DNA of 64,000 bases from Thermoanaerobaculia bacterium (GTDB lineage Bacteria > Acidobacteriota > Thermoanaerobaculia > Multivoradales > J023): assembly GCA_028066595.1 (NCBI GenBank), contig JALCBJ010000003.1, positions 134,936 through 198,935 of the forward strand, read 5' to 3'. Shown piece by piece: positions 1-64,000 of the stretch; positions within the stretch are counted from its first letter, which is position 1, and every line of letters starts with the position of its first letter. The notes under the pieces are model-generated. The model saw only the letters and a program-made list of their open reading frames with translations, ran no database searches and was not told where the DNA came from. The translations under genes and the position numbers were made by a program.

Positions 1-584
1 GCCAGGGAGTCGGCGTGACGGCCATCCAGCTGACCAACGCCTTCGCTGCCTTGGCGAACGACGGTCGACGACTACGTCCCCACGTCGTTCGGCGGGTCGG
101 AGACCGTGACATCGGCCGCCACGAAGTGCGGGGTCTGGTCGCCGCGCCCTCCACCGTGCGGCAGGTCAAGACCATCCTGGAACAGGTCGTTCTCGACGGT
201 ACTGCCACCTCCGCCGCGCTCGACGGCTACCGGGCCGCGGGCAAGACCGGCACTGCGGAGAAAGCTGTACCCGGACGGGGCTATCTCGATGGCAGGTACG
301 TCGCCAGCTTCGTCGGCTTCGCTCCTCTCGAACGTCCCCAGATCGTGCTGTTGGTGCTCCTTGACGAGCCACTACCGCGCTACCACGGCGGCGAAGTCGC
401 AGCCCCCGTCTTCCGCAACGTAGTCCAAGAGGCTCTGCTCTATCTGGGCGAGCAGGCCCCCCAGCGTGGTCGCCCACTCGGGGAGATCTTGTCCTCTCGG
501 CTCTTCACCGAGCAGGGCCAGACCCCCGTCGACATCGAAGCGCCGGTGGGCGCGCCCGAAGTGACGACAGGAGGAGTGGGATGA
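1..584 (+). CDS. ftsI: FtsI (PBP3-type transpeptidase), 3' end only
   Basis: This is the C-terminal ~194 residues of a division-specific class B penicillin-binding protein; the gene begins before the window and the reading frame is open from base 3. The KTGT box of the transpeptidase active site is visible at bases 243-254, after the usual helix that reads TAIQLTNAFAALAND. The protein would crosslink septal peptidoglycan in the periplasm with FtsW. No PASTA domain follows the transpeptidase fold; the last ~40 residues are a short tail. The stop codon overlaps the murE start (ATGA, 581-584), and an AGGAGG ribosome site at 569-574 lies inside the ftsI end, so translation is probably coupled. 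Position at the head of the mur/fts cluster supports ftsI rather than another PBP. Confidence 0.93.
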   Translation, partial: QGVGVTAIQLTNAFAALANDGRRLRPHVVRRVGDRDIGRHEVRGLVAAPSTVRQVKTILEQVVLDGTATSAALDGYRAAGKTGTAEKAVPGRGYLDGRYVASFVGFAPLERPQIVLLVLLDEPLPRYHGGEVAAPVFRNVVQEALLYLGEQAPQRGRPLGEILSSRLFTEQGQTPVDIEAPVGAPEVTTGGVG

Positions 585-2143
585 AGCTCGGGGAGCTCCT
601 TCGAGGGTGGGAAGACCAGGTCGTCTTGCCCACTGCGGACCATCCAGAGCTGCACGAGCTGGAGATCCGAGGCATCTGCCACGATTCGCGGCGGGCACAA
701 CCCGGTGATCTCTACGTGGCCATCGTCGGCGAACGGTTCGATGGTCGCGACTTCGCCCGCGAAGCAATAAAGCAGGGTGCGGTCGCGGTGCTCGGCCCCG
801 ATCCCGATCGGCCCGAGGTACAGCGGAAAGCCCAGGGAGGACACGTCCCGTGGATCGTGTCCGACGAGCCTCGAGAGCTTCTCGGCGATCTGGCAACCCG
901 CGTCTACGGCTCACCCCACGAGGACCTGCTCACGGTGGGCATCACCGGCACCAACGGCAAGACCACGATCGCTCTGCTCGTGGCCGATGCGCTCGGAGCG
1001 GCAGGGAGACCTTCGGCGGTGCTCGGAACTCTGGGCTGCCACTTCCGGGACATGACCCTCGACGTGGGCGATCGCACGACACCTGAGGCACCGGACCTGT
1101 TCCGGGCACTCCATCGGATTCGCCAGGCCGGCGCCCAAGCCATGGCCATGGAGATCTCCTCCCACGCGCTCGACCTCGGCAGGCTCGGGGGGCTGAAACT
1201 GGACGTTGCCGTCTTCACCAATCTCAGCCGCGACCATCTCGACCATCACGGCGACATGGAAAGCTACTACCGCGCCAAGAAACGGATCTTCTCGCGACTG
1301 AAGCCCGGTGGCGTGGCGGTGGTCTCGGTGGTCGACGATTGGGGCAAGCGCCTGGTCTCCGAGCTGGTCGAAGAGCTCCCCGGTGACGCCAAGCTGGTGG
1401 CCTACGGGCTCGACGAGGGTGACGTGACGGCTGCATCGGCGGCTCTCAGCCTCGATGGTATCCAGGCCACTGTCGAGTCCCCGGACGGCGAGATCAAGGT
1501 TTCCTCGCGCCTCCTCGGCCGGTACAACCTGGAGAATCTGCTGGCAACCATGGCGGTATGCGATGGGCTCGATCTCGACCTCGAGCCCATCGCGGCCGAG
1601 GTGGGTCAGCGTAGTGCTCTGCCGGGTCGACTCGAGCCCGTATGCGCCGTCGACCACCAGCCTTTTCCTGCGTTCCTCGACTATGCCCACACGCCTGGTG
1701 CGATGGAAGCGGCACTGCGCTCCGTACAGGAGCTCACCGAGCGACGGATCATCCTCGTGTTCGGATGTGGTGGTGAGCGCGACCAGGGCAAACGTCCGCT
1801 CATGGGCAAGGTCGCCGGAGAGCTGGCATACGTACCGATCCTCACCTCCGACAATCCCCGGCGCGAAGATCCCATGATGATTCTGGCGGCGGTGGAGAGC
1901 GGCGTCGAGCTATCGGGAAACAAGCGCTACGAGCTGGTGCCCGACCGACGTGAGGCCATCCGTCGAGCCGTCGAGATCGCGTCCCACGACGAAGATGGCG
2001 TCGGCTGGCTCGTCCTCGTTGCGGGTAAAGGGCACGAGACCACACAGGATCTCGGCGATCGCGTCGTCCCCTTTTCCGACCGACGTGAGCTCGACGCTGC
2101 CATCCGCAGCGTGCTGGGCGCTTCCGGAGTCGCCCATGGTTGA
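581..2143 (+). CDS. murE: UDP-MurNAc-Ala-Glu:meso-DAP ligase MurE
   Basis: The 520-residue protein is of normal MurE length. It adds the third amino acid to UDP-N-acetylmuramoyl-L-Ala-D-Glu in the cytoplasm. The ATP-binding loop GITGTNGKTT is at residues 120-129, EISSHAL at about 191-197, and a lysine-containing YYRAKKR stretch (about 229-235) sits where the family has its carbamylated lysine. The specificity motif DNPR is at residues 424-427, which in this family goes with meso-diaminopimelate rather than lysine. The ATG start overlaps the ftsI stop and is 6 nt behind AGGAGG. The end overlaps murF by 8 nt. Confidence 0.97.
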   Translation: MKLGELLRGWEDQVVLPTADHPELHELEIRGICHDSRRAQPGDLYVAIVGERFDGRDFAREAIKQGAVAVLGPDPDRPEVQRKAQGGHVPWIVSDEPRELLGDLATRVYGSPHEDLLTVGITGTNGKTTIALLVADALGAAGRPSAVLGTLGCHFRDMTLDVGDRTTPEAPDLFRALHRIRQAGAQAMAMEISSHALDLGRLGGLKLDVAVFTNLSRDHLDHHGDMESYYRAKKRIFSRLKPGGVAVVSVVDDWGKRLVSELVEELPGDAKLVAYGLDEGDVTAASAALSLDGIQATVESPDGEIKVSSRLLGRYNLENLLATMAVCDGLDLDLEPIAAEVGQRSALPGRLEPVCAVDHQPFPAFLDYAHTPGAMEAALRSVQELTERRIILVFGCGGERDQGKRPLMGKVAGELAYVPILTSDNPRREDPMMILAAVESGVELSGNKRYELVPDRREAIRRAVEIASHDEDGVGWLVLVAGKGHETTQDLGDRVVPFSDRRELDAAIRSVLGASGVAHG

Positions 2144-3590
2144 GCGGGTGGTCCAGTGGACGGCGGACGTGGTTGGCGGCCAGGTGGTCGCGGGCTCGCC
2201 ACGAGCACGCTGGGCCCGTGTCGCCATCGACTCGCGCAAGGTCTCGGGTGGAGAGCTCTTCGTGGCCCTGCCCGGCGAGCGCACCGACGGCCACGACTTC
2301 GTGGCGCAAGCCGCCGAACGAGGCGCGGCGGCGATTCTGGTCCACCGCGACCTGCAAGCCACGCCGGCAGACGTTGCGGTGATCCGGGTGGACGATACCT
2401 TCGCGTCCTTGCATGCGCTGACGCACGCCGTGCGAGCCGAGACGCCGAAACATCTCCTGGGCATCACCGGCTCGGCAGGCAAGACCACCACCAAAGAGCT
2501 GATCGCTGCAGTATTGGCGACCCGTTTCCGCGTCGCGAAGAGCCCGGGCAATCTCAACAATCTCTACGGATTCCCGCTATCCCTCCTCGGTATCTCGGAG
2601 AACACAGAGTGGATGGTGGCCGAGATGGGCATGTCGACACCAGGAGAGCTGCGAGGCGTCAGCCTGCTCGGACGACCCGACCTGGCCGTCTTCACCAACG
2701 TGCGCGCAGTCCACTTGGTGAACTTCCGGAGCGTACACGAGATCGCCGAGGCCAAGTCGGAGCTATTGACGGGCCTGTCACCCGAGGGGCGAGTGGTGGC
2801 CAACGCCGACGATCCCGAGGTGATGCGCATCGCGCGACGCCACCTCGATGCCCACCCCGGAACCAGCGTTCTCACCTACGGAGTCCTCAGTGACGACGCC
2901 GATATCCGCGCTACCGATCTGGAAGTCGTCGCGACCTCGGCCCGGCTGCAGGACAGCTGCCGCGTGGGCAGTCGATTTCGCTTGCAAGCCCCTCGGTTCG
3001 GGATCGACGACTCCACGATGGAGCTGGGCATCCACGGTCTCTACAACGTGGAGAACGCATTGGCGGCCATCGCCTGCGGCCTCCAGCTGGGCGTCGCGCT
3101 GGAGGACATCCGCCGAGTGCTGTTCGACTTTCGCGCTGCTCCGATGCGCGGCGAAGTGCATCAGCTGCCCTCCGGAGCCGTGCTGGTGGACGACTCCTAC
3201 AACTCCAACCCCGATGCAGCGGAACGGGCTCTCGAATCCGCACGCGGGCTGGAGGCGACCCGCCATATCGCGTTCCTCGGCGACATGCTCGAGCTAGGGC
3301 CCGACGAAGCCGGCTTTCACGCACAGGTAGGCCGGGCCGCAGCCAAGCTCGGTTTCGAAGTCGTCGCGGTGGGTCCGCTCTCGGCGCATCTGGAGTCGGC
3401 CGCTGCCGAGGCTGGTGCCGAGACGGTTCACTTCGATGATGCGGCAGGCTGCGCTGCGTGGATCGCGGATCCCGAACGCCTGGGCCTGGGAACGGGCGAT
3501 GTCGTGCTCGTGAAGGCATCCCGCGGCGTCGGCCTCGACCTGGTGGTGAGCACCTTGCTCGGAGAACCCGTGCACGGAGAGGGGGCCTGA
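2136..3590 (+). CDS. murF: UDP-MurNAc-tripeptide:D-Ala-D-Ala ligase MurF
   Basis: MurF adds D-Ala-D-Ala to the UDP-MurNAc tripeptide. The 484-residue product has the Mur-ligase N-terminal fold ([17 protein letters not shown] near residue 29), the nucleotide loop [10 protein letters not shown] at about 109-118, and the C-terminal DSYNSNPDA motif. A longer frame-open ORF reaches upstream, but the ATG at 2136 places the conserved N-terminus correctly and overlaps the murE end by 8 nt, the tight spacing seen throughout this cluster. The stop shares one base with the mraY start (TGATG). Confidence 0.96.
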
Positions 3591-4675
3591 TGCTCTACCA
3601 CCTTCTCTATCCGCTGCACGAGAGTGTCGGAGTCTTCAACGTCTTTCGGTACATCACGTTCCGCACAGCCGGAGCCGTGGTCACGGCACTGTTGCTGTCC
3701 ATCCTGCTGGGACCGTGGTTCATCGCGACCCTGCGCAAGCTCTCTGTGGGCCAGAACATCCGAGAGGTAGGGCCCGAGAGCCACCTGGTGAAAGCGGGAA
3801 CGCCGACCATGGGAGGTCTGCTGATTCTCGCTTCGATCGCCACGGCGACGCTGCTTTGGGCGGACATCAAGAATCTACCGGTGCTGCTGGCCCTCGGCGT
3901 CACTGTCCTCTTCGGGCTCATCGGCTTCTACGACGACTACATCAAGGTACAGAAGAAGCGAAACCTGGGCCTGACCTCGCGTGCCAAGTTCCTGCTGCAG
4001 GCAGGTGTGGCAGGCGCCGCGGCCGTGGCGCTCCTGAATTTGCCGGAGTCCTACGCGTTCGACTCCTCCCTCACCTTTCCGTTTCTCAAAGAAGCGACCC
4101 TTCAGCTGGGCTGGGTCTACGTGCCCTTCGTCATGTTCGTGCTCGTGGGCTCCTCGAACGGCGTCAACCTGACCGACGGACTCGACGGACTCGCCATTGG
4201 CGCCACCCTGATGGCGGCTGCCACCTACGCCGTCTTCACTTACGTGGCAGGCAACAAGATCGCCGCCGAATACCTTCAGCTGACCTACCTTCCCGGTGCG
4301 GCCGAGGTCACCGTGTTCTGCGGTGCGCTGGCCGGAGCGAGCCTCGGCTTCCTGTGGTTCAACTGCCACCCGGCCGAAGTTTTCATGGGTGATGTGGGCT
4401 CCCTGGCATTGGGAGGCGCCGTCAGCATGGTCGCGGTGCTCTCCAAGCAGGAGCTGCTCCTCGCTCTGGTCGGAGGAGTCTTCGTGATGGAGACCGGCTC
4501 GGTCATTCTCCAGGTGGGTTCCTACAAGCTCACCGGCAAGCGCATTTTCCGCATGGCGCCGCTACACCACCACTTCGAGCTAAAGGGCTGGACCGAGCCA
4601 AAGATCATCGTCCGTTTCTGGATCCTCGCAGTGCTCTTCGCGCTGCTTTCTCTCGCCACTCTGAAGCTGCGCTGA
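3590..4675 (+). CDS. mraY: phospho-MurNAc-pentapeptide transferase MraY
   Basis: MraY makes lipid I from UDP-MurNAc-pentapeptide and undecaprenyl phosphate at the inner membrane. The 361-residue protein has the expected ~10 hydrophobic segments and the family's catalytic and binding motifs: GTPTMGG near the N-terminus, IGFYDDYIK with the paired aspartates, [24 protein letters not shown] and [11 protein letters not shown] near the C-terminus. The ATG overlaps the murF stop by one base. A 15-nt gap separates it from murD. Confidence 0.97.
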
Positions 4676-4690
4676 AACGCAGATCGGCCA

Positions 4691-6163
4691 ATGCTCCTCG
4701 TGACCTCAGACGCCATCCCAAAACCGACCCTGATGCCGTGGACCGACAGTCCCTGGCGCCGGGTCGTGGTCTACGGTCTCGGTCTGTCGGGCCGCGCCGC
4801 GGCCAGCTGGCTGCTGGCACGCAATATTCAGGTGGTGGCCTTCGATCAGCGGACACAAGAGGAGATCGCCAAGGATCCGTCCTTCGACTCCCTGCGGCGC
4901 GAGCCCGGGTTGCGCCTCGAGCTCGGACTTGAACCGCAGACTCTTCCCCAGGACCTCGATTGGAACGGTGTGGACGCCCTGATCCTGAGCCCCGGCGTGC
5001 CCGCCGATCGCCCGCTGGTGGAAGACGCTCGGGTTACCGGAGTTCCGGTCTTGGCCGAAGTGGAGCTCGCCTTCCCCTTCCTCCGCGGCACCGTCCTAGC
5101 AATTACAGGATCGAACGGCAAGTCGACGACCACGGCACTCGCCGCGGCGATGCTACAGGGTGCCGACCGCAACGCCGTAGCCTGCGGCAACATCGGCGAG
5201 CCGGTCATCTCGCTGGTCGACGCGCCAGGACAGCGTACGTTCGTCGTCGAGCTCTCCAGCTTTCAGCTCGAAAGCGTGGAGCTCTTCCATCCGCTGGCCG
5301 CCGCGCTGCTCAACGTCGCGGCCGATCATCTCGACCGCTACGACAGCCTCGACGACTATCGCCGCGCCAAGCTCAACGTTTTCCGCCGACAGCGGCACGG
5401 AGATGTCGCGATCCTCAACGCCGACGACCCGAGTGCCCTCGCCGCAGCGCCGGAGCTCCGGGCACGCTGCCGCTTCTTCTCGCGCCGAGGCCCCGTGGCC
5501 GATGGGTGCTTCCTCCAAGACGGCAAGATCCTCGAATCGGCGCCGGATCTCGAGACGCCGCGGGTTCTGTTCGAGGCAGACGACGTACCTCTGCCGGGGG
5601 TTCACCAGTTGGAGAACGCCATGGCCGCCGCGCTCCTCGCCTTGGCGGCCGGTGCCGAGCCCGATCGCCTGGTCCGAGGCCTTCGTAGCTTCCACGGACT
5701 CCCCCATCGACTCGAGACCGTCGCCACGCTCGACGACGTCGCGTACTACGACGACTCCAAGGGCACCAACCCGGCCGCCGTCGTCAAGAGCCTGGAAGGC
5801 TTTGCCGACGGTGCGGTCCACCTGATCGTCGGGGGGCGATTCAAGGGAGGTGACCTGGGCGAGCTGACGGACATGGCGCACCGAAAGGTCGCGCGCGCAT
5901 ACCTGATCGGCGAATCGGCCGAGCGGTTCGCCCGCTGCTTCTCCGAGCAGAGGGCGGTTCCGTACGAGATCGCGAGCACCCTGGATGTCGCGGTGCAACG
6001 CGCCGCTGCGCAGGCCCAGCCCGGCCAAGCCGTCGTGCTGTCGCCAGCCTGCTCGAGCTTCGATCAGTTCGCCAACTTCGCCGAACGAGGAAAGCTCTTC
6101 CAGCAATACGTCCGCGCTCTCCCGCAGCACTCGGCAGACGGGGAGGATCACAGTGGCGCGTAA
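4691..6163 (+). CDS. murD: UDP-MurNAc-L-Ala:D-Glu ligase MurD
   Basis: MurD adds D-glutamate to UDP-MurNAc-L-Ala. The 490-residue protein has the N-terminal UDP-binding GLGLSGRAAA motif (about residues 29-38), the ATP loop ITGSNGKST (138-146) and the C-terminal YYDDSKGTNP motif. It is slightly longer than usual because of ~20 extra N-terminal residues: an internal ATG at 4733 is an alternative start, and neither start has a strong ribosome site, so the true N-terminus is uncertain. The end overlaps ftsW by 11 nt. Confidence 0.95.
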   Translation: MLLVTSDAIPKPTLMPWTDSPWRRVVVYGLGLSGRAAASWLLARNIQVVAFDQRTQEEIAKDPSFDSLRREPGLRLELGLEPQTLPQDLDWNGVDALILSPGVPADRPLVEDARVTGVPVLAEVELAFPFLRGTVLAITGSNGKSTTTALAAAMLQGADRNAVACGNIGEPVISLVDAPGQRTFVVELSSFQLESVELFHPLAAALLNVAADHLDRYDSLDDYRRAKLNVFRRQRHGDVAILNADDPSALAAAPELRARCRFFSRRGPVADGCFLQDGKILESAPDLETPRVLFEADDVPLPGVHQLENAMAAALLALAAGAEPDRLVRGLRSFHGLPHRLETVATLDDVAYYDDSKGTNPAAVVKSLEGFADGAVHLIVGGRFKGGDLGELTDMAHRKVARAYLIGESAERFARCFSEQRAVPYEIASTLDVAVQRAAAQAQPGQAVVLSPACSSFDQFANFAERGKLFQQYVRALPQHSADGEDHSGA

Positions 6164-7241
6164 GCTCGCCTACGATCGGCTCTTGTTCGCCGACGTTCTC
6201 CTGCTGACGATCCTCGGCTTGGTGGTGGTCTATTCCTCCACTACGGCGATCGTCCAGCGTAGCGGCGCCGAGGGCAATCCCTTCTTCTTCAAGCAGCTGG
6301 TGGCTGCCGTCGTCGGCCTCTTCCTCCTGGTCGCCATCATGCAGGCCGACTACCGCTGGCTGCGCAGGCCGTTCGTGCTCTACAGTGTGGTGGCGGGCGT
6401 CGTGATGCTGCTCGTGGCGGTGCTCTTCGGACCGGAGATCCAAAACACACGGCGCTGGTTTGTGGTCGGTGGACTTTCGATCCAGCCGTCCGAGCTCGCC
6501 AAGCTGGCGCTGATCCCCTACATCGCGTACCAGATCGACAAGAAGAAGGACCGGCTCGACTCAGCCATGTTCCTGGTGCCCACCGTCGGTCTCACGGGTG
6601 TTCTCTGCGGCCTGATCGCCCTCGGAACCGACATGGGCTCCGCGGTGCTGCTCTCGATCCCTGTGGGTCTCATGATCTTCGTTGCCGGTGTGTCGATGCG
6701 CTGGCTGTTCCTCGGCGGCGCCGTGATGGCGTGCTTCGGGGCGATCGGTGTCGCGGTTCAGCCCTACCGTCTGGCCCGCCTGACGTCCTTCCTGCATCCC
6801 GAGCAGAACGCCCTGGAAGGGAGCTATCAGCTGATCCAGAGCTTGATCGCGATCGGCTCCGGCGGACTCTTCGGACTCGGCCCCGGCAACAGCATGCAGA
6901 AGCTCCACTTCCTGCCGTCGCCCCACGCCGACTTCGTATTCTCGATCATCGCAGAAGAGATGGGGTTCCTCGGGGCGACTCTCTTCTTGGCCCTCTTCGC
7001 AGTGTTGGTGTGGCGCGGTGTCGAGGCGGGTCTCCACGCTCCCGACGCGTTCGGCCGCTACCTGGCCTGGGGCTTCACGTCGCTACTCGGCGTGCAGACC
7101 CTGCTTCACGTCAGCGTCGCCTTGGGGCTCGTGCCTACCACCGGAGTTCCCCTACCCTTCATCAGCCACGGCGGTTCGTCCTTGGTGACGACACTCATCG
7201 CCGCCGGTGCGATCTTGAACGTCTCGGAGCACTCGAGATGA
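6153..7241 (+). CDS. ftsW: lipid II polymerase FtsW (SEDS family)
   Basis: FtsW is the septal SEDS glycosyltransferase that works with FtsI. The 362-residue membrane protein carries the family signatures GLGPGNSMQKLHFLP, HADFVFSIIAEEMGFLG and PLPFISHGGSSL near the C-terminus. I chose the GTG at 6153 because GGAGG at 6142-6146 is correctly spaced and the protein then begins just before the first membrane helix; the frame is open further upstream inside murD but without family similarity. The stop overlaps murG (ATGA). Confidence 0.96.
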   Translation: MARKLAYDRLLFADVLLLTILGLVVVYSSTTAIVQRSGAEGNPFFFKQLVAAVVGLFLLVAIMQADYRWLRRPFVLYSVVAGVVMLLVAVLFGPEIQNTRRWFVVGGLSIQPSELAKLALIPYIAYQIDKKKDRLDSAMFLVPTVGLTGVLCGLIALGTDMGSAVLLSIPVGLMIFVAGVSMRWLFLGGAVMACFGAIGVAVQPYRLARLTSFLHPEQNALEGSYQLIQSLIAIGSGGLFGLGPGNSMQKLHFLPSPHADFVFSIIAEEMGFLGATLFLALFAVLVWRGVEAGLHAPDAFGRYLAWGFTSLLGVQTLLHVSVALGLVPTTGVPLPFISHGGSSLVTTLIAAGAILNVSEHSR

Positions 7242-8485
7242 GCGAATCAACACGCTCACAGGGTCCTCCGAAACGTCTTGCTCTGGTGTCCGGGGGCGGT
7301 TCCGGCGGACACGTGTTTCCGGGCCTGGCGGTGGCGCGCGAGCTGATGGCCCGCGGGTGGACGGTAGCGTGGATAGGACGTCCGGACAGCCTGGAGTCCA
7401 GGCTCCTGGCGCGGCAGGAGGACATCGGGTTTCACGGCATCCCTGCACTCCCGCTGGTAGGACGGGGGCCGCTGTCCCAGATCCGCAGTGTCCTCATGCT
7501 GGTGAGATCGACCGTTCGAGCACGCCACCTCGTACGCCGCCTCGGCCCCCACGTCGTTCTAGGAACCGGTGGTTACGCTTCGGTCCCCGCCGTGCTCGGG
7601 GCCCGTTTGGCCGGTGTTCCGACGGTCCTTCTGGAGCCCAACGCCGAGGCTGGAATGGCCAACCGTCTACTGTCGCGCTTTGTCAGCGAGGCGACCGTCG
7701 CTCACGACCGGACGGCTGGTGGCCTACGCTGCCCGGCCACCACGACCGGCGTCCCTGTGCGGGCTGAGTTCTTCGACGTCACCGACTCGCTCCCGAACGA
7801 CGAACCCCTGCATCTCTTGGTCCTCGGTGGCAGCCAGGGAGCCCGAAGCCTCAACGAGGCGCTGCCGGAAGCCGTAGCGTCGCTCCGGCTCGGTGGACCG
7901 CTCTTCGTGCGCCATCAGACGGGTGCCGCGCATGTGGAATCCACCTACCGGCGATGGAACCAGGCCGACATCGAGGTCTGCAGCAATGTCGACGGCTCCG
8001 GCCCGGGCTGGCGGCCCGACGGACCTTCGGTGCAAGTCGAGGTCACACCGTTTCTCTCCGATGTCGCGGGTGCGATGGCCGAGAGTCACCTGATCCTGTC
8101 GCGGGCCGGAGCCATCACCCTGGCGGAGATCTGCGCTGCAGGTAGGGCGTCGCTTCTACTACCCCTGGCCCTCGCAGGCGGTCACCAGGAGGCCAATGCC
8201 CGCCGTCTCGAAGACGCGGGAGCGGCAGAGGTGCTGGTACATCGCGCGACGCCTGGCGAGGTCCATGGAACCGAGGCCTTCCAAGCTGCTCTGTCCACGG
8301 TACTGGGAACCCTCCTGGCCGACCCGGAACGTCTCGCGTCGATGGCCGCAAAGGCTCATGATCTCGGCCGCCGAGCCGCGGCCGGCGCCATCGCAGATCG
8401 ACTCGAAACGAGAGCCCTCGAGGCCCGCCGCAACGGCGAATCCGGCGCCTGGCCGCGTCCGGCGACCAAGGGGGGCACGGTCTGA
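7238..8485 (+). CDS. murG: lipid II synthase MurG
   Basis: MurG transfers GlcNAc to lipid I at the cytoplasmic membrane face. The N-terminal glycine loop SGGGSGGHVFPG, GTGGYASVPAVL, GGSQGARSLNEALP and the C-terminal SRAGAITLAEI and GGHQEANARRLEDAG motifs are all present. At 415 residues it is longer than the usual ~355-365. The excess lies in a glycine/proline-rich insertion (around NVDGSGPGWRPDG) and in a longer C-terminal helix and tail. The start overlaps the ftsW stop by 4 nt and the stop shares one base with murC. Confidence 0.95.
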   Translation: MSESTRSQGPPKRLALVSGGGSGGHVFPGLAVARELMARGWTVAWIGRPDSLESRLLARQEDIGFHGIPALPLVGRGPLSQIRSVLMLVRSTVRARHLVRRLGPHVVLGTGGYASVPAVLGARLAGVPTVLLEPNAEAGMANRLLSRFVSEATVAHDRTAGGLRCPATTTGVPVRAEFFDVTDSLPNDEPLHLLVLGGSQGARSLNEALPEAVASLRLGGPLFVRHQTGAAHVESTYRRWNQADIEVCSNVDGSGPGWRPDGPSVQVEVTPFLSDVAGAMAESHLILSRAGAITLAEICAAGRASLLLPLALAGGHQEANARRLEDAGAAEVLVHRATPGEVHGTEAFQAALSTVLGTLLADPERLASMAAKAHDLGRRAAAGAIADRLETRALEARRNGESGAWPRPATKGGTV

Positions 8486-9930
8486 TGTTCGAGATCTTCG
8501 CTGGGCTCTCCCATGCGCACTTCGTCGGCATCGGCGGCGCCGGCATGAGCGGCATCGCCGAGGTGTTGCTGGGCTACGACCTCGAAGTCTCCGGCTGCGA
8601 CCGCGCCCGATCGGAGACCGTGGAACGCCTGGAGAGCCTTGGGGTTCGCGTGTTCCACGGCCACTCGCCCGATCATCTCGAAGGCGTCGACCTGGTGGTG
8701 AAGTCCTCCGCGGTCCCGGACGACGCGCCCGAGATCGCCGCCGCCCGTGAGCGCGGCATTACCGTGGTACGTCGTGCCGAAATGCTCGGCGAGCTGATGC
8801 GCCTGAAGTACGGCATCGCCATCGCCGGCACCCACGGCAAGACCACGACCACATCCCTGGTCGGCACGCTCCTCACCGACGCCGGGCTCGACCCGACCGT
8901 GATCGTGGGTGGCAGGATGAGGGTCTCGGGAACCGGCGCCCGCGTTGGGAAGAGTGAGTACCTGGTCGCAGAGGCCGATGAGTTCGATCGCTCCTTTCTA
9001 CGTCTGATGCCGGTGCTGGCGGTGGTCACCAACGTCGATGTCGACCACCTCGACACCTACGAAGATCTCGACGCCATCACGGAAGCATTCGTCGACTTCG
9101 CCACACGGGTGCCTTTCTTCGGCCAGGTGATCCTGTGCCTCGACGACGAGAACAACCAGCGCCTGCTGCCGCGGGTCAAGGAAGGGCATCGCGTCGTGAC
9201 CTACGGCCTCTCCCCGCAGGCCGACCTCGTGGCGACACGAGTGGAGCCCGATGGCGGTGGTTGCCGGTTCCTCGTAACTTACGACGGCGAGGAGCTGGGC
9301 ACGGTGACGTCGCCTCTACCGGGGCGACACAACGTATGCAACGCCCTCGCGGCGGTCGCCGTGGGCCGCGCCGTGGGCCTCGACTTCGAGCAAATCGCCG
9401 CCTCGCTGGCGGGATTCGGCGGTGTCCATCGCCGCTTCGAACGGAAAGGTACGTTTCACGGCGCGGCGGTCGTGGACGACTACGCTCATCATCCGACCGA
9501 AGTGGCTGCGACGCTCGAAGCCGCTCGCCAGGCTTTCCCCGGAGGACGGGTGGTGGCCGTGTTCCAACCCCACCTCTTCAGTCGCACCCGCGACCACGCC
9601 GACGACTTCGGCCGCGCCTTGCTCGCCGCCGACGAGGCCGTCGTCACCGCGATCTACCCGTCGCGGGAGAAGCCGATCCGAGGCGTTTCGGCAGGCCTCG
9701 TCGTGGACGCGGCGAGGCGTAGCGGCCATCGGCGCGTCGAGCTGTGCGACGACTGGTCCCAGGAAGGGGTCGCCAGGCTGCGGGCCAAGGCAGAGGCAGG
9801 TCATCTGGGCGAAGGCGACGTCGTGCTGACGATGGGAGCTGGTGACATCTACCGGCTGGGAGAATGCCTGACACATGACGCCGCCGGCACGGTTCGGGAT
9901 CGTCTCTCCTCGGCCGGAGGTGTGGCATGA
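8485..9930 (+). CDS. murC: UDP-MurNAc:L-Ala ligase MurC
   Basis: MurC adds L-alanine to UDP-MurNAc, the first peptide-forming step. The 481-residue protein shows the N-terminal FVGIGGAGMSGIAEVLL motif (residues 13-29), the ATP loop IAGTHGKTTTT (about 113-123) and YAHHPTEV in the second half. murB and ddl, which follow murC in many mur/fts clusters, are absent here. The gene runs directly into ftsQ with an ATGA overlap. Confidence 0.96.
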   Translation: MFEIFAGLSHAHFVGIGGAGMSGIAEVLLGYDLEVSGCDRARSETVERLESLGVRVFHGHSPDHLEGVDLVVKSSAVPDDAPEIAAARERGITVVRRAEMLGELMRLKYGIAIAGTHGKTTTTSLVGTLLTDAGLDPTVIVGGRMRVSGTGARVGKSEYLVAEADEFDRSFLRLMPVLAVVTNVDVDHLDTYEDLDAITEAFVDFATRVPFFGQVILCLDDENNQRLLPRVKEGHRVVTYGLSPQADLVATRVEPDGGGCRFLVTYDGEELGTVTSPLPGRHNVCNALAAVAVGRAVGLDFEQIAASLAGFGGVHRRFERKGTFHGAAVVDDYAHHPTEVAATLEAARQAFPGGRVVAVFQPHLFSRTRDHADDFGRALLAADEAVVTAIYPSREKPIRGVSAGLVVDAARRSGHRRVELCDDWSQEGVARLRAKAEAGHLGEGDVVLTMGAGDIYRLGECLTHDAAGTVRDRLSSAGGVA

Positions 9931-11063
9931 GCGAATCACGCTTTCTGGCTCGATTGGAGCGTGCGAAGGAACGATCCGCCGGAAGGGATGGATCGGAGCT
10001 CCGCGAGGCTCCCGAGTTCGCCGAGCGCGAAGCACCGCCATGGGACTTGCCCCGGCATCCGACCCACGAACCGCTCGCGGAAGAGCCCCAACGCGACGTC
10101 GGACCGGACGACAACCGGGTGCTGCAGGAGATCCGCGCACGACGCCGTCCGCGCCAAGAGTCGGCCGCGCCACGACGCCGGGAGGCAACGTCACCGTCGC
10201 GTACGGCGCGAGACGCCGCACGTGCTGCCGACGTCTTGCCATTTCGCCGCTCCCGGACCGCACGCCGTGTGCGCAGACTGCGTCGCCATCCGCTCGTTCG
10301 CTGGCTGCAGCCCCTCGTCATCGCGCTCCTCTTGGTCGGCATTCCAGCGGCCATCGCCGGCTGGACGTTGCGTTCACCGGCCTTCGCGGTCGACGAGATC
10401 CGTCTGTCTTCCGATTCCCCCGCTCGGCGCGTGTCTGAGCAATGGGTGCTCGACCGCCTGGCAGGACTCGAGGGCGAGAATCTCTGGTTACTGAACCTGG
10501 AATGGCCGGTGGCAGAAATGAGCAAGCACCCTTGGGTGCACGACGTCGGTATCCGCAAGCAGCCGCCATCCACCCTCGTAGTGCGGGTCCTAGAGAAACG
10601 GGAAGCGGCGCTCTATGCCGATCCGGCCGGCCTCGTCTATGTCGACCTCGATGGCTGTCCGGTAGCGCCGATCGGTCCACACGAGGAGGCGTCCGACCTC
10701 ACGGTTCTCCGCGGCAAGGTCGCGGAACCCGCACCGGGTAAGCCGGCGCCGGAGCTTCGTGCGGCCGTTGCCCTGCTGCAAGAGATTCAACAAGCTGGCG
10801 CGCCATGGGCCGCCGGCCTCGATGAGGTGGAGATCCTCTCCACTCGAGATTTCAGAGTACACACGAAAGATCTGCCATTCCCCCTTCTGGTACGCGCCGG
10901 AACGGTGGAATCCCGCAGCCGCCGCCTGGTGCAGCTGCTGCCGTGGATCTCGGAGCTGGGCCGCCTACGGGTGGTCGACCTGCGCTTCGCGAGGCGGATC
11001 ATCGTCGAACCAGCCGAACCGGAGGCGCAAAGCGCCCCGTCCGGCGAACCGGAGGCGACCTGA
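9927..11063 (+). CDS. ftsQ: divisome protein FtsQ/DivIB
   Basis: FtsQ is the single-pass scaffold linking early and late divisome proteins. The 378-residue protein begins with ~125 very polar, Arg/Glu-rich cytoplasmic residues, then one membrane helix (about 129-148) and a POTRA-like domain (about 152-225; it contains LAGLEGENLWLLNL and PSTLVVRVLEK). Sequence conservation in this family is low, so the call rests on the topology, the POTRA pattern and the position between murC and ftsA. The cytoplasmic tail is unusually long compared with the ~20-30 residues of E. coli FtsQ. Confidence 0.9.
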   Translation: MSESRFLARLERAKERSAGRDGSELREAPEFAEREAPPWDLPRHPTHEPLAEEPQRDVGPDDNRVLQEIRARRRPRQESAAPRRREATSPSRTARDAARAADVLPFRRSRTARRVRRLRRHPLVRWLQPLVIALLLVGIPAAIAGWTLRSPAFAVDEIRLSSDSPARRVSEQWVLDRLAGLEGENLWLLNLEWPVAEMSKHPWVHDVGIRKQPPSTLVVRVLEKREAALYADPAGLVYVDLDGCPVAPIGPHEEASDLTVLRGKVAEPAPGKPAPELRAAVALLQEIQQAGAPWAAGLDEVEILSTRDFRVHTKDLPFPLLVRAGTVESRSRRLVQLLPWISELGRLRVVDLRFARRIIVEPAEPEAQSAPSGEPEAT

Positions 11064-11065
11064 CC

Positions 11066-12301
11066 ATGCCCAAGGTAGACGACTACCTCGTAGGAATCGA
11101 CATCGGCTCGGCCAAAGTGGGGGTGCTCATCGGGCAGCCCGACGGAACCGGACGCGTCGAGGTGGTGGGCAAGGGCCTGGCACCGAACCGCGGCACCCGC
11201 CGCGGCAACATCGTCAACGTCGAGCAAACGGTGGAGGCTTTGAAACAGGCCACCGAGGAAGCGGAGGTGATGGCCGGCGTCGACGTCAGCCGGGCCTACG
11301 TCGGCGTTGCGGGTTCCGACATTCGCAGCGTCAATTCGCGGGCGATCGTGTCGGTTGCGCGGCGCGATCGGGAGATCACCCGCCACGACATCCATCGCGT
11401 GCTCGAGGCTGCCCAATCGGCGCCGATTCCGTCGGACCGGGAGATCCTGCATGCCATTCCCCAGGAGTTCTCGGTCGATGAGCAGGGCGGCATCACTGAG
11501 CCCCTCGGCATGCTCGGCAGCCGTCTCGAGGTGTCGGTACATCTGACCACCGGCAACGTCACCCGCACGAAGACGCTGCAGACCTGCGTCAACCGGGCCG
11601 GCATCGAAGTGGTCGAGATGGTCTTCGAGCCGCTGGCCACGGGCGAGGCCGTGCTGACCGACGACGAACGGGAGCTGGGTGTCCTCCTGGTAGACATCGG
11701 GGCTGGCGGCACGGAGTTCGCGCTGTTCCTGGAAGGCGAAGTGAGGCATTCGGCAGTGCTACCCATCGGCGCCAGTCATTTCACAAACGACCTCGCCATG
11801 GTCTTGCGCACGCCGTTCGCCGAGGCCGAACGCATCAAGACCCAGCACGGCTGTTGTCTGCCGTCGCTGGAAGACGATGGCGCGGGTGTCAAGGTTCCAT
11901 CGGTGGCGGGCGGTCAGCAGCGGGTGGTGCCGAAGCGGGAGCTCAGCGAGATCCTCAATCCGCGGGCCGAGGAGCTGCTGATCCTGATCCGCGAAGACCT
12001 GACGAAGAACGGTCACGACGATGCCTTCCGCGGCGGCGTGGTGCTCACCGGAGGCGGCGCGAAGCTCGATGGCCTACTGGAAGTGGCCCAAGACATCTTC
12101 GGCTGCGTCGTCCGCTTCGGATTGCCGCAACGTCTCGGTGGCCTGGTGGACGTGATCTCCAGTCCCAGTTGGTGCACTGCCTCGGGCCTTCTCCTCTACG
12201 GGCATGCCGCCGAGCAGCAACAGGGCCTGAAGCGCCGCAGCATGCCCTCGGTGCGCAACCTCATGAACAACTTGAAGAGCATGTTCGCCGACCTGCTCTG
12301 A
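11066..12301 (+). CDS. ftsA: actin-like divisome protein FtsA
   Basis: FtsA tethers FtsZ to the membrane. The 411-residue protein opens with the actin-fold phosphate loop VGIDIGSAKVGVLIG, has LLVDIGAGGTEFALF as the second phosphate motif and VVLTGGGAKLDGL as the adenosine motif. The C-terminus ends in a short amphipathic stretch (NLMNNLKSMFADLL) that fits the membrane-targeting helix. The ATG at 11066 lies 2 nt after the ftsQ stop, behind GGAGG at 11051-11055. Confidence 0.95.
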   Translation: MPKVDDYLVGIDIGSAKVGVLIGQPDGTGRVEVVGKGLAPNRGTRRGNIVNVEQTVEALKQATEEAEVMAGVDVSRAYVGVAGSDIRSVNSRAIVSVARRDREITRHDIHRVLEAAQSAPIPSDREILHAIPQEFSVDEQGGITEPLGMLGSRLEVSVHLTTGNVTRTKTLQTCVNRAGIEVVEMVFEPLATGEAVLTDDERELGVLLVDIGAGGTEFALFLEGEVRHSAVLPIGASHFTNDLAMVLRTPFAEAERIKTQHGCCLPSLEDDGAGVKVPSVAGGQQRVVPKRELSEILNPRAEELLILIREDLTKNGHDDAFRGGVVLTGGGAKLDGLLEVAQDIFGCVVRFGLPQRLGGLVDVISSPSWCTASGLLLYGHAAEQQQGLKRRSMPSVRNLMNNLKSMFADLL

Positions 12302-12335
12302 ACACTGATTCCACAAGATTCCGACTGTTCTTTTC

Positions 12336-12364
12336 TTGACATCGAGCTTCGGCTCACATCTGCA
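12336..12364 (+). promoter_or_regulatory. possible internal promoter before ftsZ
   Basis: A consensus -35 box TTGACA stands at 12336-12341 in the 75-nt ftsA-ftsZ gap, the only real gap in the cluster after the mraY-murD junction. The -10 expected near 12359 is poor (TCTGCA), so this is a weak call; an ftsZ-specific promoter in this gap would be typical of the locus. Confidence 0.3.
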
Positions 12365-12376
12365 AAGGGGTATCCC

Positions 12377-13783
12377 ATGATCTTGTTCGACGACAACAAC
12401 CTCGAAGAGGCCGACGAAGGCAAGGCCCTTCCGATCACACTCGAGACCGGTGATCAGGCTCCCGCCTGCATCAAAGTGGTAGGCGTCGGCGGCGGCGGCG
12501 GCAATGCCGTCAACCGCATGATCCGCTCCAACATGAAAGGCATCGAGTTCATCTCGGCCAACACCGATTTGCAGTCCCTGCGGCGCAGCGAGTCGGCTGC
12601 CAAGCTACAGCTCGGTGACGCCTTGACCCGCGGCCTCGGCGCCGGCGGTGATCCCGAGATCGGCCGCAAATCGGCACTCGAGGACACCGAGCGGATCCTC
12701 GAGATGCTCGACGGCGCCGACATGGTCTTCATCACGGCGGGCCTGGGAGGTGGCACGGGTACCGGAGCGGCGCCCATCATCGCGTCGCTGGCCGCGGAGA
12801 TCGGAGCGCTGACGGTCGCTGTGGTCACCAAGCCGTTCAGCTTCGAAGGCCGGCGGCGCGGCGCCTTGGCCGAGCGTGGCGTCGAGGAGTTGCGGAACTC
12901 CGTCGACACACTGATCACGATCCCCAACGAGCGGCTGTTGTCGTTCGTCGACCGTGGCACGCCGCTGTCGGAAGCGTTTCTCATCGCCGACGACGTGTTG
13001 CGTCAAGCGGTGCAGGGCATCAGCGACCTGATCACGGTTCCGGGCGAGATCAACGTCGACTTCGCCGACGTGAAGAGCATCATGACCGGCATGGGCATGG
13101 CACTGATGGGCACCGGGATCGCCAAAGGAGAGAACAGGGCGCTCGAGGCCGCTCAGCGGGCGATCGCCTCGCCATTGCTCGAGGAGACGTCGATCGAAGG
13201 AGCCAAGGGAGTGCTGCTCAACATCTCCGGCGGCCGCGATCTCACGCTGCACGAGGTGGCCGAGGCGGCACGGATCATCTCCGACGCCGTCGATCCCGAG
13301 GCCAACATCATTTCGGGCATGGTGATCGACCAGGAGATGGAGGACGACATGAAGGTCACCGTCATCGCCACGGGCTTCGATCGCACCAGCGACCATCGCC
13401 ACGACGAGGACACCCACCACCACTTCATCCGCCGGCCAGCGTCACGCCGACCCACCCAGAGGGCCGAACCGAGGCCGTCGGCGAAGGTAGAACCGCGACA
13501 AACCGAGCCACGTCGTCCGGAACCACGGGATCTACCGGCGGAGACGCCTCGCACCGAACGCGTGCAGCGGGCTGAGCGGAGTTCAGAACCCGTCCAGGAA
13601 GAAGAGCTGCCGCTCCGTCCCATGGAACAGGCTGACCTTCACCTGGACGACGAAGCCGATATTCCCTTCTACAAACGAGCCCTCGCCCAGCAGCGAGGCG
13701 ACGATCCCGGCGGCTATGGACCCAACTGGTCCAACGTCGACGACTACGACATCCCGACTGTCCTGCGCAAGCAGATGGATTGA
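12377..13783 (+). CDS. ftsZ: cell division GTPase FtsZ
   Basis: FtsZ polymerises into the Z ring. The 468-residue protein has [16 protein letters not shown] at the start of the GTPase domain, the tubulin signature GGGTGTG at 124-130 and the catalytic T7 loop region [11 protein letters not shown]. About 100 residues of acidic/basic, Pro/Arg-rich linker follow (after ~residue 340). The last residues, [12 protein letters not shown], match the conserved C-terminal peptide that binds FtsA. It is the last gene of the cluster; a terminator lies 144 nt downstream. Confidence 0.98.
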
Positions 13784-13791
13784 ACTGACTT

Positions 13792-13830
13792 CCCTGACGG
13801 CCGGTCACGCGTGCCGGCCCGTCGTCAGGG
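13792..13830 (+). other. long imperfect hairpin after ftsZ
   Basis: The arms CCCTGACG (13792-13799) and CGTCAGGG (13823-13830) enclose a second stem GCCGG/CCGGC. It starts 8 nt after the ftsZ stop and has no following T-run, so it could stabilise the mRNA 3' end or pause polymerase, but it is not a classical terminator. Confidence 0.5.
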
Positions 13831-13926
13831 CACAAATTCGGAGCTGTTCACCGAGGCAGATCTCAAGGACACAGTTCCGAGGCAACCGCGGCTGGTTGCC
13901 AGCGCGTAACCCGCGCACCCTTTGCA

Positions 13927-13960
13927 CCCCGAGTCGACTCGTTGGCTCGGGGTCTTTTTT
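13927..13960 (+). terminator. intrinsic terminator of the mur/fts cluster
   Basis: A 7-bp GC stem, CCCCGAG (13927-13933) with CTCGGGG (13946-13952), is followed at once by TCTTTTTT. This is a textbook rho-independent terminator, 144 nt after ftsZ and just before the vapB promoter, so it separates the core cluster from the accessory genes. Confidence 0.9.
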
Positions 13961-13969
13961 CTGAAGCGG

Positions 13970-13998
13970 TTGACATGCACAACACATGCAAACATACT
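13970..13998 (+). promoter_or_regulatory. vapBC promoter with overlapping operator repeats
   Basis: TTGACA (13970-13975) and CATACT (13993-13998) are separated by 17 nt, an almost ideal sigma-70 promoter. Two direct repeats ACATGCA (13973-13979 and 13984-13990), one helical turn apart, lie between and across the boxes and would suit a ribbon-helix-helix autorepressor. A start site 7 nt after the -10 coincides with the antitoxin ATG at 14005, so the transcript may be leaderless. Confidence 0.75.
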
Positions 13999-14004
13999 GG
14001 CTAC

Positions 14005-14238
14005 ATGTCGAAGATGGTCCAGATCCGCAACGTCCCCGAAGAAACTCATCGGGAGCTCAAGAGCCGAGCGGCGCTTTCCGGCAAGACACTGTCCGACTTC
14101 CTTCTCGCAAAACTGCAGGAGATCGTCTCGATACCAACCAAAGAGCAGATGCGGGACCGGCTGAAGTCACGGGAACGGGTGCACCTCAGCTCTTCGGTCT
14201 CCGACATTCTGCGGGAAGAGCGTGAGAAACGTGGATGA
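14005..14238 (+). CDS. vapB: VapB/FitA-like ribbon-helix-helix antitoxin
   Basis: The 77-residue protein begins MSKMVQIRNVPEETHRELK and continues with SGKTLSDFLLAKLQEI, the short beta strand plus two helices of FitA/VapB antitoxins; the C-terminal half (about 47-77) is charged and would wrap the toxin. The family binds its own promoter and neutralises a PIN-domain RNase, and a PIN protein follows. I chose the ATG at 14005, not an upstream TTG in frame, because the promoter's -10 box lies in between. No ribosome site precedes it, which agrees with leaderless translation. Confidence 0.85.
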   Translation: MSKMVQIRNVPEETHRELKSRAALSGKTLSDFLLAKLQEIVSIPTKEQMRDRLKSRERVHLSSSVSDILREEREKRG

Positions 14239-14257
14239 GCGCGAGAAGCGTGGATGA
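14220..14257 (+). repeat. 19-bp tandem duplication at the vapB-vapC junction
   Basis: Bases 14220-14238 and 14239-14257 are two copies of a 19-mer ending in GTGGATGA, with only two mismatches. The first copy supplies the vapB stop (TGA 14236-14238) and the second the vapC start (ATG 14254-14256). Confidence 0.9.
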
Positions 14258-14646
14258 TTGTGATCGACGCGACGGCGGCCGTGGAGCTCGTGCTGATGAC
14301 AGAGAGAGGCGTCAGCGTGGCAGACCGAATCTTTGGCGGTGAGGAGACAGTCCACGCTCCCGACCTTCTCGACCTCGAAGTCGCTCAGGTGCTCCGCAAG
14401 CTCGTTCCCGGTGGCGAAATCTCGTCGGAACGAGCCGACCGTGCGTTCTCCGACCTGACGAACCTGAGCGTCATGCGGCACGGGCACCGACCTCTTCGGA
14501 GCCGCGTCTGGCGGCTGCGCGAGAACTTCTCTGCCTACGACGCCGCCTACGTTGCACTCGCAGAAGCGCTCGACGCCTCCTTGATCACGTTCGACCAGCG
14601 GCTGATTCGTGCCGCGGTTGCCCTGGTGGACGTGGAGTTCACCTGA
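14254..14646 (+). CDS. vapC: VapC-type PIN-domain RNase toxin
   Basis: This is a 130-residue PIN-domain protein, the usual VapC size. The acidic metal-binding residues are in place: D5 in MIVIDATAAVEL, E42 in DLEVAQVL, D96 in AYDAAYVALAE and D114 in ITFDQRL. VapC toxins cleave RNA and are inhibited by the VapB partner encoded directly upstream. All four acidic residues are present, so the toxin is probably active. Confidence 0.9.
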   Translation: MIVIDATAAVELVLMTERGVSVADRIFGGEETVHAPDLLDLEVAQVLRKLVPGGEISSERADRAFSDLTNLSVMRHGHRPLRSRVWRLRENFSAYDAAYVALAEALDASLITFDQRLIRAAVALVDVEFT

Positions 14647-14660
14647 GAGAGGAACTCTCG

Positions 14661-14873
14661 ATGTTCGAAGACACCAAGAACCGTATCCTCGCCGACGGTC
14701 CGTCCCGGCTGGACAAGGGTCTGGACGAACGACGTGCCGAGATCGAAGATCTCGAGAAGCGCATCGCGGAGGACGTGACCGACGACGAAAGATCTCTTCT
14801 GCAGACCCTGTTGGAGGAATTGCGTGCCGAGTACGCTCCGTCGGACCAAGCCCAGCGCCAGTCTCTCTTCTGA
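14661..14873 (+). CDS. small acidic coiled-coil protein downstream of vapC
   Basis: This 70-residue protein of unknown function begins MFEDTKNRILADGPSRLDK and is almost entirely helical and charged (Glu, Asp, Arg), with heptad-like leucines around EIEDLEKRIAED and LLQTLLEELRAEY. It starts 14 nt after the vapC stop, behind an AGAGGA ribosome site, so it is likely cotranscribed with the toxin-antitoxin pair. It could be an accessory or unrelated passenger gene; no family was recognised. Confidence 0.6.
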   Translation: MFEDTKNRILADGPSRLDKGLDERRAEIEDLEKRIAEDVTDDERSLLQTLLEELRAEYAPSDQAQRQSLF

Positions 14874-14936
14874 TTCGTCCTCAGTCCGAGAGCTGAGCCT
14901 GGACAGCTGAACGACCCTTCCCGATCTCCCGGACAC

Positions 14937-16547
14937 TTACCAGGCGCTGGTGTTGCCCGACTCGAATCCGTCCTCGAAGATGGGCAAGCTGCCTTCCCGG
15001 CCGAAGACCAGGAAGCGTGGGCTGCCGGCCCCGGTCGAGAAGTAAGCGAAGCAGGCACCGGCCCAAAGGTAGGGATTGGGGCCGTGGGGCTGGGTCGAGT
15101 TGTAGTCGCCGGAGCGGTTCGGGATCGGGCCGCTGGTGCCGGTCAGCGCCACATGGTTCTCGAGTGGCGCAAAGACGTCTCCATTGACGTCGTCCGCGAT
15201 CCAGGCAGCGCAGGTGGCATGCAGAGAATTACTGCCGGCCATGATCGTGCCAGCCACGTCACCATTGGCGTTGACCGCCGCCGAGGGATAGACGAAAGCG
15301 ACCGAGCCGCTCCAGATGATCGGCTCGCCGACGAGGCCCAAGGCGGGTTCCGAGAACTGGGCGATGCGGGTGTAGGGCTGGGGGAAGGTGGCATCCTGCG
15401 ACGGAACCCACATGAAGCCGACCGAGCCGTCGGCAACCCAGGCGCCAGCCATCCGCTGATCGATGAAGCCGCACCAGTCGCGACCATCGGGACCTGGGCA
15501 GGTGCGGGGGGAGTTGCTCCAGGCGGTGACCGCACGGTCGAACGGTGTCGGACTGGTCGACGCCTCCGGCCATCGCCAGATGCGGATCGACGCGGTCGAG
15601 ATGTGATCGGCGAAATACATGATGTCGCTGGCGCCGCGCGTTAGCTTGAAGGAGAAAAAGCTGGAGTCGGTGTAGACGTCGAACGGGATCGACCCGTTGC
15701 ATGTGCCGATCTCGTCGAGCGGATAGCGGGCCACGAAAGCGCCTGTGAAGCCGCCGGCGATGGCGAAGACATTGCTCGAATGGAAGAGGTGATCGTCGCT
15801 GATCGCCAGATCAGGGAAGTCGGCGAACTGGCCGGTACCAAAACCAAAAAGCGACGGCGTGATGTTGTAGAAGCAGTCGAAGGTACCGTCAGCTCCGGCG
15901 TCGACATTGATTCGCTGTGTACCGTTGGAGGCGTCGGGTAGGTACTGCTGCAGGTAGAAGATGGCGTCCGTGCCTGGATCGTAGACTGTGACCTGATCGC
16001 AGCAGAATCCGTCGTTGGCGGGAGGGTTTGGGCTAGTGAAGGGGTTGATGTAGCTAAAGGTGTCGCCACCGTCGTCCGACGTCGTGGCATACCAGTTGCC
16101 GGTGAACAGCACCCGGTCCGGCGCGCTGGCGACCGACGGCTCGTTGACCGTGGCACTGAATCCCGCAGGGATCACCGTGCCCGGATCGGTGTTCTTGACA
16201 AAAACGAATGAGTTGAGACTGAGACCCTTGCCCTGCAGGTCCGTCGGCGGGTTGGCTGGGGGCAACTCCGGATCGATCGCGACGTCGTATTTGAGCTCGG
16301 GGATGTGGTGCTTCTTGGTGAGCAGGCTCTGCCAACGGCGCTCGAGTTGCTCGAGCGTCGCGGCATCGACCTCAGCAGCCTTGTCGGCAGGCAGAGATGG
16401 CCCCCGCTGGACCTCGAGCGTCCCTTGCCGGGTCTGACCTGTGTGTTTCCATAGACGCTCCTCTGAGGGCTCGTCCTGGGCCGTGAGCGGAGCATTTGGG
16501 GCACAGAAGAAAAGCCCTGCTACGAGGATGCTCGGCACAAATCTCAT
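14937..16547 (-). CDS. secreted Asp-box protein with C-terminal DGFESG motif
   Basis: The 536-residue protein has a signal peptide (MRFVPSILVAGLFFCAPNA, cleavage near TAQD) and is predicted to be exported. A BNR/Asp-box-like element (TTSDDGGDTFSYI) and the many beta-type segments suggest a beta-propeller related to sialidase-like folds, but no catalytic signature was seen. The last 14 residues read IFEDGFESGNTSAW, a motif shared with two other secreted proteins of this window. I chose the ATG at 16547 because GGAGG lies 5 nt upstream; a TTG at 16559 is the alternative. It stands alone on the minus strand between two toxin-antitoxin modules. Confidence 0.8.
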   Translation of the reverse strand: MRFVPSILVAGLFFCAPNAPLTAQDEPSEERLWKHTGQTRQGTLEVQRGPSLPADKAAEVDAATLEQLERRWQSLLTKKHHIPELKYDVAIDPELPPANPPTDLQGKGLSLNSFVFVKNTDPGTVIPAGFSATVNEPSVASAPDRVLFTGNWYATTSDDGGDTFSYINPFTSPNPPANDGFCCDQVTVYDPGTDAIFYLQQYLPDASNGTQRINVDAGADGTFDCFYNITPSLFGFGTGQFADFPDLAISDDHLFHSSNVFAIAGGFTGAFVARYPLDEIGTCNGSIPFDVYTDSSFFSFKLTRGASDIMYFADHISTASIRIWRWPEASTSPTPFDRAVTAWSNSPRTCPGPDGRDWCGFIDQRMAGAWVADGSVGFMWVPSQDATFPQPYTRIAQFSEPALGLVGEPIIWSGSVAFVYPSAAVNANGDVAGTIMAGSNSLHATCAAWIADDVNGDVFAPLENHVALTGTSGPIPNRSGDYNSTQPHGPNPYLWAGACFAYFSTGAGSPRFLVFGREGSLPIFEDGFESGNTSAW

Positions 16548-16584
16548 GACGACCTCCAACGTTCGGTCCTAGCGGATGTTGTCG

Positions 16585-16604
16585 CACTACGAAGACACGT
16601 AGTG
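16585..16604. promoter_or_regulatory. inverted repeat upstream of the Asp-box gene
   Basis: The arms CACTACG (16585-16591) and CGTAGTG (16598-16604) are perfect and separated by 6 nt. They lie 38-57 nt before the start of the minus-strand secreted-protein gene, where an operator or the 5' leader would be. No regulator is assigned. Confidence 0.4.
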
Positions 16605-16720
16605 AGTCTGCCATAGATATGCAGCCTGATCTTGGACCAAGAACATTGGAACATAAGGTCATGTCGCGTCAATCTGTCTTGTCATCACGCCTAGCTGACT
16701 CTCTCGGCCTGCGCATCATG

Positions 16721-16738
16721 TGTCATACATGTCATACT
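16721..16738 (+). promoter_or_regulatory. tandem 9-bp repeat, likely antitoxin operator
   Basis: TGTCATACA (16721-16729) is followed directly by TGTCATACT (16730-16738), 25 nt before the antitoxin start and next to an AT-rich CATAAA. Short direct repeats one turn apart in the promoter are typical binding sites for the ribbon-helix-helix antitoxins that autorepress such modules. Confidence 0.55.
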
Positions 16739-16762
16739 TGTCGGGCATAAAATGGAGGAGCC

Positions 16763-16978
16763 ATGCTTTCCGTCCGACTAGATACCGAGACTGAACGACG
16801 CCTCGAAGACTTGGCCCGTGCTACCGGGAGAACCAAGAGCTACTACGCACGCGAAGCAATCCTCGCTCATCTCGACGAGATGGAAGATCGCCACATCGCG
16901 ATCGAGCGCCTGGAGCGCCCAGGACCTCGGGTCTCCCTCGAGGACCTGGAGAGTGAGCTCGAAGCGCTCGATCCGTGA
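16763..16978 (+). CDS. ribbon-helix-helix antitoxin (CopG/RelB-like)
   Basis: The 71-residue protein reads MLSVRLDTETERRLEDLA then GRTKSYYAREAILAHLDEM, a clear ribbon-helix-helix DNA-binding domain, followed by an acidic C-terminal tail that would bind the toxin. GGAGG at 16754-16758 is a good ribosome site. It overlaps the RelE-like gene by 4 nt (GTGA), the normal arrangement for a toxin-antitoxin pair, and probably represses its own promoter through the repeats at 16721-16738. Confidence 0.88.
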   Translation: MLSVRLDTETERRLEDLARATGRTKSYYAREAILAHLDEMEDRHIAIERLERPGPRVSLEDLESELEALDP

Positions 16979-17247
16979 GGCGGTGGACCGTCGAGTTCGA
17001 CTCTCGGGCGGCCCGAGAGCTGCGGCGGATCGATCACCAGCATCGGTCTCGGATCCTCCGGTTCCTTCGCGAGCGGGTTGCCATTGCCGAGAACCCGCGT
17101 CGCATCGGGAGCGCGCTTACGGGCCAAGCAATACAGCTCTGGCGATATCGAGTAGGCGAATATCGCTTGATCTGCACGATAGAGGATGAACGACTTGTCG
17201 TGCTGGTGGTTCGCGTCGGCCACCGACGTCGAATCTACGACCGGTAG
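16975..17247 (+). CDS. RelE/ParE-superfamily toxin
   Basis: The 90-residue protein has the RelE layout: WTVEFDSRAARELRRID at the N-terminus, an ENPRRIGSALTG turn, and the final beta strands YRVGEYRLICTIEDE and LVVLVVRVGHRRRIYD. The basic residues near the C-terminus (R-H-R-R-R) and the conserved tyrosine fit RelE-type ribosome-dependent mRNA cleavage, although ParE-type gyrase poisons share the fold. Its GTG start overlaps the antitoxin stop. Confidence 0.88.
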   Translation: MRRWTVEFDSRAARELRRIDHQHRSRILRFLRERVAIAENPRRIGSALTGQAIQLWRYRVGEYRLICTIEDERLVVLVVRVGHRRRIYDR

Positions 17248-17345
17248 GTACTCCCATCTCGTAACAACGCACAAACTCACACCGGTCTTCGACGTACCGA
17301 CGTAGAGGAGACGTAGAGGAGTAGATACGACCAAGGAGGCATCCG

Positions 17346-19760
17346 GTGTTTCGAGACGTTCGACTTGCCGTCCGCACACTCACGCGCCGCCCAGCCGCGA
17401 CGTTCCTGGTGATCGCGCTCTTGGGGGTGGGCCTCGGCGCGAACCTCCTGGTGTTCTCGGTGGTGCAAGGCATGCTCTTGCGGCCATTGGAGTTTCCCGA
17501 CGCCGATCGTCTGGTACGCATCTTCGTGCGACACGAGGTGGCTTCGAACGATCGACTGCGCGCCACCGAGGCCGAGTTCCGCGATTGGAAAGAGCATGCA
17601 GAGGGCTTCGATTCGGTCGTCGCGGCAGCGAATTTCGGAATGAGCGTCACGGAATCTCCCGAGCCACTCAATCCGCTGATGCGCCAAGTTTCGGCCGGCT
17701 ACTTCCGCACGTTCGGCGCGACTCCCTTCCTCGGCCGCGATTTCTCCCCGGACGATCACCGGACGATGGCCAAGGTCGTGATCCTCGACTACGGCTTTTG
17801 GCGCAGTTACTACGGCGGCGATCCAGAAATCGTCGGCCGCGCCATCGAGCTGGCAGGCGAACCCCATGAAGTTATCGGGGTCATGCCGGCGGAGTGGAAC
17901 CTGCCTGCCTTTCCGCGCCAGCCTGTACTTTGGGCACCGATGGCCGAAACCGCCGACATGGATCGTCAGAGTGGTCGTTTCATCGTCATGGGCCGGCTGG
18001 CGGCCGATGCCGAACCGGGCGTGGTCGAACGTCAGTTGACCTCTATTCAGAAGCGGAGGGCCGAAGAGCTCGGGACGGACGACGGCAGGTCGGCGCGGGT
18101 CGTGCCCCTGCGCGCTTCCCTGGTCGAGAACATCCGCCCGGCAATCCTGGCACTCTTCGGTGCCATCACGTTGATGCTCGCGATCGTCCTGGCCAACGTA
18201 GCGCACTTGCTGCTAGCACGTGCCATCGGACGGCGGCAGGAGATCGGCGTCCGCGTCGCTCTCGGAGCCGGTCGGTGGCACCTCGTGCGTCAGCTCCTGA
18301 CGGAGGGCCTGCTCGTGGCAGGCCTCGGTGGCGCCCTGGGAGTGGTGCTCGCCGCCGCGGCGCTGCCCGCGGTGCTGGCAACGGCTCCCGCGAACCTGGC
18401 GGTGCCACTGCTCGACCGAGTCGCCCTCGACGTTGGTGTAGTGACCTACGCCGTCGTGTTGTCTCTGGCCGTGGCCGGTCTCTGCGCACTCTTGCCGCTC
18501 TGGCATTTACGTCGCGGAACGCAAGCTGTGGTGAGACCGACGGGACGTGGCGGCGCGGGCGGGCCGCAGCAACGACGGTGGCGGAACACTCTCCTGGTGG
18601 CGGAGGTGGCCCTTTCGATGGCATTGCTCATCGGCGCAGGATTGATGGCTCGCAGCTTTGTCAACCTGCGCAGCCTGGAGTTGGGATTCGACCCGGAACA
18701 GCTCCTCGTGCTGCGCGTCGGTCCCCGCGGCCCGGGTCTGGAAACCCCGGAAGAGCGTGACCGCTTTTATCGCCAGGCTCTGGAGCAAGTGCGCGATCTG
18801 CCCGGAGTCGAATCCGCCGGTTTCAACGACATACTGCCGATGTTCGCCTCGTTTCGATCTTCCGTGGGGATTCGCGCGCTCGAGACACCTGCCGGCGAGG
18901 CGGAACGGCGAGCCGTGGCGCTGGCCGCCACTCCTGGCTACCTCGACACCGTGCGCACACCTCTGCTCGCCGGGCGCGATTTCGCTTCCCAGGATCGAGT
19001 CGACTCGGAACCGGTGGCCATTCTCAGCCGCAACGTCATGGAAAGCATGTGGGGCGAGGACGTAGACGTGCGAGAGGTCATCGGCCGTCGGGTGGTAGTA
19101 GGAGACGACGGTGAGCTGGTGCGGATCGTCGGAATCTCCGCCGACCTCAGGGGCCTGGCCCAGGCCCCTGAACCGCCACCGGTGGTCTACCGTCCGATGA
19201 GCCAGGCGCCGGTCAGTCCGGCCTCGCTCTTCGTGCGCCGGGAGCCCGGTGCCGACATCCAAGGTACTTTCGATGCCGTCGAACGGGTGATGTGGGGTTT
19301 CAGCTCGGAGATACCCGTATATTCCCAATCCACACTCCGGCAAATCGTACGCGATATCGAGTGGCAACCGCGATTCTTGTCTCAGCTGCTGAGCAGCTTC
19401 GCTACGTTGGCGCTGCTCCTCACCGCCGCCGGAATCTATGCGGTGATCTCTTTCTCCGTTGCCGAGCGCACACGCGAAATCGGAGTCCGCGTCGCTCTCG
19501 GAGCGGATCGCAATCGGATCATGACTTGGATCGTCGGACGGGCTGGAAGACTGACGGTGTTGGGAATCGCGCTGGGCTTCGCACTGTCGGCAGTAGCCAG
19601 TCGTCTGCTGGCTACCCAGCTTCAGGGGGTCTCACCATTCGACCCATGGACCTATGCCGTTCTATCGGTCGGCATGGCGTTCGTGAGTCTGGCGGCCGCC
19701 TGGATCCCCGCCCATCGCGCCTTGAAGGTGGACCCTGCCTCAGCTCTTCGCTCCGAGTGA
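17346..19760 (+). CDS. ADOP-type MacB/FtsX permease (orphan ABC permease)
   Basis: The 804-residue membrane protein has two MacB-core/FtsX repeats: an N-terminal helix (about 18-40), a periplasmic core, three helices around 260-400 with the motif RRQEIGVRVALGAGRWHLVRQLLTEGL, then a second unit starting TLLVAEVALSMALLIGAG and ending in three helices with RTREIGVRVALGADRNRIM and an EP/DPASALRSE tail. This duplicated build without an adjacent ATPase gene is typical of acidobacterial duplicated orphan permeases. The substrate is unknown. The GTG start is 6 nt behind a perfect AAGGAGG (17333-17339). No PadR gene is adjacent, unlike many relatives. Confidence 0.88.
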   Translation: MFRDVRLAVRTLTRRPAATFLVIALLGVGLGANLLVFSVVQGMLLRPLEFPDADRLVRIFVRHEVASNDRLRATEAEFRDWKEHAEGFDSVVAAANFGMSVTESPEPLNPLMRQVSAGYFRTFGATPFLGRDFSPDDHRTMAKVVILDYGFWRSYYGGDPEIVGRAIELAGEPHEVIGVMPAEWNLPAFPRQPVLWAPMAETADMDRQSGRFIVMGRLAADAEPGVVERQLTSIQKRRAEELGTDDGRSARVVPLRASLVENIRPAILALFGAITLMLAIVLANVAHLLLARAIGRRQEIGVRVALGAGRWHLVRQLLTEGLLVAGLGGALGVVLAAAALPAVLATAPANLAVPLLDRVALDVGVVTYAVVLSLAVAGLCALLPLWHLRRGTQAVVRPTGRGGAGGPQQRRWRNTLLVAEVALSMALLIGAGLMARSFVNLRSLELGFDPEQLLVLRVGPRGPGLETPEERDRFYRQALEQVRDLPGVESAGFNDILPMFASFRSSVGIRALETPAGEAERRAVALAATPGYLDTVRTPLLAGRDFASQDRVDSEPVAILSRNVMESMWGEDVDVREVIGRRVVVGDDGELVRIVGISADLRGLAQAPEPPPVVYRPMSQAPVSPASLFVRREPGADIQGTFDAVERVMWGFSSEIPVYSQSTLRQIVRDIEWQPRFLSQLLSSFATLALLLTAAGIYAVISFSVAERTREIGVRVALGADRNRIMTWIVGRAGRLTVLGIALGFALSAVASRLLATQLQGVSPFDPWTYAVLSVGMAFVSLAAAWIPAHRALKVDPASALRSE

Positions 19761-19926
19761 CAGCAACCGGATCTCTCGAGTCAGTCTCCTGTCACTGCGG
19801 AGACAGGGACAGCAGTGGCCACTGCCGTGGCAAACCGCACCGCGGATGCCAGCACGCCGCGTGATAATCTCGCAGGCCCTATCTCACGAAAAGCCAACGA
19901 TCAAGGGCGGTTAGCGAGGAGACAAA

Positions 19927-20796
19927 ATGGCTCGGATAGTGCGCGCAGCTCTGGTGCAAGCGACGCTCAACGAAGACGCTTCGGCATCCACTTCGGTGAT
20001 CCGACAGGCGATGCTGGACAAGTCTCTGGACTTGGTGGACGAGGCGGCGGCGAAGGGGGCTCGCGTACTGTGCCTTCAGGAGCTGTTCTACGGCCCGTAC
20101 TTTTGCGCCGAGCAGGATCCGCGCTGGTACGAGCTGGCGGAGAAAGTACCTGACGGTCCGACGATCCGGGTGATGCAGGAGAAGGCGAAGGAGCACGGGA
20201 TGGTGCTCGTAGTGCCGGTCTACGAGGAGGAGATGACCGGTGTCTACTACAACACCGCCGCCGTAATCGACGCCGACGGCTCCTATCTGGGCAAGTACCG
20301 CAAGAATCACATCCCCCATGCCGCACCGGGCTTCTGGGAGAAGTTCTACTTCCGTCCGGGCAACCTGGGCTATCCGGTGTTCGACACAGCGGTGGGCAAG
20401 GTCGCCGTGTACATCTGCTATGACCGCCACTTTCCCGAAGGTTGGCGCGAGCTCGGGCTGGCGGGTGCCGAGCTGGTGTTCAACCCTTCGGCGACCGTGG
20501 CCGGGCTCTCGGAATATCTCTGGAAGCTGGAGCAGCCCGCCGCCGCGTGCGCCAACATGTACTTCGTCGGCGCCATCAACCGGCCGGGCGTGGAAAAGCC
20601 GTGGGAGATCGGTGAGTTCTACGGACAGTCGTACTTCTGCAACCCCCGGGGACAGATCCTCACAGAGGGGCCGCGGGAAGGCGACGCCATCGTCACCGCC
20701 GACCTCGACCTCGACCAGATCCGCGAGGTGCGCAACGTATGGCAGTTCTACCGCGACCGCAGACCTGAATCGTACGAAGGCATCGTCGAACCGTGA
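19927..20796 (+). CDS. pydC: beta-ureidopropionase (N-carbamoyl-beta-alanine amidohydrolase)
   Basis: This nitrilase-superfamily enzyme hydrolyses N-carbamoyl-beta-alanine (or its methyl derivative) to beta-alanine, CO2 and ammonia. The catalytic triad is visible: E52 in QELFYGPY, K126 in KYRKNHIP and C164 in YICYDRHFPEGWREL. The 289-residue length and the CYDRHFPEGWR motif fit the bacterial beta-ureidopropionase / N-carbamoylputrescine amidase branch; the pyrimidine neighbours favour the former. It begins the first pathway block and overlaps the transporter start by 4 nt (GTGA). A GATAAT element at 19863-19868 could be its -10 box. Confidence 0.9.
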   Translation: MARIVRAALVQATLNEDASASTSVIRQAMLDKSLDLVDEAAAKGARVLCLQELFYGPYFCAEQDPRWYELAEKVPDGPTIRVMQEKAKEHGMVLVVPVYEEEMTGVYYNTAAVIDADGSYLGKYRKNHIPHAAPGFWEKFYFRPGNLGYPVFDTAVGKVAVYICYDRHFPEGWRELGLAGAELVFNPSATVAGLSEYLWKLEQPAAACANMYFVGAINRPGVEKPWEIGEFYGQSYFCNPRGQILTEGPREGDAIVTADLDLDQIREVRNVWQFYRDRRPESYEGIVEP

Positions 20797-22292
20797 CCTC
20801 GGGAGGGCGACCCGAGGGAGCCAGTCCACGCCTCTACAACCACGATCTGCGGCCGGTCGAGCAGAGCCATCGGACGTGGGGGATGTGGAACATCGCAGCG
20901 CTGTGGGTGGGCATGGCGGTCTGTATTCCCACCTACTCGCTCGCTGCGGGAATGATCTCCCAGGGGATGTCGTGGAAGCAGGCACTCCTGACCATCACCC
21001 TCGGCAATCTCATCGTGCTGCTGCCGATGGTCGCCAACGCCCACGCCGGCACCCGGTACGGTATCCCCTTTCCGGTCTTCGTGCGTGCCTCCTTCGGCAC
21101 CTTCGGCGCCAATATTCCGGCCCTGATGCGGGCACTGGTGGCCTGCGGCTGGTTTGGCATTCAGACCTGGATCGGCGGCGCGGCGATCTACACACTCCAT
21201 TCCGTGATCTTCGGCTTCACGCCAGCCGGTCCCGAGGACCACTTGCCGTTGCTGGGCCTGTCGGCTGGCCAGCTGGCTTGCTTCCTGCTCTTCTGGGCCA
21301 TCAACATCGCGGTGATCGTCGCCGGTATCGAAACCATCAAGTGGTTGGAGACCCTGGCGGCGCCGTTTCTGCTTCTCATCGGGCTCGGACTCCTCTATTG
21401 GGGCGTCAGCCAGGGTGGCGGTTTCGATGTGCTGTTTTCCAACGAGACGATGGCGAAGGTGCGAGGCGGCCTGGGCGAGGAATTCGACTTCTGGAAGGCG
21501 TTCTGGCCCAATCTGACGGCGATGGTGGGCTTCTGGGCCACGCTGTCGCTCAACATCCCGGACTTCACTCGCTATGCGAAGCGTCAGCGCGATCAGGTGC
21601 TCGGTCAGCTGATCGGGCTGCCGACGACCATGGCACTCTTCTCGTTCATCGGCATCGCCGTGACTTGCGCCACCGTCGTGGTGTTCGGTGAGGCGATCTG
21701 GGATCCGGTGAAGCTGATCGGCCGCTTCGATTCCCCCCTCGTCGTCGGCTTCTCGCTCTTCGCTCTGACCCTGGCGACGCTATCCACGAACATCGCCGCC
21801 AATGTCGTGTCTCCGGCCAATGACTTCGCCAACGTCTGGCCGAGCAAGATCGATTTCAAGACCGGCGGCATCATCACCGGTCTTCTGGGAATCGTCATCC
21901 TGCCCTGGAAGCTCTACAACGATCTCGCCGCCTACATCTTCACCTGGCTCATCGGCTACGGTGCTTTGCTCGGCGCCATCGGTGGCGTGATGATCATCGA
22001 CTACTTCGTCCTACGCCGGACCCGGCTCGTGGCGGCCGATCTGTATCGGGAGGACGGGATCTACGCCTACAGCCGAGGCTTCAACTGGCGAGCTCTGGTG
22101 GCGCTGGCGGTGGGTATCGCACCGAACGTCCCGGGCTTTCTGGAGCAAGCGAGCCACGGCGCCATCGACGTCGCGCCGTTCTGGGAGCATCTCTACACCC
22201 ACGCATGGTTCGTCGGACTGATGGTTGCCGGCATTCTCTATCTCGTACTGAGCCGTTGGCAGACGCCGAATCTCGAAGGAGCCAACCCATGA
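20793..22292 (+). CDS. NCS1-family nucleobase/hydantoin-type transporter
   Basis: The 499-residue membrane protein has about 12 hydrophobic segments and the NCS1 hallmark N-terminus (DLRPVEQSHRTWGMWNIAALW), like the hydantoin transporter Mhp1 and bacterial uracil/allantoin carriers. Being co-translated between beta-ureidopropionase and the aminotransferase, it most likely imports a pyrimidine base or a dihydropyrimidine/ureide intermediate by sodium or proton symport. The GTG start overlaps the previous stop; the stop overlaps the aminotransferase ATG. Confidence 0.9.
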   Translation: MTSGGRPEGASPRLYNHDLRPVEQSHRTWGMWNIAALWVGMAVCIPTYSLAAGMISQGMSWKQALLTITLGNLIVLLPMVANAHAGTRYGIPFPVFVRASFGTFGANIPALMRALVACGWFGIQTWIGGAAIYTLHSVIFGFTPAGPEDHLPLLGLSAGQLACFLLFWAINIAVIVAGIETIKWLETLAAPFLLLIGLGLLYWGVSQGGGFDVLFSNETMAKVRGGLGEEFDFWKAFWPNLTAMVGFWATLSLNIPDFTRYAKRQRDQVLGQLIGLPTTMALFSFIGIAVTCATVVVFGEAIWDPVKLIGRFDSPLVVGFSLFALTLATLSTNIAANVVSPANDFANVWPSKIDFKTGGIITGLLGIVILPWKLYNDLAAYIFTWLIGYGALLGAIGGVMIIDYFVLRRTRLVAADLYREDGIYAYSRGFNWRALVALAVGIAPNVPGFLEQASHGAIDVAPFWEHLYTHAWFVGLMVAGILYLVLSRWQTPNLEGANP

Positions 22293-23653
22293 CCGTCGTC
22301 CAAGCTTCGAAGCCCACACTCCCACCTTGCGATCACACGGCACCCACCTACCGGGGGGCAGATCGCGAGACAGTCCTCGGGGACCGCCAACGTTTCGCAC
22401 ACCCCGCGCTCTTCGCTCTCTATGCAGAGCCGTTGATGATCGTCCACGGGCACATGCAGTACCTCTGGGATCACACGGGGAAACGGTACCTCGACGGGAT
22501 CGCGGGAATCGTCACCGTGTCGTGCGGTCACGGACACCCGAAGATCGTGGAGCGGGTCAAACGACAGCTCGACGAGGTACAGCACACGACCACCATCTAC
22601 CTCCATCCGAATCTGTCGGAGGCTGCGAAGAAGCTGGCGTCGAAGATGCCCGAAGGGCTCGACGTGACCTACTTCTGCAACTCCGGCAGCGAGGCCAACG
22701 AGCTCGCCGTGGCCATGGCCCGCCTCTACACCGGAAACGAAGACATCCTGGCGGTGCGCAATGGCTACCATGGCGGCACGGCCACGGCCATGGGCCTCAC
22801 TTCCCACAGCACGTGGAAGTTCGGCATGCCCCAAGGTGGACGCATTCACCACGTGTCGTGTCCCGATCCCTATCGATCCAAGTTCTCCGGCACACCGGAG
22901 GAGATCGCGGAACAGTCGGTGAACGAACTGAAAGAACTGATTCAGTTCACCACGCCGGGCAAGGTCGCGGGTTTCCTCGCGGAGCCCATCCAAGGCGTGG
23001 GTGGCGCCACCCATGGAGCACCGAACTACCTGCGCATGGCCTACGACGTCGTGCGCGAGCACTGTGGACTGTGCATCGCCGACGAGGTTCAGACGGGCTT
23101 TGGCCGCACCGGAGACCACTACTGGGGTTTCGAGAACTTCGGCGTGGTCCCCGACATGGTCGTGATGGCCAAGGGAATCGGCAACGGCTTCCCGATCGGT
23201 GCCGTGACCACCCGCCGCGAGATTGCCGAGGCGCTCACAGGCCGAATCCATTTCAATACATTCGGCGGTAATCCTCTGTGCATGGCGGCAGCGTCGGCGG
23301 TCCTGGACGTGATCGACGAAGACGGTTTGCAGGAGAACTCGAGGGTCGTCGGTGGCCGACTCAAAGCAGGCTTGCAACAGCTGCAGACGCGGCATCGTCA
23401 GGTCGGCGACGTACGCGGCATGGGCTTGATGCTGGGGTTCGAGCTGGTCAAGGACAGGGTGACGAAGGAACCGGCGCCCGCGGAGACGGCCCAACTGCTG
23501 GAATCCTGTCGTGAGATGGGTCTGCTCATTGGAAAGGGCGGCTATTTCGGCAACGTCGTCCGCTTCAAGCCACCCATGTGCCTCACCGAAGAAGACGCCG
23601 AATTCGCCCTCGCGGTGATCGACGAGTCCCTGTCGCAGATCGAGGCAGACTGA
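22289..23653 (+). CDS. class III aminotransferase (beta-alanine/AGXT2-like)
   Basis: The 454-residue PLP enzyme has the class III signature around CIADEVQTGFGRTG and the PLP-binding lysine K295 in MAKGIGNGFPIGAV. It resembles alanine-glyoxylate / 3-amino-2-methylpropionate-pyruvate transaminases. Between the ureidopropionase and dihydropyrimidinase genes it should convert beta-alanine to malonate semialdehyde (and 3-aminoisobutyrate to methylmalonate semialdehyde). The ATG at 22289 overlaps the transporter stop (ATGA); an in-frame upstream extension inside the transporter is not real. Confidence 0.88.
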   Translation: MTVVQASKPTLPPCDHTAPTYRGADRETVLGDRQRFAHPALFALYAEPLMIVHGHMQYLWDHTGKRYLDGIAGIVTVSCGHGHPKIVERVKRQLDEVQHTTTIYLHPNLSEAAKKLASKMPEGLDVTYFCNSGSEANELAVAMARLYTGNEDILAVRNGYHGGTATAMGLTSHSTWKFGMPQGGRIHHVSCPDPYRSKFSGTPEEIAEQSVNELKELIQFTTPGKVAGFLAEPIQGVGGATHGAPNYLRMAYDVVREHCGLCIADEVQTGFGRTGDHYWGFENFGVVPDMVVMAKGIGNGFPIGAVTTRREIAEALTGRIHFNTFGGNPLCMAAASAVLDVIDEDGLQENSRVVGGRLKAGLQQLQTRHRQVGDVRGMGLMLGFELVKDRVTKEPAPAETAQLLESCREMGLLIGKGGYFGNVVRFKPPMCLTEEDAEFALAVIDESLSQIEAD

Positions 23654-23703
23654 GTGAAACCCGACCGGTCCGATCGCGACGACCGAACATGCAAACCGGC
23701 CGC

Positions 23704-23952
23704 GACGTCCTGTGCGTGGCGCAGGCGCTCTGGTCGGAGATCGTGGCCTCGTCACCAGCCTGGCGCGATCGGCTCTCCCAATGGCTCGATGAGCGATGAG
23801 CGATGAGCGATGTGGAAGAGGTCCAGACGTCCCCGCCGATCGCGGGCACTGTCCCCGAATCGTTGGCCACGACGTCCTGCGCGCGGTGCGGTCGCTCCGT
23901 GCTCGGAGATCGCGGCCTCGTCACCAGCCTGGCGCGATCGGCTCTCCGAATG
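23704..23952 (+). repeat. diverged ~80-bp direct repeat in the intergenic region
   Basis: Bases 23704-23783 and 23871-23952 are two copies of one segment; a core of about 40 bases (from TCGGAGATC onward) is nearly identical and ends in GCGCGATCGGCTCTCC. Between them are three perfect tandem GATGAGC heptamers (23788-23808). This fills most of the 360-nt gap between the aminotransferase and dihydropyrimidinase genes. Open frames exist in it (for example ATG at 23689 and 23803), but they share no frame between copies and match no family, so I read it as noncoding. Confidence 0.8.
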
Positions 23953-24013
23953 CGATCGGCTCTCCGGGTAGAGTTAGGGACGGCGAACCAGCATAAACCG
24001 AACGAGGACTGCC

Positions 24014-25408
24014 ATGAGCTTCGACAAGATCATCACCGGCGGACAGGTCGTAACGCCCGCGGGAACCATCGACGCCGATGTGGCGATTCGCGGCGAGAAG
24101 ATCGCAGCGGTGGGCGAAGGGCTGGCGGCAATGTCGCCAGATGCGGCGACCATCGACGCATCCGGTCACTACGTCATTCCGGGCGTCCTCGACGTCCACG
24201 TACACCTGGAACTGCCTTTTTGCGGGACCACGAGCGCCGACGACTATCGCACCGGGACACGCGCCGGAGCACGCGGCGGCGTCACCACGCTGATCGACTT
24301 CGCCATTCCCTACGACGGTGACTCGCTGGGCCAGGCGGCCGACAACTGGCACAAGAAAGCGGAAGGTAAGTCGCTCATCGACTACACCTTCCACATCTGC
24401 GTCACCCGTTGGGACGAGCACAAGGATCAGATCGCCGGCATGGTGGAACGCGGCTTCTCCACCTTCAAGGAATTCATGATCTACGAGTCGGAAGGCTGGC
24501 AGAGCGACGATCGGGCGATGTTCGGCACACTCGAGACCATGCGCGAGCTGGGCTCCATGCTGCTCGTACACGCCGAAAGCTCCCGGGTGCTCGACGAATT
24601 GATCGCGCGGCACCACACGCCGGAGTTGATGGCGAAGTACGGCGCGCAGCTGCACGCCATCACGAGACCGAACTTCATCGAAGCCGAAGCCATCGAACGG
24701 GCCATCCATTGGTGCGAGGTCACGGGAGGTCAGCTCTACATCGTCCACATGTCCACTGGTGAAGGGGCCGATCTGGTACGCGCCGCCCAGGCCCGCGACG
24801 TGCCCGTCTTGGCGGAAACCTGCGTCCAGTACCTCTGCCTGGACGACTCCGTCTTCGCACGCGACGACGGTCACCTCTACGCCTGCTGTCCCCAGGTCAA
24901 GAAGCCAGCCGACATCGAGAGGCTGTGGAACGGCCTCAGAGACGGAGAGGTGTGCGCCATCTCCACCGACACCTGCACCTTCACCCGTGAGCAGAAAGCG
25001 ATGTGGGAAGGCGACTGGACCAAGATCCCCATGGGCATGCCCGGACTCGAGACTCTGTTGCCGGTGTCCTACACCAAGGGTGTTCTCGAAGGCCGCTTGA
25101 GCCTCGACCAGCTATGCCGCAAGCTGTCCACCGACCCGGCCCGCATCATGGGGCTGGCGCCACGCAAGGGCGCCATCACGCCGGGAGCGGACGCCGACCT
25201 GGCCATCATTCACCCCACCAAGACGATAAAAGTCGACCCCAACACCCTCGAAACCAACGCCGACTGGTCACCCTACAACGGCTGGGAGCTGGCGGGTTTC
25301 TCGCGTACCACGCTGTCGCGAGGCGAGGTCATCGTCGACGACTACAAGGTCGTGGGCGCCGAGGGACGGGGTCAGTGGTTGCCGCGAAAGTCCGCTGGTT
25401 TGGCCTAG
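24014..25408 (+). CDS. pydB: dihydropyrimidinase (cyclic amidohydrolase)
   Basis: This enzyme opens dihydrouracil/dihydrothymine to N-carbamoyl-beta-amino acids. The 464-residue protein shows the binuclear zinc site of the amidohydrolase family: H62/H64 in DVHVHLEL, K152 (carbamylated lysine) in TFKEFMIYE, H186 in LLVHAES, H245 in YIVHMST and D319 in ISTDTCTF. The residue after the metal aspartate is Thr, whereas family members usually have His (SDH/TDH), a notable change. It lies 360 nt after the aminotransferase, so it may have its own promoter; CATAAA at 23992-23997 is too close to be sure. Confidence 0.92.
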   Translation: MSFDKIITGGQVVTPAGTIDADVAIRGEKIAAVGEGLAAMSPDAATIDASGHYVIPGVLDVHVHLELPFCGTTSADDYRTGTRAGARGGVTTLIDFAIPYDGDSLGQAADNWHKKAEGKSLIDYTFHICVTRWDEHKDQIAGMVERGFSTFKEFMIYESEGWQSDDRAMFGTLETMRELGSMLLVHAESSRVLDELIARHHTPELMAKYGAQLHAITRPNFIEAEAIERAIHWCEVTGGQLYIVHMSTGEGADLVRAAQARDVPVLAETCVQYLCLDDSVFARDDGHLYACCPQVKKPADIERLWNGLRDGEVCAISTDTCTFTREQKAMWEGDWTKIPMGMPGLETLLPVSYTKGVLEGRLSLDQLCRKLSTDPARIMGLAPRKGAITPGADADLAIIHPTKTIKVDPNTLETNADWSPYNGWELAGFSRTTLSRGEVIVDDYKVVGAEGRGQWLPRKSAGLA

Positions 25409-25446
25409 CCAACTCCTAGGTCAACCGATTTCGCCGACTTCAGAGC

Positions 25447-26958
25447 TCAGTTGTCGTTCCGCTTACCGACACCACCAAACCACTGACGTGGATCGATACT
25501 GGCCAGTGCACTGAGTCGGAGGTCGGACGGTCCGTCGCCACTTCTTGGGATGCTCGCATGGCCGCGGAGAACGATACGCAACCACTCGTTTCCAACTCGG
25601 GGAAGCTCGATTTCTCCGGTCAGGCGGTAACGATCGGACTCGTCACTGGTCACCGCGGGAGTCACGACGTTCCCATCTTCGTCTGTGGTCGCTTCCTGAA
25701 GGACGACGCTCTCGAATAGATCGTCTTCGACGAACAACAGCTGGACGTTGCCTCGCGCGTTCTCCAAGTGATCGCGCCGCCCCCGCTCTCCTGCGTTGAA
25801 CCCTTCGACGGCGATGCGTAGACCATAGTAGGTGCGGGTCTTGACTTCGGTGAAGCTACTGTCGCCCGGCACTGTCGAGAAGCCAAGACCCGCCATGACG
25901 GAGAGGCGAGAGATCTTGGGAACCGGAGTGAATGCGATATAGGCGTCCAACTCTGCCACACCGCCTCCCCCTTCTTCGTCGAAGGGGTTGAACGTGGGAG
26001 GTTCCGAACCGCCGTCGGCGGTCGCCATGTCGTTACCTTCTTCCTCTCCGTTCTCCGAATCGCCCTCCATCATCGAAGCCATCTCTGGGGTCTCCGACGG
26101 TTGGATCGCGCTGTACCTCGCTTCAACACCTGCCAAGAGCCTCTTGTGCCACTGTGACCTGGCGAAGAATGCAGCTTCCAGATGGCTCTTGAATTTTCCA
26201 TCGGGCTCCAGGTTGTAGAGGAGACCTACATCGAAACCCAAGGAGTGCTTCGGGATCACTTTGATCGTTGGGTGTTCCGGGCCCTGATAGCGGTTGAGAC
26301 AGAGCTCATCACTTACGTCTTCGGGATGGGATTGCCAACGAAAGCCCAACTGGCCGCCTGTTCGGAGCATCAATCCGCGATCCGCGCGAAAGGGAACTGA
26401 AGCGCCTTCTTTCGTTGCGCGAACGCAGAAGCGGATCTTCCCGCCCGGTGGTATCTCCGTTCCCGCTCCACCACTAGAACAATCGCAGCCAGCCTGGCAT
26501 GCTGGATCTCCACAGGGAAGATTCTCGAAACATTCCTTCTTGAGATTCACACAAGATGTAGAAAGGGTCGAAGCACAATCGTACCCTGGAACCGTCAACG
26601 CCAGTTGTTTGTCTCTAGCTCTCTTGACATGCTTTTCATTTCCTACGCCGACCAGTTCCTTGGTGAGCCGTGTTGGCGTGTTCATGTAGTTGAGCTCGAC
26701 GATGAATCGCTGTGGCGGATCCGCGGTCGCGATGAACTCGAAGTCGTTGAAACCCGTTGCCAACGTAGCGAACGAAGGCGCCACACATGTCGACTTCGAC
26801 TCGTCAGTTGCTGCTGCACTCTTCAGGGCGTCAGGCTTTCCGGCCGCGTACGAGCCGAGGGCACCAGAAAACAAACACACAAGGGCCATCGAGGAGCTGA
26901 GAGTCCCACCTCGTGCAACACTTCGACCTCGTTGAACTGAACGGTTAGGCTCGGACAT
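25447..26958 (-). CDS. secreted hypothetical protein, Cys-rich middle, beta-rich end
   Basis: The 503-residue protein has an N-terminal export signal (basic start, hydrophobic SSMALVCLFSGALGSYAAG). Residues about 130-170 contain a cluster of cysteines (CASTLSTSC, CFENLPCGDPACQAGCDC), then a beta-rich second half with alternating hydrophobics resembling an outer-membrane or periplasmic beta domain, interrupted by an acidic EEEGND linker. No family was recognised. The start is supported by AGGAGGT 6 nt upstream. It is transcribed against the flanking pathway genes. Confidence 0.7.
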   Translation of the reverse strand: MSEPNRSVQRGRSVARGGTLSSSMALVCLFSGALGSYAAGKPDALKSAAATDESKSTCVAPSFATLATGFNDFEFIATADPPQRFIVELNYMNTPTRLTKELVGVGNEKHVKRARDKQLALTVPGYDCASTLSTSCVNLKKECFENLPCGDPACQAGCDCSSGGAGTEIPPGGKIRFCVRATKEGASVPFRADRGLMLRTGGQLGFRWQSHPEDVSDELCLNRYQGPEHPTIKVIPKHSLGFDVGLLYNLEPDGKFKSHLEAAFFARSQWHKRLLAGVEARYSAIQPSETPEMASMMEGDSENGEEEGNDMATADGGSEPPTFNPFDEEGGGGVAELDAYIAFTPVPKISRLSVMAGLGFSTVPGDSSFTEVKTRTYYGLRIAVEGFNAGERGRRDHLENARGNVQLLFVEDDLFESVVLQEATTDEDGNVVTPAVTSDESDRYRLTGEIELPRVGNEWLRIVLRGHASIPRSGDGPSDLRLSALASIDPRQWFGGVGKRNDN

Positions 26959-27064
26959 GGGTGACCTCCTAGCATGTAGTGCAACTTGATTGGCTATGCT
27001 TATTGGAGAGACGGACCCAAGTTAGGGATTTCCTCCCCGGCACAGGTAGGTGTTCGGCGCGCAT

Positions 27065-27078
27065 GGGCATAAGATGGT
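27065..27078 (+). promoter_or_regulatory. possible -10 element before mmsA
   Basis: GGGCATAAGATGGT lies 47-60 nt before the mmsA ATG. It closely matches GGGCATAATGGT upstream of preT (36335-36346), at a similar distance. It is likely a -10 box (CATAAG) with flanking context; no clear -35 accompanies it. Confidence 0.35.
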
Positions 27079-27124
27079 CGTCAGCCTCCATCGCGAAAGA
27101 GTTCACGTCCCAGGAGAAGCTGCC

Positions 27125-28627
27125 ATGGCCCCCTCAGCTACCGCCACTGCCGATATCACCCAGGTCGCCACCCTGAACAACTGGATTGCCGGGAACGCCA
27201 CAGCCGCCACGACCTCCGACTTCCTGCCGGTGATCGAGCCGGCCACTGGACGGACTCTGGCTCGGGTACCCCTTTCCAACGCCGAGGACCTCGACCGAGC
27301 CGTCGCTGCTGCTGCGCTGGCCCAGCGGGACTGGGCGGCGCAACCGCTGAAAGACCGCGTGCAGGTCCTCTACCGGCTCAAACACCTGGCAGAGCGCGAT
27401 CTCGATCGCCTGGCGGACGTGATCACGAAAGAGAACGGCAAGACGATGGATGAGTCGAGAGCCAGCGTCTTGAGAGCGATCGAGTGCATCGAGTTCGCTG
27501 CCAGCTTGCCGCAGGTCGCACTCGGCCGCGTGCTCGAAGTCAGCCCGGGCGTGGAATGCAAGACCACACGGACGCCGCTCGGGGTGGTCGCCGGCATCAC
27601 GCCGTTCAACTTCCCGTTCATGGTGCCGCTGTGGATGGTGCCGATGGCGATCGGGCTGGGCAACGCCTTCGTTCTCAAGCCCTCTGAGCAGACGCCGCTC
27701 TCCGCCCTGGAGCTGGCCCGCCTCTTTGCCGAAGCCGGCTTGCCCGCAGGTATCTTCTCTGTGGTCCACGGTGCTCAGGCCATCGTGGAGGGCATCTGCG
27801 ACCACCCGGGGATCGCAGCGGTCGGCTTCGTGGGCTCCACCAAGGTGGCTCGCATCGTCAGCCGCAGGGCGGCGGCGACCGACAAGCGCGTGCGGGCGCT
27901 CGGTGGCGCCAAGAATCACCTCGTCGTGGTACCCGATGCCGACCCGGAGATGACAGCCACCAACGTCGTCGCCTCCGTCACCGGCTGCGCCGGGCAGCGC
28001 TGCATGGCCGCCAGCGTGCTGCTGGCGGTGGGCGATGTCGATCCCATCGTCGACCGCATCGTCGAAAAGATGTCGCAGCTACGCGCCGGGAGGGATCTCG
28101 GAGCCATCATCAGCCAGCCGGCCTACGAGCGCATCACCGGTTACGTGGAGCGTTCGAAAACCGACGCCCAGCTCCGTCTCGATGGCCGAGAGTTGGTGGA
28201 CGACGACGTGGCTGACCAGATCGCTGGCGGTGGCCGCTACCTCGGGCCTTGCGTCATCGACCAAGCCTCGCCAGACCACGAGGCATCGTGCGACGAGATC
28301 TTCGGCCCCACCTTGACCATCATTCGCTGCTCCACCCTCGACGAAGCGATCGCCATCGAGAATGCCAACCCCTACGGCAACGCCGCCGCCATCTACACCA
28401 GCACGGGAGGTGCGGCGCAGCACTTCACCGACAAGGCGCAGGCCGGCATGGTCGGAGTCAACGTGGGCGTTCCGGTGCCCCGAGAGCCGTTCGCCTTCGG
28501 CGGCTGGAACGAAAGCAACTTCGGCGAAGGAGACATCACTGGACACGGCGCCATCGACTTCTGGACGCGGGAGAAGAAGGTGACGACGAAGTGGACCGCA
28601 GCAGCTGCGACGAACTGGATGAGCTGA
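27125..28627 (+). CDS. mmsA: (methyl)malonate-semialdehyde dehydrogenase, CoA-acylating
   Basis: The 500-residue aldehyde dehydrogenase has the MMSDH features ITPFNFPFMVPLWM (157-170), GFVGSTKVA (about 234-242), ALGGAKNHLVVVPDA and the catalytic cysteine C293 in GCAGQRCMA. It converts malonate semialdehyde or methylmalonate semialdehyde to acetyl-CoA or propionyl-CoA with NAD and CoA. In this locus it is the logical last step after the aminotransferase. The ATG at 27125 follows AGGAG at 27112-27116; an in-frame extension to 27050 adds unconserved residues. It converges with the giant-protein gene, 19 nt apart. Confidence 0.9.
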   Translation: MAPSATATADITQVATLNNWIAGNATAATTSDFLPVIEPATGRTLARVPLSNAEDLDRAVAAAALAQRDWAAQPLKDRVQVLYRLKHLAERDLDRLADVITKENGKTMDESRASVLRAIECIEFAASLPQVALGRVLEVSPGVECKTTRTPLGVVAGITPFNFPFMVPLWMVPMAIGLGNAFVLKPSEQTPLSALELARLFAEAGLPAGIFSVVHGAQAIVEGICDHPGIAAVGFVGSTKVARIVSRRAAATDKRVRALGGAKNHLVVVPDADPEMTATNVVASVTGCAGQRCMAASVLLAVGDVDPIVDRIVEKMSQLRAGRDLGAIISQPAYERITGYVERSKTDAQLRLDGRELVDDDVADQIAGGGRYLGPCVIDQASPDHEASCDEIFGPTLTIIRCSTLDEAIAIENANPYGNAAAIYTSTGGAAQHFTDKAQAGMVGVNVGVPVPREPFAFGGWNESNFGEGDITGHGAIDFWTREKKVTTKWTAAAATNWMS

Positions 28628-28646
28628 GTCGAGAGTTTTCCTCCGG

Positions 28647-31600
28647 TCAGGGAGTGACCGCTTCATCGTCTCGCGCCGCCCGTGCCCGCCAGACGAACCA
28701 GCCAGCCGCGGCGAGGATCCCCAGCATCGTGATAGCCACGGCCGGAGCGGCACTGGCCTGGAAGCGGAAGACCAAGACGGCCAGGCCGAGGAAGCCAACG
28801 GCCGCCAGCGCGAGAGCCTGACGGTGTCGACGGACTGCGAGACCGGCTCCGATCCAGAGCAGCAGTGTGGAGACGACGACACCGACGGTCGCCAAGCGAG
28901 CTCCGTGGCCCGATGCATACGGGATGGAGAAGCCCACGTCACGGGGATCCTGGTTGGCGTAGAGCTTCTCGAACGCGAAGTGAACACCTCGTAGCGGGAC
29001 CTCGAGACGCAAGGATTCCGACTGTGCCTCTGTGGCTTCTCCTGCCACCTCTCGCTGCATCTGAGACTGATCCACAGCGGTACCGGTGACCACCGGTTCC
29101 ATATTTCCGGTCGGTCTGCGGTAGTCGATGCCATGGGGCAAGTAGACGTCCCACCGACTGCGAGTTACCAGGATCTCCGGCCGTGGCAGTACTCCGCGCA
29201 GGGTACCCAGCCCACGGATTGGGCCGACCCGTGTCTGAAACACGAGCTCCACGGGAAAGCCTCGTGTCGAGTGGATGATCTGGATCAGATGACGGGCGGA
29301 GCCATCGTCGTCCTCTTTGCGCGCCGGCTTGGCACTCCGTCCATCGACCAGGACGCTCCAGATCTCGGAGTCGTCCGGTAGCCGAAGCTCGAGGAACTGC
29401 TCGCGACTGTTGCGTACCTGAAAGCGGGCACGGGTGACCGCCAGTCCGTCGCGGGTATACAGCGTCGAATAGACCGCCTCGTCGATGGCCGCTTCCTGCA
29501 CGGATTCCAGCGCATGACGGGTCACGGCCAACGCCAGGCGCGGCGGTGACTCTGCGTGCACGTACTTGTACGCGTGGAGAATGGGATGGGTGGTACGCAA
29601 TACCAACTGCCGCGGGAGCTCGCCCACGTCGAGGACCGTCAACTGCTCCGCGGCAGCTGGCAGTACCTCGACGGCCGACAGCGCTTCCACCGCGATCCGA
29701 CCCTGCTCTACCTCGGCGCCCTGGACGCCGAGGAGCGGCACCGCCACCCGTGCTTCTCCGTCGCCCAAAATCTGCTCGTAGCTCGCTTCCAGGCGGAACT
29801 GACCGTCCATGTCCTGCGTGAACTCGACCTCGAGTCGCCGGGAGCCAGACGCAGCCGACTCCTCCGCGAAATCATGCCGGCGCACCGAAGGGCCGGTCAG
29901 ACCGAGCAACTGCGCACCCACCGGCAACTCTAGGGCCAGCTCGCTGACGGTGCCCGACTTCACCCGCACGTCCACCGTGGCGACGGCGCGTAGAGTCACT
30001 TCCCCCAGCGACACCAGGGTGTCGACCTGGGCGTCGAATCGGCCGACCTTTCGTTCGGGCTCTGCGGCGCGTACGCTCAGCCGCGGCGGATCGTCGACGT
30101 ACTTGAACGTATGGACCACCGGCAAGGCCAGAGCTTGGCGCACGAACGCCGGCAGTTGGTTCTCCCCCACGCGATTGGCTTCACCGACGTCGGTGCCTGG
30201 TTGCAGCGTCCGATCGCGGGTGGCGAGTAGCGCCACCATTCCTCGTTGCCGCCGAGCACCCGGAAACGAAAGAAGCGGCAAGGCCACCTCTCCGTCGCCG
30301 TCGTCGCTCTCCACCGACAGGCGCGGGAGCGAGCGACCGTAGCTCACCGCCACCACCATGCGCTGTCCGATCTTGCGATCGAGAAAGATCTCGAGGTCAC
30401 GACTGCCGTCAGCCACAGGTTCGCCGAGCCTCCAGTCGGCAACTGCCGAAGGCGCATCGCCACCCTGTCCATCACCGGCGGCACGTACGGCGTCGACCTG
30501 GACCTGCGGAGGAACCCGCAGCTTGAACGTGGACGTCTCGCCGCGCCTGACGTCGAGATCGACCAACGCCTCCAGCTGCAGGATCCCCTCTTCGGCCCAA
30601 CCGGCATGGTACAGCCCGCCATCGACCCGAGTTTCGGCGCGCACGTCGTCAGGCACTGCCTCGGTCCACAGGATCGATACATGCTGCGTCAGTCCGGCAT
30701 GGGCAACGGCGATCGTCTCACCGCCCTGGTTGCGGCTCGCCACCGCTGCCGCTGGCTGTAGCTGCACTTCCTTGCGTCCCGGCAGGCGCAGCTCGAAACG
30801 CGACACCGGCACGGGCGGTATCTGCATCTCGACCCGCGGCGGACCGTCACCGGCCGCGATGCGCGTCTCGAAACCCACCTGGATCTCGTGACGACCGCGG
30901 CCCCGCAACACCGTCGCGAACCGGCCGTTCTGCTGCAGAATCGACGCCTCCGAGCCATCGACCTCGAGATGCGACAGGGTCAGCGAGCTGGCCAGGAGCG
31001 GCAAGGTGACGGCAGCGTCCCCGAAGAGCTCCACCGAAAAGGTGGCGAGCCATTCGATGGCGGCACCTCGCAACGTTCCGCGGTAGGAGGCGCGGGAGAT
31101 CGCGTGCTCCTCACTGGTGGGTGGGCGCCAGGAAAGGAGAGCACCGTTCACCGAGGGCAGGTTGGTCTCGAAGAATGTGCGCCCGCCGCGGGCCGATAGC
31201 TGCAATCCCTCCGCAGGGATGACGGCGAGGTCGTGACCCGTGCCGGGTACCGAACCGGTGAGCTTGACCGACGCGGCCCGGGGCAGTGGTAGTGCAACCA
31301 CACTGCCGCGGGCCGTTTCCTGGACCTCGGCGCGGTAGGTCAGTGAAACGCGATGACGCCCGGCTTCACGTATCCCCCAAGAAAGGGCGCCGTCTACCGG
31401 TACGAGCGTCATCTCCGTCTCGCTCTCGGTGCCCGCTCGCGCTGTCTCGACCGCCGTACCCACGGGGAGGATCGGCACCATCGTCCATTCGTCCTCCAGC
31501 ACTTGGACCGCCAGCTCTGCACGGACCATGGCGACGGATGCCTCACCGTCCACCTGCACGGTCACGACGGCAGTCCCCGGAGCCCAGCCCACCGGCGCTT

Positions 31601-31844
31601 TTCTCGGTACTTCCGGGGGAAGCTGACCTGCTGCCACCAGACGATCGTAGACTTCGCGTGGCAGCTCGACCGTCCCCTCCCTCGACCCGGCTAGACCATC
31701 ACTGGCGGGACGAGCCGCCAACGGCGACGAGAAGAAGCTCCACAGCAGCGCCGCGAAGCAGATGACTAGCGCGGCCGGTCGCCGACTCGCGGCCATCGCA
31801 GGGAACGAACGATTGTCGACCGAGACGGGGGCGTGAACTAGCAT
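28647..31844 (-). CDS. giant membrane-anchored repeat protein (sigma operon)
   Basis: The 1065-residue protein has an N-terminal signal (ALVICFAALLWSFFSSPLA), a very long beta-rich extracytoplasmic part and three C-terminal hydrophobic segments (from about residue 975) ending in a basic/acidic cytoplasmic tail. A repeated unit is visible: VVHTFKYVDDPPRLSV and, ~190 residues later, ILHAYKYVHAESPPRLAL, each followed by strands ending in a LELxLP pattern. No enzyme motif was seen. Its start is 3 nt after the previous stop, and the ribosome site AGGAGG overlaps that stop, so it is tightly coupled to the VWA-like gene. The role is unknown; envelope sensing or a large surface scaffold are guesses. 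Confidence 0.75.
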   Translation of the reverse strand: MLVHAPVSVDNRSFPAMAASRRPAALVICFAALLWSFFSSPLAARPASDGLAGSREGTVELPREVYDRLVAAGQLPPEVPRKAPVGWAPGTAVVTVQVDGEASVAMVRAELAVQVLEDEWTMVPILPVGTAVETARAGTESETEMTLVPVDGALSWGIREAGRHRVSLTYRAEVQETARGSVVALPLPRAASVKLTGSVPGTGHDLAVIPAEGLQLSARGGRTFFETNLPSVNGALLSWRPPTSEEHAISRASYRGTLRGAAIEWLATFSVELFGDAAVTLPLLASSLTLSHLEVDGSEASILQQNGRFATVLRGRGRHEIQVGFETRIAAGDGPPRVEMQIPPVPVSRFELRLPGRKEVQLQPAAAVASRNQGGETIAVAHAGLTQHVSILWTEAVPDDVRAETRVDGGLYHAGWAEEGILQLEALVDLDVRRGETSTFKLRVPPQVQVDAVRAAGDGQGGDAPSAVADWRLGEPVADGSRDLEIFLDRKIGQRMVVAVSYGRSLPRLSVESDDGDGEVALPLLSFPGARRQRGMVALLATRDRTLQPGTDVGEANRVGENQLPAFVRQALALPVVHTFKYVDDPPRLSVRAAEPERKVGRFDAQVDTLVSLGEVTLRAVATVDVRVKSGTVSELALELPVGAQLLGLTGPSVRRHDFAEESAASGSRRLEVEFTQDMDGQFRLEASYEQILGDGEARVAVPLLGVQGAEVEQGRIAVEALSAVEVLPAAAEQLTVLDVGELPRQLVLRTTHPILHAYKYVHAESPPRLALAVTRHALESVQEAAIDEAVYSTLYTRDGLAVTRARFQVRNSREQFLELRLPDDSEIWSVLVDGRSAKPARKEDDDGSARHLIQIIHSTRGFPVELVFQTRVGPIRGLGTLRGVLPRPEILVTRSRWDVYLPHGIDYRRPTGNMEPVVTGTAVDQSQMQREVAGEATEAQSESLRLEVPLRGVHFAFEKLYANQDPRDVGFSIPYASGHGARLATVGVVVSTLLLWIGAGLAVRRHRQALALAAVGFLGLAVLVFRFQASAAPAVAITMLGILAAAGWFVWRARAARDDEAVTP

Positions 31845-31847
31845 GCT

Positions 31848-34604
31848 TCACCTCCTGGGTAGATCATGTGACGCGGGTGGCGGCAGGGTTTTCAGCTTTG
31901 ACGCAAAACGTAGGGACTCTTCGATGGCCGCCGGAATCGCGACGGTGGGATCACCCTGCAAGATCGCCGAGTAGCCGTTCAGCATCTGCAGATCGCGCAG
32001 AAGATCGGGATCGTCCTCCAACCCGGGTATGAGGCGCAGCATGCCGTCGACGAGCTCGCGACATCTCTGAATACTCGCTACGGCAGCCGACGAATCGTCG
32101 CCGGCCGACAGCCTCATGGCAGCTTCTTCCAGACAGCTCTTTACTTCGAATGCAAGGAGCGACTTCAGAACGCTCACCTCGAGCGGACCCTCGGGTACCT
32201 CCGCAGACTCGCCATAGGCCAGATCGAGTCGCGCCCGAGCGACACCGTTCTCCATGCGCAGGAGATCTTTGAAACGGACGGTCACATCCACCAGCGGACC
32301 CGGGCCTGGCGCCACCACGTCCACGAGCAGTGTCATGGCGTCGCCTGCGTAGAGAGCCGGCACCAGGATCTGGATCCCTTCCTCGTCCTCACCGCGGTCG
32401 GCTTCGATGCCCAGCTTGCGAGCCAGCCGCAGATCGAGAGCCTCTTCGGCGCGGCGCACGCGGTCGGCGGCGACCTGGTCGAGACGCTCCGAGTCCAGGA
32501 CCCTCACGAGCTGGACCCCGGGCGCTGGACGAATGCGCAGACGGACGGCTCGAGCGACGGCGCGCGAAGCACTGGTCAGCTCGTCTTCGATCGCGGGCAC
32601 CGCGTCGGCGGCTTGGGTGATCAGGCGGCGGCTACCCTGTCCTGCTTCAGCGATCCGCGCCAGCAGGTCGGCTGGTGACTTCTCGTCCGGGGAGCTCGGG
32701 CTCGCCACCGCAGTCTCCGACCCCACCCCGAGAGCGCTCACGCGAACGCCACTAACCGACAGGTGATGGGCCGTCGTAGCAGCTTCGTGCAGCTGTGCCG
32801 GATCGCTTCCGGTGGTCACGACGAGAATGGCACTCGAACCGACGGGACGATCGATCTCCTCGTCGCCCTCGACCCGAACCGCCTCATGAGCTTGCCGCAG
32901 GACCTCTGCGAGACGTGGGCTGGCTTCGATGGCCTCCGGACGATCGTCCACACCGTCAGTCTGCGACGCGTCGGGATCGGCCGCCGTAGCGAGGAGTCTG
33001 CGCATGGCGACCAGAACAGAACCGCGACGGAAGTCGTCGGCAGAAACCAACAGCCCACCGGGGCGTCCGGCGACGAATAGATAGAAGCGATCACCCATGT
33101 CGTGAGCCTCGGCCAAGGCTTCGAGCAACGCACGCAGGGCCACCGCGGTCTGGGCGGGAATCTCTTCTTCGACGGGCGGCAGGTGAAGCACCACCGCCAA
33201 GTTCATGGCGGTTCGGCGACCGGCCCACGCGTCTGCTGCGCGTACCCCCACCCGCACGGTTACCCGCGACGGACCGTCTGCACGCACCCGGTCCGCATGG
33301 AGGTACAGCGCCAGCGCATCGTTCTCCGGAGCGTCGAACGGCAGTGCCGGTCGACGTGCCAACCGATGGAGCCCTGCGGGCAACTCCGGCCCCAGCTCGT
33401 CGAGACGGGCGGCGAGAAACCTCAGGTCCGGATCGCCAGGCAGCCATGGGTTCCGCCAGTAACCTGCTGGCTCTACGAAGGGGATGCCGGTCGTGCGCCG
33501 ACGCTGCTCGAGCCACCGGCGTGCGAGATCGCGCGTTTCGAAGCGTTCTCGAGCTTCCGACTCGACACCCTCGAGGAAACCACCCGACGCGTCGACCCCA
33601 TCGACGACGGTGATGTCATCCAGGTCGACGTTGCCAGTCACGATCTCGCTCTCCTCCAGAGGAGCCGGCTTCTTCTTCGGAGCTGGTTTTTTCGCTTTCG
33701 CTCCCCCAACTTCTGTATTCCCACCGAGCCGCTTCGAGTTCTGACGAGCACCCGCCAGGTCTTCGTTGTCATCGCTCCGGTAGTCGCCGTAGGCGTCGAG
33801 AGCGACTTCGGCCGACTGCGGTGGCGGCGGCGGACTTGGAGCCGATGCCTCGCCGACAATCGTGATCTCCTCGACGAGCGAAGAGTTCTTCTTGGATTCG
33901 GGTGCGTCGGCACCTACCTCTTCCAGCGATTGCAGCTTCGAGGACAGTCTGCCGTCGACGTAGGTGTCCTCCTTCTTGAACCGGTGCTCTTGCGCGGCGA
34001 CCAGCGTCGGCTGATCGGCTTCCGCGACCGGCTCGTTTCGTACCCGAGGGACCCGATCCTCTGGCTTGGCGGAAACGTCGCCGATGTAGCCCGACGCGCG
34101 GAGTCCGCCTTCGGCCCCCTCCTCCTCCAGTTCTGTACCGATCACGTCCGATTGCGGCTGCTCAGAAAGATGAGGCTCTGCAGGCGCGAACGTGGCCCGA
34201 TCGCTCGATCTCAGCATTTGAATAGCCACCGACGTAGCCAGAATCATCGAAGCTGCTGCCGCCAGTGCCAGCCGAGCGCGACGGCCGACTGCAAACCGCG
34301 AGCGACGTCTTGGCGGCCGGGTAGACAAGCCGGTGACCGATTCGGAGGCCGCCGGGCTCGTGAGCTCCGGCCGTGCCAAAAGCGCGGCGACGACTTCATC
34401 GGGTGCGTCGGAACCCTCAGTGGAGGCGTCTTGGCCCATGTGCTCGAACGTCTGATCGAGCACGACCAGGGCTTCGAGCAAGGCCATCGCATTGTCGTCG
34501 CTTTCCACCCAATCGCGTAGCTCGACGTCGTGCTCCAAAGCTCCAGCGCCGCCTTCGGCGAGACGCGACTCGAGCTCCTCTCGGCGGTGATCGCGTTGCT
34601 TCAT
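31848..34604 (-). CDS. single-TM protein with degenerate VWA-like domain, putative anti-sigma
   Basis: The 918-residue protein starts at the ATG overlapping the sigma stop (ATGA), behind GGAGG. Residues 1-110 are soluble and acidic (where an anti-sigma domain would sit, but there is no zinc-binding HxxxCxxC), residues 111-131 form one TM helix, 200-380 are low-complexity (PPPPPP, KKPAPKKKPAP). Then comes a GYWRNPWLPGDPDLRFL segment and a von Willebrand-like fold (AMNLAVVLHL ... AILVVTTGSDPAQL ... VRVSALGVGS). The MIDAS motif DxSxS is missing. The C-terminus has helical, TPR-like residues. YfbK-type VWA proteins have a similar order. Anti-sigma function is inferred from position only. Confidence 0.7.
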   Translation of the reverse strand: MKQRDHRREELESRLAEGGAGALEHDVELRDWVESDDNAMALLEALVVLDQTFEHMGQDASTEGSDAPDEVVAALLARPELTSPAASESVTGLSTRPPRRRSRFAVGRRARLALAAAASMILATSVAIQMLRSSDRATFAPAEPHLSEQPQSDVIGTELEEEGAEGGLRASGYIGDVSAKPEDRVPRVRNEPVAEADQPTLVAAQEHRFKKEDTYVDGRLSSKLQSLEEVGADAPESKKNSSLVEEITIVGEASAPSPPPPPQSAEVALDAYGDYRSDDNEDLAGARQNSKRLGGNTEVGGAKAKKPAPKKKPAPLEESEIVTGNVDLDDITVVDGVDASGGFLEGVESEARERFETRDLARRWLEQRRRTTGIPFVEPAGYWRNPWLPGDPDLRFLAARLDELGPELPAGLHRLARRPALPFDAPENDALALYLHADRVRADGPSRVTVRVGVRAADAWAGRRTAMNLAVVLHLPPVEEEIPAQTAVALRALLEALAEAHDMGDRFYLFVAGRPGGLLVSADDFRRGSVLVAMRRLLATAADPDASQTDGVDDRPEAIEASPRLAEVLRQAHEAVRVEGDEEIDRPVGSSAILVVTTGSDPAQLHEAATTAHHLSVSGVRVSALGVGSETAVASPSSPDEKSPADLLARIAEAGQGSRRLITQAADAVPAIEDELTSASRAVARAVRLRIRPAPGVQLVRVLDSERLDQVAADRVRRAEEALDLRLARKLGIEADRGEDEEGIQILVPALYAGDAMTLLVDVVAPGPGPLVDVTVRFKDLLRMENGVARARLDLAYGESAEVPEGPLEVSVLKSLLAFEVKSCLEEAAMRLSAGDDSSAAVASIQRCRELVDGMLRLIPGLEDDPDLLRDLQMLNGYSAILQGDPTVAIPAAIEESLRFASKLKTLPPPASHDLPRR

Positions 34605-35278
34605 GACCATCCTCCGAACCCGTTGTCCACCAAGGCGCGGCCGAGCTGCAATCTCGATCTGCGCAAGTGTGTCTTCACCGTATTGAGGGGTAGCTCTAGC
34701 GCCTCGGCGACATCCTTCTGTGGCAGCCTCTCGACACAAACGAGCAGAACGACCTGACGCTGGATCGGCTTCAGGCGCTGTAGTTGCTCCTGCACGAAGA
34801 CGGCGGCCTCGCGGGCCGCGGTGCGCCTTTCGGCACCCGGAGACGTATCGGCCGGTTCCGGCTCGGTTCCGTCTTCCCGGACTGGTCGTGCGGCGCGCAC
34901 GAGCTGCCGGACCCGTGTCTTGCGCAGGTGATTGCGCACCGTGTTGGCGACGATGGTGAAAATCCAGGGGTGACCCGGACGCGCGGCGTCGAAGCGGCCG
35001 ACCGCACGGTGCACCTTGATGAAGATCTCCTGGAACAGATCTTCACGCGCGGAGTCTTCCACTCCGCTCCGACCAAGGTACGCCCAGACAGGTCGCCGAT
35101 AACGTTCGACCAACGCCGGAAACGCCGTGGGGTCGCCCTCGCGGTGACGGACCAGCAAGTCGGCCTCGGCATCGACGTCGGTCGGCAGATCACATGTGTC
35201 CACCCCGTTCTTGCGGGTCGTGGCGTCTTGCCGCGGTTGGCTGGGATCGTAGTTCAACTTTGTTGCCCTCACATCCAC
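34601..35278 (-). CDS. ECF sigma factor
   Basis: The 225-residue sigma-70 family protein has region 2 (AFPALVERYRRPVWAYL, EDLFQEIFIKVHRAV, HPWIFTIVANTVRNHLRK) and region 4 (LKPIQRQVVLLVCVERLPQ, VAEALELPLNTVKTHLRR). The first ~38 residues are variable and the GTG start at 35278 is uncertain. As first gene of a three-gene operon with a TM protein and a giant envelope protein, it probably responds to an envelope signal and autoregulates the operon. Confidence 0.9.
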   Translation of the reverse strand: MDVRATKLNYDPSQPRQDATTRKNGVDTCDLPTDVDAEADLLVRHREGDPTAFPALVERYRRPVWAYLGRSGVEDSAREDLFQEIFIKVHRAVGRFDAARPGHPWIFTIVANTVRNHLRKTRVRQLVRAARPVREDGTEPEPADTSPGAERRTAAREAAVFVQEQLQRLKPIQRQVVLLVCVERLPQKDVAEALELPLNTVKTHLRRSRLQLGRALVDNGFGGWS

Positions 35279-35403
35279 GCCCTACACGCGACCGGCGAGT
35301 TAGTTTCAGTCGGGCTGGAATTCCCAAGTTCGCTCCCAGCCTGCCACGAGACTCCGGGCTTTCCAAACCCACCACTTTCCACGCCGCTGGCCCGACCTCG
35401 GCT

Positions 35404-36030
35404 TCAGAACCCGCAACGCGCCGACACGACAGCAAGATTGCGGCCAATGTCCGGATCTCGGGTCAACCGGAGCGCCCGTCGCAGGTTGGCGACCGCGCCC
35501 CGACAATCATCCTCTGTCGCGGAACGAACCCCGCGGTTCGACCAGAGGATGGCCTCTGCTTCGTCGTCTTCGATGAATAGGAAGTCCTCGTGATCGTGAA
35601 AGCCCGAGTGGTCGACGACGAGCTCACTGGAGCCATCCCACAGACCCACTGCAAGATGTGCCTCGACCACGCGCGCGCCCAGCAAGCGCCCGGCCGATCG
35701 CCGATCCTCTCGCAGCACGAAATAGGCAGGTAGGTCGAGCGCACGGGCGAGCCCCAAGTAGAGAAACGCGAAGCCGACACAGTCGGCTTGCCGGACGGAG
35801 AAGGCCTCGGTGGCGGTCCGGCTCAGCGCCGTCTGCTGACTGATCCCGAGTCCACGCCGCGAGACCAGCGCTTGGTGCAGGGCCCGAGCGCGGTGACGCA
35901 TGGAGCCCGAGGCTGGAACGAAATGTTGCGCCCAGGCGATCATTTCAGGGGTGGGCGTCCACGGACGCACGGTCGGCGTCGGTGCGGAGGCGATGAGAAG
36001 GGAGAGGGCTGCGAGGACGTTGACAGGCAT
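35404..36030 (-). CDS. secreted transglutaminase-like protein
   Basis: The 208-residue protein has a short signal peptide (MPVNVLAALSLLIASAP) and a transglutaminase/cysteine-protease-like core: Cys84 in QADCVGFAFLYLGLARAL, His125 in EAHLAVGLWDG and Asp140 in ELVVDHSGF, in the order of that superfamily's catalytic triad. The family includes peptidases and amide-forming enzymes; the substrate is unknown. The ATG at 36030 is preferred to the TTG at 36033 because AAGGAGA precedes it. A perfect palindromic operator lies 52 nt upstream. Confidence 0.7.
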   Translation of the reverse strand: MPVNVLAALSLLIASAPTPTVRPWTPTPEMIAWAQHFVPASGSMRHRARALHQALVSRRGLGISQQTALSRTATEAFSVRQADCVGFAFLYLGLARALDLPAYFVLREDRRSAGRLLGARVVEAHLAVGLWDGSSELVVDHSGFHDHEDFLFIEDDEAEAILWSNRGVRSATEDDCRGAVANLRRALRLTRDPDIGRNLAVVSARCGF

Positions 36031-36081
36031 CAAGAGCGTCTCCTTCGCGGCATGTTTCGGGAACTCGTCGAGAGCAATATT

Positions 36082-36103
36082 AAAACGAACGATCGTTCGT
36101 TTT
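36082..36103. promoter_or_regulatory. perfect 22-bp palindrome, TetR-type operator candidate
   Basis: The arms AAAACGAACGA and TCGTTCGTTTT are perfectly symmetric and stand 52 nt before the transglutaminase-like gene and 285 nt before preT. The core ACGAACGATCGTTCGT resembles operators of TetR-family repressors. No tetR gene is in the window. The rest of the 358-nt gap (36031-36388) contains a possible -10 near preT and nothing else I can assign. Confidence 0.65.
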
Positions 36104-36334
36104 CTATCTCAGAGATACCGCTTTGGCAACCCGAATCGTGCTAAGTGCCCAATTTCTGGCAGAGATTACCCTGCGAACCAAGAAACGACCGTTCGGACGA
36201 ATCGAATCGTCATCGAGGAACTAGCGACCAATGACTCTCCGCGACAGGTATCGACACACGTCGAGTCGGGTCCACCGACCCACGGGACCTCCTAGGTCAC
36301 TCGTCCCGCACGAACCGCCGATGTCGACGGCTTC

Positions 36335-36346
36335 GGGCATAATGGT
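36335..36346 (+). promoter_or_regulatory. possible -10 element before preT
   Basis: GGGCATAATGGT, containing the -10-like CATAAT (36338-36343), lies 43-54 nt before the preT ATG. It matches the element before mmsA. No convincing -35 was found 16-18 nt upstream. Confidence 0.4.
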
Positions 36347-36388
36347 GCCGCTAAGTTCCGATCAGCAAAGGAAGTACAGGGGACGACG

Positions 36389-37729
36389 ATGGAGAGAACC
36401 CGACTGACGAGAGCCGAGCTGGAGGCGAATTTCGCCGACCTCCACCCAGCCTATTCGCGTGACGAAGCGGTGGCGGAGGCGTCGCGTTGCCTGTTCTGCT
36501 TCGACGCCCCTTGCATGCGCGCCTGCCCCACCCACATAGACGTTCCACGATTCATTCGGCAGATCCTGCACGACAATCCGCTGGGAGCCGCCGAGACGAT
36601 CTTCTCCGAGAACGTGCTCGGAGGTTCGTGCGCCCGAGCCTGCCCCACCGAGGTGCTCTGCGAGGGTGCCTGTGTGGACAAGACGCTACAAGGCGGCCCA
36701 GTACACATCGGACGGTTGCAGCGCTACGCCACCGATGCAGCGCAGGCCCAGGACTTGTGGTTCTTCGAGCCCGGCACTGATACCGGTCACCGAGTCGCCA
36801 TTGTCGGCTCAGGCCCGGCCGGGCTCGCCTGCGCTCACGAGTTGCGCCGCCTCGGCCATGCGGCGGACGTCTTCGAGGCCCGCGACGTGGCTGGAGGTCT
36901 CAACACCCTCGGCATCGCCGCCTACAAGATCAGCACCGAGCTGGCTCTCAAGGAGATCGAGCCCATTCGGGCCATGGGCGCCGAGATCCACCTGAACAGC
37001 CCGGTGGACGCGAATCGGCTCGCCGGGCTTCGCCGGGACTATGACGCGGTATTCGTCGGCGTCGGCCTGGGTTCGACGCGTCAGTTACCGATTCCCGGGG
37101 AGGAGTTGGAAGGTGTCGTCGAGGCCCTCGATTTCATCTTTCCCACACATACCGGACCCTTTTCCGAGTGCTACGTGGGTCGCCACACTGTGGTCATCGG
37201 CGCGGGCAACACCGCCGTCGATTGCGCCACCCAAGCAGTGCGTCTGGGCGCCGAGCAGGTGACCATGGTCTATCGTCGCACCGACGCCGAGATGTCGGCG
37301 TTCTCCTACGAGTACGAGCTGGCCAAACAGGATGGCATCGTCTTCGAGTGGCTGGCTCAGCCCGTGGAATTCGTCGCGGACGACGACGGAGATCTCCGGG
37401 CGCTGCGCTGCAGGCGCTTGCGTCTACAGGGACAGGGACGCCGAGCACGTCTCGAAGAGATCGCCGACAGTGACTTCGAGATCCCGTGTGACCTGGCGGT
37501 GCAAGCTCTCGGCCAAGCGCCCGTGGCTGACGAGCTCCTCGGCGGCATCGAAGGTGTCACGGTCGTCAGTGGCCGCCTCGTCGTGGACCCGACGACCGGC
37601 GCCACCGGCGCGCCCGGCCTGTTCGCAGGCGGCGACTGCACCAGCCTCGGCGCCGAGATCGTCGACGCCGTGCAGGAGGGGAAGGTCGCCGCCCGAGGTA
37701 TCGACGAGTACCTGAAAGGGGGTTCGTGA
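36389..37729 (+). CDS. preT: dihydropyrimidine dehydrogenase subunit PreT
   Basis: PreT is the NAD(H)- and FAD-binding subunit that, with PreA, reduces uracil and thymine. The 446-residue protein has an N-terminal iron-sulfur domain with two cysteine groups (C34, C37, C42, C46 and C81, C85, C91, C95), an FAD Rossmann motif VAIVGSGPAGLACA (about 136-149), an NAD motif VVIGAGNTAVDCA and a C-terminal GLFAGGDC FAD motif, as in glutamate synthase small subunits. The gene is followed directly by preA (one-base overlap with ATG 37729), which fixes the function. Confidence 0.93.
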   Translation: MERTRLTRAELEANFADLHPAYSRDEAVAEASRCLFCFDAPCMRACPTHIDVPRFIRQILHDNPLGAAETIFSENVLGGSCARACPTEVLCEGACVDKTLQGGPVHIGRLQRYATDAAQAQDLWFFEPGTDTGHRVAIVGSGPAGLACAHELRRLGHAADVFEARDVAGGLNTLGIAAYKISTELALKEIEPIRAMGAEIHLNSPVDANRLAGLRRDYDAVFVGVGLGSTRQLPIPGEELEGVVEALDFIFPTHTGPFSECYVGRHTVVIGAGNTAVDCATQAVRLGAEQVTMVYRRTDAEMSAFSYEYELAKQDGIVFEWLAQPVEFVADDDGDLRALRCRRLRLQGQGRRARLEEIADSDFEIPCDLAVQALGQAPVADELLGGIEGVTVVSGRLVVDPTTGATGAPGLFAGGDCTSLGAEIVDAVQEGKVAARGIDEYLKGGS

Positions 37730-39135
37730 TGAAGACCTGGAAGAAGCCCGATCTGACCTCCGAGGTCGCCGGAATTCGCTCACCCAACCCATTCTGGCTT
37801 GCGAGCGGACCGCCCACCAATTCCGCCTATCAGGTACGTCGCGCCTTCGAGGCGGGTTGGGGCGGAGCGGTCTGGAAGACGCTCGGCGAACCCATCGTCA
37901 ACGTGGCGTCGCGATACGGCGCCATCGACTACGACGGCCGCAAGATTGCGGGCCTCAACAACATCGAGCTGATCACCGATCGTCCGCTGGAAGAGAATCT
38001 GGCGGAGATACGGCAGATCAAGCGCGAGTTCCCGCATCATGCTGTGGTCGTTTCCCTGATGGTGGAGTCGAGCCGAGAAGCCTGGCACGACATCGTCAAA
38101 CATACACAGGACACGGGCTGCGACGGCCTCGAGCTGAACTTCGGTTGTCCCCACGGCATGAGCGAACGGGGCATGGGTTCGGCGGTCGGCCAGGTACCCG
38201 AGTACACCGAGCGCATCACCAACTGGGTGATGGAAGCGGCGGAGATCCCGGTGTTGGTCAAGCTGACGCCGAACGTCACCGATGTTCGCTACATCGGCCG
38301 CGCCGCGAGGAATGGAGGCGCCGATGGCCTGTCGCTGATCAACACCATCAATTCGATCGTCGGCGTCGACCTCGACACCCTGGCCCCGCGTCCCCAGGTC
38401 GACGGACGCGGCAGCCACGGCGGCTACTGCGGGCCCGCGGTGAAACCCATCGCCCTCAATATGGTGCAACAGGTTGCATCCGACCCCGAGATCCAGCTTC
38501 CCGTTTCCGGAATCGGCGGCGTCCAGGCGTGGCAAGACGCGGTGGAGTTCTTGCTCTTGGGTGCCGGCAACGTCCAGGTATGCACCGCCGCCATGCACTA
38601 CGGATTCCGCATCGTAGAAACGCTGATATCCGGCCTCGAAGGCTGGATGAGCGACAAAGGCTTCCTCAGCCTGCAGGAAGTCGTCGGCCGAAGTGTGCAA
38701 ACGGTCGGCGACTGGGCGGACCTAGACCTGTCCTACAAGGTCGTCGCCGAGATCGACCAGGGCGAGTGCATCCACTGCGGTCTCTGCTACATCGCCTGCG
38801 AAGACGGTGCCCATCAATCGATCACTTGGCGCGAGGTTCCGGAAGCGGAGTTCGTCGGCGGCAACGGCACCAGCCCGGAGGGTGCACGACCTCAGGTCAG
38901 CGTCTCCGGCGGCCACCAGGTGGTCGTCGGTAGCGGCGCGGGCCACGTCAACATTTACGAGATCAATCAGGAGACCTGCGTCGGCTGCAACCTCTGTTCC
39001 CTGGTGTGTCCGGTCCAGGGCTGCATCTCCATGGTCGAGCGAGACTCCGGCCTGCCGAGCATGAGCTGGCGGGAGTATCAGGAGAAGCTGGCGAAGGGCG
39101 AAGTCGAGAAGATCGAGCCGCCTGCGCACGTCTGA
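37729..39135 (+). CDS. preA: dihydropyrimidine dehydrogenase subunit PreA
   Basis: PreA is the FMN-containing catalytic subunit. The 468-residue protein begins with the dihydroorotate-dehydrogenase-like barrel (NPFWLASGPPTNSAYQVRRA), has LELNFGCPHGMSERGMG with the catalytic-loop cysteine, VKLTPNVTDV and SGIGGVQAWQDAVEFLLLGA, and ends with two 4Fe-4S motifs (CIHCGLCYIAC and CVGCNLCSLVC). It catalyses the first step of the reductive pathway whose later enzymes are encoded at 19.9-28.6 kb. The ATG at 37729 has better ribosome spacing than the GTG at 37726. Its last ~25 codons are duplicated at 42698-42792. Confidence 0.93.
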   Translation: MKTWKKPDLTSEVAGIRSPNPFWLASGPPTNSAYQVRRAFEAGWGGAVWKTLGEPIVNVASRYGAIDYDGRKIAGLNNIELITDRPLEENLAEIRQIKREFPHHAVVVSLMVESSREAWHDIVKHTQDTGCDGLELNFGCPHGMSERGMGSAVGQVPEYTERITNWVMEAAEIPVLVKLTPNVTDVRYIGRAARNGGADGLSLINTINSIVGVDLDTLAPRPQVDGRGSHGGYCGPAVKPIALNMVQQVASDPEIQLPVSGIGGVQAWQDAVEFLLLGAGNVQVCTAAMHYGFRIVETLISGLEGWMSDKGFLSLQEVVGRSVQTVGDWADLDLSYKVVAEIDQGECIHCGLCYIACEDGAHQSITWREVPEAEFVGGNGTSPEGARPQVSVSGGHQVVVGSGAGHVNIYEINQETCVGCNLCSLVCPVQGCISMVERDSGLPSMSWREYQEKLAKGEVEKIEPPAHV

Positions 39136-39160
39136 TCACCTGAATCGTCTACCGTCTGAC

Positions 39161-39679
39161 TCATCCCGCCTGCGCACGTCGCTCGATCCGGCGCCGCCAC
39201 GCCACTTCGAAGCGCTGACGCAGCTCGTCGTCCGCACCCGGACCCGGCTCGGCGAAGAGATCCCGTGACGAAAGCTCGCGGCCTTCGACGTCGCGGGGCA
39301 CCATCTTGGGCAGACGTCGGCCCGTGGCCCGGTCGCGGACGATGGTGGGTTCGGCGCCCTCACCGTAGACCCATTCGTCCGACCACTGGCGAAGTGCCGT
39401 CAGCACGGGTAGGAGATCGTGTCCTTTTGCAGTGAGCCGGTACTCGTAGCGGGTTCCCGTCTTGCCGGAGTCGACCCGCTCGAGGATGCCGTTCTCCACC
39501 AGATGACTCAGCCGGTCGCTGAGGGTGTTCTTGGCAAGGCCCAGGTGGCGGGAGAAGTCCGAGAAGCGGCGTGTGCCGAAGAACGCTTCACGGACGATCA
39601 GCAACGTCCACCAGTCGCCCAGGACTTCGAGCGCCTGGGCGACGGAGCAGCTCATCTGATCGAAGCGTTTGCGACCCAT
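39161..39679 (-). CDS. HxlR-family transcriptional regulator
   Basis: The 172-residue protein has the HxlR winged-helix pattern CSVAQALEVLGDWWTLLIVREAFFG, then FSDFSRHLGLAKNTLSDRL and LERVDSGKTGTRYEYRLTAKG. HxlR proteins sense redox or small molecules, often through the N-terminal cysteine (C11 here), and regulate a divergent neighbour. The molybdopterin gene is divergent across a ~100-nt promoter region. The C-terminal ~60 residues extend beyond the minimal domain. Confidence 0.9.
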   Translation of the reverse strand: MGRKRFDQMSCSVAQALEVLGDWWTLLIVREAFFGTRRFSDFSRHLGLAKNTLSDRLSHLVENGILERVDSGKTGTRYEYRLTAKGHDLLPVLTALRQWSDEWVYGEGAEPTIVRDRATGRRLPKMVPRDVEGRELSSRDLFAEPGPGADDELRQRFEVAWRRRIERRAQAG

Positions 39680-39698
39680 GACCGAAATTCTAATCTGG

Positions 39699-39727
39699 TT
39701 GCTTTAAAAAACCAAACTCACTACACT
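39699..39727 (+). promoter_or_regulatory. promoter of the molybdopterin oxidoreductase gene
   Basis: TTGCTT (39699-39704) and TACACT (39722-39727) are 17 nt apart in the divergent region. A GGTT/AACC inverted repeat with an AT-rich centre (39697-39713) overlaps the -35 and is a candidate HxlR binding site. Confidence 0.45.
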
Positions 39728-39780
39728 GCTCTAGAACAAGAGTCCATCAACCCGTCTCAGCGACAGAGCAGGAGTCCCCG

Positions 39781-42075
39781 ATGTCTGAATCGAAGCTAGC
39801 TGCCCAAAGTTCGGACTGGAAGCCGACATCCTGCATCCTGTGTGAGTGCAATTGCGGCATCGAGGTGCAGCTCGGCGGCGACGACGGACGACGGTTCCAG
39901 CGCATTCGCGGCAATCGCAAGAACCCTGCGTCCCGGGGCTACGTGTGTCAGAAGGCAGGTCGCCTCGACCACTATCAGAACAGCCGAGACCGCCTGATGT
40001 CGCCCCTTCGGCGCCGACCCGACGGCACATTCGAGGAGATCGACTGGGACACCGCGATTCGTGAGGTGGCAGAGAAGTTGGCGGCGGTGCGCGACGAGCA
40101 CGGCGGTGAGTCGATCTTCTACTTCGGCGGCGGTGGGCAGGGTAATCACCTTCCGGGCGCGTACGCCACGTCCACTCGGGCGCTCCTCGGCTCGGTCTAC
40201 CGCTCCAACGCACTGGCCCAGGAGAAGACCGGCGAGTTCTGGGTCAACCACCAGATGGTGGGACGCTTCGTACGCGGCGACTTCGAGCACTGCGAGGTCG
40301 GCATCTTCCTCGGCAAGAATCCGTGGCAGTCCCACAGCATCCCTCGCGCACGGGTGACCGTACGGGAGATCGCCAAGAACCCGGATCGGTGCCTGATCGT
40401 GGTCGACCCGCGCCGCACGGAGTCAGCCGACCTCGCGGATATTCATCTGCAAGTGAAGCCTGGAACCGACGCCTGGCTAGTGGCCGGCCTGCTGAAAGTG
40501 CTGCTGGAGGAGAACCTATTCGACGACGAGTTCATCGCCAGGCACACCGTGGGCTTCGACGATGTCCGCCCGGCTCTCGACGCCGTGTTGGTGGCCGACG
40601 CCTGCCGCGTCTCGGGTATCGACGAGGATCTTCTGCGGCGCACGGCGCGCCGCATCGCCGCCGCCGAGAGCGTCGCCGTCTTCGAGGACCTGGGCGTCCA
40701 GATGAACCGTCACTCGACCTTGGTCAGTTACCTCCAGCGCCTACTCTGGATGCTCACCGGCAACTTCGGCAAGCTGGGCGCCCAGAACGCGCCCACGGCG
40801 CTGGTGCCCATCGCGGCGGAGAGCTCCCGCTCGCCCAAGACCACACCGGTGGCGGGCGCCAGGGTTATCGCCGGCCTCACGCCCTGCAATCTCATTGCCG
40901 AGGAGATCCTCACCGACCACCCGAAGCGCTACCGCGCCATGCTCGTGGAAAGCGCCAATCCGGCCCATTCCCTGGCGGACAGCGCGTCGATGCGCAAGGC
41001 TCTCGAGGCGTTGGACTGCCTGGTGGTCATCGATGTGGCTCTGACGGAGACCGCCCGCCTGGCTGACTACGTGCTGCCGGCCACCACGCAGTACGAAAAG
41101 GCCGAGGCCGTCTTCTTCAACTTCGACTTCCCGGAGAACTACTTCTACCTACGGCGTCCGCTCCTCGATCCGCCGGAGACCGACCAGGCCGGCCCTCTGC
41201 CCGAGGCGGAGATCCACGCAAGGCTAGCCGAAGCACTGGGCGCTCTGCCCGAGGCGGTGCTGGCGCCGATGCGCGCGGCCCTCGAGAAGGGCGGACGCCT
41301 CGGACTAGGTGCGGCACTGCAGCAGGCCGGAGCCCGGGACCCGCGTCTGGCCCGGGTAGCGCCGGCTCTCCTCTACCGAGTCCTCGGACCCACCCTGCCC
41401 GAAGGCACGGCCGAGGGCGCCGTCCTTTGGGCCGCTGCACACCGCTGTGCCGGCATCTTTCCCGACGCGCTGAGCCGCGCTGGACTCGAGGGCGAGGGTC
41501 CGATGCTGGGAGAAGCGCTCTTCCAGCGCATCCTCGACAGCCCCGACGGCATGGTCCTCTCTGTGGATCCGCCGGAGGCCAGCTGGGACCGGGTCCGGAC
41601 GCCGGACGGCAAGCTCCATCTCGCGATTGCCGAGCTGATCGAGGAACTGGAGAGCCTGCACGATGAACCCTCCCTCGTGAGCGACGATTTCCCGATGGTG
41701 CTTTCGGCGGGAGAGCGCAGGTCCTATACCGCCAACACGATCTGCCGCGATCCAGACTGGCGCAAGAAAGACGTCGATGGCCGGCTGTGCATCTCACCGG
41801 ACGATGCAGGCCGACTCGATGTCAACGAAGGCGATGTCGTGCGCCTCGTCACCTGCACTGGATCTGCCGAGGTGTCCATCGAGATCAACGACCGCATGCA
41901 GGCGGGGCACATCTCGCTCCCCAACGGACTCGGTCTCGACTACCCCGATAGTGAAGGCCATCGAACCCGGCGCGGCGTCGCGCCCAACGAGCTAACCGCG
42001 GCCGGCCACCGCGACCCCTTCGCCGGCACGCCCTGGCACAAGAGCGTGCCGGCTCGGGTCGAACGAGTTGCTTGA
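39781..42075 (+). CDS. molybdopterin-dependent oxidoreductase (DMSO-reductase family)
   Basis: The 764-residue protein has the N-terminal 4Fe-4S motif (C18, C21, C25 and C56 in YVCQKAGRLDHY), molybdopterin-binding blocks (FYFGGGGQGNHLPG, VVDPRRTESADLADIHLQVKPGTDAWL, VLPATTQYEKAEA) and a C-terminal MopB-binding domain (SPDDAGRLDVNEGDVVRLV). It has no Tat signal, so it is probably cytoplasmic. The molybdenum ligand and substrate cannot be assigned; a formate- or assimilatory-type oxidoreductase is possible. No electron-transfer subunit is adjacent. AGGAG lies 6 nt before the ATG. Confidence 0.9.
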   Translation: MSESKLAAQSSDWKPTSCILCECNCGIEVQLGGDDGRRFQRIRGNRKNPASRGYVCQKAGRLDHYQNSRDRLMSPLRRRPDGTFEEIDWDTAIREVAEKLAAVRDEHGGESIFYFGGGGQGNHLPGAYATSTRALLGSVYRSNALAQEKTGEFWVNHQMVGRFVRGDFEHCEVGIFLGKNPWQSHSIPRARVTVREIAKNPDRCLIVVDPRRTESADLADIHLQVKPGTDAWLVAGLLKVLLEENLFDDEFIARHTVGFDDVRPALDAVLVADACRVSGIDEDLLRRTARRIAAAESVAVFEDLGVQMNRHSTLVSYLQRLLWMLTGNFGKLGAQNAPTALVPIAAESSRSPKTTPVAGARVIAGLTPCNLIAEEILTDHPKRYRAMLVESANPAHSLADSASMRKALEALDCLVVIDVALTETARLADYVLPATTQYEKAEAVFFNFDFPENYFYLRRPLLDPPETDQAGPLPEAEIHARLAEALGALPEAVLAPMRAALEKGGRLGLGAALQQAGARDPRLARVAPALLYRVLGPTLPEGTAEGAVLWAAAHRCAGIFPDALSRAGLEGEGPMLGEALFQRILDSPDGMVLSVDPPEASWDRVRTPDGKLHLAIAELIEELESLHDEPSLVSDDFPMVLSAGERRSYTANTICRDPDWRKKDVDGRLCISPDDAGRLDVNEGDVVRLVTCTGSAEVSIEINDRMQAGHISLPNGLGLDYPDSEGHRTRRGVAPNELTAAGHRDPFAGTPWHKSVPARVERVA

Positions 42076-42152
42076 GTGTCTCCTGATGTAACGCATCGGT
42101 AAGGCTCGGACGCTGGGATCGAACCTCGGAGAGATCCCCTCGTAGCTCGGAT

Positions 42153-42698
42153 ATGAGACCCACATCCAAGAGTCCATCCCTTCTCCTACTCGGCGTTCTC
42201 TTGGTACTTCTTGCGACGTCCGCCTCGGCGCAACGGGCGGGCTGTCAGGACCAGAAACCCGACGGCTCCGTGATCGGGCTCGTCGCCGCCGACGAGCCCG
42301 GCGAACCGCTGGTAGTGATTGGACGGGCCGTAGATGGTGACGGCCAGCCCCTCGCCGGTGTGAAAGTGCGCGTGTTCCACACCGACGCTGAGGGTTACTA
42401 CTCTGCAGGCGGCATGGACGAATCGAAGTCGCGGCTCTGCGGTGTGCTCGAGACCGCAACCGATGGCGGCTACCGCATCGAGACCATCCTGCCCGGCGAG
42501 TACGCCACCGGCGGACCGAGACCTCACATCCATTTCGACACCGAACTGCCGGGCGGTGGCACCAGGTTCTTCACCGTCCACTGGTCTGGCATCGAGGAGG
42601 GTGGCGATCCCGCCGCGGGCGAACGCGGCGCCTCGACGCGGCCGATCGTCCGAGACGGTGAATCGCTCCATCTGGTCTACGACCTGGTCTTTCGGTAG
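42153..42698 (+). CDS. secreted intradiol-dioxygenase-like protein
   Basis: The 181-residue protein has a signal peptide (LLLLGVLLVLLATSASAQ) and the fold of protocatechuate/catechol intradiol dioxygenases: VVIGRAVDGDGQPLAGVKVRVFH, then YRIETILPGEYATGGPRPHIHF. Candidate non-heme iron ligands are Y82 or Y83, Y117, H125 and H127. Exported members of this superfamily are common but poorly characterised, and the natural substrate is unknown. The stop codon coincides with the first base of the duplicated preA tail. Confidence 0.8.
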   Translation: MRPTSKSPSLLLLGVLLVLLATSASAQRAGCQDQKPDGSVIGLVAADEPGEPLVVIGRAVDGDGQPLAGVKVRVFHTDAEGYYSAGGMDESKSRLCGVLETATDGGYRIETILPGEYATGGPRPHIHFDTELPGGGTRFFTVHWSGIEEGGDPAAGERGASTRPIVRDGESLHLVYDLVFR

Positions 42699-42792
42699 CG
42701 AGACTCCCCTGCCGCCCATGAGCTGGCGGGAGTACCAGGAGAAGTTGGCGAAGGGCGAGGTCGAGAAGATCGGGCTAACCGCCCACGTCTGA
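42698..42792 (+). pseudogene. orphan copy of the preA 3' end
   Basis: This 95-nt stretch matches 39039-39135, the end of preA, with one 2-nt gap. In the last 75 nt I count 9 mismatches. In frame it still encodes MSWREYQEKLAKGEVEKI followed by GLTAHV and a stop (preA has EPPAHV). There is no start codon or upstream preA sequence, so it is a remnant. Confidence 0.85.
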
Positions 42793-42994
42793 GGAACTGT
42801 TCGAGATTTGGCCGCTGCGTGGCGCCGCTCGGAGGTGCCTTCGTCGTAGGCGGTTCGTACTCCGGTGGACGTTCGCAGGCGGCCCGTCGCCTTCGCGGGA
42901 AAAGCCTCCACGAAGACGATCCAGTCTCAGTGGGGCACCGAAGGGATCAGGGTTTGAGAGACGGCTGATTCGAAACCGTAGAGCCGTGACGCCG

Positions 42995-43017
42995 TATGTA
43001 CGGCAATGCCGTACATA
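42995..43017. promoter_or_regulatory. perfect 10-bp dyad, PadR-type operator candidate
   Basis: TATGTACGGC (42995-43004) and GCCGTACATA (43008-43017) are perfect inverted arms around AAT, 36 nt before the esterase start. ATGT/ACAT ends are typical of PadR-family sites, and a PadR gene is the second gene of this operon. The rest of the 261-nt gap shows nothing else I can assign. Confidence 0.65.
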
Positions 43018-43053
43018 AGATCCATGCCCAACTCGTACCCAAGGAGACTGCTC

Positions 43054-44043
43054 ATGCGGCCACTTCGTAGGCTTCTCGTTCTCGTATCCTTCTCAACACT
43101 TGTTCTCGTAGCGCTGTCCCCTGCATTCGCTCGATCGGAGCGCGAGGGCCCCGCCGAGGTGAGCCTCCCCGGCACCGAGTCCGTGGTCCTCGAGTCGAAG
43201 ACCGTGGGTGAGGCCTATCGCATCTTCGTCGCACACCCCATGGTCCCGCCTCGGAGCCCCGACCAGAAGTTTCCGACTCTCTATCTTCTGGATGGCGACA
43301 TTTCATTTCCCATGGTCCGTCAGATCGCGTTGTCTCTCACCAGCGGCATGGAGCTGCCTCCCGTCCTGATCGTAGGGATCGCATACCCGGGCGGCGAGAG
43401 ACAAGCAGGAGCTCTCCGCACTCGCGACTACACGCCCAGCCCCGACCCTGTCTTCACCCGCATTGCACAGCGTTGGGGCGGGGCCGTCGAGGGGGATGCT
43501 GCCTCCGGCGGCGCCAGCAAATTCTTACGCTTTCTGACTACTGAGCTGAAGCCGTACATCGAGGAGAACTACCCTGCCGACCCTCAAGACTCGACGCTCT
43601 TCGGCATCTCCTTCGGCGGCCTGTTCGCCACGTACGCCCTATTGGAGACACCGGGCGAGTTTCAGCGATTCGTGATCGGCAGTCCCTCGCTCTGGTGGGG
43701 CGACAAGCAGATGTTCCAGATCGAGGAGCGGTTCGCGAAGAACCATGACGATCTCGAAGCGAGCGTGTTTCTGGCGGCGGGCGGTCGCGAGACCGCCGAG
43801 CACGACGAGGCGATCCTGGAGAAACTGCCGGAGCCTCTACGTCGTCCGATGCTCGAGCTCCAGGAAGCCATGGATGGTGGACCGCTCATGCTCGAGGTGG
43901 TACAACCATTCGTGGAGCAGCTCCGAGGCCGCAATTATCCCGGCCTCGATCTGACGTTTCACGTCTTCGACCACGAGACGCACGGATCCGCACCTCCGAT
44001 GATCATCAGCAGAGGGCTACGCGTCGTCTTCGATACGTTCTGA
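43054..44043 (+). CDS. secreted alpha/beta-hydrolase esterase (esterase-D/IroE-like)
   Basis: The 329-residue protein has a signal peptide (LLVLVSFSTLVLVALSPAFA) and the esterase-D fold with TLYLLDGD, the nucleophile elbow GISFGG (S186) and a C-terminal HETHGS with the likely catalytic histidine. Relatives include enterobactin esterase IroE and other hydrolases of bulky esters; the substrate is not known. The ATG at 43054 follows AAGGAG at 43041-43046; upstream ATGs at 43006 and 43024 would put the start inside or next to the operator. Confidence 0.85.
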   Translation: MRPLRRLLVLVSFSTLVLVALSPAFARSEREGPAEVSLPGTESVVLESKTVGEAYRIFVAHPMVPPRSPDQKFPTLYLLDGDISFPMVRQIALSLTSGMELPPVLIVGIAYPGGERQAGALRTRDYTPSPDPVFTRIAQRWGGAVEGDAASGGASKFLRFLTTELKPYIEENYPADPQDSTLFGISFGGLFATYALLETPGEFQRFVIGSPSLWWGDKQMFQIEERFAKNHDDLEASVFLAAGGRETAEHDEAILEKLPEPLRRPMLELQEAMDGGPLMLEVVQPFVEQLRGRNYPGLDLTFHVFDHETHGSAPPMIISRGLRVVFDTF

Positions 44044-44063
44044 CTCAGTCCAAGGACGGCCGC

Positions 44064-44393
44064 ATGGAAAGGAATCATCTCGGTGACTTTGAACTGATGG
44101 TCGTCGCGGCGTCGCTCCATCTAGGTGAGCAAGCCTACGGCGCTCGAATACGCCAGGAGATCGAAGAACGCACCGGGCGCGACATCGCGCTCGGTGCCGT
44201 CTACAAAGCTCTGGCACGACTGGAATCGAAGGAACTGGTTTCGTCGCGGCTCGGCTCACCTCGCCCAGAACGCGGAGGCCGTTCGCGACGAAACTACGAG
44301 GTCACCGCCAAGGGTCGAGATCGCTTTGCCGAGAGCCTGCATGCGCTACGCGGAATGCTGGCTGGATTGAATCTGGACTGGGTGCCGAGATGA
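44064..44393 (+). CDS. PadR-family transcriptional regulator
   Basis: The 109-residue protein has the PadR winged helix: LGDFELMVVAASLHLGEQAYGARIRQEIE, ALGAVYKALARLESKELV and RRNYEVTAKGRDRF. Short PadR proteins of this type accompany ADOP permeases in acidobacteria and repress their own operon. The dyad upstream of the esterase gene is the likely binding site. The stop overlaps the next gene (ATGA). Confidence 0.92.
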   Translation: MERNHLGDFELMVVAASLHLGEQAYGARIRQEIEERTGRDIALGAVYKALARLESKELVSSRLGSPRPERGGRSRRNYEVTAKGRDRFAESLHALRGMLAGLNLDWVPR

Positions 44394-45007
44394 CCCGGAC
44401 CGACGACCCTCCGCGCATTCCACGATGGTTGCTCGCAGCAACACTACCCACTCGAGACGTGTTCCAGACTCTGATCGACGATCTCGATGAGGAGTTTGCA
44501 AAGCGCAGGAACGAAGTCGATACCCGATCTGGAGCTGTTCGTTGGTACTGGAGCCAAGCCGCCAGATCGACTTTCGAGCTACTCCTCTATCGCCTCGAGT
44601 GCTCGTGCTGCGCCGAGGTGATGAGGGCCTACCTCAGGGCATGCTTGCTCTTCCTCTTCGCCTTCGGCGTTGCGGAAGTGCTCGTGGGATCCCTCGTCAG
44701 CCGGTTCGACGTGCCAGCTGCCGTCCGCGCCACTGCCCTTGCCGGAACACTCGTCGCGGCCACCGCGCTCGGTAGTCGCGGCAGCTGCTGTGGATCGACC
44801 GCAACACAGAGGCTCTCAGCGCCGGTACCGACCAACGTCGTCGTCGGCGGAGTCTCGATGGGTCTGGGCGTCCTGATCCTGAGCTCCTGTGCCACCACGC
44901 CGCCGCCTGTGGTGTGGACCTCATGGTTCTTGTCCGCGAGCTTAGGTGCGAGCCTCGGCGGCATCCGATGGACAGCAGCAGGTTCGGAGACATTCCGCTC
45001 GATCTGA
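44390..45007 (+). CDS. stand-alone permease-prefix-like membrane protein
   Basis: The first ~65 residues (RWLLAATLPTRDVFQTLIDD, LDEEFAKRR, VRWYWSQAARS) resemble the permease prefix domain that begins many ADOP permeases. The remaining 140 residues hold about four membrane helices and a CC-CC cluster (CSCCAE, SCCGS), not an FtsX domain. It is translated with PadR. The full-length ADOP without a prefix is encoded 1.2 kb downstream (46249), so this may be a detached partner of that permease. Confidence 0.7.
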   Translation: MTRTDDPPRIPRWLLAATLPTRDVFQTLIDDLDEEFAKRRNEVDTRSGAVRWYWSQAARSTFELLLYRLECSCCAEVMRAYLRACLLFLFAFGVAEVLVGSLVSRFDVPAAVRATALAGTLVAATALGSRGSCCGSTATQRLSAPVPTNVVVGGVSMGLGVLILSSCATTPPPVVWTSWFLSASLGASLGGIRWTAAGSETFRSI

Positions 45008-45134
45008 CTCTCTCGTGAGAGAACCTCAGGTCGACAGCGGCATCGCTTGCTAAAGCAGCCGTCAGTTGTCGAGCCGGCCAAAAGCCGAGGCGGTTAGGCC
45101 ATTCCTGTACCGGGCGGCGCAGCGTTCTCCGCGG

Positions 45135-45959
45135 CTATTCCTTCTCAGCCAACAACCGAACGACCCGAGTCTGGCCTCGGCCGAAGTCGGCTTCCGCCAC
45201 CGCGTCCTCATAGAGCAGGATACGGAAGTCCAGGAAGGCCTTCAGTACCTCGTTGGTCTGCCAGACGACGGCGGGGCCGACCCTACCCTCCCGTGTGGCG
45301 TCGTGATGGAACGCCTCGAGAACGACGAGACCACCCGAGCGCAAAGACGCAGTAGCAACCTCGATCCAAGGTCTCACATCGACATAGCTGAAAACCACGA
45401 GATCCCATCGGTCGGTACCCCAGTCGAAGTCCTCGCTGCCGACGACTTCGGTTCGGATCTCGACACCAGCCTCCTCGGCCAACGTTCGGGCCAGGGCGAC
45501 CGCTCGATCGGCCGGGTCGAATCCCACGACCTCCCAACCCTGCTGCGCGAGCCAGATGGAGTTGCGGCCCTGCCCCATGCCGACGTCGAGAGCCGTTCCG
45601 GGCGGACGACCCTCGATCGTCCGAACGAGGAAGTCATTCGGACCCGTGTTGAACCGCGGCTCCGGCTCTGTCAAGAAGCGATTCCACCGCTCCACACCCT
45701 GACGCTGTCTGCGCTGCTGAATCTCCTCCACCCGCTCGGCGATCTCCTGGTCACCGAGTCCCTGAGATTCCAGGTGCCCCCTATATGCGTCTATTGCCCG
45801 CGATCTCACTTCGTCGGCCTGCACCTCGAGCCAGCGCAAGAACTCGACATACTTATCGTGTTCTGCGGGGTTCTCGGCCACCATGTCCTGTGCGACCATC
45901 GCCGGCGCCAGCAAGAAAGTCCACAAAACGAACCATCGAACCGCGGATGAAGTTTGCAT
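45135..45959 (-). CDS. exported class I SAM methyltransferase-like protein
   Basis: The 274-residue protein has a signal peptide (AVRWFVLWTFLLAPAMVAQ) followed by a ~90-residue helical region and a class I methyltransferase Rossmann fold with the SAM loop LDVGMGQGRNSIWLAQQG (124-141) and GFDPADRAV. The nearest family is TehB/UbiE-like. The ATG at 45959 is 7 nt after GGAGG. An exported methyltransferase is odd because SAM is cytoplasmic. Confidence 0.8.
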   Translation of the reverse strand: MQTSSAVRWFVLWTFLLAPAMVAQDMVAENPAEHDKYVEFLRWLEVQADEVRSRAIDAYRGHLESQGLGDQEIAERVEEIQQRRQRQGVERWNRFLTEPEPRFNTGPNDFLVRTIEGRPPGTALDVGMGQGRNSIWLAQQGWEVVGFDPADRAVALARTLAEEAGVEIRTEVVGSEDFDWGTDRWDLVVFSYVDVRPWIEVATASLRSGGLVVLEAFHHDATREGRVGPAVVWQTNEVLKAFLDFRILLYEDAVAEADFGRGQTRVVRLLAEKE

Positions 45960-46248
45960 CGTGACGCCTCCAAGTCGTCGTAGCCGAGTACGGCACCATT
46001 GTGCCACCACGCTCCTGTGCCGGCTAGATCGGGAGCTCTCCGTCGGGTCCGCGCTCCCAGCAGCTACATGCCGCACCTTCTGCTCGATGACTCCGAGCGG
46101 TCGTCTGTGCGATTTCGAGACGCGTCCCGTCGCGATCGGACAACGGGACGGTGCCTGCTGAAACCCTGAGCCCCCGAAACCGTTGGAATCACGGGCAACT
46201 CGGTCCACATCATCCCCTGGTACGAGCCTTGCTGATCTCTCGAACGCT

Positions 46249-48708
46249 ATGAACACCCATCTCTCGTCCTTCCTCGATACCTTGCACCGCGACCTCAAGT
46301 CGACCCTTCGCGGGCTGCGCTCTCGGCCCGGCTTCACGCTCGTCGTAGCCCTTACCCTGGCGTTGGGCATCGGCGCCAACACCGCGATCTTCAGCGTGGT
46401 CCACGGCGTGCTCCTGGAACCACTGGGCTACGCCGACGAGGATCGCTTGGTGTGGTTGTCGGCACGCCAGCCCGATGGCAGAGAGGCTTGGGGCGGATTC
46501 TCGGCTCCCGACGTGTGGTACTTCGACGAAAACGCCGAGCGCTTGGAGGACGTCAAGCTCTGGATGCGTCAGGCGCTGACCTTAGGCGACCCGGGCGAGG
46601 TCCGCAAGGTAGCCGGTGCCTTTGCGTCGGTGGGCTTCTTTCGCGCACTGGGGGTCGAAGCGGCGACCGGACGAACTTTCGCCGGCGACGACGCGATCTC
46701 CGGGATCGGAACCGTGGCGGTGATCTCCGACGAGTTCTGGCAGCGGACCTGGGGCGGCGATCCGTCGATCGTCGGCCGGGAGCTGATGATCGAAGGCGAT
46801 CCCGTGACCGTCGTGGGCGTGCTTCCTCCCGGCCTCGAGCTACCGGCCAAGAATGTAGACGTCTGGATGCCCGTGAGCCCGGTACAGGTTCCCTACGGAC
46901 GACTGGCTCGCGAGGAGCACGATGTCTGGGCCCTGGCGCGTCTGGCACCCGGCGCGACCCTCGCACTTGCGGATCAAGAGCTCGACGTCTTGGCCGCGGA
47001 CCTCGCACAGAGCTTTCCCGAGACCAACGAAGGCTGGACCGTCGACGTTCGACCTTTGCGCGACGCGGTGGTGTCGCGGGCTCGCGGGCCGATCTTGATC
47101 GCCTTCGCCGCAGGCGGTCTCGTACTGCTCGTGGCCTGTGTGAACGTGGCCAATCTGATCCTGGCGCGATCGCTCTCCCGCGAGCGCGAGATGGCCGTGA
47201 GACGCGCCCTGGGTGCTGGTGCAGCACGGCTCTTTCAACAACGCGTGGTCGAGAACCTGGTGCTAGCACTCCTCGGCGGAGGGCTGGGTGCTCTCCTCGC
47301 CATCTGGCTGCACGAAGGAATCCTCGTCCTGGAGCCTGGTGTGTTGCCGCGCGCCGACCGTATCGGACTGGCGTGGCCGGTCTTCGCCTTTGCGCTCTCG
47401 GTCGCGTTTCTCACAGGTCTTGTCTTCTCGGTGGCACCGGCCCTTCGGAGCAGGAAACTGAGCGCCCAAGCTTTGCGCGACGGGGGCCGCACCGCGGGCG
47501 GTGACCGAAGCCGGCATGCCGCCCGCCTGGCGATGGTGGCGGCCCAGGTGTCGCTGGCCGTCGTGCTGCTGGCATCGAGCGTAGTCCTGATCTCCGCGAT
47601 ACGCGACCTGGAATCGCGCAGCCCGGGGTTCGATCCAGAAAACCTCTACCACGCTCACATGATTCTGGACATCGACCGGTACGATTCGCCGCGACAGCGA
47701 GCGGAATACTACCGCCAGATGATCGAGGAGGTGCGGAGGATCCCCGGCGTCGCGTCCGCTGGGCTGTCGACGACGAGCCCGGTACCCGGTCTGGGCATCC
47801 AGATCGACGTTCCCTACCGCGCACCCGACGGGCCCCAGCTCGATGCCCCCGACGCTCCGCGCGCGGCGTTCCGCGTGGTTTCGCCCGGCTGGTTCGAGAC
47901 AGCTGGCGTGCCGCTCCTCACGGGTCGAGACATCTCCTCCGAAGATCGCACCGGCGTCGACAGAGCGTCCGTCGTGGTGAATCGCTCCCTGGCCCGGCTC
48001 CTCAGCGAGTCCCAGGATCCCGGCGCGGCGCTCGATCGCAGCGTGGAAGTATCCCTGGGTGGCACGATCCCCGGGCGCGTGGTCGGTGTGGTCGCCGATA
48101 CTCGCAGCGCCGGCCTCGACTTGCCGACTCGGCCCGAGATCTACTTCGCACACGACCAGATCCCCTTCCTCGGCATGGGCATCACGGTGCGTAGTGCCAT
48201 GGCGCCGGTGGAGCTGGACAAGGCACTCTCGGCCGCGGTCTTCCGCATCGACCCGAGCCAGCCCTACAACCTTCTCCACGGCCTGGAACAGAAGCTCCAC
48301 GAGCAGCTAGACATCGAGCGGTTCTCCGCCACGCTTCTCAGCTTGTTCGCTTTTCTGGCTCTCCTGCTCTCGGCCATCGGGATATACGGCGTCTACGCCT
48401 ACTGGGTGCGTGAACGCACGCGGGAAATCGGGGTACGCATCGCCCTCGGCGCACAGGCCCACCGGCTCCTGCTGTGGGTTCTCGGACGCGGGCTCGTTCT
48501 CGCCTCGCTGGGTCTGGTCGCCGGCCTCGGGGTGGCGATCCCGACCGCCTCGGTCCTGGCCCGCTACTTCCAAGGCGTGGAAGGCACACAGCCGTCCAGT
48601 CTCGCGTTCGTCACCGCGACGTTGCTCGTACTAGCTGCCGTCGCTTGCTTCGTGCCAGCCCTGCGCGCTAGCCGTGTCGAGCCGACGGAGGCCCTGCGCT
48701 GCGAATAG
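46249..48708 (+). CDS. ADOP-type MacB/FtsX permease
   Basis: The 819-residue permease has the same build as the one at 17346: N-terminal LRSRPGFTLVVALTLALGIGANTAIFSVV, MacB-like periplasmic core, EREMAVRRALGAGAARLFQQRVVENLVLALLGG-type helices, a second unit with RLAMVAAQVSLAVVLLASSVVL, and RTREIGVRIALGAQAHRLLL near the C-terminus, ending VEPTEALRCE. No ATPase gene is adjacent. The ATG at 46249 is chosen; an upstream in-frame TTG at 46183 has no ribosome site. It probably belongs functionally with the PadR/prefix genes upstream although a minus-strand gene lies between. Confidence 0.9.
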   Translation: MNTHLSSFLDTLHRDLKSTLRGLRSRPGFTLVVALTLALGIGANTAIFSVVHGVLLEPLGYADEDRLVWLSARQPDGREAWGGFSAPDVWYFDENAERLEDVKLWMRQALTLGDPGEVRKVAGAFASVGFFRALGVEAATGRTFAGDDAISGIGTVAVISDEFWQRTWGGDPSIVGRELMIEGDPVTVVGVLPPGLELPAKNVDVWMPVSPVQVPYGRLAREEHDVWALARLAPGATLALADQELDVLAADLAQSFPETNEGWTVDVRPLRDAVVSRARGPILIAFAAGGLVLLVACVNVANLILARSLSREREMAVRRALGAGAARLFQQRVVENLVLALLGGGLGALLAIWLHEGILVLEPGVLPRADRIGLAWPVFAFALSVAFLTGLVFSVAPALRSRKLSAQALRDGGRTAGGDRSRHAARLAMVAAQVSLAVVLLASSVVLISAIRDLESRSPGFDPENLYHAHMILDIDRYDSPRQRAEYYRQMIEEVRRIPGVASAGLSTTSPVPGLGIQIDVPYRAPDGPQLDAPDAPRAAFRVVSPGWFETAGVPLLTGRDISSEDRTGVDRASVVVNRSLARLLSESQDPGAALDRSVEVSLGGTIPGRVVGVVADTRSAGLDLPTRPEIYFAHDQIPFLGMGITVRSAMAPVELDKALSAAVFRIDPSQPYNLLHGLEQKLHEQLDIERFSATLLSLFAFLALLLSAIGIYGVYAYWVRERTREIGVRIALGAQAHRLLLWVLGRGLVLASLGLVAGLGVAIPTASVLARYFQGVEGTQPSSLAFVTATLLVLAAVACFVPALRASRVEPTEALRCE

Positions 48709-48717
48709 GACCGCAGC

Positions 48718-48742
48718 GCAGGGGAGCAGTACGCTCCCCTGC
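48718..48742. terminator. GC-rich hairpin between convergent genes
   Basis: A perfect 10-bp stem, GCAGGGGAGC (48718-48727) with GCTCCCCTGC (48733-48742) around a 5-nt loop, lies between the permease stop and the oligopeptidase stop. It has no strong T-run on either strand, so it may be a weak bidirectional terminator or an mRNA 3' stabiliser. Confidence 0.55.
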
Positions 48743-48763
48743 GGCTCTAGTCAAAAGGGTGCT

Positions 48764-50896
48764 CTAGTCCGCAATGCCGACCGAATCGATCATGAACGCA
48801 TAAACGAACGCACGCTCTTCGAGGGCCTTGTATCGGCCCGAAGCACCACCGTGGCCTGCTTCCATGTTGGTCTTGAGGAGGAGCAGGCTATCGCCAGACT
48901 TTGTGGCACGCAGCTTCGCGGTCCACTTGGCGGGCTCCCAGTACTGCACCCGAGGGTCATGGAGCCCCGCGGTCACGAGCATATTCGGATACTCCTGGGC
49001 CGTCACGTTGTCGTACGGCGAGTAGGAAATCATGTAGCGGAAATGCTCCTCGTTTTTCGGGTTGCCCCACTCCTCGAACTCACCGACTGTGAGAGGGATC
49101 GATTCGTCGAGCATGGTGTTGATCACGTCGACGAAGGGCACCTGGGCAACGGCTGCTCGGAACAGGTCCGGACGCATGTTGACGACCGCACCCATCAACA
49201 GCCCTCCGGCACTGCCGCCCTGGATCACCAATCTGTCTGAGTTGGTGATGCGTTGCTCCACCAGGTACTCGGCAACGTCGATGAAGTCGGTAAAGGTGGT
49301 GCGCTTCTGCATCATCTTGCCCTGGTCGTGCCACTCCGCGCCCAGCTCTCCGCCGCCACGAATCTGCGCCTGGGCGAAGACGAAGCCACGGTCCAGGAGA
49401 CTGAAGATCTGGGACCTGAAGTACGGATCGAGAGTGGAACCGTAGGATCCATAGCCGTAGAGCAAAGTCGGATTCTCACCGTTTCGCTCGAGGCCCTTCT
49501 TGGCCACCAGGATCACAGGCACAGCGATACCGTCACGCGCTCGGGCGTAGACGCGCTGAGTCTCGTAGAGCGAGCGGTCGTAACCCGGTACCGGAGTCTC
49601 TTTGAGCAGCTCAATCGCGCCGGTTTCGAGATCGACTTCGTACACCGAACGAGGCGTGATGGGTGACATGTAGGAGAAGCGGAAGCTGGTGGCCTCGAAC
49701 TCCGGGTTGCTCGAAGAGAAGACCGCATAGACCGTCTCGGGCATCTCGATCGGCCGCTCGGCCCCGCTCGACAGCTCACGCACCTCCATCCTGCGAAGCC
49801 CGGCCTCGCGTTCCGCCACTACCATGTGGTTGCGGAACAGCTCCACCCACTCGAGCTTGACCCGGGGCCGGTGGGAGATGATCTCGGCCCAGTTCTCGGG
49901 CGAGACGGCGTCGACCGGAGTACGCATCAACTTGAAGTTCTTGGCCTCAACGTTGGTCCGAACGTAGAAGTGATCGCCGTGATGGTCCAGGTAGTATTCG
50001 ACTCCCTGCTGCCTCGGCAGAAAGACCTGGAAATCAGCAGACGGTGTGTCGGCGTCGAGGAAGTGGATTTCCGTGGTGATGGCGCTACCGGACCCTGCCA
50101 GGATGTAGTCGCCGCTGCGTGTCTTGTCGACGTAGACGCGAAAGCGCTCATCCTCCTCGTGTAGCACTACCTCGTCGTCCGCCGGATCGCTGCCCAATAC
50201 GTGGCGAAGGATCTTGTGCGGTCGCTTCGCCTCGTCCATCACGCCGTAGAACACCGTCTTGCCGTCCTTGCTCCAGGCGAAGCCGTACCCGATCTCGGGT
50301 ATCGTGTCCGGAAGCAACTCACCGGTCTCGAGATCCTTGATACGAAGCGTGTAGAGCTCTGAGCCGTTGGTGTCCTCGGAATACGCCAGGAGACGATGGT
50401 CTGGGCTCGGCGAGTAGAGACCGAGCTGGTGATAGTCGTGTCCTTCGGCCAGAACATTTGCGTCGAGCACGACCTGTTCCTCTGCTTCGAGGCTCCCCTT
50501 CTTGCGGCAGAAGATGGCATATGGTTTTCCTTCTTCTGTTCGCGTGTAGTAGTAGTAACCGTCTTCCTGAACCGGCACCGAGAGGTCGGTCTCCTGGATG
50601 CGTCCGAGCATCTCGTCGTAGAGCGCTTTCTGGAGCGCTTTGGTGTGCGCCGTCTGAGCCTCGGTATAGGCATTCTCCGCCTCCAGGTAGGAGATGACCT
50701 CCGGGTTCTCGCGCTCCCGTAGCCAGTAGTAGGGATCGACGAGGGTCTCACCGTGGATCTCGGTCTCGTGGGGCGCCTGCTTGGCGACCGGCGGAGTCGC
50801 CACTTCGTCCGCCAGGGTGGAGGTTGCGAGGCCGCCGAGAAAGACCAATGCGAAAGCGAAGGGGACTAGGGGGGATCGAGGTGATGGCTGGGTCAT
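48764..50896 (-). CDS. exported S9-family oligopeptidase (oligopeptidase B-like)
   Basis: The 710-residue serine peptidase has a signal peptide (VPFAFALVFLGGLATSTLA), a seven-bladed beta-propeller segment and the C-terminal alpha/beta-hydrolase. Catalytic residues are visible: Ser in GGSAGGLLMGAVVN, Asp in AGLHDPRVQYWEP and His in EAGHGGASGRYK. The starting HGETLVDPYYWLRERENPEVI is typical of PtrB. It should cleave short peptides after basic residues, probably in the periplasm. Confidence 0.94.
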   Translation of the reverse strand: MTQPSPRSPLVPFAFALVFLGGLATSTLADEVATPPVAKQAPHETEIHGETLVDPYYWLRERENPEVISYLEAENAYTEAQTAHTKALQKALYDEMLGRIQETDLSVPVQEDGYYYYTRTEEGKPYAIFCRKKGSLEAEEQVVLDANVLAEGHDYHQLGLYSPSPDHRLLAYSEDTNGSELYTLRIKDLETGELLPDTIPEIGYGFAWSKDGKTVFYGVMDEAKRPHKILRHVLGSDPADDEVVLHEEDERFRVYVDKTRSGDYILAGSGSAITTEIHFLDADTPSADFQVFLPRQQGVEYYLDHHGDHFYVRTNVEAKNFKLMRTPVDAVSPENWAEIISHRPRVKLEWVELFRNHMVVAEREAGLRRMEVRELSSGAERPIEMPETVYAVFSSSNPEFEATSFRFSYMSPITPRSVYEVDLETGAIELLKETPVPGYDRSLYETQRVYARARDGIAVPVILVAKKGLERNGENPTLLYGYGSYGSTLDPYFRSQIFSLLDRGFVFAQAQIRGGGELGAEWHDQGKMMQKRTTFTDFIDVAEYLVEQRITNSDRLVIQGGSAGGLLMGAVVNMRPDLFRAAVAQVPFVDVINTMLDESIPLTVGEFEEWGNPKNEEHFRYMISYSPYDNVTAQEYPNMLVTAGLHDPRVQYWEPAKWTAKLRATKSGDSLLLLKTNMEAGHGGASGRYKALEERAFVYAFMIDSVGIAD

Positions 50897-51011
50897 GAAT
50901 CCTTACCGGGTCGAATGAGGAACGGAACCGTGCACCGCCGGATCCTACCCCGCGGTGTCCGGCTCCGCTGCGAGTTTGCGTTCTACAGCGCGAACGAACC
51001 TCGAGGACATC

Positions 51012-52643
51012 ATGAACACCCATTCGCATTCCCGCTTGGACCTCCACTCCCTACTCCACATCGGCGGCATCTTCGCCTTCATTCTCCTGCTCGGAGGAGA
51101 AATCACCTGGGCCGAATCGCCTACCTGGCAACAACTGTCCTTCGGTGGCGACTTCAGTCAAGTCCGCCCGAATCAGTACCAGATCAGTTCAGACTCTCGA
51201 TGGGTCGTCTTCTCGCACGACCCGGACTTCGAGAATGTAGATCAGCTCTATAGCGTGCCTTTAGACGGTTCCGCACCACCCCAACGCATCAGTGGCCTGC
51301 TGGGTGCGTCTAGCCTCGGCAGTTTCGAGGTCACGCCCGATGGAGCCCGCGTGGTCTACACCGCGAGGCAAGATGACCCTGAGAACACGGATCTCTATCG
51401 GGTCTCGATCGAAGGCGGCACGATCCTTCGATTGAACCTGCCCGGAGAGGGCTCCGTCGGTTCGTTCCGCGTCTCACCGGACGGCACGCTCGTGGCCTAC
51501 GTCTCTTTCGGCAATGCGGATATCTCGTTGTCCGTCGTTCCACTCGCTGGCGGGACGCCGACACTTCTCACGTCCGTCCCTTATGTATCCAACCAGTCTC
51601 TTTCCTGGCACGAGTATCGATTCACACCCACATCCGATCGAATCGTCTTCGGTGCCTACGACTCGTCGGAAGTCTACTCCCTGCATAGCGTTGCAGTGCA
51701 GGGCGGGAGCAGCATGTCTCTGGGAGTAGTGTCGGACGGCGGCGACAACACCTTCATTCGTTTCGAGATCAGCCCGGATGGTCAGAGCGTCGTCTATCCA
51801 ACCTTGAACGGCTTCTCCTTCGATGGTCTGTACTCCGTACCGGTGAACGGAGGCACTCGCACGAGCCTGCTCGGGGCGCTGCCCGGGCGGCCGGATTGGT
51901 TTCGCATCACGGCCGACAGTAGTCGGGTCGTTCATCTCGCCCAGGGCCACCAGGGTGCAGAGGCGTGGGGCCTCTACTCGACACCGATCGGAGGCGGTCT
52001 GGTGGATCTCGTGGCGAACCTCGGAACCGGCAATTCTCAACCCGACGTCGAACTGGACTCTAGCGGCAATCGGCTCGTCTTCACCTTCGACTATGAAACG
52101 GCGGGAATCCGAGAGATCTTCAGTGTCTCCTCCGCCGGCGGCGCGCCCGTCAAACTGAACCCTACTCTGCCCGGCGGGGCCTCGGTGAGTGCTTTCAAGA
52201 TTTCGGCCGACAGTCAATGGGTCGTCTACCGCGCAGATCAGCTGCTCCCCGGAGCCCCGATGCTGTGGCACACACCCATCGGCGGACCAGCGTCGGAGAA
52301 CCAGGCGGTCTTCTTTGGCAGCCCAGTCTCACAGGCGGTCTCGAGCGCTTGGCGCATCGATCCACGTAGCGACCGCGTTGTCGTGCTGTCAAATCTATTC
52401 TTCGTCGACGGGGTGCGCCGACCCTGGCGGGCGTTCTTCACAGGGCAGGAGGACGAGCTAGTTGACGAGACCGAGTTCGTTGCGGGCGGCGAAGCTATCA
52501 CCTTCCGATTCGCGCCCAATGGCGACATTGTCTACCGGGCCGACCAGAATCTCGATCAGAAATTCGAGCTCTTCTCCGTCACCTTCCCTCCCGACCAGAT
52601 CTTCGCCGACGGATTCGAGTCGGGCGACGTAGAGGCCTGGTAG
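51012..52643 (+). CDS. secreted PD40/WD40-like propeller protein with DGFESG C-terminus
   Basis: The 543-residue protein has an export signal (LLHIGGIFAFILLLGGEITWA) and repeated blades of the TolB/PD40 type, such as SSDSRWVVFSHD, TPDGARVVYTARQD, SPDGTLVAYVSF, SPDGQSVVYPTL and SADSQWVVYRAD. It ends with IFADGFESGDVEAW, the motif shared with two other exported proteins in the window. The ATG at 51012 follows GAGGA; a GTG or ATG further upstream is possible but adds no signal sequence. Function unknown. Confidence 0.85.
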   Translation: MNTHSHSRLDLHSLLHIGGIFAFILLLGGEITWAESPTWQQLSFGGDFSQVRPNQYQISSDSRWVVFSHDPDFENVDQLYSVPLDGSAPPQRISGLLGASSLGSFEVTPDGARVVYTARQDDPENTDLYRVSIEGGTILRLNLPGEGSVGSFRVSPDGTLVAYVSFGNADISLSVVPLAGGTPTLLTSVPYVSNQSLSWHEYRFTPTSDRIVFGAYDSSEVYSLHSVAVQGGSSMSLGVVSDGGDNTFIRFEISPDGQSVVYPTLNGFSFDGLYSVPVNGGTRTSLLGALPGRPDWFRITADSSRVVHLAQGHQGAEAWGLYSTPIGGGLVDLVANLGTGNSQPDVELDSSGNRLVFTFDYETAGIREIFSVSSAGGAPVKLNPTLPGGASVSAFKISADSQWVVYRADQLLPGAPMLWHTPIGGPASENQAVFFGSPVSQAVSSAWRIDPRSDRVVVLSNLFFVDGVRRPWRAFFTGQEDELVDETEFVAGGEAITFRFAPNGDIVYRADQNLDQKFELFSVTFPPDQIFADGFESGDVEAW

Positions 52644-52761
52644 CCGGGTGCCACAAAGTCGCCCGAGGTAGCACTGCGCGCGACACCGGGCTGGGCAGAG
52701 CGTACCCGTAGAGGATGCTGGGCGGTCTCGGATCGCTGTGCCGAATGCGCTCGTGGATGAG

Positions 52762-55227
52762 TCAGAGTTTCCTTTCGACGGCGGCCAGAGACTCTCGCGC
52801 CAGAAGCGTGTACTCAGAGTGGGGCCCCAGTATCTCTCCCGCCTTCTCTACGGTCTCCTCCAATACTCGGCGGGCTTCCTCGGTTCGCCCCTGCCGACGC
52901 AGGATGTCCCCGAGGACCGCCATCGCCGCCCACCGGTACCGGTCGGCAGGGTCGAGGAGATCGAGGGCGCGCTGCACGTTCGACTCGGCTGCGTCCAGAG
53001 AACCGAGAAGGCTCTGCGTCCAGGCCAACCCGGTGAGCCCGTTGGGCTTGGGTGCCAGCGCGTAGGTCTCCCAAGCTTCTACGACCTCCTGGTACGTGGC
53101 CTCCGAGTCCCGGAGTCGTCCGACCTCGCGCAGCATACCCGCCAGGTTCACGTTCACCGCTAGCACCGTAGGATGGGACGGGTCTAACGTGCGCCGCGCG
53201 ACGTCCAGCGTCTCGAGCAACGCTTCGACCGAGTCCTGGTCACGGCCCACCGCGTCGAGAATCAAGGCGTAGTCGTTGAGCGACGTCACCAGGTCTTCCG
53301 ATTCGGCCCGTCGACGGATCTCGATGCCTCGGCGCATCGGTTCGAGGGCCTCGTTCAGTCGCGAGGCCTCCGGCTCGGGATGGTCCCGGAACAGCTCCGT
53401 GAACCTCAGGTGGCCGAGAAGATGTAGCGTGGTCGCCAGCTCCTCGCTACCCTGCGGGTCCAGCTCCGACTGCACCTCAGCGACCTGTTCCAGAAGGGCC
53501 AAGGCCTCACGGCGCAGCGGCGAATTCGCGGCGGAAAAGCGTGCGATGAGAAACGCCCTGTCGTAGAGCAGGTCCGCCGCCGTCTTGCGATCTACCCCAC
53601 CCTGCTCCTCCACGGCCCGCTGGTTGAGCGCCAGGGCTTCCTCGAGGTCGGCTGTTTCGGCCACGGCTCGCGACGCCATACGCAGCAGCTCTACCCGACG
53701 GCCCTGGTCGGCCTCGACGGCCGGCAGTTCCAAGGCCGCCACCAGCGTCTCCGCCGCCCGATCAAAAACCAGGAGGTTGTAGAAGCCTTCGCCGATCACT
53801 TCCAGTAGCCTGCGACGCGCATCCACATCTTCGATTGCCGCGGCCCGCTCCGCCCCCGACTCCAAAAGCTGGCGCGCTGGAACTTGACTTGCACCGCGGG
53901 TGCCAGGGTCGCCAAGGCGCAAGAGGTCGAGGGCGACGGCGGCCAGGCGCTCGGCGCTGTCACGCTCCTCGGCGGCGATCCGTCCCTGGATCAGTGCCGC
54001 GCCGGCGCCGCCGACGATCGACATCAACGCGAGGCCGCCGAGCGCCGCTGCGACCGCGTGACGGCCGACGAACTTGCGGGTCCGATAGAACCAGCTAGGC
54101 GGCACCGCGTCCACCGGCAGCCCTTCCAGCCACCGCTCCAGGTCACGGGCTAGAGCCGAGGCACCGGAGTAGCGCTGCGAGGCCTCGGGGCGCAGTGCCG
54201 TCAGCACGATGGCGTCGAGATCCTGCCAGCCCGACGTCGCCAGCGTCGAGACCCGGGAGGGTGCTTCCGGAATCCTCCCCGCCAGGCGTGGATCGGGCCC
54301 CGGATCGTCGTTAGTAGAGAACGGCGGCGCCCCAGTCAGAAGTACATATAGCACGCAGCCTAAGGAGTAGACGTCAGACGCCGTGCTCACCACGTCACCT
54401 CGCAGCTGCTCTGGCGATGCGTAGGCCGGCGTATACGGACCCGTTCCCGTGGAGGTTACCGGCGAGGCGTCGAATGGACCCAACACCTTGGCGATACCAA
54501 AGTCTAGGAGCTTGGGCTGCCCGTCACCATCCACCAGAACATTCGTCGGCTTCAGATCTCGATGCACGACCAGCTGCCTGTGGGCCGCGGCCACCGCATC
54601 GAGGACGGGGAGTATCAGACGCAGACGATCCCGTACCGAAAGACTACGATCGTCGCAGAATGACAGCAGCTCCTGCCCCTCGACCCATTCCATGACCAAG
54701 AAGGGCACGCCGTCCTCCGTGAGGCCACCATCGAGGAGCCGGGCGATCCCGGGGTGCTCGAGGTGCGCGAGGATCTGGCGCTCCTGTTCGAATCGAAGCG
54801 CCAGTGACGAGTCCGTCAGCTCCCAGCGGAGCAGCTTGATCGCCACGTCCTGGGCATAGAGCCCATCCGCCCGATGGCCACGGTAGACCCGACCCATCCC
54901 GCCCACCGCCACCATCTCGCCCAGTTCCCAAGTACCCAGGCTGCCATGCTGCACCGAACGTTCGGACGACAACCCTTCCTTGAGCTCTGCCAGCAACCCG
55001 CCCGCCGATTCGACCACGCCCTCACCGAGGACATCTCGTTCGTTGGAAACGGCATCCGGAAAATGTGCGAGCAGCGAACGGAGTTCCCTCAGCAGTTCCT
55101 CGTCGCCGTCCGCCAGTTCGCGGGCCGCGTCGTGCCGCTCGTAAACGGGCATATCCGCCAGAATGTCAAGCTGCGGTTCCACCCGCAGCCAGAGTTCCCG
55201 CTGCGCCTTCTTCGTGTCACGTTCCAT
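52762..55227 (-). CDS. transmembrane Ser/Thr protein kinase with TPR-like domain
   Basis: The 821-residue protein has an N-terminal ~95-residue helical region, a protein kinase domain (about 99-370) with GGMGRVYRG, catalytic lysine K131, VHRDLKPTNVLVD with D224 and LLDFGIAKVL, one TM helix (about 397-420), and a C-terminal helical region rich in TPR-like pairs (for example EEARRVLEETVEKAGEILG). The first glycine of the GxGxxG loop is replaced (AVGGMG). It phosphorylates Ser/Thr of partner proteins. It is divergent from the ECF sigma gene 55567-56163 and probably cotranscribed with the lipoprotein just upstream. Confidence 0.92.
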   Translation of the reverse strand: MERDTKKAQRELWLRVEPQLDILADMPVYERHDAARELADGDEELLRELRSLLAHFPDAVSNERDVLGEGVVESAGGLLAELKEGLSSERSVQHGSLGTWELGEMVAVGGMGRVYRGHRADGLYAQDVAIKLLRWELTDSSLALRFEQERQILAHLEHPGIARLLDGGLTEDGVPFLVMEWVEGQELLSFCDDRSLSVRDRLRLILPVLDAVAAAHRQLVVHRDLKPTNVLVDGDGQPKLLDFGIAKVLGPFDASPVTSTGTGPYTPAYASPEQLRGDVVSTASDVYSLGCVLYVLLTGAPPFSTNDDPGPDPRLAGRIPEAPSRVSTLATSGWQDLDAIVLTALRPEASQRYSGASALARDLERWLEGLPVDAVPPSWFYRTRKFVGRHAVAAALGGLALMSIVGGAGAALIQGRIAAEERDSAERLAAVALDLLRLGDPGTRGASQVPARQLLESGAERAAAIEDVDARRRLLEVIGEGFYNLLVFDRAAETLVAALELPAVEADQGRRVELLRMASRAVAETADLEEALALNQRAVEEQGGVDRKTAADLLYDRAFLIARFSAANSPLRREALALLEQVAEVQSELDPQGSEELATTLHLLGHLRFTELFRDHPEPEASRLNEALEPMRRGIEIRRRAESEDLVTSLNDYALILDAVGRDQDSVEALLETLDVARRTLDPSHPTVLAVNVNLAGMLREVGRLRDSEATYQEVVEAWETYALAPKPNGLTGLAWTQSLLGSLDAAESNVQRALDLLDPADRYRWAAMAVLGDILRRQGRTEEARRVLEETVEKAGEILGPHSEYTLLARESLAAVERKL

Positions 55228-55238
55228 GTCTCCGGAGT

Positions 55239-55412
55239 CTACGGCGCAGCCCGAAGGGCCACCTTCACGTCAGTGAAGAAGACCTCCACGTCAACGGTTC
55301 CGACATCGGAATCTCGCTCCAGGCTGCTGCGGCCGGAATCAGCGCTGGTGTCGGCACATCCTGATACCAGAACCGCCGACACGACGACGACCAGGAGGCG
55401 GATACACTCCAA
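55239..55412 (-). CDS. putative 57-aa lipoprotein upstream of the kinase
   Basis: Reading the minus strand from a TTG at 55412 gives a basic start, hydrophobic core and lipobox LLVVVVSAVLVSGC, then ~38 acidic residues (ADTSADSGRSSLERDS, VEVFFTDVKVALRAAP) and a stop 11 nt before the kinase ATG. The placement and lipobox support a real small gene. The TTG start and a ribosome site (AGGAGG) about 13 nt away are weak points. The upstream part of the gap (55413-55566) must hold the divergent promoters, but I could not identify them. Confidence 0.5.
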   Translation of the reverse strand: MECIRLLVVVVSAVLVSGCADTSADSGRSSLERDSDVGTVDVEVFFTDVKVALRAAP

Positions 55413-55566
55413 GCTGGCCGCCGGCCCTCCTGTACTCGCTCTCGCTGTGTCGAGCTCGATTCCACCACGTGCGCCTCCTTGTCGGCCGAAGTCTCGGTAT
55501 GACGGTCCGTTTCACCTCAAATACGCAGTTCAGGCCCAAGACCGGACATCAGGCGCCTCCGGCGTC

Positions 55567-56163
55567 ATGACCACGGCTGATCCGCAGGAGGTCACTCGGC
55601 TACTGGCGCGCCTTCGCGACGGCGACCAACAAGCCTTCGACAAGCTCTTTCCACTGGTCTACGGCGAACTGATGAAGGTAGCGCGACGGCGTCGTGGTAA
55701 TCGACCCGCGGCCGAAACGATGAACACCACCGCCGTGGTCCACGAGGTCTTCCTGAAGCTCTCCGGCAGTGGGTCGAGCTGGAAGAACCGGGCCCATTTC
55801 TTCGCCGTAGCGGCGCAGGCCATGCGCCAGATCCTCACGGACTACGCGCGCAAGAAGTCGAGCGCCAAACGTGGCGGCGAAGACGAACCGCTCTCCCTCG
55901 ACGAGCGGCTGGCGTCACTTGCGGTCACCGGGACCGAGGCACAGGCCGACTGGATCCTCGACCTGCACCTCGCCCTGGCAGACCTGTCTGACCTGTCACC
56001 CAGAATGGCGCAGGTGGTGGAGTATCGCTACTTCGGGGGTCTGACGGAGAAGGAGATCAGCGAAGTGCTCGACCTGAGCGAGCGGACGGTGCGGCGGGAC
56101 TGGGACAAAGCTCGAGCCTGGCTCTCTCGCCGGCTCGACCCCGAGTCCGACTCCAGCGACTGA
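55567..56163 (+). CDS. ECF sigma factor paired with Ser/Thr kinase
   Basis: The 198-residue protein belongs to the acidobacterial/planctomycete ECF group often annotated TIGR02999: region 2 reads FDKLFPLVYGELMKVARRRR and TTAVVHEVFLKLSGSG, FFAVAAQAMRQILTDYARKK, and region 4 reads YRYFGGLTEKEISEVLDLSERTVRRDW. Such sigmas are typically next to a Ser/Thr kinase, here divergent. An upstream in-frame extension to 54874 is not real. Confidence 0.9.
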   Translation: MTTADPQEVTRLLARLRDGDQQAFDKLFPLVYGELMKVARRRRGNRPAAETMNTTAVVHEVFLKLSGSGSSWKNRAHFFAVAAQAMRQILTDYARKKSSAKRGGEDEPLSLDERLASLAVTGTEAQADWILDLHLALADLSDLSPRMAQVVEYRYFGGLTEKEISEVLDLSERTVRRDWDKARAWLSRRLDPESDSSD

Positions 56164-56250
56164 ATCCTCGCCGCAGCACCACGCACGACGGCACGCGAGG
56201 ACTCCGCAACCTGGCAACAGGGCCTGGCATTCCGAGAGCTTCGGCAACCC

Positions 56251-57810
56251 TCACTCACAGCCGCCGAAACCCTCCACGAGGGCGCGGATCCGATGCCGCG
56301 CGAGGTCTTTCCACACCGGCCGACGAGGTGACAACGATCCGCCCAGGCTGCTCGACCAGGCCATCAGGTTGCCGGACTCGAAACCATCGGCAAAGATTCC
56401 GACCGCTTCGGGGGCCCCGAACTCCACAGAGCCGATATCGCAGGTGGCGACGGTATCTCCATCGGGTCCGTCCCAGATACGCTCCCGACGCGACTGATCC
56501 ATTGCCAGGATCTCACCCGTCGGCCCTTGGCATCCCGCAGGCTCACCCGCATCCAGAAGAGGGCTGGTGGGAAACGGCGAAAGCACCGATGTGCCGAAGT
56601 CGCCCACCGGCTCCAAACATGTGTCGAGGACGGGGTCCAAGGGAGACGCGAGAGTGCCAGCCTGGTCGCTGCCCGTCATGCCAGTGATCGAGCATCCGAA
56701 ACCGACGACGGAAAAGAGGTTGTGCCCCAGAGAATCCACGGAACCGAAACAGTCGGGAGCCTCGCTGCCTCCCGCCGACAGGTCGGCGTTGCCACCGAAT
56801 GCGGTGTTGCGGGTGCGAAGGATCCCGCTCTCGACATAGAAGCCACCACCGTCACCGGCGTCATCCATGTCCGTGTCCGCTTCGTTGAACGCCACGGTCG
56901 AGCTGAAGAGCTCCAGGCTACCGACCGCACCGACAAAGAGGCCCCCGCCGTCGCCCTTACTGAAGTTGCGTGCGATCGTCGAGTTGACGAAACGGACAGC
57001 ATCGGAGAGTGAATCACCCGCCATGAAAACGCCGCCGCCATCACGATCAGCGAGGCTGAAGTAGACCGAGCTGCTGTCGATCCACGCATTCGAAGCGTGG
57101 ATCGCACCACCGTCGGCCGTGGCGTAGCTGTTTAGCACCTCGCTGCGCTCCAGGGTCAGAAGGCTGGAGCTGGACATGTAGATTCCGCCCCCGAAGGCGG
57201 ACTCGCCGGAGTTGACGAACGAATCCACGAGCGTTGTGGGCCCCTCGGAGCTGATGCCGCCGCCAAAAAGCGTCGAGCGGCATCTGCTCAGAATCGAGCT
57301 TCGCAACTCCAGCTTGCTGGTAGCAGTCCGGACGAAGATGCAGCCTCCGAACCCGACGGTGTCACCGTCCCGCAACTCGATTCCTTCCAGCCTCAGATCG
57401 GCCCCGTCGAAGACCTCGAACACTCGGTCGAGCACGTTGCCGTCGATGCGCACCAGACTGTCGCTCTGCGGCCGAATCGTCAGGTCGTCGTAGACATCGA
57501 AGTCACCGGTTTGGTTGAGGTCCTCATTGCTCCCGGCCACCGTGATGGCGTGATCGCCAGAGAAAGCCAGCAAGATCGTGTCGTGCCCGGATCCCTCCGT
57601 ACAACCGTGGAGAGCCTCATCTGCATTGGCGGAGTCGATGGCCTCCCGCAGGGTGCAACGACTGTCGGCGACGATGCCGTCCGAGGTCGTATTCACAATG
57701 ATCTCGGCTCCATGCATCGGCAGCGAAACCGCGGCGAGTGTCAGCGTGAGAGACAGCAACACGAACCTCTTTGCCGAGTGAACGGCGCGGAACAAATCTC
57801 TTTCGAACAT
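56251..57810 (-). CDS. secreted CSLREA/beta-helix protein with internal DGFESG motif
   Basis: The 519-residue protein has a signal peptide (RFVLLSLTLTLAAVSLPMHGA), a CSLREA-type segment right after it (DSRCTLREAIDSANAD), then parallel beta-helix repeats (GGGIYMSSSS, GGAIHASNAW, DGGGVFMAGD, DGGGLFVGAV, DGGGFYVES) and a choice-of-anchor-Q-like end (LDAGEPAGCQG, CDIGSVEFG). IFADGFESGNLMAW is present at 56356-56397 but is followed by 34 more residues, unlike the other two proteins. GGAGA lies 8 nt before the ATG. It follows kinase 2 on the same strand with a 132-nt gap. Adhesin-like surface role is inference. Confidence 0.85.
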   Translation of the reverse strand: MFERDLFRAVHSAKRFVLLSLTLTLAAVSLPMHGAEIIVNTTSDGIVADSRCTLREAIDSANADEALHGCTEGSGHDTILLAFSGDHAITVAGSNEDLNQTGDFDVYDDLTIRPQSDSLVRIDGNVLDRVFEVFDGADLRLEGIELRDGDTVGFGGCIFVRTATSKLELRSSILSRCRSTLFGGGISSEGPTTLVDSFVNSGESAFGGGIYMSSSSLLTLERSEVLNSYATADGGAIHASNAWIDSSSVYFSLADRDGGGVFMAGDSLSDAVRFVNSTIARNFSKGDGGGLFVGAVGSLELFSSTVAFNEADTDMDDAGDGGGFYVESGILRTRNTAFGGNADLSAGGSEAPDCFGSVDSLGHNLFSVVGFGCSITGMTGSDQAGTLASPLDPVLDTCLEPVGDFGTSVLSPFPTSPLLDAGEPAGCQGPTGEILAMDQSRRERIWDGPDGDTVATCDIGSVEFGAPEAVGIFADGFESGNLMAWSSSLGGSLSPRRPVWKDLARHRIRALVEGFGGCE

Positions 57811-57942
57811 AGAAACGTCTCCGTGAAGTCGTAGTGGGTCGAGGGACGGCCAATGCGGCCCCCGACAGGCCCACGACATCGGGTTCACGGAGAGGACAAG
57901 GTCCCGAAAGACAGAGCCCAGACGAGTCGAAGTCAGAAGAAC

Positions 57943-60489
57943 CTAGAGAGACAGCCCGTGTTGTTGTAGCAGCTCGAGAAAATCCGGTGCTTTCCAACCG
58001 GCTGCCAAAAGTTGGTCGACGAGCGGCCTGGCTTCTTCGACTCGGCCCAGCTCCAGAAGAGCCTGCACTTCTGTGTCGAGGTAGTAGCTCGACTCAGGAT
58101 GTTGCGCCCGCACTGCACGCATCACCTCCAGGCACTCCTCCCAAACGACCTTGGCCTCGGCCGGGTGCCCGGCTCGCGCTCGTAGCCGGCCCAAGTCCAG
58201 AAGATCCCATGCCAGATCGTTGGCGGTCGAGTCGTTGTCCGGGAACTGAGCGTAGAGGCTACGACTGATCTCCAGACTCTGCTCCAGCTCGTGAATCGCG
58301 TCGTCCACCAGTCCCTGTTGACGCTTGGCCGCCGAGGAACCTCCGTAGGTCACTGACAGCTCCCGCAGCCATCCGGCGTGGTCGGGCTCGATGCGCAGCA
58401 GTTCAATCGCCTGATCCCGCGCCAGGCGAAACGCATCTACTGCGGCCTGCGCCCGCCCTAGATCCAACTGCGCGTAGCCGATCCGGGCCAACACGAGCTG
58501 CAACTCCTCACGCCAGACGGTATTGTCGGGTTCGGTCTCCACCAGGTCGTACAAGAGGTCCCGAGCCTCATCAAAGTCCCGTAGTGCGCTGTCGAAGTCC
58601 GCCAGCTCTGTTCGTACGAGGCCAAGGCTGGACAATGCCACCGACAGGCGATGTCGCCAGTCTTGGGATTCGTCGGGAGAGCCAGCTTCGTTCGCCTCCT
58701 GGACGCCACGAGCCGCCAGTCCGCGGGCCGCAGCGAAAGTCCGGAGCGCTTCCTCCCCATCCTCGACCTCGCGTTGAACCCATCCCATCATCGCCATCGC
58801 CTCGAAGTGCACTCGGAGCCAATGCTCTGGGAGGGGTTGCCGCTGGGACAGTGCTCCCGAGATACCGACGGCACGGCGCGCATGTTCCAGAGCCGACACA
58901 GCATCTCCGAGGGCCGACTCCATGCTCGCCATGTCGGTCAAGCTCCTGGCCAGCGCGAGCTCGAGCCCCACGTCGCGGTCGCCGTGCGGGACCTCCTCGA
59001 GAAGCGCTCGATTCCTGTCGAACGCCGCGAAGGCCTGCTCATGGTCGCCTTGGGCGGAAAGAACCTGGGCCGCGTTGCGTAGCGCGGTGACGCGCCGGAT
59101 CAACGAAGCTGCGTTCTCAGGCTCGGGTCGCTCGAAGTATCGAACGGATCGTCGAGCCACCTTCTCCAACAGGTCCAAACGCCCGACTCGCTCCAAGCCC
59201 TCGTAGAGATCGGACAGCATGAAGTCGAGTAGCTCCTCGGCCTCCCGACGCGACTCGAGTGCCGCATTGCGTTCGGCCTCCACGGTTCGAGCCCGGTCGA
59301 AAGCCAAGAGCGCCACCGAGGCCAGCGATACGAGTGTCAGGATCGCGGCGCCCAGGACCAGTCCAGCGATCCGCGGCCGCCTGCGGGCATGGCGAAGGAG
59401 GCGACCCACCCAGCCCACCGGGCGCGCCCGGATCGGTCGGCCATCCACATAGCTCTCCAGATCGTCCGCCAGCGCCCGCATCGAGTTGTAGCGGCCTTGT
59501 GGATCCCTGGCCAGGCAAGTCGCGACGATCGTGGCTAAATCGATGGGCAGATCCGGAAGATGTGCGCGCAACGGGACCGGTTCACGGTCCAGCATCGCGG
59601 CCAGAACCTCGGCAGCACTCTCGCCCTCGAACGGTCGGCGGCCACTGAGAAGCTCGTACAGCACGACTCCGAGGGAATAGATGTCGCCGCGCTGGTCGGC
59701 GGTCCTGCGTTTTCCCCCGAGCGCCTGCTCAGGAGACATGTACCCCGGCGTTCCAAAGACCTGGCCGGTCGCCGTCATCGTCGCGTCGGTGTCAGCCACG
59801 TGGGCGATCCCGAAGTCGAGCACCACCACCCGCGCCACTCCGCCGTCTTCTTCCACCAGCAGGTTGGAAGGCTTGAGGTCGCGGTGGACCACACCTCGGC
59901 GATGCGCGGAGTGAAGTGCATCACAGATCTGGATCACCAGACCGATTCGGGCCGCCGGTGTCGATCCGTTTCGTTCGCAGTACTCCGTCAGCGGCCTGCC
60001 TTCGATTCGCTCCATCACCAGGTAGGGCACACCTTGCGCCACACCGCCGTCGAGAAGACGGGCGATGTTGGGATGCTTCAGTCCAGCCAGGATCTGTCGC
60101 TCGCGCAGAAACCGACGGATCGCAGTTTCGTCCAGACTCGGACGATGCACGACCTTGAGGGCCACCTCTTGGTCGAAACTGCCGTCGGCACGGCGGGCCG
60201 AGAAGACCGTCCCCATGCCACCCTCTCCTAAGACAGACTCGAGCCGATAGGGTCCGACTTCGTCGCCCAATGACAAGCTGGGCAGCGAACGCCGATCCAG
60301 GCTCAGACTCCAGAGGTGCCCCAGGGATCCGGCCAACGAGCTGTCGACCGGAGAGCCCTCCGATTCGTCGGCAAGAACCGCGGCGATCCGGGCCTTGAAC
60401 GGATCGCTCTCGGCATCTGGAGCTTCTCCGTCGAGCACCTCGTCGACCGCCCGCTCCACACGCCGCCACTTTTCTGTTTCACTGGCCAC
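57943..60489 (-). CDS. transmembrane Ser/Thr protein kinase 2 with TPR-like domain
   Basis: The 848-residue kinase has an N-terminal helical leader (SETEKWRRVERAVDEVLDGE), the kinase domain from about residue 79 (YRLESVLGEGGMGTVF, K112, VVHRDLKPSNLLVEE, VVLDFGIAHV, GTPGYMSPEQALGG), one TM helix (GLVLGAAILTLVSLASVALLA) and a ~430-residue TPR-like region. All catalytic residues are intact. The GTG at 60489 is chosen because the conserved leader starts there; the frame is open to 60903 but that part lies over the sigma gene. It is divergent from ECF sigma 2 with almost no space. Confidence 0.92.
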   Translation of the reverse strand: MASETEKWRRVERAVDEVLDGEAPDAESDPFKARIAAVLADESEGSPVDSSLAGSLGHLWSLSLDRRSLPSLSLGDEVGPYRLESVLGEGGMGTVFSARRADGSFDQEVALKVVHRPSLDETAIRRFLRERQILAGLKHPNIARLLDGGVAQGVPYLVMERIEGRPLTEYCERNGSTPAARIGLVIQICDALHSAHRRGVVHRDLKPSNLLVEEDGGVARVVVLDFGIAHVADTDATMTATGQVFGTPGYMSPEQALGGKRRTADQRGDIYSLGVVLYELLSGRRPFEGESAAEVLAAMLDREPVPLRAHLPDLPIDLATIVATCLARDPQGRYNSMRALADDLESYVDGRPIRARPVGWVGRLLRHARRRPRIAGLVLGAAILTLVSLASVALLAFDRARTVEAERNAALESRREAEELLDFMLSDLYEGLERVGRLDLLEKVARRSVRYFERPEPENAASLIRRVTALRNAAQVLSAQGDHEQAFAAFDRNRALLEEVPHGDRDVGLELALARSLTDMASMESALGDAVSALEHARRAVGISGALSQRQPLPEHWLRVHFEAMAMMGWVQREVEDGEEALRTFAAARGLAARGVQEANEAGSPDESQDWRHRLSVALSSLGLVRTELADFDSALRDFDEARDLLYDLVETEPDNTVWREELQLVLARIGYAQLDLGRAQAAVDAFRLARDQAIELLRIEPDHAGWLRELSVTYGGSSAAKRQQGLVDDAIHELEQSLEISRSLYAQFPDNDSTANDLAWDLLDLGRLRARAGHPAEAKVVWEECLEVMRAVRAQHPESSYYLDTEVQALLELGRVEEARPLVDQLLAAGWKAPDFLELLQQHGLSL

Positions 60490-60513
60490 GATATGTCCCG
60501 GTACTATATTCCC

Positions 60514-61101
60514 ATGCCTCCGCCTGCCGGAACGACGGCCGATTCCCGAGACGTGACGAGCCTTCTCCAGCGGATGACGCAAGGGGAGCCGGGCGCCCTG
60601 GACGATCTCTTTCCCCTCGTCTACGACGATCTGCGACGCGTCGCCCAGGGCCAGCGCCGACGGGCCGCGTCGCAAACCCTTGGCACCACGGCGCTGCTGC
60701 ACGAGGCCTACCTGAAATTCGCCCGCAGCGGTGGAGCGACACCCTATGTCGATCGCGAGCATTTCTTCGCCATCGCCGCCAAAGCGATGCGACAGATCTT
60801 GCTGGATGAGGCGAAGCGTCGACTTCGCAAGAAACGAGGAGGCGATGCGCCTAGAACGGATTTCGACGAACAGCGGCTCGGCTCGGACACCGAAGTTCGG
60901 CAAGCCGAGCTGATGGTTTCGCTCGACCAGGCGCTAGACCAGCTGGGGCGGCTCCACGATCGGGTGCGACAGGTGGTGGAATATCGATTCTTCGGTGGTC
61001 TCTCCGAGCAAGAGATCGCGAACCTGCTCGGGATCGATCGCCGCACGGTACGCCGCGACTGGGCCAAGGGCAGAGCCTGGCTGGCGTTGGAGTTTTCCTG
61101 A
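60514..61101 (+). CDS. ECF sigma factor 2, divergent from kinase 2
   Basis: The 195-residue sigma has the same family pattern as the one at 55567: ALDDLFPLVYDDLRRVAQGQ, TTALLHEAYLKFARSGG, FFAIAAKAMRQILLDEAKRR and YRFFGGLSEQEIANLLGIDRRTVRRDW. ATG at 60514 or 60493 could be the start; neither has a ribosome site, and TACTAT/TATATT (60502-60510) just upstream of 60514 would allow a leaderless transcript. It is followed 4 nt later by the acetyltransferase-like gene. Confidence 0.88.
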   Translation: MPPPAGTTADSRDVTSLLQRMTQGEPGALDDLFPLVYDDLRRVAQGQRRRAASQTLGTTALLHEAYLKFARSGGATPYVDREHFFAIAAKAMRQILLDEAKRRLRKKRGGDAPRTDFDEQRLGSDTEVRQAELMVSLDQALDQLGRLHDRVRQVVEYRFFGGLSEQEIANLLGIDRRTVRRDWAKGRAWLALEFS

Positions 61102-61105
61102 AACC

Positions 61106-61741
61106 ATGGGCCAGTTTCTAGATCTGGACGCCTGGCCGCGACGCCAGCTCTTCGACTTGTTCCGTACCTACGAGCAGCCGTTCTTCAACGTCTGCGCGCC
61201 GGTGGACGTGACTCGCCTACGCCAGACCTGCCGCACATCGGGTGCGCCCTTCTTCGCTGCATACCTCTACCTGTCGATCCGAGCAGCCAACGAAATCGAG
61301 CCGTTTCGCTATCGACTTCGGGGCGAGCGCGTGTGGGTCCACGATCGCATCGAGGCGGGCACCACAGTTCCCGCAGCCGGCGAGGCCTTCGCCTTCGCCT
61401 ACGTCGAACACGCGAAAGACTTCAAGACCTTCGAGAGCAACTTCCGACGGGAGAGGGAGCGCCTCGAGGCGAACGATGACCGCCTCGAACCGCGGGACGA
61501 TCGAGACGACTTGATCCACTACTCGACCCTGCCCTGGATCTCCTTTACCGGCATTCGTCACGCACGCCGACACGATCCCGCAGACTCGGTTCCGAAGATT
61601 GTCTTTGGCAAGACCTACGAGTCCGAAGGCAAGCTGCTCATGCCTCATTCGGTCGATGCGCATCACGCCCTGATGGACGGTCTACACGTCGGGCGTTACT
61701 TCGAGCGATTCCAGGAACTGTTGGATTCGGGCGTCGGGTAG
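61106..61741 (+). CDS. CatA-like O-acetyltransferase
   Basis: The 211-residue protein has the length and pattern of chloramphenicol acetyltransferases: an N-terminal region ending with SGAPFFAAYLYLSIRAANEI, a central LPWISFTGIRH and the catalytic motif HHALMDGLH near the C-terminus (family HHxxxDG). Whether it acetylates chloramphenicol or another small molecule cannot be said; many chromosomal relatives are not resistance enzymes. It lies in an operon with ECF sigma 2 (4-nt gap). The upstream in-frame extension overlaps the sigma gene and is not real. Confidence 0.85.
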   Translation: MGQFLDLDAWPRRQLFDLFRTYEQPFFNVCAPVDVTRLRQTCRTSGAPFFAAYLYLSIRAANEIEPFRYRLRGERVWVHDRIEAGTTVPAAGEAFAFAYVEHAKDFKTFESNFRRERERLEANDDRLEPRDDRDDLIHYSTLPWISFTGIRHARRHDPADSVPKIVFGKTYESEGKLLMPHSVDAHHALMDGLHVGRYFERFQELLDSGVG

Positions 61742-61784
61742 ATTCTCCCGAGCTGTCTCCGTTCCAGAGGCACTATGGTCGAGC

Positions 61785-63635
61785 CTACGCCTCGTCTCCC
61801 CCAGAAGGCCGGGAGACTTCGATGCCCAGGCGCTCGATCTTGAGACTCAGGCCGTTTCGGGAAATGCCCAAGAGCTTCGCCGCGAGCTTCTTCTGTCCCT
61901 GCGCTTGGGCTAGGGCTCGGTGGATCAGGTGGCGCTCGAGCTCCTGGACTCTTCGGGTGAGGTCGAGATCGTCGAAAACGGTCTGACCCAGGAGCTCGTC
62001 GGAGCTTTCGAGCTCGGCGGTCGCACCTTTTAGGACCTCCTGCGAGATCGACTCCTGCCCGATCACGCCGCGATTCTCGCACCCGTGGACCAGGCGTTGG
62101 ATCTCGTGGTCCAGCTGCCGCACATTTCCAGGCCAGTCGTAGGCGACGAGGATCTGCATGGCTTTCCAGCTCAGACCCCTGAGTTGCTTTCCCTGCTCGC
62201 CGGCGTGGCGGCGAAGCAAGTACTCCACCAGTCCCGGGATATCCGATCGACGGCGACGCAGAGCCGGGACTGTGAGGATGCAGCCTGTCAGGCGATAGAA
62301 GAGATCCGGACGCAGCCGTCCGGAGGCCAAGGCAGCCTGCGGATCCACATTCGTCGCTGCGACGACTCGGACGTCGACGGAGCGGGTCCTACCTCCCACC
62401 GGCCGGACTTCCTTCTGCTGGAGAGCCCGCAGCATCTTCGACTGCAACTCGGGAGCGAGCTCCGCCACCTCATCGAGAAAGAGCACACCACCATGGGCCT
62501 CTTGGAAACAACCACGCCGCGGACCCACCCCGGTGGCGGCGCCGCGTTCCGCGCCGAACATCTCGGCCTCCAAGAGCGTGTCGGGAATGGCCGCACAGTT
62601 GATCGCCACGAACGGGCCCGTGCTTCGGTCCGAAGATCGATGCAGCGTCCTGGCGATATCCTCCTTGCCCACCCCGGTTTCTCCGGTAATAAAGACCGGA
62701 AGATCACCGCCAAGCAACCTACGTAGCTGGTCGTAGAGCTCCACCATCGAGCCGGAGTTTCCGGGCCGGTGTCCGGGGGGAAAGTCGAGATCCCGCAGTC
62801 GAGGTTCCGGAAGAGGCGGAGAGGAGCCTTCCTCTTCTCCTGTCTGGAGAACAGCCACCAGGCAACGGGCGACCGCCAGACATTCTGCGCTGAGATCAGC
62901 AACGGATCCCAGCCAGATGGCAATGCCGAAGAGCCGATCCGGGCCGCGCCGGCACAGGCCCATCGCACAGGGAGCCGGGGTTTCGATCGCGAGCGACCAG
63001 AGGTTCTCGTCGGGTGGAGCAGCCTGATCTAACTGAGAAGACTCCGGGAGCGATCCGAGCTGGCCGGTCGCGGAGAGAACTTCCGGCCGACCCTCGAGCC
63101 ATCGGAGACAAGCGACGCCGCGAACTGCAGGGTGTTGGCGGAGTGGTTCCAAGACATCTCCGAGACCCTCGAAAGTTGGCAGACGTGAGGTTCGGATGAC
63201 GCTTTCCAAGATGGCGAGCCATCTCGACGGAGCCTGTGGAAGATCGACAGCGAGGGTCGAGGACTCGGTCGGTAGGTCCGACGGCAGGGACTGAGATGCC
63301 GGAGGGCCGAAGTCGATAGCCAGCTCGGATTCTTCGGCTGGCTCGAGGCGCAGCTCGACCGGCCCGATGCCGAGCATCGAACCAAGGGCCGCCAGGCCCC
63401 GTTGGATTCGATGACCGTCGATCCGGGTGCCATTGGTGCTACCGCAGTCGACAACCGTGATCCCGGTCGTCGCGGCGATGAGGATCGCGTGTTGCCGAGA
63501 AACGCCGGCGTCCTGCAGGCAGATGTCGCTCTGACTGGAGCTACCGATTCGATATCGCCCTTCTGCAAGGACTCTGTCGATTTTCCGGCCGCCCACCTCG
63601 CCGACCAGCCGAGCCACGATCGAAGCCTGCTCCAT
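61785..63635 (-). CDS. FHA-AAA+-Fis regulator (sigma-54 activator-like)
   Basis: The 616-residue protein has an N-terminal FHA domain (about 26-90; RYRIGSSSQSDICL, SRQHAIL, DCGSTNGTRIDG) that binds phosphothreonine, a middle GAF-like region (about 130-270), an AAA+ domain with GETGVGKE (Walker A) and GGVLFLDEVAEL (Walker B), and a C-terminal Fis helix-turn-helix (KKLAAKLLGISRNGLSLKI). The GAFTGA loop needed to contact sigma-54 is changed to GAATGV. Two Ser/Thr kinases encoded nearby could provide the phosphothreonine ligand. The ATG at 63635 is chosen because it starts just before the FHA domain; a longer in-frame N-terminus is unconserved. Confidence 0.9.
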   Translation of the reverse strand: MEQASIVARLVGEVGGRKIDRVLAEGRYRIGSSSQSDICLQDAGVSRQHAILIAATTGITVVDCGSTNGTRIDGHRIQRGLAALGSMLGIGPVELRLEPAEESELAIDFGPPASQSLPSDLPTESSTLAVDLPQAPSRWLAILESVIRTSRLPTFEGLGDVLEPLRQHPAVRGVACLRWLEGRPEVLSATGQLGSLPESSQLDQAAPPDENLWSLAIETPAPCAMGLCRRGPDRLFGIAIWLGSVADLSAECLAVARCLVAVLQTGEEEGSSPPLPEPRLRDLDFPPGHRPGNSGSMVELYDQLRRLLGGDLPVFITGETGVGKEDIARTLHRSSDRSTGPFVAINCAAIPDTLLEAEMFGAERGAATGVGPRRGCFQEAHGGVLFLDEVAELAPELQSKMLRALQQKEVRPVGGRTRSVDVRVVAATNVDPQAALASGRLRPDLFYRLTGCILTVPALRRRRSDIPGLVEYLLRRHAGEQGKQLRGLSWKAMQILVAYDWPGNVRQLDHEIQRLVHGCENRGVIGQESISQEVLKGATAELESSDELLGQTVFDDLDLTRRVQELERHLIHRALAQAQGQKKLAAKLLGISRNGLSLKIERLGIEVSRPSGGDEA

Positions 63636-63841
63636 GGTCGCCAGATCATAGCTTCGAATCTGGATCCAAAGGCTCGAGGCTGCAAGCGCGCGCGACGACG
63701 GTAACTGCGTGCCCATCTTCTTGGCGCGGCTCCGACGCTGTGCCCACGTTCTGCGCACGCTGGTTCCAAGCTCCGAGGCGGTCATCGAGGGAATCCAACA
63801 GACAACGGGCCCTCGTCCCGCCCCCGACCCTGGTCCAGGTC

Positions 63842-63870
63842 TTGCTCTTCCTAGTCGATCGTTCCTATTC
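63842..63870 (+). promoter_or_regulatory. possible promoter of the gene leaving the window
   Basis: TTGCTC (63842-63847) and CTATTC (63865-63870) are 17 nt apart, 24 nt before the start at 63894. Both boxes are only partly consensus. The rest of the 258-nt gap (63636-63893) shows nothing else I can assign. Confidence 0.35.
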
Positions 63871-63893
63871 ACCTCTCGACCTTGGAGGAATTG

Positions 63894-64000
63894 ATGAGAC
63901 AAGCGACAGACTCTCGCCGACCCACCCGCAAAGTGGTTCGTCACCCTCGTGGACTGGCCAGGCTCTCGATTCTCGGAGCCTTGGTTTTCGTGATCTCGAG
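63894..64000 (+). CDS. 5' end of an exported protein gene
   Basis: From the ATG at 63894 (GGAGGA 4-5 nt upstream, 63884-63889) the frame encodes a basic N-terminus and hydrophobic stretch (LARLSILGALVFVIS), a signal peptide or membrane anchor. The window ends 35 codons in, so the product is unknown. Confidence 0.7.
   Translation, partial: MRQATDSRRPTRKVVRHPRGLARLSILGALVFVIS

Follow-up and report, generated by a model that had tools for sequence, protein, structure and literature searches.

More than one hundred exported proteins of a single Acidobacteriota genome carry a short tag whose residues appear, from alignments, to correspond to strand A, the opening strand of a concanavalin-A-like jelly-roll domain. 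A secreted protein made of the same domain without that strand, here called the receptor, accompanies the tag in most genomes that are rich in it. We think it rather probable that the two are the parts of one naturally split domain: the tag would complete the fold of its partner and dock the cargo on the envelope, binding and anchoring being the steps that we infer.

Three tagged proteins in one window

The starting point was the window, a stretch of 64,000 nucleotides from a genome of the Thermoanaerobaculia (G000), in which three copies of the tag are found. Copy 1, IFEDGFESGNTSAW (14940-14981, minus strand), was read from translation and DNA and aligned with other copies in the genome. It is directly followed by a stop codon at 14937-14939 (minus strand) and is therefore a true C-terminus, in a short form of 14 residues. 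Its gene (14937..16559, minus strand) encodes an exported protein, as judged by eye from the signal peptide MRFVPSILVAGLFFCAPNAPLTAQ, and matches no model in Pfam or NCBIfam; the first-pass annotation had called it an Asp-box protein. Copy 2, IFADGFESGDVEAW (52599-52640, plus strand), has the same short form of 14 residues and forms an exact C-terminus, with the stop codon directly after it. It belongs to an exported PD40/TolB-like propeller (DPPIV_N) with matches to PF07676 in Pfam (5e-9) and, below the cut-off, to TIGR02800 in NCBIfam (5e-7). The coordinates of this gene (50955..52643, plus strand) are those of the open frame, within which the start is probably an ATG further downstream (MNTHSHSRL...).

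Copy 3, IFADGFESGNLMAW (56356-56397, minus strand), is real and lies inside its protein, a CSLREA-domain, choice-of-anchor Q-like beta-helix with a signal peptide (56251..57888, minus strand). The family matches in NCBIfam are TIGR04214 (4.6e-6, over the cut-off) and NF041518 (0.0011, below the cut-off). The 34-residue tail behind this copy (56251-56355, minus strand) is dissimilar to the other tags, and a stop codon may have been lost here.

The first-pass annotation had described these copies as a frame of 14 residues at the end of three different folds. The three bodies are indeed unrelated, the first being without a family match, and the shared motif is real. The terminal position holds for copies 1 and 2 but not for copy 3 with its 34 further residues, and the full tag is longer: it has 19 residues, of which the two terminal copies of the window are shortened versions.

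Form, number and constraint of the tag

A search of the 7.5 Mb genome with a 19-residue query (IFADGFESGDTSAWSATVP) identified at least 127 copies at E<=0.01 and 150 at E<=10, the count being a lower bound as 150 of 162 candidates were scored. Since the E-values are per genome, chance matches should be at most of order one. The consensus is IFSDGFESGNTSAWSSTVP-stop, with a length of 19 residues. Among 93 distinct copies that were read, 89 have a stop codon inside the sequence; it lies exactly 19 residues from the start of the tag in 56 of these 89 and at a distance of 14-21 residues in 80. Within the 56 full-length tags G5, F6, E7 and W14 are invariant, F2, D4 and G9 are nearly so, and the last residue is P in 43. 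End positions and invariant residues together define the full tag as IFxDGFESG[ND]TSAWSxT[VS]P-stop.

At the DNA level, all synonymous codons are used at the glycines of the tag (at G5, for example, GGA 14, GGC 26, GGG 8 and GGT 8 times). Such full variety at invariant residues shows that the constraint acts on the protein, and it rules out a copied DNA repeat or recent copying as the origin of the tag. The C-terminus is the usual but not an obligatory place, since the tag directly follows the signal peptide in three proteins (L018, L071, L151) and is located behind it or near the N-terminus in a fourth (L072, G000). A heuristic for signal peptides recognised 41 of 58 tagged open reading frames vs 51 of 123 untagged ones (p=0.00025), a moderate separation to which we give little weight because the heuristic misses obvious cases such as the protein with copy 1.

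The tag itself matches no Pfam or NCBIfam model. Nearly all tags end 0-7 residues past the signature, leaving no hydrophobic stretch or basic tail, so that the early reading of the tag as lacking both a transmembrane helix and a basic tail is borne out by the copies read. An identity with PEP-CTERM, MYXO-CTERM or GlyGly-CTERM was rejected, as their architecture of signature, transmembrane helix and basic tail is not present. It had also been proposed that the tag is no named signal, in agreement with the absence of CTERM models on the window proteins and in the 25 NCBIfam families that 64 tagged proteins match most often (19 rarer families lie outside these 25). In the open-access literature, DGFESG has no text match and the matches of FESGD are unrelated.

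Taxonomic spread and cargo families

Named relatives with the tag in a public scan are almost all metagenome-assembled genomes of Acidobacteriota, many of them labelled Thermoanaerobaculia, a class in the NCBI taxonomy. Within this class, to which the window belongs, 59 of 149 genomes match the tag at E<=0.001. In a sample of the phylum 10 of 396 genomes match at E<=1e-4; nine belong to the class and one lies outside. The tag is thus almost confined to one class of the Acidobacteriota. Its distribution inside the class is patchy, for example in family f4, where genus g7 is without tags and genera g21 and g28 have dozens.

Sixty-four tagged proteins of G000 span 58 Pfam families, including FG-GAP, beta-helix, glucose/sorbosone dehydrogenase, subtilase, reprolysin, MauG and Kelch, which confirms the initial impression of a short tag common to exported proteins with unrelated folds. 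Matches in NCBIfam include choice-of-anchor Q proteins as well as rhombosortase- and myxosortase-dependent M36 peptidases; elsewhere, these cargo families bear other surface-sorting signals, a point in favour of the split domain.

A jelly-roll domain and its strandless relatives

In two proteins (L084, L133) the tag residues are not terminal and instead stand at the start of a region of about 245 residues at the C-terminus, which in L084 has a match to Laminin_G_3 in Pfam just below the cut-off. When G000 was searched with the part of the domain that follows the tag, a secreted protein was found that has the domain without its first strand (L169/L173). This receptor of G000 (G000:C190:161-763, which is L173:161-763, minus strand) is encoded outside the window and starts right behind its signal peptide. 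Stand-alone strandless proteins, summarised in a 27-member profile (A2), occur throughout the class, usually one per genome. The 28 receptor loci listed have a signal peptide and then, directly or nearly so, strand B; in nearly all loci read, the mature chain starts at or near the motif xLxVxxxAAxxGxxGLxV of this second strand. In a further alignment (A3) the receptors match intact homologues from strand B on, with strand A absent.

The counterpart to these strandless forms is L193 (from G064), a stand-alone intact protein in which the tag serves as the first strand (AQ-QIFADGFESGDTSAWSKARKPRGLDVSGNAARTGNFGLEI...FRTLSP). Taken together, tag and receptor make up the whole domain, divided in the A-B loop. 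Judged from the alignments, the receptors lack exactly one strand in comparison to their homologues, the feature expected of the acceptor domain in donor-strand systems. Many exported proteins of the class bear intact domains of the same family. The cultured Acanthopleuribacter pedis was considered as a carrier and set aside, as it has the intact domain only, with two tag-like matches and no A2-type strandless receptor that we could recognise. We also observed a resemblance between the ends of receptors, SFRTLAP-stop in many families, and those of tags, SxTVP-stop, both closing with T-[LV]-(A)-P.

The 27 receptor sequences have no match in NCBIfam and two stray weak ones in Pfam, and a sequence search of the PDB with the intact domain returned nothing useful. 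The AlphaFold2 model of the G000 receptor (mean pLDDT 92.2) is nearly all beta and, by Foldseek, ConA-like, with matches to ulvan and alginate lyases and lectin domains. In the model of L193 (pLDDT 94.2) two extra strands at the start (2-6 and 18-20) are formed by the residues of the tag, and the later strands match those of the receptor in order; here the X122 domains of Teredinibacter rank first in Foldseek, again ConA-like. By predicted fold, receptor and intact domain thus belong to the ConA-like/LamG jelly-roll superfamily. The first-pass annotation had named one refuting outcome in which the motif would prove to be the final strand of a single annotated domain family. What emerged is an odd variant of this: a strand of a domain after all, but apparently the first one, of a largely unannotated family, and detached and moved to the ends of other proteins.

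Co-occurrence of tag, receptor and candidate enzymes

For the comparison across the class, 44 of the 149 genomes were regarded as tag-rich (at least 5 tags at E<=0.001) and 90 as tagless (none), with 15 in between. Receptor status was assigned by hand, on the basis of coverage, open-frame length and a reading of the sequences. Of the 44 tag-rich genomes 38 have a strandless secreted receptor, vs 5 of the 90 tagless ones (p=1.3e-21); by genus the figures are about 25 of 29 vs 2 of 41 (p=1e-12), with related genomes or genera treated as independent in both tests. A strandless secreted jelly-roll protein does, then, track the tag. The proposal of a sorting or anchoring tag is largely supported.

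There are exceptions on both sides, and they count against a split domain. Six tag-rich genomes (G028, G037, G066, G070, G093, G103) have no receptor even at E<=1, three of them being at most 79% complete, and two genomes, G004 (L187) and G059 (L233), have a receptor and no good tags. The five tagless genomes with a receptor include SLH-bearing forms and one dockerin-bearing form. The receptor of G004 has an unusual extra N-terminal segment, which might fill the groove.

Could the similarity between tag and domain be a mere trace of shared ancestry, with no present contact? The tag would then be left over from truncation, or be an epitope in its own right (for polysaccharide, for instance), and its strandless counterpart would act alone. 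Intact domains are frequent enough on exported proteins of the class that truncation alone could yield tags. However, the invariant residues encoded by all synonymous codons in 56 copies on unrelated proteins speak for present-day selection, and a relic would lead one to expect neither gene pairs split in the A-B loop nor a strandless partner in almost all tag-rich genomes. We consider this explanation quite improbable.

A different possibility is a classical sorting signal that is read by a membrane protease or transpeptidase, with the strandless jelly roll as a dedicated substrate or accessory. PEP-CTERM (PMC1569441), GlyGly-CTERM (PMC3237569) and MYXO-CTERM (PMC11980579) work as such many-to-one terminal tags in other bacteria, and the cargo families described above overlap with rhombosortase- and myxosortase-dependent ones. 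Yet the tag has neither transmembrane helix nor basic tail and can occupy the mature N-terminus. Of the two enzyme families covered, exosortase homologues (PF09721) are not associated with the tag (29 of 44 tag-rich vs 51 of 90 tagless genomes, p=0.35), and rhombosortase over the cut-off occurs in few genomes (10 of 149, including 7 tag-rich ones). Both were dropped as partners, the former for the missing association and the latter for its rarity. A processing tag with a shared processing enzyme, as had been suggested, thus finds no support in these two families; as neither tracks the tag and some tags lie behind signal peptides, a processing enzyme is less likely, and we rate this alternative as very unlikely. 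Exosortase-family proteins of about 200 residues occur class-wide and independently of the tag (e.g. G011:C17:11196-11630 and G015:C96:29217-29651).

Gene neighbourhoods of the receptor

The preferred reading of a split domain gains from the arrangement of genes. In three loci of family f3 (L221, L237, L240) the stop codon of a tagged gene lies 2-4 bases upstream of the ATG of a receptor-like gene; these pairs have an insertion within the receptor domain. In family f6 (L191) a tagged gene also precedes the receptor gene, with a gap of 14 bases from stop to ATG, and in L219, L220 and L241 such genes are neighbours with a wider gap. SLH domains (PF00395) are found on the receptors of L191 and L219, next to which the tagged genes encode a reprolysin-like protease and a subtilase. 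No universal neighbour was found among the neighbourhoods read. Recurring are sulfatase-like genes (PF00884), which in several families adjoin the receptor gene, and glycosyltransferase or other polysaccharide genes in others (together in L186, L209, L232, L182, L189 and L206).

Another arrangement may link the receptor to regulation. The gene order in G000 is an ECF sigma factor (L173:1682-2245), a zf-HC2 anti-sigma factor with one membrane helix (L173:868-1710, minus strand) and the receptor, and the outer tail of the anti-sigma factor contains a tag-like segment (...LLLDGFESGRFGIWSILESTDGGFESGTLEGWS...). The same order is seen in G015, where an anti-sigma-like membrane protein (L210:1314-1877, minus strand) has the tag-like tail IFLDGFEPGDLSRW. 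In G074 a membrane protein near the receptor (the open reading frame upstream in L178) contains two tag-like motifs, and in G038 a sigma factor and a weak zf-HC2 protein lie near the receptor, with no clear tag-like motif. It is possible that free receptor is sensed via the tagged anti-sigma factor, as the sequences from two or three genomes suggest. The tag-like tails beside the receptor in G000 and G015 also speak for a split domain.

The same observations bear on the strongest rival, a role of the strandless protein as a periplasmic chaperone or secretion pilot, which would cap the tag by completing its own fold with that strand during export and pass the cargo to an outer-membrane machine. 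Most stand-alone receptors are small and soluble with no visible anchor of their own, as would befit a chaperone, and the tag-like anti-sigma tails beside the receptor in G000 and G015 would suit the sensing of free chaperone. In contrast, the SLH domains on some receptors and the sulfatase and polysaccharide neighbours fit a role at the surface better. A chaperone is therefore, in our view, unlikely, even if it deserves more attention than the other alternatives.

A probable split domain as genome-wide tag

How could such a system work? A jelly-roll domain would have been split in two, with strand A as the terminal tag on more than 100 exported proteins and the remainder as the receptor. Cargo and receptor would be exported separately; the tag of the cargo would then enter the open edge of the receptor and complete its beta-sandwich, and it would be held there uncleaved, presumably by non-covalent binding. 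Retention at the envelope would be achieved via SLH domains where these are present and otherwise via different contacts, perhaps with surface polysaccharide. Surface anchoring is probably the purpose of the pair. The fuller scenario, in which the strand spread to more than 100 exported proteins per genome and the receptor, perhaps sensed by a tagged anti-sigma factor, collects them on the envelope, we judge to have about an even chance. Points against a split domain are the missing anchor on most stand-alone receptors and the high expression that a single receptor gene for about 130 cargoes would require.

The general scheme of many cargoes, one short tag and one receptor is already known from dockerin-cohesin and CTERM systems, and pili provide examples of folds completed by a donated strand. 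We know of no system with a genome-wide tag that is one strand of a split domain, and none was found in the open-access literature, an absence that is weak evidence. If the best explanation holds, the mechanism is categorically new: a genome-wide tag read via completion of a split fold would be a new principle of sorting or surface display. To our knowledge, bacterial terminal sorting signals of such size are read by membrane enzymes. A split domain would also explain a part of the exported proteome in a large uncultured group of Acidobacteriota, allow many hypothetical proteins to be assigned to the envelope and provide a naturally occurring tag/catcher pair, the tag with 19 and the catcher with about 180 residues. 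Should the link to the receptor fail and the tag alone be real, it would still be a new terminal signal, though one of a known kind.

Comparison with known systems

Dockerin-cohesin systems also use one terminal docking element on many secreted proteins, with a receptor module that can be held to the cell by SLH domains (PMC8063739, PMC5590126). Both features, the single terminal element on many cargoes and, in some lineages, the SLH-bearing receptor, recur here. None of the listed family matches of tag, cargo and receptor is a dockerin or cohesin. Dockerins are folded modules of about 60-70 residues that bind calcium, whereas the element described here is one strand of 19 residues and the receptor a ConA-like domain minus that strand.

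The pairs PEP-CTERM/exosortase, GlyGly-CTERM/rhombosortase and MYXO-CTERM/myxosortase share with our case a short terminal tag on dozens of exported proteins with unrelated folds, the occurrence in diderm bacteria and the location of some of the genes near polysaccharide loci. They differ in the transmembrane helix, the basic tail and the family signature, which the present tag lacks, and in their enzymes, as exosortase does not track it.

In terms of fold, the closest relatives are X122/Cip1-like jelly rolls (PDB 8q28, 8q29, 8q2a), the best Foldseek matches of L193. X122 domains are extracellular beta-jelly-rolls of unknown function (PMC10916295). Other ConA-like domains such as Laminin_G_3 and PL7 alginate lyases have the jelly-roll fold as well. 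In contrast to the split domain, X122 and these other domains, with about 15% identity, are internal in large proteins, and splitting has not been reported for them.

Finally, donor-strand complementation in chaperone-usher and other pili, as well as SpyTag/SpyCatcher, would be the nearest parallels in mechanism: if our explanation holds, a terminal strand fills the beta-sandwich of another chain in all of them. SpyTag/SpyCatcher is man-made and covalent, and the natural donor-strand cases we know of build polymers of few subunit types. Here, by comparison, no covalent chemistry is indicated, and one strand would serve more than 100 unrelated cargoes.
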